DNA of 29,489 nucleotides, from positions 1 through 29,489 of the IMG/VR virus record IMGVR_UViG_3300030012_001890. One strand, given 5' to 3'. Both the position numbers and the translations under genes were made by a program. The DNA is from a virus. The notes beneath the pieces are model-generated. The model searched no databases and was not told where the DNA came from. It saw only the letters and a list, made by a program, of their open reading frames with translations. Positions 1 to 29,489 of the stretch are shown here, one piece after another. The stretch's first letter is position 1. Each line of letters begins with the position of its first letter.

Positions 1-543
1 CTTAAGGTAATGACTTATCAAGTCTTTATGCGATCCTCTTCGCTGTTTAGCATCTGACATATCAGAAAAAGGATTACCCTTAAACTTTTGTACAGACACT
101 TTGTTTTCAACTTGTCCTACATTGACTCCAGCTTTTGTTTCAAATTCAGTAACTATGTCACGCAAAAGAGATAAATCATCTACCTTCTCAAATTTTTCTC
201 TTTTCGTTTCAGGAATTTTATTTAGAAGAGATTCTCTTTCTTGATTTACATAATTAGAAAAAGATTCATTAACCTCATTAAACTTGGCTTCAAGATCTTT
301 ATTCTTATTTTGTTCCTCAACTAATAGAGCTTTGTATTCGCCTTGCTCTTCTAAACTCTTTTTACGCTGTTCTTCCTGTGCAGTTGCTATGTCGTCCATT
401 TTAGACTTTAACTCATTTCTTTCTTTGACTAGCTCCTGAAAACGATAATATGGAACAGCTTCTTGTGTCTTTTTTTCGTCTTGACTGACTTGAGGTTCTT
501 TTACAGCTTCCTCAACGGCTGTATTCTGCGTTTCTTCAGACAT
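1..543 (-). CDS. Capsid scaffolding-like protein, partial (C-terminus beyond left edge)
   Basis: Reading leftward from an ATG at 543, 181 codons are open to the first base of the window with no stop, so the C-terminus is missing. An AAGGAG sits just upstream of the ATG. The product starts MSEETQNTAVEEAVKE and is very acidic for about 35 residues. It continues as a long charged helical stretch rich in E, K and Q (residues about 40-110, probable coiled coil) and ends near the edge with GNPFSDMSDAKQRRGS. This composition is typical of phage scaffolding proteins, which fill and shape the procapsid and are then lost. Catalytic residues are not seen, so a protease-scaffold fusion is not supported in the visible part. 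The major capsid gene would be expected next, off the left edge. The role is inferred from composition and from the divergent terminase and portal neighbours. Confidence 0.65.
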   Translation of the reverse strand, partial: MSEETQNTAVEEAVKEPQVSQDEKKTQEAVPYYRFQELVKERNELKSKMDDIATAQEEQRKKSLEEQGEYKALLVEEQNKNKDLEAKFNEVNESFSNYVNQERESLLNKIPETKREKFEKVDDLSLLRDIVTEFETKAGVNVGQVENKVSVQKFKGNPFSDMSDAKQRRGSHKDLISHYLK

Positions 544-611
544 TTTAACTCCTTATGTGGATTATTATATGCCATTAAGTTAATTATACTTTAAATTAAT
601 GACAATTATAA
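544..611. promoter_or_regulatory. Short divergent promoter region between scaffold and terminase
   Basis: This 68-base A+T-rich gap separates the divergent scaffold (minus) and large terminase (plus) genes. On the minus strand a perfect TATAAT lies at 564-569, about 20 bases before the scaffold start. On the plus strand TATACT lies at 585-590. Neither has a good -35 box at the right distance. The terminase ATG lacks a recognisable Shine-Dalgarno, whereas the scaffold has a strong one. Both -10 assignments are inferences. Confidence 0.35.
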
Positions 612-1931
612 ATGTCAAAGAAAATTAAAGAGTTTGAGTTTAAACAAAAGTGGTTTGACTATATGAAGTATAAACCACACGAAGGGCAGAGAAAATTACA
701 TTTTCCCGATAAACCTGACGCTTCTTATTTCGTGAACATCTGTGGTAGAAGGTATGGTAAAACTACTGCAGCATTCCGTGAAGCTGAATTTTACGCAGCA
801 CAACCAAATAAAAAAATATGGCTTGTTGGATTATCGTACAAAAAATCAAGATTAATGTTTCGTGAAATATGGAAAGATATGGTAGCAGGTAAAGCAAACG
901 ATATTGATAGAGCATCAGAAAAAGAACAGTATATAAAATTTAAATGGGGAACTACTGTTGAAGGTATGTCTTGTGAAAACCCAGACTCGCTAGTCGGAGA
1001 AGGAGTAGATTTATTAATTATAGATGAGGCAGCAAAAATGCCAAGAAGAATATGGGATATGTATTTATCTCCAACTCTTGTAGATAGAAAAGGTAAAGCC
1101 ATCTTTATTACTACACCTGAAGGATTTAATTGGATATATGATTTATTTCTTTTAGGGCAAACAGATCCTCAATGGTATTCACAACAATCTCCAAGTTGGG
1201 AAAATCAATATGCCTTTCCAGAAGGAAAGAATGATTCTTTTATACAAGAAAGAAAAAGAAATATGTCTAAAGAATTATTTGACCAAGAATTTGCTGCTAA
1301 GTTTACTTCAATGGAAGGAAGAGTATATCCATTTGATAGAGATTTAGATGTCGGTAATGTTCCATACCAAGAAAATCTTCCTACTTATTGTTCAATGGAC
1401 TTTGGATTTAGAATGCCATCAGTTTTATGGTTTCAAACATTTAAGCAAGATGGTAATTGGCATATCAATATTATTGATGAAATAATTCACGAAAAAAATA
1501 TACCTACTGATAAATTAGCAGAAATGATAAAAAAGAAAAATTATCCTGTGATAACTTATTATGGCGATCCTGCTGGTAGCTTTGTGCAAGGACAATCTGG
1601 ACTTGGAGATATTCACATCTTACGCAGACACGGAATTTATGTAGAATACAGAATGGATAAACTATCTCGTGATATACAATCTGGTGTAAGTTATTGTCGT
1701 GGATTTTTTGAAAATGCAGATGGACTAAGAAGAATTAAAGTAGATAAAAAATGTGTAGGTATTGCTGAAGATTTTGAAGGATATAGATTTCCAGAAGCAG
1801 TAGAAGGCAAAGCTATCTCTAATAACCCAATCAAAGATGGATACTATGAACACGGCTGCGATGCTTTCAGATATTTTATCTTGAATAGATTTCCAATTAG
1901 AAGTAATTTCGTTGGAAGAATACCAAGATAA
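612..1931 (+). CDS. terL: Terminase large subunit (ATPase and nuclease)
   Basis: This is the motor that packages DNA into the prohead and cuts concatemers. At 439 residues it has the usual length. Walker A is GRRYGKT at residues 45-51 and Walker B is LLIIDEA at 134-140, followed by the coupling motif TTPEG around 168-171. The C-terminal RNase H-like nuclease shows its acidic residues in SMDFGF (D263), YYGDP (D319) and a late HGCDAFRYF. The start at 612 is the first ATG consistent with the conserved N-terminus, but it has no clear ribosome-binding site, which is unusual in this genome. The portal gene follows after 12 bases, so the two are probably co-transcribed. The family assignment is firm; the packaging type (cos or pac) cannot be read from this sequence. 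Confidence 0.95.
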   Translation: MSKKIKEFEFKQKWFDYMKYKPHEGQRKLHFPDKPDASYFVNICGRRYGKTTAAFREAEFYAAQPNKKIWLVGLSYKKSRLMFREIWKDMVAGKANDIDRASEKEQYIKFKWGTTVEGMSCENPDSLVGEGVDLLIIDEAAKMPRRIWDMYLSPTLVDRKGKAIFITTPEGFNWIYDLFLLGQTDPQWYSQQSPSWENQYAFPEGKNDSFIQERKRNMSKELFDQEFAAKFTSMEGRVYPFDRDLDVGNVPYQENLPTYCSMDFGFRMPSVLWFQTFKQDGNWHINIIDEIIHEKNIPTDKLAEMIKKKNYPVITYYGDPAGSFVQGQSGLGDIHILRRHGIYVEYRMDKLSRDIQSGVSYCRGFFENADGLRRIKVDKKCVGIAEDFEGYRFPEAVEGKAISNNPIKDGYYEHGCDAFRYFILNRFPIRSNFVGRIPR

Positions 1932-1943
1932 AAGGAACACTAA

Positions 1944-3239
1944 ATGGTTTTAACTCCACAAGAGATTATAAAAGATTCATTAACTAATTTTAAAGAAGAA
2001 CAAGCTAAAGCTAGAAGAGAAGAAGTAAGAAAGTTTTTAGATTATTATTCTGGTTCTTTGACAGACCAATACATTGAAGGATATTTTAAATCAGATGCCT
2101 TCCAAGAAATACCACACTACAATACAAACATTGTAAAGAAGTTTGTAAATCGTATGTCAAAAATTTATACTATCGGTGCTAAGAGAAATGTAAATGACAG
2201 ATATGTTGATTTGTCATCAGTTAAGAATGCTCGTATGAAACAAATGGAACGAATGACTCGTTTGCTTGGTACTTGTGCAACTTATGTTATGTATGATGAA
2301 ATGGAAGAACGATTTGAGTATCGTCCTATTTATTATTTCGAACCATACTTTGGTGACAATCCGTACAAACCTGAAGCTATTGTATATCCAATGATGCACG
2401 GACACGCAGATTTATCTGATACAAATGATTTAATGTATGCTTACTGGGATAGTGAATTGCATATTAAATTTGATGACAATGGAAACATCATAGAAGAAAT
2501 ACAGCACAATCTTGGTGTGCTGCCTTTTGTATTTACACACAGAGAAGAACAGTTAGATTCTTTCTTTGTGGAAGGTGCTTCTGACTTGGTATCTGCGAAT
2601 GAGCATATCAATATCACAATGACTGAAATGCAATTAGGATTGAGATTCCAAATGTTTGGACAGCCAGTAGTAACTGGACTTATATCAGATAATGCAAATG
2701 TCAGAGCAGGATCAGATGAAATATTAACATTGCCAGAGGGAAGTAATTACGACATCGTATCTCCAGAAGGAAATGTAAGAGATGTTATTGAAAACATTAA
2801 GTGGCAAATAGAATTAGTCGCATTGAATAATCACTTGTTCGTTACTTTTGCACAATCAGGTGGTGAAGTACCAAGTGGTATCTCTTTAATGATTAAAGAC
2901 TTAGAACGCCACGAAGATTTTATTGATGACAAAGAATTATATCGTCAATACGAAAAAGATTTCTATAAAGTAGAATATGCTTTATCAGAATTAAACAGCT
3001 TAGGTTTACCAAAACCATCAGAGTTTAAAGTAGACTTCTCCGAAGTTGAATACCCTATGACTACTCAAGATAAGATTATGTTAAATGAATACAAGTTAAA
3101 ACATAACTTAACTACTCAAGCAGAATTGTTAGCAGAAGAAAATAGAGATTTAACTATTGAAGATGCTATACAAGTAATCGCAGATAATAAATCAATGAAT
3201 GAAGTAGAGCTAGTCGATGAAGGTAACAGTCAAGAGTAA
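1944..3239 (+). CDS. Portal protein (SPP1 gp6-like)
   Basis: This protein forms the dodecameric ring at the capsid vertex through which DNA enters and to which terminase and the neck attach. The 431-residue product has the SPP1/gp6-type layout. An N-terminal helical segment leads into IPHYNTNIVKKFVNRMSKIY (about residues 56-75), resembling the conserved start of the wing domain. A beta-rich centre follows, and then the stem and crown helices ending in an acidic tail. AAAGGAAC stands upstream of the ATG. It follows the large terminase directly and overlaps the next gene by 23 bases, a common terL-portal-morphogenesis order. Confidence 0.88.
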   Translation: MVLTPQEIIKDSLTNFKEEQAKARREEVRKFLDYYSGSLTDQYIEGYFKSDAFQEIPHYNTNIVKKFVNRMSKIYTIGAKRNVNDRYVDLSSVKNARMKQMERMTRLLGTCATYVMYDEMEERFEYRPIYYFEPYFGDNPYKPEAIVYPMMHGHADLSDTNDLMYAYWDSELHIKFDDNGNIIEEIQHNLGVLPFVFTHREEQLDSFFVEGASDLVSANEHINITMTEMQLGLRFQMFGQPVVTGLISDNANVRAGSDEILTLPEGSNYDIVSPEGNVRDVIENIKWQIELVALNNHLFVTFAQSGGEVPSGISLMIKDLERHEDFIDDKELYRQYEKDFYKVEYALSELNSLGLPKPSEFKVDFSEVEYPMTTQDKIMLNEYKLKHNLTTQAELLAEENRDLTIEDAIQVIADNKSMNEVELVDEGNSQE

Positions 3240-3813
3240 TGTAACTTTCAAAAAATTAAAAAAAGCCAATTTGGAAGAAATGGTTTTTGATAATTTAATT
3301 CGTCCATTGGGCAAAGAAGCAAAAAAGAAAGTTGATAACTCCTTTAAAAACAATAAAGATATTAATGGAGAATCTTACGATGATTTATCATATACATACG
3401 GAAGAAAGAAAAAAGCATTAGGTAAGGGTGGTAATCCTATAATGGTTTTCGATGGAGATTTGAAAAAAAGCATTTCAAAAGTATTAACAAACAAATCTGA
3501 TATGTCTGTTACTGTAAAGTCAGAAGATTCAAGAATGTTATCTAAAAGAGGATTAAACTATGGTGCGTTTCATTTGACTGGTAAAGCAAACTCAAGAAGA
3601 AAAAATCCCAAAGTAAGAAAATGGTTCTTTACTAGCGATGAGTTAAAAAATAATGCAATACTTTTAGAGGATAGGTTGCTTGGAAAAGAGTTCTCAAAGC
3701 TAAAAGATAAGTTTGCTAAGAAATTACAGTCGCTTTTAAAAACTAGAATGCGTATTATAGGTAGTACGAAGATGCCAACATCTTCAAATTTTGCAAGAAA
3801 TGTAGATATATAA
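3217..3813 (+). CDS. Phage virion morphogenesis protein (gpG / neck-like)
   Basis: The product is 198 residues and strongly basic. The segment from about residue 45 to 95 (INGESYDDLSYTYGRKKKAL, then MVFDGDLKKSISK) follows the pattern of the phage virion morphogenesis family (Mu gpG, tail-completion related): a 'G..y..Ls..t...K' stretch followed by 'G.L..Si'. Such proteins help complete heads or join head and tail. The start ATG at 3217 lies inside the portal coding end (23-base overlap) with a weak purine-rich site before it. The stop overlaps the next gene as TAATG. Assignment is from local motif pattern and position. Confidence 0.6.
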   Translation: MKVTVKSNVTFKKLKKANLEEMVFDNLIRPLGKEAKKKVDNSFKNNKDINGESYDDLSYTYGRKKKALGKGGNPIMVFDGDLKKSISKVLTNKSDMSVTVKSEDSRMLSKRGLNYGAFHLTGKANSRRKNPKVRKWFFTSDELKNNAILLEDRLLGKEFSKLKDKFAKKLQSLLKTRMRIIGSTKMPTSSNFARNVDI

Positions 3814-4034
3814 TGGAAGATTTAATAAAAGAAATATATAAAATGGTAGTTCAGATAAAAAGAATATCTCAAGCCAATAACGATCTGTTAGGATTTGTAT
3901 GTTCTAAGGTTGCTCCAAGTAAAAAAATCACATCACAAGATATAGATTTATTAGATGTAGCTTATATCTCAATGGAGATGTCAGAAATCTTTGAAGAGTA
4001 TGATGTTATGCCTGATGAGTATGGGATTGCTTAG
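3813..4034 (+). CDS. Small acidic protein at end of packaging operon
   Basis: This is a 73-residue acidic, helical protein starting MEDLIKEIYKMVVQIKRISQ. I do not recognise the family. Its start overlaps the stop of the preceding gene (TAATG), so it is translationally coupled to the terminase-portal operon. Its last 29 bases overlap the end of the minus-strand small terminase gene tail-to-tail, so the two transcripts are convergent and complementary there. Confidence 0.6.
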   Translation: MEDLIKEIYKMVVQIKRISQANNDLLGFVCSKVAPSKKITSQDIDLLDVAYISMEMSEIFEEYDVMPDEYGIA

Positions 4035-4674
4035 CTTCTAATTCTGCTAACCTCTCTAACCACTTTCTTTTTTCACTCGCAGTCGGACGCCTTGATGGCA
4101 ATGGCTTTAACCCAACTTTCTTAGCTCGTTGTAATAGTGCGTATCTATTCGCCCTATCTTCTCTTTTCTTTTGCCTGGAGGGTGGTTTGCCTTCTTTAAT
4201 TCTCTCTACTGCTTTCTTTTCTTTTATCTGACGCTTTTTAGGTTTGTCGTTTTCTGGGTTTCTTTCTGGAAGCGTTTCTATTATTTCTGCAACCTCTTCG
4301 CTTTCAGCGTCAAGTATGTCCTCTGCGTCTATTTGTTCAGCTTTTAAGAACTTCTCGAATGGACTATCTACGGTTACATTGATGTTTTTAACTAGTTTAC
4401 CTGAATGTTCTAATACTAGACGCCCTGCCTGGACATTTCCTTCAATAGCTTCTCGAATCATACTATTTAATACCATAGGCAACTTAGCATTAAATGATAC
4501 CATATACTTCTTATAATACATATCAACAAATCTATCATCAGCAAACCAAGATTGTATTGTTCTATGGCTTACATTGATTTGCTCGGCTATTTGTTTTTTA
4601 TTTAAATCAGGATTGTGTATCATTAAATCAATAGCAGCCATTTGATTAGCTTTTTTTAGCTCTATATTACTCAT
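4006..4674 (-). CDS. Probable terminase small subunit (HTH, phBC6A51-like)
   Basis: The 222-residue product has a helix-turn-helix at about residues 24-44 (KKQIAEQINVSHRTIQSWFA). It is followed by LPMVLNSMIREAIEGNVQAG and LVLEHSGKLVK, an arrangement seen in small terminases of the phBC6A51/HTH-transposase-like family, where 'a..AG...L...G' precedes a C-terminal oligomerisation part. The C-terminal 90 residues are highly charged (KKRQIKEKKAVERIKEG). Small terminases recognise the packaging site and load the large subunit. Here it is on the opposite strand to the large terminase and converges with that operon. Its start overlaps the stop of the preceding minus-strand gene (ATGA). A generic DNA-binding regulator is the alternative. 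Confidence 0.6.
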   Translation of the reverse strand: MSNIELKKANQMAAIDLMIHNPDLNKKQIAEQINVSHRTIQSWFADDRFVDMYYKKYMVSFNAKLPMVLNSMIREAIEGNVQAGRLVLEHSGKLVKNINVTVDSPFEKFLKAEQIDAEDILDAESEEVAEIIETLPERNPENDKPKKRQIKEKKAVERIKEGKPPSRQKKREDRANRYALLQRAKKVGLKPLPSRRPTASEKRKWLERLAELEAKQSHTHQA

Positions 4675-4814
4675 TTACCTTGTCCTTTGTATTTTTTCTT
4701 ATAATACTTTTTTGAACCTTTCGTTCCATACTTTGTATTACTGCTCATACCTTGTCGTGTTTTTTTTGCTCCATTTGACTTCCTGGTGCGATCTTGGAAT
4801 AATGATTTTCTCAT
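4671..4814 (-). CDS. Small basic protein, 47 aa
   Basis: The product starts MRKSLFQDRTRKSNGAKKTR and ends YYKKKYKGQGK, so it is nearly all Lys, Arg, Gly, Tyr and Ser. Its ATG overlaps the stop of the upstream membrane-protein gene (ATGA), and its stop overlaps the small terminase start in the same way. I chose this start over an upstream one because of that coupling. Basic micro-proteins like this are common in marine phages, where function is unknown. Nucleic-acid binding or virion packaging is possible but unproven. Confidence 0.65.
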   Translation of the reverse strand: MRKSLFQDRTRKSNGAKKTRQGMSSNTKYGTKGSKKYYKKKYKGQGK

Positions 4815-5026
4815 TTCTTGTAAACTTTTTCTGCTCCTGCGATTCCAAATGAACCAAGTGTCACCCAAACAAATGAGTTATAAATGTAGTCGTTTACCAT
4901 TAATTCTATTCCAATAATACCCATTGCTAAATCCACCACGCCAAATACACACATCAACGCAAAGGATAGAAAACCTATAATATTCTTTTCATTGTATTCG
5001 TTTTTATCTTTAAATAATTCCCACAT
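4811..5026 (-). CDS. Small two-helix membrane protein, holin-like in size
   Basis: The 71-residue product has a charged N-terminus (MWELFKDKNEYNEKN) and two hydrophobic segments, about residues 17-41 and 49-66, ending EKVYKK. It should span the inner membrane twice. This shape fits a small holin or antiholin, but the better holin candidate sits beside the lysozyme at 25266-25637, so this could be an accessory holin or an unrelated membrane protein. The start overlaps the preceding stop (TAATG) and the stop overlaps the next start. Confidence 0.65.
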   Translation of the reverse strand: MWELFKDKNEYNEKNIIGFLSFALMCVFGVVDLAMGIIGIELMVNDYIYNSFVWVTLGSFGIAGAEKVYKK

Positions 5027-5160
5027 TACTTCTCCTTTTTCTTAGGTCTAAATATTTTCTCCCAACGCTTCTCGTATTCTTTTTTAGAAATACCCATAGG
5101 TCTAGGCACATCGCCTTTACCTGCTCCGTTAGGTTTTTTATAAATACTTTCTTCTTTCAT
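5026..5160 (-). CDS. Small basic protein with KGDxPRPMGIS motif, 44 aa
   Basis: The product starts MKEESIYKKPNGAGKGDVPR and continues PMGISKKEYEKRWEKIFRPKKKEK. Pattern 'GKGD.PRP..iS..eye.rW..iF' recurs in small marine-phage proteins from memory; no function is known. The ATG overlaps the stop of the gene before it, and the stop overlaps the start of the membrane protein after it (TAATG), so it is part of the coupled minus-strand operon. Confidence 0.65.
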   Translation of the reverse strand: MKEESIYKKPNGAGKGDVPRPMGISKKEYEKRWEKIFRPKKKEK

Positions 5161-5288
5161 TTACTATATTTTAAAAACTTGCTTTTCTTTATAGGGTTGC
5201 GTTTGAGTTTAGCATTTATGCTCATCTTACGCATTCCATAAAGACGCTTAGGTATAAAGTTTCTTGCTGATGATACAGTTACATTCAT
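5157..5288 (-). CDS. Small basic protein, 43 aa
   Basis: The product starts MNVTVSSARNFIPKRLYGMR and ends KSKFLKYSK. It is Lys/Arg-rich with no recognisable domain. Its start overlaps the previous stop (ATGA), and its stop overlaps the next start in the same way. The unbroken coupling on both sides is the main evidence that it is translated. Confidence 0.6.
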   Translation of the reverse strand: MNVTVSSARNFIPKRLYGMRKMSINAKLKRNPIKKSKFLKYSK

Positions 5289-5428
5289 TTGTGTCTTTTC
5301 TGTATTGGAAAGTTTGCATATAAAGAAGCTCCTTTATGCTTTTTAAACTTACCACTATGTTTCATCAATGAGTATTTACCACCTTTCTTTTTCATAAAGT
5401 GATACCCTCTTGGTGCTTTTACTTTCAT
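5285..5428 (-). CDS. Small basic 'PRGYHxMKK' protein, 47 aa
   Basis: The product starts MKVKAPRGYHFMKKKGGKYS and ends HKGASLYANFPIQKRHK. The pattern 'AP.G.H.Mkk...y.LMkh', then 'HKGAS..a.FpIQK.HK', is one I associate with short conserved proteins in marine phages, function unknown. The protein is very basic with spaced His residues, which could bind nucleic acid or metal. It is coupled on both sides by ATGA overlaps. Confidence 0.68.
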   Translation of the reverse strand: MKVKAPRGYHFMKKKGGKYSLMKHSGKFKKHKGASLYANFPIQKRHK

Positions 5429-5490
5429 TTCTTTTTACCCTTTTTCATCTTTTTCTTTTTTTTCTTTTTCTTACCAGTATGATACGGCAT
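5425..5490 (-). CDS. Poly-lysine micro-peptide, 21 aa
   Basis: The ATG at 5490 is preceded by GAGGAG at good spacing. The peptide is MPYHTGKKKKKKKKMKKGKK plus one Lys, so 14 of 21 residues are lysine. Its stop overlaps the next start (ATGA). The strong ribosome-binding site and coupling argue it is real despite its size. A polycation this small may compact or neutralise nucleic acid, or may only couple translation. Both are inference. Confidence 0.55.
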   Translation of the reverse strand: MPYHTGKKKKKKKKMKKGKKK

Positions 5491-5492
5491 AG

Positions 5493-5648
5493 CTATCTCC
5501 TCTTTTTTAATTTTTCTTTTGGACAAGATTTTAAATAATCTACTCTGGTTTCTACCTTATTACCTGTGGCTAAACCGCAATAAGTAATCTCTTTTTCTTT
5601 TCCTGCATAGGAACAATGTGCTTTTATAAGTGAACAGTAGTCAAACAT
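5493..5648 (-). CDS. Small cysteine-containing protein, 51 aa
   Basis: The product starts MFDYCSLIKAHCSYAGKEKE, with four cysteines at residues 5, 12, 24 and 42 in a 51-residue chain. This is compatible with a metal site or disulphides. The C-terminus is basic (PKEKLKKRR). The ATG overlaps the stop of the FmdB-like gene (TAATG). I recognise no family. Confidence 0.6.
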   Translation of the reverse strand: MFDYCSLIKAHCSYAGKEKEITYCGLATGNKVETRVDYLKSCPKEKLKKRR

Positions 5649-5851
5649 TAATCTATATCCAATTCTTTGTATAATTTACGATCAGGCATTGAACCTGCAC
5701 CATTTATGACCAATAATGGCTTAGAAGGTATCCTTTTTACCAAGAATCTCTCTTTACAACAAGTACATCTTTCAAGTGGATCATCTGACATTTTCTGTTC
5801 TACTTCAAAAATATTACCTGTTTCCAAGCATTGATAATCATATTTTGGCAT
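5648..5851 (-). CDS. FmdB-like zinc ribbon protein, degenerate first knuckle
   Basis: The 67-residue product starts MPKYDYQCLETGNIFEVEQK, matching the FmdB/CxxC_CXXC_SSSS regulator pattern (MP.Y.Y.C..C...FE). It continues MSDDPLERCTCCKERFLVKR, the usual second cysteine pair, and then a short 'GAGSM' tail. The second cysteine of the first pair is absent (CLETG instead of CxxCG), so canonical zinc binding would be incomplete. This is the first gene of the minus-strand operon, transcribed out of the intergenic region to its right. There is no obvious Shine-Dalgarno. Function in phages is not established. Confidence 0.78.
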   Translation of the reverse strand: MPKYDYQCLETGNIFEVEQKMSDDPLERCTCCKERFLVKRIPSKPLLVINGAGSMPDRKLYKELDID

Positions 5852-5957
5852 AGAAGTAATTTAGGGGTAAAAATCAATAAAAAACCACCAAAATTTAGGA
5901 TTTGTAATCTAATATTTTTTACCTTAAAGCATTACTTTAACTGTAATACCTATCTGT

Positions 5958-5979
5958 ATTATAATTAGTCGTTTACGAC
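5958..5979 (-). promoter_or_regulatory. Operator-like palindrome beside a TATAAT box
   Basis: GTCGTTTACGAC at 5968-5979 is a perfect 5+2+5 palindrome. On the minus strand a perfect TATAAT (5958-5963) lies just downstream of it, placing the palindrome in the spacer of a promoter reading toward the FmdB operon. The -35 region is poor. A repressor bound here would block that promoter; the HTH protein at 10680-10877 is one candidate, by inference. Confidence 0.4.
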
Positions 5980-5999
5980 AATTTTTTATTTTCTTGATT

Positions 6000-6029
6000 T
6001 TGATATATACCTTATTAAATTATTACTAT
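6000..6029 (+). promoter_or_regulatory. Candidate early promoter (plus strand)
   Basis: TTGATA at 6000-6005 is followed after 18 bases by TACTAT at 6024-6029. The match to a sigma-70 type promoter is moderate, and the site lies about 315 bases before the first early gene. A+T-rich sequence gives many such matches by chance. Confidence 0.25.
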
Positions 6030-6246
6030 TTAGTTAGTCATTAACTTATACTCCGCAAGGAATACTGGTACACAACCTCTCAAAAGTAAAATCCTCTCTC
6101 TAGGGGGTAAAAACCTAGCAAAACAAACAAAAAAACCTTGAACAAATTAAGCAAACAAGCAAAAAACAAGATTTAAAAAAGGTTTTTAGGCGTTTAAAAA
6201 ATTAGGGTGTAAGGTTGATAATGTAATTGATTAACACCATACAAAA

Positions 6247-6310
6247 AGAAATGTTTAGAAATACTAAAAAAAATGTTTGGATATTAAAAAAAAGTGTTGT
6301 AAGTTGTTAG
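6247..6310 (+). repeat. Short direct repeats 21-22 bp apart before first early gene
   Basis: An A-run followed by RTGTT occurs three times (ATGTT near 6251, ATGTT near 6273, GTGTT near 6294), with a partial fourth near 6305. The first three are about two helical turns apart, immediately upstream of the first early gene. This could be a cooperative protein-binding array. It is low complexity, so chance is not excluded. Confidence 0.3.
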
Positions 6311-6342
6311 TAATGAGATTAACAAACAAAGGAAATAAGACA

Positions 6343-6858
6343 ATGAACAATTGGTTAAAAAAATATATAGCTAGTTTAGAGAAAGAAGCAGTTTTAGATT
6401 ATTTTGAATTTAATAAAGTCCTGACAATTAAAAGAAGTGATATTGAAGATATAACCATAGAATATTTAACTAGTCAATTTATGGAAAATGAATTAATAGA
6501 ATATATTTGTCAAATTAAAAACCATAAAAAGAAAGTAAAAGAAATAAACAAAGCAATTAAAAAAATTGATTTTGATGATTATTCCTTAGAAATGTTAAAT
6601 AGAGAAAAAAAAGGAAGGGGTTTTAAAATGGAAAAAAGACAATACCATACATTTAAAGGATATGAATTTTGCATAAGTAAGTGCTTCTCAGATCCCAGCG
6701 TTTATGAATTAGTAGTTGTAAAATTGAATAATGATTTTATAGAAGAAAACTTTATAGAACACGAAGAGTTTGACAACTTCAATGATTTACATAAATACCT
6801 AATTCTACATTACGATTTAGTAATTTTTGAAAAAGATTTTAAATCATTAGATAAATAA
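6343..6858 (+). CDS. Unknown early protein, two-part, 171 aa
   Basis: The start is taken at the ATG at 6343, which has AAAGGAAAT before it as in neighbouring genes; a TTG 22 codons upstream is open but unsupported. Residues 1-95 (MNNWLKKYIASLEKEAVLDY and onward) are helical and charged and not recognised. Residues 96-171 form a unit that resembles the whole 79-residue protein encoded at 7044-7283, both ending in a '(K/Q)YL...(Y/F)...I...KDFK' pattern. An internal ATG at 6628 with a strong ribosome-binding site begins exactly that second unit. The gene may be a fusion of two adjacent small genes after loss of a stop codon. Confidence 0.6.
   Translation: MNNWLKKYIASLEKEAVLDYFEFNKVLTIKRSDIEDITIEYLTSQFMENELIEYICQIKNHKKKVKEINKAIKKIDFDDYSLEMLNREKKGRGFKMEKRQYHTFKGYEFCISKCFSDPSVYELVVVKLNNDFIEENFIEHEEFDNFNDLHKYLILHYDLVIFEKDFKSLDK
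6628..6858 (+). CDS. Possible internal-start product, 76 aa, in frame within the preceding gene
   Basis: ATG at 6628 is preceded by AAGGAAGGGG (6611-6620) at about 7 bases, one of the strongest Shine-Dalgarno sequences in the region. The product starts MEKRQYHTFKGYEFCISKCF and ends HKYLILHYDLVIFEKDFK plus SLDK. Its length and C-terminus match the separate gene at 7044-7283 (79 residues, ending ITHKDFK). This suggests a free second product, or the remnant start of a formerly separate gene. Confidence 0.4.
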   Translation: MEKRQYHTFKGYEFCISKCFSDPSVYELVVVKLNNDFIEENFIEHEEFDNFNDLHKYLILHYDLVIFEKDFKSLDK

Positions 6859-6871
6859 GAAAGGGAAAACA

Positions 6872-7030
6872 ATGAACATTAAAACAAAAGCATATATAAC
6901 ATATTTTGAGAACTTACACCATATCAAAAAGCAAAAAAGAAAAGAGATGATAAAAAATATACTAGAATTTGTTTTCACTCTCTTAATGTTCTTTTTCTTT
7001 TGGTTGCTGTTGGTGTTGGTAAACATATAA
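6872..7030 (+). CDS. Single-span membrane micro-protein, 52 aa
   Basis: The ATG at 6872 has AAGGGAAAAC upstream, the same leader as its neighbours. The product starts MNIKTKAYITYFENLHHIKK, has a basic middle (KQKRKEMIKN) and ends in a strong hydrophobic segment at about residues 32-51 (EFVFTLLMFFFFWLLLVLVN). It should be a tail-anchored or single-span inner membrane protein. The function is unknown. Confidence 0.6.
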   Translation: MNIKTKAYITYFENLHHIKKQKRKEMIKNILEFVFTLLMFFFFWLLLVLVNI

Positions 7031-7043
7031 AGGAAAACAAATA

Positions 7044-7283
7044 ATGAAACAAAACAATTATTCTTTTTGTTGGAAAAAAATAGACAAAGAAAACTCTTTG
7101 ATGATAATTAAAGGTAAATTAGATACTAAACATTTTAATTTGGTTGGTTATCATTACGAAATAGATTTTTACGAAAATGATAATTATATAGATAATATCA
7201 ATAATATTGATAGTTACAAGGAATTAAAGCAATATTTAAAAGATGAGTTTAATATTAAAATAACTCATAAAGACTTTAAATAA
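7044..7283 (+). CDS. Unknown early protein, 79 aa
   Basis: The product starts MKQNNYSFCWKKIDKENSLM and ends KQYLKDEFNIKITHKDFK. It is acidic/basic mixed with many Asn and Asp, and probably a small alpha/beta fold. It shares its C-terminal pattern and length with the second half of the gene at 6343-6858, suggesting duplication. AAAGGAAAACAA precedes the ATG. No known family was recognised. Confidence 0.6.
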   Translation: MKQNNYSFCWKKIDKENSLMIIKGKLDTKHFNLVGYHYEIDFYENDNYIDNINNIDSYKELKQYLKDEFNIKITHKDFK

Positions 7284-7313
7284 TTTTATTAACAAACAAA
7301 CAAAGGGAAAACA

Positions 7314-7640
7314 ATGAGCAAAAAAAATAGTTTCTTACTATATCAATATAAAAGAAATAAAGATAATAGTTGGAACTCAAAAGAGATAAAACTTAATCAT
7401 TATAGAGCAATTATAGTTGATTTTTTACCACCAACTAATACAAAAGGCGATAGAATAGTTTTAAGAGATACAAGGTACAAAAAAAGAAGAATTATCTCTT
7501 ATGATTATTCAGAGAAGGGATCTTTTGAAATTGCTATTAAATACCTATTAAAACAAGGTATTAAAACTAAATCATATTATTATGATGATTTCAAAAATTA
7601 TTATGTTATTTTAACTGATAATTTTGAAATGATTAAATGA
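7314..7640 (+). CDS. Unknown early protein, 108 aa
   Basis: The product starts MSKKNSFLLYQYKRNKDNSW and is rich in Lys, Tyr and Asn, with a probable beta-rich fold and no motif I know. CAAAGGGAAAACAATG at the start is the typical leader of this first block. It is the last gene before an intrinsic terminator at 7656-7690. Confidence 0.6.
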   Translation: MSKKNSFLLYQYKRNKDNSWNSKEIKLNHYRAIIVDFLPPTNTKGDRIVLRDTRYKKRRIISYDYSEKGSFEIAIKYLLKQGIKTKSYYYDDFKNYYVILTDNFEMIK

Positions 7641-7655
7641 AATAAAATAACAAAT

Positions 7656-7690
7656 AAAAAGCCGTTTATTTAATTATAGATGGCTTTTTT
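7656..7690 (+). terminator. Intrinsic terminator after first early block
   Basis: AAAAAGCC (7656-7663) pairs with GGCTTTTTT (7682-7690) around an A+T-rich 18-base loop, ending in a run of six T on the plus strand. It closes the block of genes from 6343 to 7640. Confidence 0.7.
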
Positions 7691-7708
7691 AATATAAAAG
7701 GTTATAAA

Positions 7709-7852
7709 ATGAAAAAAGGCGAATTAATAAGGTTTTTAGGGGGTTATAAAAACTTTTATAACAAGTTAAAAAATATAAAAAGAAATGATCTTTGTTTATG
7801 CAATAGCAATAAAAAATTTAAAAAGTGCTGTTATATTATAATTAGGGGCTAA
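7709..7852 (+). CDS. SEC-C zinc-motif micro-protein, 47 aa
   Basis: The ATG at 7709 has AAAAGG about 9 bases upstream and opens a 47-residue protein. Residues 25-41 read RNDLCLCNSNKKFKKCC, a clear match to the SEC-C zinc-binding signature (RNdpCpCgSGkKyKkCC), with cysteines 29, 31, 40 and 41. SEC-C was first described as the C-terminal tail of SecA, where it binds zinc and SecB. It is also appended to many other proteins. The short N-terminus (MKKGELIRFLGGYKNFYNKL) is basic and amphipathic. It could mimic the SecA tail or serve as a general adaptor; neither is shown. It lies just after a terminator and before a membrane micro-protein. Confidence 0.75.
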   Translation: MKKGELIRFLGGYKNFYNKLKNIKRNDLCLCNSNKKFKKCCYIIIRG

Positions 7853-7856
7853 TAAA

Positions 7857-7946
7857 ATGATATACCAAATTATAAACTTTACAATAATTTATTTTACAAT
7901 ATTAATTGTTTTATTATGGTTATTAACTATAAAAGAACAATTATAA
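7857..7946 (+). CDS. Hydrophobic micro-protein, 29 aa
   Basis: The ATG at 7857 follows the SEC-C stop by four bases. The peptide MIYQIINFTIIYFTILIVLL continues WLLTIKEQL, so nearly the entire chain is one transmembrane helix with a short charged tail. The upstream AGGGG lies inside the preceding gene end. Translation is plausible but unproven. Confidence 0.45.
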   Translation: MIYQIINFTIIYFTILIVLLWLLTIKEQL

Positions 7947-7975
7947 TAATAACAACATAAGGAAACTATAAAATG
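7947..7975 (+). repeat. Leader repeat copy 1 (ribosome-binding cassette)
   Basis: This 29-base unit ends in AAGGAAACTATAAAATG and includes the start codon of the next gene. An exact copy lies 600 bases downstream at 8547-8575, with a near-exact copy (2 mismatches) at 8260-8288. Confidence 0.7.
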
Positions 7976-8245
7976 ATAACAAACTTTAAAGTTAAATCAG
8001 AAAAACAAAATGATGGATTTGAAATAATAAAAATAGAATATGACGAAGTTCAAAAGGGAAACTACGATGACGCAATGAAATTAATAAATGAATATAAAAA
8101 AGAAGGGTTTTTAATTGATTTTGACCATTTATGCCCTATTACAAATATCAGAACAACAATTCTTAACAATGAAAAAATGATTTATAATATAACTGACCAA
8201 GATTTGATTGATGATGATAGCGTAGAAAAAATAGTAAAAGTATAA
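7973..8245 (+). CDS. Unknown early protein, 90 aa
   Basis: The product starts MITNFKVKSEKQNDGFEIIK and is acidic toward the C-terminus (DQDLIDDDSVEKIVKV). I recognise no domain. It is translated from leader repeat copy 1, and it is followed by two further genes that use the same leader. Confidence 0.6.
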   Translation: MITNFKVKSEKQNDGFEIIKIEYDEVQKGNYDDAMKLINEYKKEGFLIDFDHLCPITNIRTTILNNEKMIYNITDQDLIDDDSVEKIVKV

Positions 8246-8259
8246 ATACAAAAATATAA

Positions 8260-8288
8260 TAATAACAAAACAAGGAAACTATAAAATG
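8260..8288 (+). repeat. Leader repeat copy 2 (ribosome-binding cassette)
   Basis: This copy differs from copies 1 and 3 at two positions just upstream of the AAGG core. It supplies the ribosome-binding site and ATG of the gene at 8286. Confidence 0.65.
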
Positions 8289-8549
8289 AATAATAAATTA
8301 AGAGTTGAATATATAACTGATCCTTCTCACGGCTGGATTAAAGTAGAAAAACATATATTTAATTTTTATAAAATCAATAAAAAAGAAATTTCTATTTATT
8401 CTTATCAAGATAGAAATTTTTACTATTTAGAAGAAGATTGCGACGCACATTATCTTATAAATGAATTGAAAAAAAGAAATGTTGATATTGCAATTTATCA
8501 AACTATGGTTGAAGAAACGCATATTAGATCATTAAATAGAATTAATTAA
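8286..8549 (+). CDS. Conserved small protein with HGWIKV and YLEEDCDA motifs, 87 aa
   Basis: The product starts MNNKLRVEYITDPSHGWIKV and contains YSYQDRNFYYLEEDCDAHY near the middle. The combination 'D.SHGW..V', then 'iS.YSY....yYLEEDcDa', is a pattern I associate with a widespread family of small phage and plasmid proteins of unknown function. The protein is probably cytoplasmic and alpha/beta. It is translated from leader repeat copy 2. Confidence 0.75.
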   Translation: MNNKLRVEYITDPSHGWIKVEKHIFNFYKINKKEISIYSYQDRNFYYLEEDCDAHYLINELKKRNVDIAIYQTMVEETHIRSLNRIN

Positions 8550-8575
8550 TAACAACATAAGGAAACTATAAAATG
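8547..8575 (+). repeat. Leader repeat copy 3 (ribosome-binding cassette)
   Basis: This is identical over 29 bases to copy 1 at 7947-7975. It includes AAGGAAAC and the ATG of the gene at 8573. Confidence 0.7.
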
Positions 8576-8752
8576 AAAAAAGACAATGTAAGATTAAAAG
8601 GGTTTTTGAAAGATGATCTTTTGAAAATTCAACTTAATCTAAGTGAAATTAAAGACCAATTAAACAAGTATAATTATAATTCTAAGGAAAAAGAGTTTGA
8701 GAATATAGAAAATATACTAAGTTATTGGTTTCACATTTATAAAAAACTATAA
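8573..8752 (+). CDS. Unknown early protein, 59 aa
   Basis: The product starts MKKDNVRLKGFLKDDLLKIQ and is helical and charged, ending ILSYWFHIYKKL. No family was recognised. It is translated from leader repeat copy 3 and ends four bases before a strong terminator stem. Confidence 0.6.
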   Translation: MKKDNVRLKGFLKDDLLKIQLNLSEIKDQLNKYNYNSKEKEFENIENILSYWFHIYKKL

Positions 8753-8755
8753 ACA

Positions 8756-8783
8756 AAAAAGGGATCGTAATTGATCCCTTTTT
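8756..8783 (+). terminator. Strong intrinsic terminator after second early block
   Basis: AAAAAGGGATC (8756-8766) pairs perfectly with GATCCCTTTTT (8773-8783) around a 6-base loop. The G+C core and T-run are typical of a rho-independent terminator. The flanking A-run would let it also work in the opposite direction. Confidence 0.85.
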
Positions 8784-8856
8784 CATAACAAACAAGGTCT
8801 ATATAAATGAACATATAGAAAGGAATTAATCTTACTGAAAAAACAACAATAAAACA

Positions 8857-8973
8857 ATGTATTTAAATTATATCTTAGAGGGTATTTTATATTATATTTC
8901 ACATAGTAATTTTTATATTTGGATATTTATAATATTATGCTTATACTATCTTAACAAACATTATGAACATTAA
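8857..8973 (+). CDS. Possible hydrophobic micro-protein, 38 aa
   Basis: An ATG at 8857 opens MYLNYILEGILYYISHSNFY followed by IWIFIILCLYYLNKHYEH, mostly one transmembrane segment. There is no clear ribosome-binding site, and the end overlaps the next reading frame by 11 bases. This is weak evidence. The stretch 8784-8856 before it shows nothing else. Confidence 0.3.
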   Translation: MYLNYILEGILYYISHSNFYIWIFIILCLYYLNKHYEH

Positions 8974-9190
8974 AACAAACAAGATCAAGATTTATATTAT
9001 ATTGGGCATAGTTATATCTTTATATCTCATTATAACACCTATATCAGTTAATCCAAACTATAATTATGCCCTAAATTTTATTTTAACAATATCAATAATA
9101 ATGCGTTACGAGTATCTTGCATTGCCCTTACCAGTAGATAAAAACATAGTATACTATGTTCTACTTGCAGAGAGATATGGAGTAGGGTAA
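8963..9190 (+). CDS. Doubtful membrane protein, 75 aa
   Basis: The product starts MNIKTNKIKIYIILGIVISL and has two hydrophobic segments (about residues 9-25 and 35-47). The last third is encoded inside a strong nested RNA hairpin (9096-9207). There is no recognisable ribosome-binding site. It may be a real small membrane protein whose end overlaps the RNA, or a chance open frame. The first five residues repeat those of the gene at 6872. Confidence 0.35.
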   Translation: MNIKTNKIKIYIILGIVISLYLIITPISVNPNYNYALNFILTISIIMRYEYLALPLPVDKNIVYYVLLAERYGVG

Positions 9191-9207
9191 GGTTTAACGC
9201 ATTATTA
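9096..9207 (+). ncRNA. Candidate structured RNA or leader, 112 nt, nested hairpin
   Basis: Four stems nest in order. Outer P1 is TAATAATGCGTTA (9096-9108) with TAACGCATTATTA (9195-9207), 13 perfect pairs. P2 is CCTTACC (9126-9132) with GGTAAGG (9186-9192). P3 is AGTAG (9133-9137) with CTACT (9161-9165). Apical P4 is AACATAG (9143-9149) with CTATGTT (9154-9160) around a TATA loop. The structure ends 19 bases before the ATG at 9226, which has AAGGAG. It could be a cis-regulatory leader, an RNase III site or an independent RNA. It matches no RNA family I know. Confidence 0.5.
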
Positions 9208-9225
9208 CAACAACAAGGAGAACAA

Positions 9226-9345
9226 ATGAGTAATTACGATAAAATATTTGAAATCTTTAAAGAGTGGTATAGTGTTGAACAGATAGATAAGATTTGGGAA
9301 ATACTAAAAGACTTTGATAGCAAACAAACAAAGGAGAACAGATGA
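9226..9345 (+). CDS. Unknown micro-protein, 39 aa
   Basis: ATG at 9226 is preceded by CAAGGAGAACAA, the leader type of the third early block. The product starts MSNYDKIFEIFKEWYSVEQI and continues DKIWEILKDFDSKQTKENR. It is helical and acidic, of unknown function. The end overlaps the next ATG (ATGA). It is the first gene after the structured RNA. Confidence 0.6.
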   Translation: MSNYDKIFEIFKEWYSVEQIDKIWEILKDFDSKQTKENR

Positions 9346-9560
9346 AGCTAAATGAAATGTTTCAATCATTAAATAAAGATTATCAGTTAGTATTATTTAG
9401 TGATAGTGGTGGAGATTTACACTATATAGATGATATAACAAACACCAAACAAATAAAGAAAGCAATAGAGGTATTTAAACATTTTAAAGAAGAAGAACAG
9501 ATAGATGTTTGGATCGATGTAAGATACAATCCAATAATAAACAAGGAGAACAAATGGTAA
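9342..9560 (+). CDS. Unknown early protein, 72 aa
   Basis: The product starts MKLNEMFQSLNKDYQLVLFS and includes DSGGDLHYIDDITNTKQIKK. It is a small alpha/beta protein without a recognised domain. Its start overlaps the preceding stop with AAAGGAGAAC before it, and its stop overlaps the next start by seven bases. Confidence 0.6.
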   Translation: MKLNEMFQSLNKDYQLVLFSDSGGDLHYIDDITNTKQIKKAIEVFKHFKEEEQIDVWIDVRYNPIINKENKW

Positions 9561-9781
9561 GAAAAATAATAGAAATGAAAGTATCTATGGAAAGAAATGT
9601 ATTCGAGGAATTTTGTTCTATTCCAATGGACTATGATGTAGATAGTTATGCAATGAAATTATGTAATAAATGGGCAAAGAAAGAGCCAACAAAAGAATTT
9701 ACTTACTACATAGATTATGATTTATTAGATAATATGAGTGGAGAAACTATTGGCTATATATATGAGGAAGAACACATATAA
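9554..9781 (+). CDS. Unknown early protein, 75 aa
   Basis: The ATG at 9554 was chosen because AAGGAGAAC stands at normal distance; a longer upstream frame has no such site. The product starts MVRKIIEMKVSMERNVFEEF and ends GYIYEEEHI. Its function is unknown. The stop overlaps the following ATG (TAATG). Confidence 0.6.
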   Translation: MVRKIIEMKVSMERNVFEEFCSIPMDYDVDSYAMKLCNKWAKKEPTKEFTYYIDYDLLDNMSGETIGYIYEEEHI

Positions 9782-10143
9782 TGGAAGATAAAAAGATGAA
9801 AGAGTGGGTTGATAATAAAATCAAAGAACTTAAAAAGAACGGAGAGTATTATTTTCAAAGAGGAACAAGTCATATTACCATAGAGGATATTGAAAAAAAG
9901 TGCGAAGATCAAATAGTAGACAAAGATAAACCTATCAGAATAGAAAGAGTTATTTGTGGTGGTAGAGAAGAAGAAATTTTCTTTACTTGGGAAATGTGGA
10001 TAGATAATGGACAAGTAGTCATTTCTATTGATGAAAGTAATGGACACTGGGGTAAAAAAGTAAAAAGTTATGAAAAAATCTTTGACTGGAAATTAAGAGA
10101 AAGATTAAAAGAACAATATTATGAAGAGGTAGAAAATGAGTAG
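9781..10143 (+). CDS. Unknown early protein, 120 aa
   Basis: The product starts MEDKKMKEWVDNKIKELKKN. It has a helical charged N-terminus, a central beta-rich part (RIERVICGGREEEIFFTWEM) and an acidic end. No domain was recognised. It is coupled at both ends by overlaps, so it is part of the 9226-10877 run. Confidence 0.6.
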   Translation: MEDKKMKEWVDNKIKELKKNGEYYFQRGTSHITIEDIEKKCEDQIVDKDKPIRIERVICGGREEEIFFTWEMWIDNGQVVISIDESNGHWGKKVKSYEKIFDWKLRERLKEQYYEEVENE

Positions 10144-10402
10144 AGAGAGAATAATTAAGCAGTTAGATAAGATTGGTAGAAAAGTAGATAGTATTACGGT
10201 GGGTTATACCAAAGACCAAATTGAGGAAAACATAGAACACTTTATAGATACTGATTCAGACGATAAAGAAATGTTATCTACTTGTTGTGGTTATAGTGCT
10301 TTAACAGAAATACATTATAATAACGAAAGTAAAGAAGTTGAGGCAATCGCTATATGCAGTAAGTGTAGAGATTGGGCAGACTTCGAATATGAGGAGTATT
10401 AA
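10136..10402 (+). CDS. Small zinc-ribbon-like protein, 88 aa
   Basis: The product starts MSRERIIKQLDKIGRKVDSI. The C-terminal half carries STCCGYSALTEIHYNN and, about 25 residues later, AICSKCRDWADF, which makes two cysteine pairs spaced like a zinc ribbon. The ribbon resembles those that phages append to small regulators, but the role here is unknown. Its start overlaps the upstream gene by eight bases. Confidence 0.65.
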   Translation: MSRERIIKQLDKIGRKVDSITVGYTKDQIEENIEHFIDTDSDDKEMLSTCCGYSALTEIHYNNESKEVEAIAICSKCRDWADFEYEEY

Positions 10403-10489
10403 ATGAACACCATAGGAGCATTAATTGGTATATACATAGCATTTAGATTAATAAAACAAGGTATAAACGAAGTGAGGAAATTAGACTAA
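10403..10489 (+). CDS. Membrane micro-protein, 28 aa
   Basis: ATG at 10403 is preceded by GAGGAG. The product starts MNTIGALIGIYIAFRLIKQG and continues INEVRKLD: one short hydrophobic helix and a charged tail. The stop overlaps the next start (TAATG). The strong ribosome-binding site and coupling support translation. Confidence 0.5.
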   Translation: MNTIGALIGIYIAFRLIKQGINEVRKLD

Positions 10490-10683
10490 TGAAAGAATAT
10501 ACAGATAAACAGATAAACTCAATGATACTATTTTTGCGAGTGAATAATATTGCAGAAATGTATTATTTGGAAAACGACCAAGATTCAGATAGAAAATTCT
10601 ATTGTTATCGTAGTGATAGTTGGCTTACTCGTAAACAAATTATTAGTACAGCATTGGATAGTGGTTGGAAGGAGAGCAAATGA
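10489..10683 (+). CDS. Unknown early protein, 64 aa
   Basis: The product starts MKEYTDKQINSMILFLRVNN and ends ISTALDSGWKESK. No family was recognised. GTGAGGAAATTAGAC precedes the ATG, and the stop overlaps the HTH gene start (ATGA). Confidence 0.55.
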   Translation: MKEYTDKQINSMILFLRVNNIAEMYYLENDQDSDRKFYCYRSDSWLTRKQIISTALDSGWKESK

Positions 10684-10877
10684 GTAAAGAGAACGATTGG
10701 TATATGGTACAGATTTGGCTTGATACCAACGAACGCAGTCAAGCGTGGTTATCTCGTAGATTAGATATACACGAAGTAACTATAAATCGTTGGAAACGAG
10801 TAGGAGAAATATCAGAAATGGGTAAGTTGGCTATATGTTATGTTACTGGGCAACCTTACGAACAATTATTTAATTAA
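10680..10877 (+). CDS. Cro/XRE-like HTH DNA-binding protein, 65 aa
   Basis: The ATG at 10680 has GGAGAGCAA before it and overlaps the preceding stop; a start 15 bases upstream is less likely. Residues 17-40 read RSQAWLSRRLDIHEVTINRW, a lambda-repressor-type helix-turn-helix ('q..lA..l.is...is.W..G'). A single small HTH domain fits a phage regulator that controls the early or late switch. The operator could be the palindrome at 5968-5979, but this is inference. Confidence 0.65.
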   Translation: MSKENDWYMVQIWLDTNERSQAWLSRRLDIHEVTINRWKRVGEISEMGKLAICYVTGQPYEQLFN

Positions 10878-10891
10878 GGAAAGGAACGAAA

Positions 10892-11446
10892 ATGAGTGAT
10901 GATCTAATTAAAAAGTATAATCTTGATGAGGACGATTTTTGGACTTTAAGAGGTAATAAGATTATATCTTTTGACGGAGTGATAAAGATTATTGAGGCAG
11001 AGAATATTAAGTTTGAAATGTCTGATAATCTTGATGTATCGCCAAGTGTAGCAATTAAAGTAAGAGCATATCAAGAAAATGATGAACTTGGTTTAATTGA
11101 GGAAATAACCTTTGGCGAGGCGAACGATATTAATTGCAAAAACCAATACTTTTGGGCAATGGCAGAGAAAAGAGGTAAAGCAAGAGCAACATTAAAATTG
11201 CTTGGCTATTACGGTAAAAATAATGGTTTCTACTCTGATGTTGAGGCAGAGGACTTTCAAATGAAAGCACCAACCATTAAACAGATAGAGGAATTTAATC
11301 GCTTAGAGAAAAAGGCACTTGATAAGGGTGTGCTTGGTAAAGAGGCAAGAGAGTGGTTAAAGAATAATAGCAATGGAATAAGATCTAATGTTAATGTGTA
11401 TGAAAAAGCATTGGCAAGTCTTAAAAACGCATTGGAGGTAAAATAA
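10892..11446 (+). CDS. Possible single-strand annealing / recombination protein, 184 aa
   Basis: The product starts MSDDLIKKYNLDEDDFWTLR. It has a beta-rich middle and then YFWAMAEKRGKARATLKLLG followed by YSDVEAEDF. This 'aMAEKR.k.R..LKLlG..g.vYSd.EAdDF' pattern is shared by a family of phage proteins I cannot name, and it recalls the 'AEKRA..RA' helix of Erf/Sak-type annealing proteins. The position before the replication initiator, nuclease and SSB-like genes suggests a recombination or ssDNA role. AAGGAAAGGAACG precedes the start, and the stop overlaps a micro-ORF (TAATG). Confidence 0.45.
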   Translation: MSDDLIKKYNLDEDDFWTLRGNKIISFDGVIKIIEAENIKFEMSDNLDVSPSVAIKVRAYQENDELGLIEEITFGEANDINCKNQYFWAMAEKRGKARATLKLLGYYGKNNGFYSDVEAEDFQMKAPTIKQIEEFNRLEKKALDKGVLGKEAREWLKNNSNGIRSNVNVYEKALASLKNALEVK

Positions 11447-11514
11447 TGGAATTAATGTTTTGGTTGTTAGTATTTGGATTATGTTCACTTATAGCATATA
11501 CGACATTTAATTGA
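11446..11514 (+). CDS. Membrane micro-protein, 22 aa
   Basis: ATG at 11446 overlaps the previous stop and has TTGGAGG 10 bases upstream. The peptide MELMFWLLVFGLCSLIAYTT plus FN is one transmembrane helix. Its stop TGA overlaps the TTG start of the replication gene. It may act mainly to couple translation of that gene. Confidence 0.4.
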   Translation: MELMFWLLVFGLCSLIAYTTFN

Positions 11515-12269
11515 ACAATTCATTTATAAAGCTATATCGCAAAATCCAAGATAATTGGATATGGGATAATCCACTTTACTTAAAATGTTGGATTGATATG
11601 TTGATGAGGGCAAGTATAAAGCCCTCGTCAATGTTGCTAAACAATCAGATTATAGAAGTAAATAGGGGAGAAATAGTATTCTCACAAGAAAACTTTGCTA
11701 AAAGAAATGGTATGTCAAGGCAACAATTAAGAACATTTTTAAAGAAACTAAAACAAACAAATATGATAAAAAGTAGTCCAAATTCTAACCAACAGATAAC
11801 ACACCTTTTTATCGTCGAGTACAATAGTTATAATTCTATTAAGAATAACCAAGACTTAACCAACACTCAACCAAGACTTAACCATATTATAAGAAAGAAA
11901 GAAAGTAAGAAGGTAAGAAATAATAAAGACTTTGATTTATTTTGGGATCATTATCCAAAGAAAGTAGGAAAGAAAAAAGTACAGGATAAGTTTAACTCAA
12001 ACAATTATCCTATTGATTTAATTATAAAAAATATAGAATTGCAAAAGAAGTCGGATCAATGGCAAAACCAACAATACATACCTAATCCAGAAACCTATTT
12101 AAATCAAGAAAGGTGGACTGATGAGGTAGTATTACCAGTTGCAGATGACGAGCCGATTTATATTTACCAATGTCGTAAATGCAAAAAAACAAAGACAACT
12201 TCGGAATATAGAGATTTATATGTTTCGTGTTGTGATGAACAAGTACAACCAAGAAAGGAATACAAATGA
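11511..12269 (+). CDS. Phage replication initiator / replisome organiser (winged helix), 252 aa
   Basis: The product starts with a TTG codon (MNNSFIKLYRKIQDNWIWDN). The N-terminal 110 residues match the DnaD/replication-protein winged-helix pattern: 'G.iKL.RKi...w', then NRGEIVFSQENFAKRNGMSR, 'QQLRTFLKKLKqTnmI' and 'I..YnsYn'. Around residue 143, FDLFWDHYPKKVGKKKVQDK is the 'F..fW..YPkK.gKk.A...f' motif that follows such domains in phages. The C-terminus adds a cysteine cluster CRKCKKTKTTSEYRDLY then VSCC, a probable zinc finger. It should recruit helicase to the origin. No visible ribosome-binding site apart from coupling to the 22-residue ORF. Confidence 0.75.
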   Translation: MNNSFIKLYRKIQDNWIWDNPLYLKCWIDMLMRASIKPSSMLLNNQIIEVNRGEIVFSQENFAKRNGMSRQQLRTFLKKLKQTNMIKSSPNSNQQITHLFIVEYNSYNSIKNNQDLTNTQPRLNHIIRKKESKKVRNNKDFDLFWDHYPKKVGKKKVQDKFNSNNYPIDLIIKNIELQKKSDQWQNQQYIPNPETYLNQERWTDEVVLPVADDEPIYIYQCRKCKKTKTTSEYRDLYVSCCDEQVQPRKEYK

Positions 12270-12568
12270 GTTATGCAGATCCAAGTTATAGTAAAAATAA
12301 TGTAAATAATTACTATTTATTAACATTTTTAGGTAGTGTGTTAGGAGAGGCGAGTAGCACGGCAGATAATCTCGTAGCTTTTTCTGATGATAGTGTAGAT
12401 AATCAAGGATCATACGCAGTTTTCGTTTATAAAGATTATGTTAATATCGTAGATGACGGAAGTTGTTTAGATGATAAGAATATGTATCAAGTAATTGGCT
12501 ATTGTCAATTTCACGGAATAGAGTATAAAATTAATAAGTGGAAGAAACTAGGAGAGTTAGTAAAATGA
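12266..12568 (+). CDS. Unknown protein in replication operon, 100 aa
   Basis: The product starts MSYADPSYSKNNVNNYYLLT and is rich in Asp, Ser, Asn and Tyr, with acidic DDSVDNQGSY and VDDGSCLDDK patches. No domain was recognised. The start overlaps the initiator stop (ATGA) with AAAGGAATAC upstream, and the end overlaps the next start likewise. Confidence 0.6.
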   Translation: MSYADPSYSKNNVNNYYLLTFLGSVLGEASSTADNLVAFSDDSVDNQGSYAVFVYKDYVNIVDDGSCLDDKNMYQVIGYCQFHGIEYKINKWKKLGELVK

Positions 12569-12744
12569 GTAATTTATTATTAAAAATGCAACAAGAGTTG
12601 CACGAGAATACTACTAAATGGAATAATGTGATAGAAAAAATAAAGAAAATAAACTTTAAGAAATATAAAACTAATCAGACGATTGGCTTTATAATTGATG
12701 ATATAGTAAAAGGAGAATTTATAGCAGATGAAAAAGATAAATGA
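12565..12744 (+). CDS. Unknown protein, 59 aa
   Basis: The start at 12565 overlaps the preceding stop and has GGAGAG upstream. The product starts MSNLLLKMQQELHENTTKWN; it is helical, first basic and then acidic. It has no recognised family. A frame opening 27 bases earlier lacks support. Confidence 0.55.
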   Translation: MSNLLLKMQQELHENTTKWNNVIEKIKKINFKKYKTNQTIGFIIDDIVKGEFIADEKDK

Positions 12745-12898
12745 TGTTATAGATACTCAATGGAGTATTGAGGTTGAGGGAAAAATGAATCGTAATAATA
12801 TTATATTCCATACTAATAAATATCAAAAACTTTATCAAAAAATGGAAAAATATAATAACTTTATTAAAAAACGAAAGAGGCAAGATGAAACCAAGTAG
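12728..12898 (+). CDS. Unknown basic protein, 56 aa
   Basis: The product starts MKKINDVIDTQWSIEVEGKM and ends FIKKRKRQDETK. It is basic and helical. The ATG lies within the end of the upstream gene (17-base overlap), with AAAGGAG about 12 bases before it, and the end overlaps the nuclease gene by 14 bases. It is moderately supported by spacing only. Confidence 0.45.
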   Translation: MKKINDVIDTQWSIEVEGKMNRNNIIFHTNKYQKLYQKMEKYNNFIKKRKRQDETK

Positions 12899-13244
12899 TG
12901 CAAAAGCAAAAGGCAGAAACTTCCAAAACAAAGTCCGAGAGATGGTAATGGAAAAGCTGGGGATTAATGAACACGATATTAAGACAGCAGTAATGGGAGA
13001 AAGTGGTATGGATATTATATTATCTAAGGCAGGGCGAGATACTTTTCCCTATGCAGTAGAGTGTAAAAAGGTAGAACGAATTAATATTTGGCAATGCTAC
13101 GAACAAGCGTGTGAAAATTCAGATGACTTAACGCCACTATTAGTTTTTTCAAAAAATCACTCAAAAGTAATGGTTTGCTTTGAATTTAAGGATTTGTTAG
13201 ATTTAATAAACAATAGCAATGGATTTAAGAGATTAACTAAATGA
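12885..13244 (+). CDS. PD-(D/E)XK nuclease, resolvase-like, 119 aa
   Basis: The product starts MKPSSAKAKGRNFQNKVREM. It continues VMGESGMDIILSKAG and YAVECKKVERINIW. The order E39, then GMD (D43), then ECK (E59 and K61) is the PD-(D/E)XK core, and K.R.f...V at the N-terminus is the usual first helix. Small phage enzymes of this shape cut Holliday junctions or act as RecB-like or VRR-NUC nucleases. Neighbours (initiator upstream, phosphoesterase downstream) fit DNA recombination. AAGAGGCAAG precedes the start and the stop overlaps the next ATG. Confidence 0.7.
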   Translation: MKPSSAKAKGRNFQNKVREMVMEKLGINEHDIKTAVMGESGMDIILSKAGRDTFPYAVECKKVERINIWQCYEQACENSDDLTPLLVFSKNHSKVMVCFEFKDLLDLINNSNGFKRLTK

Positions 13245-14473
13245 AACTTACAGAGGACGGACTATATTTTATATCTTGCCCTAATTGTGGCAGCAAAGAT
13301 ATGATTAAAAAAGGTAGTCAGAAAAATGCTGACGGATCTTTAAAGCAAAAATATTTCTGTAATCATTGCAAGTGCAAAACTGTTAATCCAATTAGAAATG
13401 ACATAGAGGTAGTAAGAGAAAATCTAAAACTTGCTAAACAAAAACAATCTGCACAAGACACCAATAGAATAGAAAGAAAGTCATTTAGAGAATATGCAAG
13501 ATATGAAAACGCAGTACATAACTTATTATTTGATATTCAAGCATTATTGCAAAATAAAAATTTTTCAGAATTTAAATTTAAAGAAGTTAAACAAGGCAAG
13601 AGTGTTGGCGTTCTGCAAATATCTGATACACATTTTAACGAACTTGTTTCCTTACCTCATAACAATTATGATTTCAAAGTTGCTAGTAGACGCTTAAAAC
13701 ATTATGTAAACAGAGCAAAAGAAATATTTAAAGTCTATAATATAGACAATGTATTAATCGCTATAACTGGCGATTTAATAAACTCTGACAGACGATTAGA
13801 CGAAATGCTTAATATGTCCACCAATAGAAGTAAAGCAGTATTTCTTGCAGTAGATTTATTACAACAAATTATATTTGATGTTGGACAAGATTATTCTGTA
13901 TCTGTTGCTTGTGTAACTGGAAATGAAAGTAGATTAAAACAAGATTGGGGTTGGTCAGACTTTATGGCGTCTGACAATTACGACTTTGTTATCTTTGAAA
14001 TATTAAGACACTACTTTAAAACAACAGATGTGCAGTTTGTTGTTGATGATCCTACGGAAGTAGTAGTCAATGTTGCAGGACAAAACTTATTATTATTACA
14101 CGGAAACGGTAGTTTTACTACGCAATATGAAAAGAGTGTCAATCAAATCAAAGGTAGATACGCAGGTAGAGGTGTACAGATAGATTATATTATATCTGGA
14201 CACATACACTCTGCCAGAGTAGGAGATATTGCAAGTAGAAGTAGTTCGTTGGTTGGAGCAAACGAATACAGCGAAAAAGGATTAAATCTATCAGGAAGAG
14301 CAAGTCAGAATATTTATATTTTCCACGAGAATAAAAATATAGACGCTATGAAAATAGATTTACAAAATGTAGGAGAGGAGTGTTATAGTATTGATGAGGA
14401 ATTAGAAAGTTATAATGCTAAATCTTCTACAAAATTAAAACCAAAGAAAACCATATTTGAGGTAACGATATGA
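13241..14473 (+). CDS. Zinc-ribbon metallophosphoesterase, 410 aa
   Basis: An N-terminal zinc ribbon (C13, C16, C40 and C43: CPNCGSKDM and YFCNHCK) resembles the InsA/IS1-type ribbon. It is joined to a calcineurin-like phosphoesterase with VLQISDTHF (D129, H131), ITGDL (D178), VTGNES (N228), LLLLHGNG (H287) and SGHIHS (H321, H323). The usual GNH is GNE here, so the histidine that stabilises the leaving group is missing. Other metal ligands are kept. Relatives include the SbcD/Mre11-like and phage DNA-repair phosphoesterases. The ribbon suggests the substrate is nucleic acid. Its start overlaps the nuclease stop and its end overlaps the next gene (ATGA). Confidence 0.8.
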   Translation: MKLTEDGLYFISCPNCGSKDMIKKGSQKNADGSLKQKYFCNHCKCKTVNPIRNDIEVVRENLKLAKQKQSAQDTNRIERKSFREYARYENAVHNLLFDIQALLQNKNFSEFKFKEVKQGKSVGVLQISDTHFNELVSLPHNNYDFKVASRRLKHYVNRAKEIFKVYNIDNVLIAITGDLINSDRRLDEMLNMSTNRSKAVFLAVDLLQQIIFDVGQDYSVSVACVTGNESRLKQDWGWSDFMASDNYDFVIFEILRHYFKTTDVQFVVDDPTEVVVNVAGQNLLLLHGNGSFTTQYEKSVNQIKGRYAGRGVQIDYIISGHIHSARVGDIASRSSSLVGANEYSEKGLNLSGRASQNIYIFHENKNIDAMKIDLQNVGEECYSIDEELESYNAKSSTKLKPKKTIFEVTI

Positions 14474-14670
14474 TGTTAAAGTTAAATCCAGAGGAAAAAC
14501 AAGTTTTAAAACATATCTTTGAAAGTCATTATGTGAGGAAGTTGCCACCTGCTATCAAAAATGTCGCATTAGACATAAAGAAAGCTATGGACAATCCTAA
14601 ACAAGTGACGGAACAAGAATATATTGGACTTAATCCAACTTGGAAACATTGCGAAAATTGTGACGATTAA
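14470..14670 (+). CDS. Small protein with C-terminal CxxC, 66 aa
   Basis: The product starts MMLKLNPEEKQVLKHIFESH and ends TWKHCENCDD, with one CxxC near the C-terminus. It is probably helical. No family was recognised. The start overlaps the phosphoesterase stop and GAGGTAACG precedes it. Confidence 0.55.
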   Translation: MMLKLNPEEKQVLKHIFESHYVRKLPPAIKNVALDIKKAMDNPKQVTEQEYIGLNPTWKHCENCDD

Positions 14671-14699
14671 TTAGTATGATTATAGCAAGATTACATCAA

Positions 14700-14714
14700 T
14701 GCGTTTATAACGCA
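14700..14714. promoter_or_regulatory. Perfect small inverted repeat TGCGTT-TAT-AACGCA
   Basis: This is a 6-bp stem with a 3-base centre in the 86-base gap between two small genes (14671-14756). It may be a transcription-factor site or an RNA hairpin near the start of the next gene. Confidence 0.3.
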
Positions 14715-14756
14715 ATAGTATCGCTTTGTCTTAAATGCAAAAACAAGGAAGGTAAA

Positions 14757-15050
14757 ATGTACTATAATACAACAAATGAAACAGGAAATTTGCTACAAAC
14801 AAATATGAAACAAGCAAACAATCAAGAACAATTAACATTAGCAGTATTTCAAACATATCCGAATGATAATCTAACTGCTTATGATGTATGGCAATTCTTA
14901 ATTGACAACGAATCAATTAATGAACAAACACCATTAACATCTATTCGTAGATCAATTACTGATTTAACCAATCGTAATAGAATAGTTAAAACAGACAAGA
15001 AAGTATTAGGAAATGCTGGAAGAAAAACATACACTTGGAGATTAAAATAA
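14757..15050 (+). CDS. Small winged-helix-like protein, 97 aa
   Basis: The ATG at 14757 has AAGGAAGG at good distance; an open frame 27 codons upstream has no ribosome-binding site. The product starts MYYNTTNETGNLLQTNMKQA. Later comes LTAYDVWQFLIDNESINEQT and SIRRSITDLTNRNRIVKT, then GRKTYTWRL. This pattern of helix, recognition helix and beta wing fits a winged-helix DNA-binding module, perhaps a regulator or a replication accessory. Its stop overlaps the next gene (TAATG). Confidence 0.6.
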   Translation: MYYNTTNETGNLLQTNMKQANNQEQLTLAVFQTYPNDNLTAYDVWQFLIDNESINEQTPLTSIRRSITDLTNRNRIVKTDKKVLGNAGRKTYTWRLK

Positions 15051-15280
15051 TGGCTTACGAACACAAAGAAAATAAAGGTTCTATTTTTAAGAACGAAAAA
15101 AAAGAAAAAGATACACACCCTGATTATACTGGACAAATCAATGTAGCAGGAACATTGTATAATATATCTGCTTGGATTAATGAAAGTAAAGGTGGAAAGA
15201 AATACTTTGGATTATCTGTATCTATTCCTAAACCAAAAGATGATAAAAAACCATTAAGTCAAGACGACTTACCATTTTAA
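15050..15280 (+). CDS. Mini single-strand-DNA-binding-like protein with acidic tip, 76 aa
   Basis: The start at 15050 overlaps the preceding stop. Residues about 25-57 (DYTGQINVAGTLYNISAWIN then KKYFGLSVS) read as a five-strand beta barrel. They resemble the DUF736-like family of short proteins with 'y.G.i...g..y.lsaW..e...gk.y..l'. The last residues are SQDDLPF, closely matching the acidic DDIPF tip by which bacterial SSB recruits replication proteins. It is less than half the length of typical SSB. I infer ssDNA binding and partner recruitment. It is followed at once by a structured RNA. Confidence 0.65.
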   Translation: MAYEHKENKGSIFKNEKKEKDTHPDYTGQINVAGTLYNISAWINESKGGKKYFGLSVSIPKPKDDKKPLSQDDLPF

Positions 15281-15429
15281 CAAATTAGGGCAACATTTTT
15301 AAACAACAATAAATTATGGCATTTGAAGGAGTGTCGCAGGTAATCAATCCTGTTCACCTTTTTGTTAATGCTCTAAAATAGATTATTGTTTGTAAATACG
15401 GTTGGCTACTGGTTGCCCTATAAAATTTG
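15281..15429 (+). ncRNA. Candidate structured RNA, 149 nt, long nested hairpin
   Basis: Stems nest from outside in. P1a is CAAAT (15281-15285) with ATTTG (15425-15429). P1b is TAGGGCAAC (15286-15294) with GTTGCCCTA (15412-15420), 9 perfect pairs. P2 is AACAATAA (15305-15312) with TTATTGTT (15383-15390). P3 is TTATGGCATT (15314-15323) with AATGCTCTAA (15367-15376), 9 of 10 including a wobble. P4 is AAGG-GTG (15326-15333) with CACCTTT (15355-15361). P5 is CAGG (15337-15340) with CCTG (15349-15352) around an 8-base loop. The outer stem ends next to GAGGAG of the methylase gene. It fits no RNA family I recognise. A cis-regulator or independent small RNA are both possible. Confidence 0.65.
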
Positions 15430-15439
15430 AGGAGAAACA

Positions 15440-15934
15440 ATGATTAACGAAGGAATGTTTACATCAAACAAAGATGATTGGCAAACTCCAAAATGGTTAT
15501 TTGACAAATTAAATAAACATTTCAAATTTAATTTAGATGTATGTGCTAATGATCAAAATGCTTTATGTGATAAGTATTATACAAGTTATGATAGTTGCTT
15601 AGATAAAGATTGGGAAATGTGCAACTTTATGAACCCACCTTACGGTAGGGAAATTTCTAACTTTGTAAAAAAAGCACATGATCAATGGTTAGAAAATGAT
15701 TGCACTACCGTTGCATTGTTACCTGCGAGAACTGATACTAAATGGTTTCACAATTATATTTATGAACCTGCTACTATTATATTTATAAAAGGACGATTAA
15801 AATTTGAAGGTGGAGAAAAATTAGCACCTGCACCTTTTCCAAGTATGATAGTTATATGGTGGGGAATGGAAAAAATTAACGATCAAGACTTTTTAAGTGA
15901 TGAAAAGCTAAAAAAACTTATAAATTCAAAATAA
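15440..15934 (+). CDS. Phage N6-adenine DNA methyltransferase (Dam family)
   Basis: The 164-residue product matches the phage Dam/DNA N-6-adenine methyltransferase family: DDWQTPKWLFDKLNKHFKFN near the N-terminus, LDVCAND, then NFMNPPYGR with the catalytic NPPY at residues 65-68, ALLPARTDTKWF and FIKGRLKF downstream. It transfers a methyl group from S-adenosylmethionine to adenine in DNA. In phages this usually protects the genome from host restriction or adjusts packaging and regulation. No partner restriction enzyme is visible. GAGGAG lies 6 bases before the ATG, right against the base of the RNA hairpin at 15281-15429. It ends the rightward operon and is convergent with the tail operon. 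Confidence 0.88.
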   Translation: MINEGMFTSNKDDWQTPKWLFDKLNKHFKFNLDVCANDQNALCDKYYTSYDSCLDKDWEMCNFMNPPYGREISNFVKKAHDQWLENDCTTVALLPARTDTKWFHNYIYEPATIIFIKGRLKFEGGEKLAPAPFPSMIVIWWGMEKINDQDFLSDEKLKKLINSK

Positions 15935-15970
15935 CGCATTATTTACGGTGTTCATACCACTTTGTTCTAT

Positions 15971-16002
15971 CTCGCTTATGATATGCTATCAAGAGTGTTT
16001 TT
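15971..16002 (+). terminator. Possible terminator between convergent operons
   Basis: CTC (15971-15973) and TGATA (15979-15983) pair with TATCA (15987-15991) and GAG (15993-15995), followed by TGTTTTT. It lies in the 104-base gap between the methylase stop and the tail gene stop. The stem is short and imperfect. A weak A+T hairpin AAGAAA/TTTCTT at 16027-16040 overlaps the end of the minus-strand gene. Confidence 0.35.
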
Positions 16003-16038
16003 ATGGCTTTGTAGGGGTATTTTAAGAAGAAAAATTTC

Positions 16039-16650
16039 TTATAATTGTTGTTCCAAGTTGATCGCAACTCTGAAAACATTGTAAGCCGTTTCTGATACTT
16101 CTAATTTGTTATTTGTAAGGCGAACTGTATAAAAAGTATCGCCATCTTCACTATATTGGAAAGTATTTTTCATACCTTTTGTATAATTATGCAAAGCCAC
16201 TAATCTATTTTTGTTTTCTTCGCTTATATTTTCATACACCAACTTTCTTTGTATTCTTGATGATTCGTGATTTGCAAAAGTAAAAGTTTTACCACCAATT
16301 GATTTTTTGGCAACTATGCCATCATAAGTTTGAGATACATCAGTTCCTATGTTTGGATTTTGTGTTGGCGTATAAGTAGGACTATCATCTTTAAAAACAT
16401 TAGCATTATTACTATGCGTTGCAGCAGTTGTTCCATTGACACCTCTAACAACTGTTAATGTGTTAGATGAAATATTAGTAATAGTCATTTCTTCACTACC
16501 GACTTTTATATTTTGATTAACTTCAAAGTCTGTTCCGTCATCAACACTAATAGATGTTGCAGATGTAGATGATATAGCAGCAGCAAGATCAGAAGTGCTA
16601 TCTGTATCTGGTGTTGTATCTACTCTGAATCTAACTCGTGCTAATGCCAT
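16039..16650 (-). CDS. Distal tail / minor tail protein with inserted beta domain, 203 aa
   Basis: The product starts MALARVRFRVDTTPDTDSTS. Residues about 28-88 hold ISVDDGTDFEVNQNIKVGSE, then EEMTITNISSNTLTVVRGVN and GTTAATHS, an inserted beta module common in phage tail proteins that reads as a small decoration fold. The ends resemble a tail protein ('GGKTFTFANHESSRIQRKLV', then EVSETAYNVFRVAINLEQQL). This is the last gene of the virion operon, after the tail-tip gene, so I place it at the tail end or fibre base. It has AAAGAGGTAAAT before the start. Confidence 0.55.
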   Translation of the reverse strand: MALARVRFRVDTTPDTDSTSDLAAAISSTSATSISVDDGTDFEVNQNIKVGSEEMTITNISSNTLTVVRGVNGTTAATHSNNANVFKDDSPTYTPTQNPNIGTDVSQTYDGIVAKKSIGGKTFTFANHESSRIQRKLVYENISEENKNRLVALHNYTKGMKNTFQYSEDGDTFYTVRLTNNKLEVSETAYNVFRVAINLEQQL

Positions 16651-16668
16651 AATTTAATTTACCTCTTT

Positions 16669-18909
16669 TTATATTTCTCTCAAAGACACTTTTAGACTAC
16701 CTGGACTTCTTGTTATAGAAGTTGTGATAAATTTCTTTCCATTAAACGATTCTCCAAAGGGAGCAACTAATTGATTGTTGTGATTAAATTCACAAATATC
16801 TCCTACTTCCATTAAATAGAAAAAAGTTGAGTCGGTATTAGGATTTGCGTTTTTATTTGGAGAGCTATCTCCTGGATTTATTATTTCTGTTTCTACCAAT
16901 ATTTTTGGATTACCTTCTATTGCATTATAATAATTAGCATAACCATCATTTTTATTTCCAGAACCCATATTTAAGTTTGATGCACCAATAGAATCATTCA
17001 ATATTTCTAATTCTTCTGTTGCTATATTTTCTTCACTTTGCACATTGTATTTACCTCTAGGATCGTTTGTTGTATCCGTAAATGTTTTTTCAAACAACAA
17101 TTCATCATTAATAGGATTTCTTTGATATTTTAAAACTCTTTTTGTAATAAGTGAATCAAAGTCAGTTAAAGATATTTTAGTTCCTTTTATATCATCTTTG
17201 CTAATAGTATGATTTACTGATGGACTATCTACTAAAAATATATATTGTGGACTTCCATCATTAGCTTTGAATCTAAATATAAACCCACCCTCTTTTTGTG
17301 TTTGCTCTAACACTTTTAGTAATTCTTTTTGTTTGTGTAAATAATAAAATACTGTCCAATTAGCTCTTGCTGTATTTAATGCAGAGTAGTTTTCAGGAGT
17401 ATCAGTTATACCTGCAAACCTACGAATTAAATCTCTGTGCATTTGTGCAACATTTGTTACTGCATTTCCAGCATTGAAAGATTGGTCTAATCCATCTGCT
17501 CCTGTATATAATTTTTTAATTGCAGTTACTGCACTTGAATTTGCAAGATTATCTGTATCTGTAATTTTTGTAGTTATTTCTAAAAAGAAATCAAAAGCAT
17601 CAATAGTTACGCTACCAGCACTATCATTATTATCTTCTACATTGTGAGTTATTAAAAATTCTATTTCTACATCATCAGGTATTTGTCCATTTGCATTAGA
17701 AAATGTTCCTGTGCTTAATAAATCTATTGCAGAAGAGTAAGCAGCAGTCCTATTACCAGTTTCGTTGTCAATAGCTACAGTATTACTAGAGCCAGTATAT
17801 GTTGGTTTTACTCGTAAAGTAGAAACAATAGCACCACCACTATTTTCAGAATGATTAGAAACTCCCCATTTTACATACAATTTACATTCTTGTATTTCGT
17901 GTTCTTCTTTTGATATATCACTAATTTTAAATTTTAAACTATCTGAACCATCTCCTTGTGGTGCAGTAAAACTCCAAGTAGAAGAAGTTGATGCGTCATT
18001 GTCAGAAAAGTTTCCAGTATTAGATGGAACACCTGCACTAGGAGAAGTTATAGTAATGTTTTGTATAGGACGAATTAAATATGCTCTTTCTAAATCTAAA
18101 TCTGTAAACAATACATTTCTGTTTGTATCGTTTGTTGCACCTTCATAATCATCAAAAGAATTATCTTGTGCATCATCTAATGGAACAAATACTGGAAATC
18201 CGTCAGAACTAAATAAATCTTTTATTGGATAGTGTAATCTACCATCTGTTACTGCTTTGTGTGCTAAACAATTATATTGTCCATTATTTAAACTATCTAC
18301 CATAACTGGAAATACTTTTGCTGGACTATATTGCATAAATTTTGTATCGCTTGTATGTGTTCCAACAGAAGATGTTTGTGGTGTTCCAGATCCATAAAGT
18401 ATAGGAAAAAAGTTACCAGAATTACTTGAAAACTCTGGTATTTTTAAAAAATCTATTGGGGTTCGTGCAGATATTTCTATGTTTACTGTATCTTGATTTT
18501 GAATACTTACTGACTTCAGTCTACCTGTATAAATTGTATTCTCAAATCCACCTACTCTTGATTTAACAACGACATCTCTATTTATATATCTTCTTGTGCC
18601 ACCATAAATTTCTGCTGCTAATGTTGCGTTACTGTGATTGTCTAATGTTCCATTAACACAACTAATAGATATGTTACCATTTTTAGAAGTAGATGCAACC
18701 AAGTCAATACTTTCTCGTATTGTAGGTGTGCTTGTTATGAATGAATGGTATTTAGTATTACCACTACCAACTTGGGCAGTAGCTAATCTTATATATTCTG
18801 TTGCAGCAGAACCAGAGCTATAAGTATTGTTTCGTAATTCAAAAATCCATTCTTCTTTGATACTTGCACCTAAAGCACCATTGTAATCATTATTACCTGA
18901 TAAAGCCAT
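16669..18909 (-). CDS. Tail tip / hub protein, 746 aa
   Basis: This is the second largest gene of the virion operon. The N-terminal 170 residues (MALSGNNDYNGALGASIKEE; SIQNQDTVNIEISARTPIDF) resemble the beta-rich start of tail-hub proteins of siphophages. The middle, about residues 270-450, is rich in Ser, Asn, Asp and Thr and beta-strands, and could be a carbohydrate-binding or decoration region. The C-terminal part (LLKVLEQTQKEGGFIFRFKA, and ITTSITRSPGSLKVSLREI) looks like a hub. It directly follows the tape measure (TAATG overlap), as tip genes usually do. No peptidase or lysozyme motif was seen. Confidence 0.6.
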   Translation of the reverse strand: MALSGNNDYNGALGASIKEEWIFELRNNTYSSGSAATEYIRLATAQVGSGNTKYHSFITSTPTIRESIDLVASTSKNGNISISCVNGTLDNHSNATLAAEIYGGTRRYINRDVVVKSRVGGFENTIYTGRLKSVSIQNQDTVNIEISARTPIDFLKIPEFSSNSGNFFPILYGSGTPQTSSVGTHTSDTKFMQYSPAKVFPVMVDSLNNGQYNCLAHKAVTDGRLHYPIKDLFSSDGFPVFVPLDDAQDNSFDDYEGATNDTNRNVLFTDLDLERAYLIRPIQNITITSPSAGVPSNTGNFSDNDASTSSTWSFTAPQGDGSDSLKFKISDISKEEHEIQECKLYVKWGVSNHSENSGGAIVSTLRVKPTYTGSSNTVAIDNETGNRTAAYSSAIDLLSTGTFSNANGQIPDDVEIEFLITHNVEDNNDSAGSVTIDAFDFFLEITTKITDTDNLANSSAVTAIKKLYTGADGLDQSFNAGNAVTNVAQMHRDLIRRFAGITDTPENYSALNTARANWTVFYYLHKQKELLKVLEQTQKEGGFIFRFKANDGSPQYIFLVDSPSVNHTISKDDIKGTKISLTDFDSLITKRVLKYQRNPINDELLFEKTFTDTTNDPRGKYNVQSEENIATEELEILNDSIGASNLNMGSGNKNDGYANYYNAIEGNPKILVETEIINPGDSSPNKNANPNTDSTFFYLMEVGDICEFNHNNQLVAPFGESFNGKKFITTSITRSPGSLKVSLREI

Positions 18910-20978
18910 TACGCAAGATTTCTTTTAATTGAGTTTTCTATCTCTGGTAATAAATTATCTCTTACAAATTCTTGTGTGCCAATAACATTACCCATAATGT
19001 TTACATTGATAGAGCCACTACCACCTGCGTCACCAAAGTCTGGACTTGATAATGGAGTAATATCTACTCGTTCTCTACCACCTGGATTATCTCCAACCAT
19101 AATCATTTGTTTACCACCAGTTACAAATGAACCACCACGAGCAAATGCTGGTGCTTGTTGTTTGGATATAGTTGCTATTTGTGCAGCAGATAATGCCAAC
19201 ATACCTCCAGTTATTGCTTTAGCTCTTAAGGGTGCAGATTTGTCAAATAAACTTGCAGCTAAACCTGATTGTATTAACTTATTAATTGCTTCGGTAGTAT
19301 CTATAATAACTCTGGATATTGACATAGCTTTTTGCAATTCAAATATTCTTTTTTGGTCTTTTGCAAATTTAGCTCGTACATCATCTTCCATAGTTTGTCT
19401 TTTTTCCATAGAAGCATTTCTAAATTTATCGGTTTTTCTTAATGCTTTTAATTCATTATCTACTCTTTGGTCAAGATTAGCTTTTTGTAAAGATATAATT
19501 TCGTTGAAAGAGTTCATAAATCCACCAACTAATTGGTCTTGAAATAATTGCTCAAACTCTAAAAATGATTCAAAAGCTCGTTCTAATTTAGATTTTTCTA
19601 TTGATTCTACTTGTTCAACTAAATCATCAGTAAATACTTGCAGTCCTTTAGCTATATCTTCATTACTTGGTAATAAACCTCTTGGCTGTAAGTCTATTGG
19701 TGCAAAAGCATCAATCATATCTAAACCTGCAAAAGCTGAAAACGGATCTTGTCCAAAAGCTTCACCTGCTTCAGCAACAGTTAATTCTGATATATTATCA
19801 AGCTCTTCTTTTAAGTTTTGTACTTGTTTTCTTGATTGTCTAACATTTCTACTAGCTAAAAATTTGATACCCATAGTAAATCTATTAAAACCTGTTCCTT
19901 GAAATATATTAAATACAGATTTAGCTTTTTCAAAATCTGATAAAGAAGTTTCTAGTTCTTCAAAAACCATACTTGCTTCTCTTCCTGGTTTTACAACCTT
20001 TTTTAAAGATTCTACACTTTTTTCTATAGGTTCTGATACATCATCATCTCTTGATATAGTAGGCATACCTAAAGATTTTCTTATCTCATCAATTTTTTCT
20101 ATATCTGTTTTATTAATTTCATTGAGTGCTTCTGCCATTTTACCAAACAACCCTGTCATAGCTTCAACACCAGTTCTAAATGCACCACCAGTAGCAACAT
20201 CTCCAACTGCTGCAGAAAGTCTTGAGAACGAGTCAGCTAAATTAGAGAATAAACCTGACATTGTTTTGGATAGTTTGTCAGTAGCACCTGCTACACCAAC
20301 AGAAGGATCAGTAATAGTTTTTTCTAATGCTCTTCTAAATTCAGGTAATGTAATCTTAGATAAATCTTTTATTCCTTGACTATCTCTTACTAATTGTAAA
20401 ATACCTCTCTCTCTTAGAATATCTGCTGCACCTGCACCACCTGCAAAAGCTCTACCTAAAGCAGAAGCAGCTTCTGCTGCTGTTGTTCCCATAAACGCTG
20501 CTAAGTCTGCAACTGGTTTTATTAAATTTTCTGCGTCTGCACCAAATGCTTTTAATGCTGCACCTGCTTCTACTACATCTTCTAATTCAAATGGAGTAGT
20601 TGCTGCAATTTTATTAAATGTGTTAAATGCTTCTGTTCCTCTTTCTACAGAACCAAACATAGCATTCAATCGTACTTTTACTTTTTCAAATTGTGCAGAT
20701 TTTTGTATAAACTTACCAACGCTACCAGTAACCAAAGTAAAAGCAAAAGACATAAGCAATAGCTTACTACGAATAGTAGCAAAGGTATTAGAAAGTAATC
20801 TTCCCTCGTTAGTAATTTGGAAAAAACCTTTTCTGGTTTTTTTAGTTTCTTTATTTAATTTTTTATTTGCTTTTTCTAATTTTTCTGAAGCAATAGCTGC
20901 AGTTTTAAATGCTCTTGCTAACTCTTTATCTCCAGTTGCCTGGAACTTAATTTGTACTTTTAGGTTTGTATCTGCCAT
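18909..20978 (-). CDS. Tape measure protein, 689 aa
   Basis: The product starts MADTNLKVQIKFQATGDKEL, a typical tape-measure opening, then a charged helical region (KANKKLNKETKKTRKG). Residues about 70-90 are hydrophobic (LLLMSFAFTLVTGSVGKFIQ), and a TP901-like core follows with FNKIAATTPFELEDVVEAGA and AFGADAENLIKPVADLAAFM and AAEAASALGRAFAGGAGA. The C-terminal half is helical and ends near a Gly/Ser-rich piece. The protein sets tail length and is ejected with the DNA. The length suggests a relatively short siphovirus tail. It starts where the frameshifted tail chaperone stops, the usual order. Confidence 0.88.
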   Translation of the reverse strand: MADTNLKVQIKFQATGDKELARAFKTAAIASEKLEKANKKLNKETKKTRKGFFQITNEGRLLSNTFATIRSKLLLMSFAFTLVTGSVGKFIQKSAQFEKVKVRLNAMFGSVERGTEAFNTFNKIAATTPFELEDVVEAGAALKAFGADAENLIKPVADLAAFMGTTAAEAASALGRAFAGGAGAADILRERGILQLVRDSQGIKDLSKITLPEFRRALEKTITDPSVGVAGATDKLSKTMSGLFSNLADSFSRLSAAVGDVATGGAFRTGVEAMTGLFGKMAEALNEINKTDIEKIDEIRKSLGMPTISRDDDVSEPIEKSVESLKKVVKPGREASMVFEELETSLSDFEKAKSVFNIFQGTGFNRFTMGIKFLASRNVRQSRKQVQNLKEELDNISELTVAEAGEAFGQDPFSAFAGLDMIDAFAPIDLQPRGLLPSNEDIAKGLQVFTDDLVEQVESIEKSKLERAFESFLEFEQLFQDQLVGGFMNSFNEIISLQKANLDQRVDNELKALRKTDKFRNASMEKRQTMEDDVRAKFAKDQKRIFELQKAMSISRVIIDTTEAINKLIQSGLAASLFDKSAPLRAKAITGGMLALSAAQIATISKQQAPAFARGGSFVTGGKQMIMVGDNPGGRERVDITPLSSPDFGDAGGSGSINVNIMGNVIGTQEFVRDNLLPEIENSIKRNLA

Positions 20979-21418
20979 TAGTTACTCTTTTTATATTGTT
21001 GTGATTGAATATAATTTAACATTTTTTCTATAACATTGCACTTATCAATCCATTTTTTTGGGTGATTTCCGTACGATCCTTCAAAAGGAGCAACATTCAT
21101 CTTTTTAGAGTAAGTAAATCGTTGTATATCTCGTTGATATTCTTTACTGATAAAGTTATTAGTACAAGCAAAAAAAGGTAGGTGTGATTTGATAGCTTCG
21201 TGTATTTCAAACTTTCTTTCAGAAGTTGCATTATGTTCTTCAACTTCTTCTTTTAATAGCTTGATTACATACCATACATCGTCCATAGATGTAAAGGTGT
21301 GAACGCTGTTATTCTTTTTAAGAGGTAACTTAGCTTTATATGGAAAGGTAGAATATCTACAACCCTCACACCAATCATCTATTAATATGTTTAATTCAAG
21401 TGAGAGGGTTTCTATTCC
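20978..21418 (-). CDS. Tail assembly chaperone extension, reached by -1 frameshift
   Basis: This frame has no usable start at its beginning. It opens immediately after an in-frame TAG at 21425-21427 and runs 146 codons to the stop that overlaps the tape measure start. Joined after residue 86 of the upstream gene it gives a 232-residue product. The extension reads GIETLSLELNILIDDWCEGC and later SMDDVWYVIKLLKEEVEEHN, with a CxxC. An ATG at 21286 could also start a 102-residue piece, but no ribosome-binding site is obvious there. In lambda the analogous G and GT products load the tape measure. Position and size ratio match that role. Confidence 0.65.
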   Translation of the reverse strand, partial: GIETLSLELNILIDDWCEGCRYSTFPYKAKLPLKKNNSVHTFTSMDDVWYVIKLLKEEVEEHNATSERKFEIHEAIKSHLPFFACTNNFISKEYQRDIQRFTYSKKMNVAPFEGSYGNHPKKWIDKCNVIEKMLNYIQSQQYKKSN

Positions 21419-21423
21419 CCCAA
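21412..21423 (-). other. Putative -1 ribosomal frameshift site
   Basis: On the minus strand the short chaperone ends TTG GGG GAA TAG. A run of five G (21417-21421) lets the Gly codon GGG re-pair with GGG one base back. The -1 frame (GGG GGA ATA GAA) is blocked upstream by TAG at 21425-21427 and the zero frame is stopped at 21412-21414, so the switch must happen within this window. This is not a classical XXXYYYZ heptamer. Confidence 0.6.
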
Positions 21424-21675
21424 GCTATTGTATTCCTGAATAGCTAATTGTAATTCTACTCTATCGTTAATTGATAAAGATTTAATAAACTTATCATCTG
21501 CTCCATCTACACCATTTCTAATCCATAGTGTACTTAATGCAAATTGATTTTTAATTACTGATTGTCCATCTACTTCTTCAAAGCGTACAGAATCCATACA
21601 TTTATCAAAAGCATCTACTGACATTTCTATAAGCGTAGCTTTAACACCACTCTTAAGCGTTATCTTTTTAGACAT
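21412..21675 (-). CDS. Tail assembly chaperone, short form, 87 aa
   Basis: The product starts MSKKITLKSGVKATLIEMSV and ends LQLAIQEYNSLGE. It is a small acidic protein located between the major tail protein and the tape measure, where siphophages encode the tail assembly chaperone (gpG). CGAGGAAAGTC precedes the ATG. The end of the gene contains the frameshift site that would yield the long form. Sequence identity to known chaperones cannot be judged by eye, so position and the frameshift arrangement carry the call. Confidence 0.7.
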   Translation of the reverse strand: MSKKITLKSGVKATLIEMSVDAFDKCMDSVRFEEVDGQSVIKNQFALSTLWIRNGVDGADDKFIKSLSINDRVELQLAIQEYNSLGE

Positions 21676-21693
21676 TGACTTTCCTCGTTTTTA

Positions 21694-22713
21694 TTATTGT
21701 ATTGTGATAGAAACAATGTTTCCTGAAGTACCAGCTACTGCTTTACTACTTACGGATAAAAACATTGCATCTTCCTCTGAAAAACTTACATCGGTAATAA
21801 TACAAGTTGGTAATGATATATCTACATTTCTTGTCACACCATCTGCTGCTGTTAATGTATTTGCAACAGTAGATGTTGATTGTTCTGCAAATGTTTGTAT
21901 TAGATTATCTGTATCACCATCATACTTTACAACTGCGTCAAAGGTTACTGCCACCTCTGGAATACCTCTGTGCATTTGTTGAAAATTACCATTTACATCA
22001 TAACCACTCATAACAACATCGTTTTCAATGGTTAAACTAAATGATTTCATTACTGGATCGGAAATACCTGCAATAGTTGTTACTGCATTAGTTGAGCCAG
22101 AATCACCATAATCTGTCATAAAGTAATTTGTATTAAAACTTGCTCTGTCGTGTGTTGGAACAATAGAAGTATCATTTAATGCTGGAATACAACCAGATTT
22201 AAATGTACCTGAAATCTTTAATCTTCCTGCTTCTTCTCCTACATCTCCACTAATAGTTAATGAAGTTAAGAAACAACCCTTGAAATACATTTGTTGAGCT
22301 GCTTCTGGTGTTACTACAACTACTGCAAATGTTTTAGTATTGTCACTTACAGAATCTCCATAAGATAAATCAATACCTGCATAGTTAAATGCTATTTCAT
22401 AAGCACTTGAAGCATCAGTTGTGATATTTGAAAGAAGCATTGGTAAAATAGTAGCGTCTGCAATACCTGAAAAACTAATTTCTTTTACTGTAAGTTTGTT
22501 TGATAAGAACATATCTACAGCTTTCATAGTTCTACCTGCTCCGTGTCTTACATCTAAAACCTGTTGTGGGTTTAAAGATGGGAACTCGATAGAATCAATA
22601 TTAATAAATTTATAATCTGCGTCTGTGGCTTCTCCACCACCAATGCCATCTGCTTCAGCAGCGATGGCTAACTGAAACTGTTTAGGGCTAAACCCTTCTG
22701 CTAAATCTGCCAT
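21694..22713 (-). CDS. Major tail protein, 339 aa
   Basis: The product starts MADLAEGFSPKQFQLAIAAE and is beta-rich throughout, Ser, Thr, Asp and Gly rich, with few charges. It includes 'SLNPQQVLDVRHGAGRTMKA' and 'VTFDAVVKYDGDTDNLIQTF', typical of tail-tube proteins that stack as hexameric rings. It is directly upstream of the chaperone and tape measure, which is the conserved place for the tube gene. A 2-base gap separates it from the small gene before. Confidence 0.75.
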   Translation of the reverse strand: MADLAEGFSPKQFQLAIAAEADGIGGGEATDADYKFINIDSIEFPSLNPQQVLDVRHGAGRTMKAVDMFLSNKLTVKEISFSGIADATILPMLLSNITTDASSAYEIAFNYAGIDLSYGDSVSDNTKTFAVVVVTPEAAQQMYFKGCFLTSLTISGDVGEEAGRLKISGTFKSGCIPALNDTSIVPTHDRASFNTNYFMTDYGDSGSTNAVTTIAGISDPVMKSFSLTIENDVVMSGYDVNGNFQQMHRGIPEVAVTFDAVVKYDGDTDNLIQTFAEQSTSTVANTLTAADGVTRNVDISLPTCIITDVSFSEEDAMFLSVSSKAVAGTSGNIVSITIQ

Positions 22714-22714
22714 T

Positions 22715-22900
22715 TCACTTTACCTCTTTTTTAACTTTTTGATCTTTGATTTCTACTAAAAATTCTTTGGCTTCTTTAGGCATAGAATCAAGCTCTACAA
22801 CTTTACCATTTTTTAATCTTGCCCAATCTGCCCAGTCTAACCCTAAGTAACTTTTACCTCTAGGTAAGACACCTTCTTTCTTTTTGTACTTTTTAGCCAT
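22715..22900 (-). CDS. Small basic protein before the tail tube gene, 61 aa
   Basis: The product starts MAKKYKKKEGVLPRGKSYLG and continues LDWADWARLKNGKVVELDSM, a Lys-rich start with a Trp-containing centre. No family was recognised. It may be a tail accessory. Two short gaps join it to its neighbours, so it belongs to the operon. AAGGAG precedes the ATG. Confidence 0.6.
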   Translation of the reverse strand: MAKKYKKKEGVLPRGKSYLGLDWADWARLKNGKVVELDSMPKEAKEFLVEIKDQKVKKEVK

Positions 22901-22902
22901 AA

Positions 22903-23412
22903 TTAACTCCTTACAATATAAAAAGAACCATTAGATAATACAAAGAATTTATCATCGGAAGTTACAAACCTTGCAAATGATTGATAAACTTCTTCATATA
23001 ATACTGGTACGCTTATTCTTGATACATATACATTCTCTAAATCTGTGTCTATATTATGCTCTATAGTAGGCATACTTTCAAAGAAGTATGGTGTAGATCC
23101 TCCGTGTGAGTTGTTAAACAACACAGTTTCTATTCTACTAACATCTTTATACATTTCATCTAATGCTCTTTCATTATCATTATATGTCTTGATAACATAA
23201 TCCATTTGCATTTCATATACATTTAAATAAGAACGAGTTTTCTTCTCTACCAATGTTTGTGATTCAGGATATATTCTTAACGACTTTGTTCCTATATCTC
23301 TATAGTTATTGTCAAAATAAACAGGCAATGCACCTTTAAACTCTGTGCGTATTTTATCTCGCAATGGTGTCATTACTTTGTCGTATGTAACATTGTTAAA
23401 ACTAATAGCCAT
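22903..23412 (-). CDS. Tail completion / neck protein A, 169 aa
   Basis: The product starts MAISFNNVTYDKVMTPLRDK. Residues 15-60 (IRTEFKGALPVYFDNNYRDI) and 85-110 (ALDEMYKDVSRIETVLFNNS) line up with its upstream neighbour (23412-23831), so the two are tandem paralogues. Both are alpha/beta and resemble tail-terminator or tail-completion proteins that cap the tube at the head-tail joint. The start overlaps the stop of that neighbour. Confidence 0.6.
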   Translation of the reverse strand: MAISFNNVTYDKVMTPLRDKIRTEFKGALPVYFDNNYRDIGTKSLRIYPESQTLVEKKTRSYLNVYEMQMDYVIKTYNDNERALDEMYKDVSRIETVLFNNSHGGSTPYFFESMPTIEHNIDTDLENVYVSRISVPVLYEEVYQSFARFVTSDDKFFVLSNGSFYIVRS

Positions 23413-23831
23413 TATCTAATATTCCTTACAGTCAAATCAAAAGTTGCTTTTCTATATCCATTAATATCCTCATCGTCATTATAATTTATACTATTTATAC
23501 TGACATTAAACAATGGATTTAATTCTACCAAAGAATAAAATAGTTCTTCCACTCTTGATATTTGTTTAAAAAAATGCTTTACAGTAATATCGTTTCTTTT
23601 TCTATCTGATATATATACTTCTAATGAAAGGTTATAATTACTTCCTAGTTTAGCATACATAGTGTTTTGAGGTTCTGAATTTTCCCCTCTAAGAATAGCA
23701 AATTGATTACCTGCTATATTTGTTTTCTTGCTTCTATAAATAGGGAGAGCATTTGAGAACTCACTTCTAATTGCAGTTTGTATCGTTTCTTCGACATTAA
23801 CTTTCCAGGCATTAGTAGATGCGAGAGCCAT
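23412..23831 (-). CDS. Tail completion / neck protein B, 139 aa
   Basis: The product starts MALASTNAWKVNVEETIQTA and has IRSEFSNALPIYRSKKTNIA and HFFKQISRVEELFYSLVELN, matching the corresponding segments of protein A (same order 'IR.EF..ALPiY', 'k..SR.E..'). It is shorter at the C-terminus. It is probably a partner in head-tail joining. It overlaps the upstream connector gene by 20 bases. Confidence 0.6.
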   Translation of the reverse strand: MALASTNAWKVNVEETIQTAIRSEFSNALPIYRSKKTNIAGNQFAILRGENSEPQNTMYAKLGSNYNLSLEVYISDRKRNDITVKHFFKQISRVEELFYSLVELNPLFNVSINSINYNDDEDINGYRKATFDLTVRNIR

Positions 23832-24792
23832 TCTTACCTCGATAGAATTGTTTAAAATCTTTACGAGTCATTTTAACTGAACGCATAGAGGCATTTTCTG
23901 TTTCTTCGTAAATACCTGTTACTTCTACTTCCCACTCATCATTTTGTGTTGCAGTAGAACTATCTGATGATCCTTGAAATCTTATTTGCAATCCTGATGC
24001 TAATTCTTGATAATCTCCATTGATAACTTCATCTGTTACTACTTGATTATTTTTTAAAGTATCATCATCTTTTGCAAACACAGAATACTTAGCAGTACCA
24101 ATAGCACCACCAGTAGTTACAATAACTTTTAATCTGTCGTAGCTACCAAAGTAATTTCCTCTAGTATCAACAATATTAAGACTTCCAGACACAGACATTT
24201 TTCTTACAATACCTTTTGAAGCATCTCCTGTGTTCTGATAACTTAGCTTTGCTTTCCCTGAGTTTAAGTCTGCTATGTGCATTTGTGCTTCTTCAAATAA
24301 TGCTTCTGCTATTTCACTCGTAGGATCTTTTCCTTTCACTAAAAAGAATGCTGCGACTAATGAAGTTAGTCGTCTAATAAGATAGTCGTATGTACCATCT
24401 TTTAATAAAAATTGTTCTCTTGGTAAGTTAGAATCTAATTTAGAATCTACATAATCACTTGCGTCTTGCATCACTCTTGTTTTTAATGTAGCAAAATCTT
24501 CTCCTGCTTCCATTAATAAATCTTCTGGACTACTGCCACTATTATAATAATAAACTGCATCTGCTGCTGAATCGTAAAACCATTCATCGTTTGCATCTAC
24601 ATCAGACAAAGCTGACTGTCCAGAACCTAAATCTTTTCCGTCTGCAAAAAGAACAGTTACCAATCCAGAGTCGTGTGACACATATCTATTTGTAGATTCT
24701 GCCACCCAACCATAGACAGGTTTCTTTGTGTCAAACTCATCTAAGTTAGGAAAAGTATCTTTTAAATCTCTAGCTGTAATGTATGTAGGCAT
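23812..24792 (-). CDS. Head-tail connector / gp36-like (DUF1320-like) protein with insert, 326 aa
   Basis: The start MPTYITARDLKDTFPNLDEF and the middle ASDYVDSKLDSNLPREQFLL, followed by YDYLIRRLTSLVAAFFLVKG, match a helical head-tail adaptor of the gp36/DUF1320 kind. Between them (about residues 50-95) lies an extra beta-rich piece (DEWFYDSAADAVYYYNSGSS). A C-terminal beta domain of about 130 residues is unusual for the family. It is the first of the neck genes after the lysozyme. Confidence 0.6.
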   Translation of the reverse strand: MPTYITARDLKDTFPNLDEFDTKKPVYGWVAESTNRYVSHDSGLVTVLFADGKDLGSGQSALSDVDANDEWFYDSAADAVYYYNSGSSPEDLLMEAGEDFATLKTRVMQDASDYVDSKLDSNLPREQFLLKDGTYDYLIRRLTSLVAAFFLVKGKDPTSEIAEALFEEAQMHIADLNSGKAKLSYQNTGDASKGIVRKMSVSGSLNIVDTRGNYFGSYDRLKVIVTTGGAIGTAKYSVFAKDDDTLKNNQVVTDEVINGDYQELASGLQIRFQGSSDSSTATQNDEWEVEVTGIYEETENASMRSVKMTRKDFKQFYRGKNGSRIY

Positions 24793-25266
24793 CTATTCTC
24801 CTTTAGCTCTTTTGTACCACCCATACCAAAATTTTTCTTGTGTGGGGTTATCAGAAATTAGCAAAGAATAGAATAAAATTCTATATGAAATAAATCTATC
24901 TGCTTCTAATTTTTTACAAGCAGAAATAGTTGCTGCTCCAATCTTGCCGTCCTCTTTAATATCAAATGTATTTTTATTATTACACGCTTGTTGTAATATT
25001 TTTACTGCACGATATTGTCCAGTATTTACAACGCAATCAAAGTAAGCGTATCGTAAATCTGCAGGAAGTTTAGACGCTTTGGAAGGAATCCAATAGTCTT
25101 GATAATAAATTTCTTTTGCTTGTTCCCTAGTTAAGTTCTTGATGTCGAGGTGAGGATAGAATCGTTTGGTTATACCATACTTTGTTTCCCCACCTAAATC
25201 ATCTTTATCATTGACATAACCCCCTTCGTGTTCGAGGACTTTCTCAATGATTTCGTTAAATTCCAT
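24793..25266 (-). CDS. Endolysin, GH108 lysozyme, 157 aa
   Basis: This enzyme cleaves peptidoglycan so that progeny escape. MEFNEIIEKVLEHEGGYVND holds the catalytic Glu at position 14 (EGGY). It is followed by DDLGGETKYGITKRFYPHL and LTREQAKEIYYQDYWIP, the full GH108 pattern. The C-terminal half (KILQQACNNKNTFDIKEDGK, IGAATISA) is the linked putative peptidoglycan-binding fold. The ATG at 25266 overlaps the holin stop, so I chose it instead of an upstream extension in the same frame. There is no signal peptide, so export depends on the holin. Confidence 0.88.
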   Translation of the reverse strand: MEFNEIIEKVLEHEGGYVNDKDDLGGETKYGITKRFYPHLDIKNLTREQAKEIYYQDYWIPSKASKLPADLRYAYFDCVVNTGQYRAVKILQQACNNKNTFDIKEDGKIGAATISACKKLEADRFISYRILFYSLLISDNPTQEKFWYGWYKRAKGE

Positions 25267-25637
25267 TACGCTGATCGCTTCACTTTTTCGAATGAACGCA
25301 TTCCCCCAAGACCGAGCATACCCAGAAGTATTGTCGTGAGAGTTGTCATATCGAATACTGGTAAATCCACTTGATAGCCAAATGAATGTAACAGAAAAAG
25401 TAAGAAGGGTTGTAGTACGAAGTGATAACATAGTGCTACTCCACAAGTCCAACCAACAAAAGGACGCCAACCTGCAACAAATAAACTACTGCTATTGGCT
25501 TCAACTTTATTAACCTCGATTTGAGCTTTGTTAATCTGTTGTATAAGTTCTGCTTTTTCTGCTTTGTCAAGAGTAAAGTCATCGATTTTATCTGCTACTT
25601 TATCTATGATACCTGCGACTACATTTAACTTAGGCAT
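25266..25637 (-). CDS. Holin (three-span, Holin_3TMs-like), 123 aa
   Basis: This protein makes the inner-membrane hole that releases the lysozyme. A charged helical N-terminus (LDKAEKAELIQQINKAQIEV) is followed by SSLFVAGWRPFVGWTCGVAL, a second hydrophobic stretch (VLQPFLLFLLHSFGY) and a third, TTILLGMLGLGGMRSFEK, with the 'AGWRPf.GW' and 'LLGMLGLGG.R..EK' signatures of the three-span holin family. It overlaps the lysozyme start (TAATG), forming a two-gene lysis cassette. Confidence 0.88.
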   Translation of the reverse strand: MPKLNVVAGIIDKVADKIDDFTLDKAEKAELIQQINKAQIEVNKVEANSSSLFVAGWRPFVGWTCGVALCYHFVLQPFLLFLLHSFGYQVDLPVFDMTTLTTILLGMLGLGGMRSFEKVKRSA

Positions 25638-25857
25638 CTTCCTTCTCTTCTTTCAAAGAAGAATTAAGTTCTGCAGAAAAGTGATTCTTTGCAGCTTGAA
25701 GTTGTTGTGCTTGAAAATTCATTCTGCCGAGCTGTATATCTAAATCTCTGATTTGATTTACCATTATTTTTTGCTCGTCTTTTAGATCGTCAAATTTTAT
25801 TTCTTTGCCATCTTCTAGCAGTACTTTAAATTCATCTTGTTTTGTTTCTTTAGACAT
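25630..25857 (-). CDS. Small coiled-coil protein (DUF6447-like), 75 aa
   Basis: The product starts MSKETKQDEFKVLLEDGKEI. The following KFDDLKDEQKIMVNQIRDLD and IQLGRMNFQAQQLQAAKNHF read as the common marine-phage family of small coiled-coil proteins 'f.dL..eq..mi..i.dLd..i....f...ql'. The DUF number is from memory. It overlaps the holin start by eight bases, so it may be a lysis or virion accessory. GGAGGACAA precedes the start. Confidence 0.65.
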   Translation of the reverse strand: MSKETKQDEFKVLLEDGKEIKFDDLKDEQKIMVNQIRDLDIQLGRMNFQAQQLQAAKNHFSAELNSSLKEEKEDA

Positions 25858-25896
25858 TTGTCCTCCAGTATGTTTAATAATACTGAATATAACAAA

Positions 25897-26136
25897 TTAT
25901 GTATATCTACGCATTCTTTTTCTTGTTTTAGCAGAATACTTAGCTCGTTGCTTACCTGCTTTGGTTGCTTTTCTTTTCTTGCGAGTTTCGTATGCGTATT
26001 CTGATTTAGTCATTGCTTTTAACAGTCGTTCAGGCAAATATCTTTCACCAGTTTTTTTAGAAGGTTTACCAGATTTGGTACGCCATTTTTGTTTTGTCCA
26101 CCTACGCAGACTTTTCTGTGATTTCTTGAGAGCCAT
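25897..26136 (-). CDS. Small basic protein (WTKQKWRTKSGKPS family), 79 aa
   Basis: The product starts MALKKSQKSLRRWTKQKWRT and contains SGKPSKKTGERYLPERLLKA and SEYAYETRKKRKATKAGKQR. The 'W.kQ.WRTkSGKPS..tGERYLP' pattern is a small family conserved in marine phages, probably DUF5872 by memory, function unknown. The chain is more than a third Lys and Arg. It overlaps the gene upstream by one base. Confidence 0.75.
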   Translation of the reverse strand: MALKKSQKSLRRWTKQKWRTKSGKPSKKTGERYLPERLLKAMTKSEYAYETRKKRKATKAGKQRAKYSAKTRKRMRRYT

Positions 26137-26324
26137 TATCTATAACCACCACCTGCTCGTTTGTAGGCGAGTGCTAACATCTGTGCTTTTCTAGCACTCC
26201 ATTGTCCAGGATTACCACCTTTATTTCCTCTAAGGATTTTTTGAAATAGACGCTTTCTAAGCGCAGGTTTAGTATAATTACCTGCTTGATTGACTCTCGA
26301 TTTTCTTTTCTTTTTTCTAGGCAT
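26136..26324 (-). CDS. Small basic protein (GGxPGQWSARKAQ family), 62 aa
   Basis: The product starts MPRKKKRKSRVNQAGNYTKP and contains ALRKRLFQKILRGNKGGNPG, then QWSARKAQMLALAYKRAGGG. The 'kp.lR..l...i..G.kGG.PGQWSARKaQ.La..Yk..GGGY' pattern is widespread in marine phages, and its function is not known. It is very basic. Coupled by TAATG overlaps. Confidence 0.75.
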   Translation of the reverse strand: MPRKKKRKSRVNQAGNYTKPALRKRLFQKILRGNKGGNPGQWSARKAQMLALAYKRAGGGYR

Positions 26325-26425
26325 TACTTACGCATCTTTTTTAGTATCGCTTTTTGTAAAGCCATTGGTAATTTTTTTTGTTTAGCTGTTAAACCTTTTT
26401 TCTTTTTTTTCATTTTGCGTTTCAT
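26324..26425 (-). CDS. Poly-basic micro-protein, 33 aa
   Basis: The ATG at 26425 overlaps the stop of the thioredoxin-like gene (ATGA) and has GAGGAAATA upstream. The product starts MKRKMKKKKKGLTAKQKKLP and continues MALQKAILKKMRK. 'GLTa.QKkLP.aLQkAIlKK' is a recurring motif in small marine-phage proteins. Confidence 0.65.
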   Translation of the reverse strand: MKRKMKKKKKGLTAKQKKLPMALQKAILKKMRK

Positions 26426-26802
26426 TGTATTTCCTCTTTAATTTTTTTTAGAACTTCGTCCTCGTTAAATCTCATTGATATTCCTGCCTCAAATCTCATT
26501 ACTTCCTTACCTTTTTCTAATATAATTATAGTAGGAACTGTTTTAATATTCCACTCTTTTTGAATAACTGCACCGATATTTTTATTAGCAAGATCAATTT
26601 CTGCTATGTAACAATCTTTTAATTTTTCAATTTTCAGTCTATTTGCGTAATTCCAAGAAGCATTTACTTGTACTACTGCACAATCTTCTAAACTCATAAG
26701 TTGTATTTTTTGGAAACTATCTAAATTAACTGACTGCGAGTATAAGGGCGATTGCCATAACAATAATCCAAGCAACCATACCATACCATAGTAATAATTC
26801 AT
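26422..26802 (-). CDS. Secreted thioredoxin-fold protein lacking CXXC, 126 aa
   Basis: A cleavable signal peptide is likely (MNYYYGMVWLLGLLLWQSPL, then YSQS, residues 1-24). The mature part follows the thioredoxin fold: VVQVNASWNYANR (residues 43-55), where WCxxC would normally stand, then CYIAEIDL, IGAVIQKEWNIKTVPTIIIL with cis-Pro at 90, and VMRFEAGISM. The active cysteines are replaced, so disulphide exchange is not expected. It could be a periplasmic chaperone or decoy, or could bind a tail or lysis protein. GAGGTACAAAG precedes the start. Confidence 0.65.
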   Translation of the reverse strand: MNYYYGMVWLLGLLLWQSPLYSQSVNLDSFQKIQLMSLEDCAVVQVNASWNYANRLKIEKLKDCYIAEIDLANKNIGAVIQKEWNIKTVPTIIILEKGKEVMRFEAGISMRFNEDEVLKKIKEEIQ

Positions 26803-26816
26803 CTTTGTACCTCATA

Positions 26817-27113
26817 TTAATTATTATTCATATCAAGTAGAGTTTTATTAATACTGCGAGTATCCTCTTTAATGTCATCTACTTTTTCTTCTAACTTTTC
26901 AACTTTATCTTCTGTATTCATAATACTATTACGAATCATCTGATCTTTCAAATCATATTCTGTTCTACTAACTGGTGGTTCAGGAAGCTCTTTGGCTTCT
27001 TGTATATCAGCTTGTAGATTAAACCATAACCCCACTACCATAAATATTGTGACACCAATACTAACGGCAGTTTCTATACTTAGTGTAAATTTTGTATCTT
27101 TTCCAACTTCCAT
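26817..27113 (-). CDS. Membrane-anchored coiled-coil protein, 98 aa
   Basis: The product starts MEVGKDTKFTLSIETAVSIG. It has one hydrophobic segment at about residues 11-31, a short linker (IQEAKELPEPPVSRTEYDLK) and a heptad-rich helix from about 54 to the end (NTEDKVEKLEEKVDDIKEDT). This is a single-span protein with a long coiled coil, as in spanin-like or XhlA-like phage proteins. It may take part in lysis. AAAGGATTAAAA stands before the ATG. Confidence 0.65.
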   Translation of the reverse strand: MEVGKDTKFTLSIETAVSIGVTIFMVVGLWFNLQADIQEAKELPEPPVSRTEYDLKDQMIRNSIMNTEDKVEKLEEKVDDIKEDTRSINKTLLDMNNN

Positions 27114-27123
27114 TTTTAATCCT

Positions 27124-27396
27124 TTACCATTTTACTTTATTCGCCCAGTAAGCAGCACTCATCTTACCTCTAGCGATGTTTTTTCTGTGTCTAGCTTTAA
27201 ACGATCTCCTCCTAGCTCTTTGTGCAGCAGTTCTAGGATTCTTTCCTGCTCCTCGTACGCCTTGTTGCCCAAATCTAATCAGTCTAATCTTTCCACCTGA
27301 CTTTGCTAATACAGCGTGTGATTTCTTAGGGTGTTTAGGGGTACGCTTTGGCTTATTATATCCACTAAAGCGTATTCCCCTGTATGTAATAGCCAC
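27124..27396 (-). CDS. Basic marine-phage protein (DUF6321-like), 90 aa
   Basis: A GTG at 27396 preceded by AAGGGG starts the product MAITYRGIRFSGYNKPKRTP. The body KKSHAVLAKSGGKIRLIRFG, then QQGVRGAGKNP and RRRSFKARHRKNIARGKMSA with AAYWANKVKW, is a strong match to a family seen in cyanophages and other marine phages ('SHAVvAKeGgKi.viRFGQQGV'). Function unknown. The DUF number is from memory. Confidence 0.85.
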   Translation of the reverse strand: MAITYRGIRFSGYNKPKRTPKHPKKSHAVLAKSGGKIRLIRFGQQGVRGAGKNPRTAAQRARRRSFKARHRKNIARGKMSAAYWANKVKW

Positions 27397-27398
27397 GA

Positions 27399-27644
27399 TT
27401 ACCCCTTAATTGCTTTTAGATCTACTAATTCAGCATCTAGTTCAACTACTTGTGCTTCAAGACTTGCTTTTCTTTCTTCTGCTTGTGAAATTGCTTCATC
27501 TACTGATTTTACATCAACATAATCAACTACTTCCACATCTTTACCTGAAGCGTCTTTCATTGTACGCATCATTTTGATTTCAACCATTTTTGGTTGCTCA
27601 ACTGAAGATACTTCTACTGCTTTTTCTGAAATTACTTTAGCCAT
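27399..27644 (-). CDS. Unknown acidic coiled-coil protein, 81 aa
   Basis: The ATG at 27644 is preceded by AAGGAG at six bases; an ATG six codons further upstream is less suited. The product starts MAKVISEKAVEVSSVEQPKM and ends in a helical segment (EERKASLEAQVVELDAELVD). Possibly a fibre assembly partner, since it lies just after the fibre gene and its start overlaps that stop. No family was recognised. Confidence 0.6.
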   Translation of the reverse strand: MAKVISEKAVEVSSVEQPKMVEIKMMRTMKDASGKDVEVVDYVDVKSVDEAISQAEERKASLEAQVVELDAELVDLKAIKG

Positions 27645-29489
27645 CTTTTTCTCCTTCTTCAATATATACTAGCTTCTCGCCAGTAAGTTGTTCTACTAAT
27701 CTTGCCAATTTCATCATATCGACATTGACTTTTTTTAATTTACCCTCTGGTGTATGTCTGGTAGAATGATAAGCAAACGCCATATCTTCTGATGCTCCAT
27801 CAGGTATTAATTCAAAATTGTGTGGTGAGATAGTTGTGGTATTTCCTAACTCATCTAATACTTTTAACTCTCCACCATCGTTAAACAAAAATGCTGTATT
27901 TGCTGCAGCACTTGGATTTGTTCCATTTTCTGAAAATTTTAAATTTCTTTGAGAGTCTATTCTAAATGCTTCTGTACCTCCCGCAGCAAATTGTAAGCTA
28001 TCGTCACTATGTCCATAGGTTATTGCTCCTCTAAAATTGCTATCAGCATCACCAAATCTTATTTGTCCATTTGCTGTTGTGCTGGAATTTATTTGTATAG
28101 AATTATTTGCATTATTGGTTAAAGTTAATAATGAATTAGCATCTGAACTTGAACCTGAAACTGCACTACCTTGAATGTGTAACTTTGTTGCAGGTGATGT
28201 AGTTCCTATACCGACATTACCTGATGAGTTTACAAGCATTCTTGTATCATTATCAGAACCAGCGACACCTATTTGAACACTATCTTGTGCACCAATAATT
28301 ATTGAACCACCACTTGTTTCATTTCTTAAAACAATATCATTTAAAGTAGCACCACTTGCAAAGCTACCATTACCAGCTGGTATTCCTACTCTTAAATTAC
28401 CTGAATTAGCTAATCCTGTATTTTCTAAAATTAATATAGAAGTATTACCATTTGTATTTGAATCTATTTCTAAATTTGCTTGTGGTGATGTAGTGCCTAT
28501 ACCGACTTTATTAGTATCTTTTTGAATAAATAATCCATCAGTACCATCTGCTCTTAAATGTAGTGAGTTATATCCATTTTCATCTACATCAAGTGCATTA
28601 ATTCTATATTCGTCTGTGCTATGTATTGTACCTTTAATACCAGTTGCAGTATCTCCAAAAGCAACATTACCATTTACTTCTAAAGGTGATGCAGGATGTG
28701 TAGTTCCTATGCCAACCTGCCCTGATGAGTTTATTCTCATCTTTTCAGTAGCATTCATACTTCCATCTGAAGTAGAAAATACCAGCTCTCCTTTATCGGT
28801 AGTACTACCAGTATCACAACCTATTATAGCACTATCTCCAGTTGCACTACTATATAAATTTCTAAAATTAATGTTTGCAAAATTAGTACTACCTGCAGTG
28901 CCAACACCGACAACACCTAAAACATCTGCACTTGACGAATGATAAACATATAATCTTTCATTTATATTGCTTGATGCTCCTATACCGACATTACCTGAAT
29001 TGTCAATTCTCATTTTTTCAGTACCAGTTAATGTGGTTTTATTAGGTGCTGTGTAAAATGCTACTGTATTAGCTGCATTTGCAGCACTAACTCCACCACC
29101 AATAATTACTGAATTACCAGTAGCAGATGCAGAACCTGATGTAATTAACATTCCAGCTACTGGTTCTTCTGAATTGGTATAATGTGAACCAAGATAAGTA
29201 CCATATTTTGTTGTAGCATCAGATGTTGTGTTAGAAGCTCTTATGCTATTTGATAATCCTGCTGCAACAACATGTAAAGCACCTGCAGGTGAGTCAGTTC
29301 CTATGCCGACATTATTAGGTGGTGTTAAGTTTAAGTGTCCTGTGCTACCATCTAATGTTATGTAAGCAGCATTATTACCACTACCATCATCACACATAAT
29401 AACTAAGTCGCCATCATCGGTTTGTTGTCTAATGTACATATTCCCACTATTATTTGATATATATGCGTGATTAGAATCGTGTTGCACAC
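27637..29489 (-). CDS. Tail fibre / receptor-binding-like protein with GIGT repeats, partial
   Basis: The frame is open to the right edge, so the N-terminus is missing; a GTG at 29485-29487 is not a convincing start. At least 616 residues are visible. Five copies of 'SG.VGIGT(T/D)SP...L.(V/I)' recur (for example SSGNVGIGTTSPATKLHI) about 50-110 residues apart, separated by Ser/Asn/Gly-rich beta segments. This is the layout of phage fibres that form beta-helical trimers. The C-terminus (PDGASEDMAFAYHSTRHTPE then GKLKKVNVDMMKLARLVEQL) lacks the catalytic pattern of an intramolecular chaperone peptidase. It precedes the small basic gene cluster. Confidence 0.75.
   Translation of the reverse strand, partial: VQHDSNHAYISNNSGNMYIRQQTDDGDLVIMCDDGSGNNAAYITLDGSTGHLNLTPPNNVGIGTDSPAGALHVVAAGLSNSIRASNTTSDATTKYGTYLGSHYTNSEEPVAGMLITSGSASATGNSVIIGGGVSAANAANTVAFYTAPNKTTLTGTEKMRIDNSGNVGIGASSNINERLYVYHSSSADVLGVVGVGTAGSTNFANINFRNLYSSATGDSAIIGCDTGSTTDKGELVFSTSDGSMNATEKMRINSSGQVGIGTTHPASPLEVNGNVAFGDTATGIKGTIHSTDEYRINALDVDENGYNSLHLRADGTDGLFIQKDTNKVGIGTTSPQANLEIDSNTNGNTSILILENTGLANSGNLRVGIPAGNGSFASGATLNDIVLRNETSGGSIIIGAQDSVQIGVAGSDNDTRMLVNSSGNVGIGTTSPATKLHIQGSAVSGSSSDANSLLTLTNNANNSIQINSSTTANGQIRFGDADSNFRGAITYGHSDDSLQFAAGGTEAFRIDSQRNLKFSENGTNPSAAANTAFLFNDGGELKVLDELGNTTTISPHNFELIPDGASEDMAFAYHSTRHTPEGKLKKVNVDMMKLARLVEQLTGEKLVYIEEGEKDG

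Follow-up and report, generated by a model that had tools for sequence, protein, structure and literature searches.

A conserved family of structured RNAs fitted to upstream stop codons in marine tailed phages

Results

We analysed a 29,489-nucleotide stretch of viral DNA (IMG/VR record IMGVR_UViG_3300030012_001890, positions 1 to 29,489; hereafter, the window). On its plus strand, an SSB-like gene (15050-15280; 76 amino acids, C-terminus DDLPF), whose stop codon lies 5 nt 5′ of a structured RNA (15286-15420), is separated by this RNA from a Dam-type N6-adenine methylase gene (15440-15934), the variable downstream gene of this phage. A preliminary description of the locus had named both neighbours, correctly in each case: the first belongs to the single-strand DNA-binding protein families phrog_18154/7364 of PHROG (E 9e-12) and also matches annotated phage SSBs by tblastn, and the second matches PF05869 (E 2.8e-32). 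The spacer TAAAATTTGAGGAGAAACA between the closing helix of the RNA, P1, and the methylase gene (15421-15439, plus strand) holds a Shine-Dalgarno sequence (SD) for the methylase. This SD is absent from most relatives, in which the AUG is found 6-10 nt 3′ of P1.

Relatives were gathered from viral contigs by methylase, RNA-pattern and SSB-alignment searches, giving 80 copies of the RNA (67 distinct sequences) in related phage contigs; L173 and several pattern-search matches were discarded as chance matches to the search pattern. Class 1, the window type, is about 135 nt long and carries the hairpin CAGG-UAAYCAAU-CCUG, which is missing from class 2 (about 95-100 nt). Class 3 measures about 115-125 nt, and class 4 (about 118 nt) combines the class 1 core with a different closing helix and a different upstream gene. 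Further variants were found on contigs L186, L194, L201, L205, L212 and L218. A covariance model (R1), built from 20 class-1-like sequences in a MAFFT alignment, matched the window RNA with 163 bits and recovered full-length members of classes 2, 3 and 4 at E ≤ 0.013 in 0.9 Mb; L104 and L105 were recovered more weakly (E 0.19), and the next unexplained match had an E of 0.46. Judged from sequence, classes 1-4 are one RNA family. A single sense copy was present in 26 of the 27 matching contigs. The remaining one, the 51-kb contig IMGVR_UViG_3300030102_002442 (51,435 bases), carries two different copies about 33 kb apart, near one phage genome length, and is possibly two related genomes joined.

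The preliminary description had presented 15281-15429 as a 149-nt element of six nested helices whose ordered pairing exceeds chance. The excess is real: the minimum free energy of this segment is -39.8 kcal/mol versus -26.6 ± 3.8 kcal/mol for dinucleotide-preserving shuffles (z -3.5; 1 of 200 shuffles was as good). Its antisense folds less well (-30.9 kcal/mol, z -2.9), and the sense strand had the lower folding energy in 13 of 16 members, the exceptions (a class 2 variant and a class 3 member) having near-equal values with a small difference. The extent and layout of the element had to be revised, however. The conserved part is 135 nt (15286-15420), since relatives lack the outermost CAAAU/AUUUG pairing, and the helices, though present, do not all nest but form a three-way junction with a separate 3′ hairpin.

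In this junction, P1 closes the structure, P2 is a long irregular arm and P3 is the short 3′ hairpin. P1 is the outer 9-bp stem of the first description, and is exact: TAGGGCAAC (15286-15294) pairs with GTTGCCCTA (15412-15420). The GAGGAG before the methylase gene (15429-15434), which had been placed directly beside this helix, is close to it but does not touch it, beginning 8 nt past P1. Along P2 follow P2a (CAATAA, 15307-15312, with TTATTG, 15383-15388), P2b (GGCATT, 15318-15323, with AATGCT, 15367-15372), an SD-like AAGGAG (15326-15331) and, in classes 1 and 4, the CAGG/CCUG hairpin; all these features lie on the plus strand. The AAGGAG has no start codon at a usable distance and is invariant in class 1; AGGA was present in 43 of 43 aligned copies and AGGAG in 35 of them. 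The apical hairpin, G-CAGG-TAAYCAAT-CCTG-T (15336-15353), is near invariant and restricted to the class 1 and 4 types, the short classes lacking it. P3 (CGG-TTGGCTA-CTG, 15399-15411; RNA loop UUGGCUA) stands directly 5′ of the 3′ strand of P1, and the TGGC of its loop is invariant in classes 1 and 4. The near-invariant core of the RNA is AAGGAGUGUCGCAGGUAAYCAAUCCUGU plus UUGGC. The loop YCAA (15344-15347) could form a kissing interaction with UUGG (15402-15405), and both sites hardly vary. A resemblance of AGGUAACC and CGGUUGG to the 3′ end of 16S rRNA is offered as an idea only.

Covariation across related phages, proposed as a check in the preliminary description, supported this fold, with compensatory changes exceeding both shuffled and slid controls. 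A MAFFT alignment that was not fitted to the structure contained 6 pairs with two-sided changes versus 2.1 in shuffles, and had a covariation score of 0.100 versus 0.056 (reached by none of 500 shuffles). In a model-fitted alignment of 52 sequences the score was 0.366 versus 0.111 in shuffles (0 of 500), slid controls scored at most 0.076, and two-sided changes were seen at 22 of 29 pairs; the picture was the same after the last variants had been added, and the total covariation came to 0.37, versus 0.13 in shuffles. As a model-fitted alignment is biased towards the structure, we also compared P1 directly, arm by arm. The arms were complementary in every type: TAGGGCAAC/GTTGCCCTA, TGGGGTAAC/GTTACCCCA, TGGGCTAAC/GTTAGCCCA, TGAGGTAG/CTACCTCA, TAAGGAGAC/GTCTCCTTA, GGAGTAGAT/ATCTACTCC and others, including L201, L207 and L212, where the model misplaces P1 and the arms were assigned by eye (CCCTTCCC/GGGAAGGG and TTAACTTCCCTTC/GAAGGGAAGTTAA).

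Two-sided changes affect 8 of the 9 pairs of P1, with 99.7-99.8% of cells paired. P2a shows them in 4 of 5 pairs and is swapped between subclasses for other complementary pairs (CAATA/TATTG, TAAAC/GTTTA, CACAA/TTGTG). P2b is absent from some relatives (82-83% of cells paired) and has two-sided changes at 6 of 6 pairs, and the P3 stem at 3 of 3 (its outer pair is C-G in 18 sequences, G-C in 15 and U-A in 5). The near-invariant apical hairpin offers one compensatory change, C-G to U-A in L212. G-U pairs are conserved in P2b, P2d and P3, which points to the sense RNA strand.

The RNA had been described as an undescribed, non-coding structured RNA, and covariation, database searches and reading frames all agreed with this. 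As suggested there, we searched Rfam (release 15), which returned no match for the window at gathering scores and none for 15200-15500 at E ≤ 10; searches with related loci gave only sub-threshold chance matches. A 21-codon open reading frame without an SD is present at 15316-15381, as noted at the outset. We looked for an uninterrupted conserved frame in its place and rejected a small protein: 10 of 30 relatives have no frame from start to core, several of them through an in-frame TAA just before GGA (for example, L065, L067, L068 and L072), and the core base that varies most falls on the second position of a codon (ATC, ACC, AAC). Other identities were rejected too. ARAGORN found no tRNA or tmRNA, the GCAGG-loop-CCTGT hairpin being merely T-arm-like. 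P1 is followed by an A-rich TAAAAT, not by the U tract of an intrinsic terminator. The RYYYAAC/GTTRRRY core of an integron attC site is not fitted by GGGCAAC/GTTGCCC, and the P1 sequence varies freely.

Searches outside the viral contigs gave little. By blastn, phage isolates yielded only short partial matches (E 0.04 at best) and no match to the RNA. Phage C72C1 has a relative of the SSB, but no copy of the RNA occurs in its complete genome. The core was found in 0 of 385 and 0 of 369 bacterial genomes sampled from two classes (754 in total). A GTDB search with the SSB returned distant matches only, and two tail-region proteins had no relatives among phage isolates.

What stays constant is how tightly the RNA is fitted to the upstream stop codon. 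P1 starts within -8 to +10 nt of that codon in 66 of the 80 copies, and at +5 in 41 copies; among the remaining 14, several are at the end of a contig or have an extra hairpin separating the stop codon from P1. In class 4 and in L218, P1 overlaps the stop codon itself. This fit is found with at least five unrelated upstream genes, usually the SSB-like gene but also a Dam gene (L194), a 68-amino-acid gene (class 4), a MAKSHP-type gene (L201) and a gene ending in KKAKA (L212). Downstream, at least nine families occur, including a gene of 48-53 amino acids, a C5 methylase, Dam types, other DNA methylases and several small genes. In L039, L087, L186, L199, L217 and L221 no gene follows directly, and the full RNA is kept. 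In five of these (L087, L039, L199, L217 and L221) the RNA is followed by a shared operon end, AATAACGCACTATTT, as if a slot for a cargo gene were empty. The suggestion that the RNA is a leader of the methylase did not survive this comparison, since members of this one RNA family stand before genes of at least nine unrelated families, or before none; a riboswitch or leader of any one gene or pathway was rejected on the same ground, as the class of the downstream gene is not constant.

We then compared the start codons of genes lying directly behind the RNA at distinct loci: 33 had no SD and 8 had one. Nearly all SD-less starts, across at least nine gene families, lie 6-10 nt after P1; the eight starts with an SD are farther off, seven of them at 18-21 nt from P1 and the last at 54 nt. 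At other locations, the C5 methylase and MIKF families do carry SDs. Within the window, an SD-like tetramer precedes 28 of the 38 listed open reading frames, and most of the rest overlap or abut the preceding gene, whereas the majority of window genes that have a gap in front of them do carry an SD; this background was taken from window genes and same-family comparisons, the genome-wide background being noisy from spurious open reading frames. In L218 the RNA has AGGAA in place of AGGAG, yet the downstream gene has no SD, so the tie between AGGAG and SD-less genes is not clean.

Other hairpins were noted in the same regions. A second conserved hairpin, E2 (GGCAAGATGAAATTCACGATAAGCGAAAGC...CTCTCTTGCC; no Rfam match), occurs in L014 (4906-4972), L021, L027, L071, L088 and L191-L194; in several phages it lies between the RNA and the start codon, and it is also found after a methylase gene (L193). 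The gene behind E2 lacks an SD in 7 of the 9 loci. More hairpins stand right after SSB-like genes in L104, L054 and L192 (AGGGTGGA...TCCACCCT), L168 (CTGCCAGG...), L188 (GGTGTCAAG...) and L212 (AAGGTAGCTAG...CTAGCTACCTT), followed by the RNA or by another gene; structured elements seem to accumulate behind the SSB gene. In L004 (4930-5000), L006 and L030, Dam or C5 methylase genes have another kind of hairpin in front of them, GGGGCAACTACT...AGTAGTTGTCCC, which may overlap a short open reading frame with a signal-peptide-like start. Elsewhere in the window (7947-8584), near-identical 38-nt leaders, TAATAACAACATAAGGAAACTATAAAATG, stand before three small genes (7973, 8286 and 8573).

Discussion

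The above results leave us nearly certain that these are members of a real, conserved and unlisted family of sense-strand structured RNAs in marine tailed phages. As to function, we tentatively favour, from sequence comparison, a cis-acting translational bridge from the upstream to the downstream gene. The RNA would be the whole intergenic segment in the polycistronic mRNA of an early (replication) operon, and P1 would draw the upstream stop codon (here, that of the SSB gene) near the next start codon. Ribosomes finishing the upstream gene could then start the next one without an SD of its own or, alternatively, 30S subunits held by the AGGA(G) inside the RNA might do so.

The appeal of a bridge lies in distance. 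Reinitiation after termination is nearly lost past a gap of about 20 nt (PMC10666635), and so the linear gap of 100-150 nt at these loci is too long for ordinary termination-reinitiation. A fold running from about 5 nt after the stop codon to 6-10 nt before the AUG would cut the gap of about 100-150 nt to about 11-15 nt, bringing it into reinitiation range. At most loci, then, an SD-less start is close to the upstream stop codon only if the folded RNA counts as the bridge. RNA structure is, moreover, known to shape translational coupling (PMC12548453). Against a bridge, the next gene has its own SD in the window and in about ten other loci. Genes also remain SD-less in 7 of the 9 loci with E2 interposed, so that an SD inside this RNA is not strictly needed. 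Serving the downstream gene cannot be the sole function either, as the full RNA persists where no gene follows. Also, the invariant core implies a specific binding partner, which bridging alone leaves unexplained. Gene-less copies and invariant core thus argue that the RNA also acts by itself.

The main rival, which we hold to be only somewhat less likely than the bridge, goes further along this line: the RNA would be a small RNA that acts independently. Transcribed as part of the early operon, it would be excised at the foot of P1 and would bind the ribosome, another RNA or a host protein. An independent small RNA and an RNase III site were both raised in the preliminary description, and RNase III processing may likewise occur. 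The downstream gene would possibly keep a leader of 6-10 nt and be translated like a near-leaderless mRNA, which would account for the two modes of start-codon spacing too. The core and the UUGGC loop remain almost invariant while the adjoining proteins change, the RNA is retained where no gene comes after it, and it is present, gene-like, in a single copy per contig; all three points suit a free RNA. However, such an RNA does not account for the nearly constant contact of P1 with the upstream stop codon, and the overlap of P1 with that codon in class 4 and L218 would be odd.

It is improbable, in our view, that the RNA is a cis-acting sensor that responds in the manner of a riboswitch or through a bound phage protein, for instance the SSB, and regulates translation of either neighbouring gene by opening and closing P1. 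Its architecture, with variable helices round an invariant core and a three-way junction, is aptamer-like, and SSB-like genes adjoin it in most loci. But the genes on either side change freely around a persisting RNA, making a single regulated gene unlikely.

A DNA element, that is, a single-strand hairpin for replication or priming as proposed for STAXI near SSB genes, is very unlikely. The replication-module site beside SSB genes and the single copy per genome would fit. However, orientation is always sense, the conserved G-U pairs of P2b, P2d and P3 would be A-C mismatches on the opposite strand, and it is the sense strand that has the lower folding energy in most members. The variable genes behind the RNA and its perfect terminal inverted repeats might suggest a MITE-like mobile insertion or a site at which cassettes are exchanged by recombination, but either is hardly credible, as the RNA is not dispersed in multiple copies, keeps a fixed position behind stop codons, and has repeats that covary to different sequences between phages around an invariant core.

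The proposed bridge has partial parallels. In the T4 gene 38 and gene 60 initiation and bypass elements, RNA structure spares a phage ribosome part of its path, the likeness that we propose here; these are single-gene cases and are not homologous, whereas the present RNA is seen with many genes. Calicivirus TURBS and ribosome-tethering sites share a motif complementary to rRNA by the stop/start junction, but TURBS is eukaryotic and lies upstream of the stop codon, whereas the SD-like motif described here is enclosed in a folded RNA between genes. PMC12548453 discusses calicivirus coupling. Termination-reinitiation coupling (PMC12548453; PMC10666635) likewise involves an SD-less downstream gene close to the preceding stop codon, but needs overlaps or gaps under about 20 nt, whereas a conserved RNA of about 100-150 nt occupies the gap here. 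By location, the nearest known RNA is STAXI (Weinberg 2010, PMC2864571), also structured, found by comparative genomics and situated near SSB and other DNA-handling genes; it is a tandem-repeated pseudoknot, in contrast to the single three-way junction described here, which has other conserved sequences and no Rfam match. The marine metagenome and cyanophage RNAs manA, wcaG, PhotoRC-II and Ocean-V (PMC2864571) are likewise structured and come mostly from marine phages or metagenomes. Families listed in that paper that have Rfam models do not match the RNA; Ocean-VI, which has no Rfam number in its table, falls outside this comparison and may be identical. Our literature search found no paper describing the RNA. 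A large set of candidate virus RNAs has reportedly been published and could contain it.

A bolder form of the favoured explanation, which we consider unlikely as it stands, likens the RNA to an intergenic ribosome entry site, of which it would be the phage counterpart: compactly folded, it would seize the ribosome at the stop codon and start any SD-less gene inserted behind it.

With this work, marine phages, in which few RNA elements are understood, gain an unlisted RNA family with good support. If the bridge is true, a folded RNA can stand in for a Shine-Dalgarno sequence, and phages could accept new genes at one site. If instead the RNA works by itself, phages have a conserved RNA whose invariant core ought to be matched by a host partner that can be defined.
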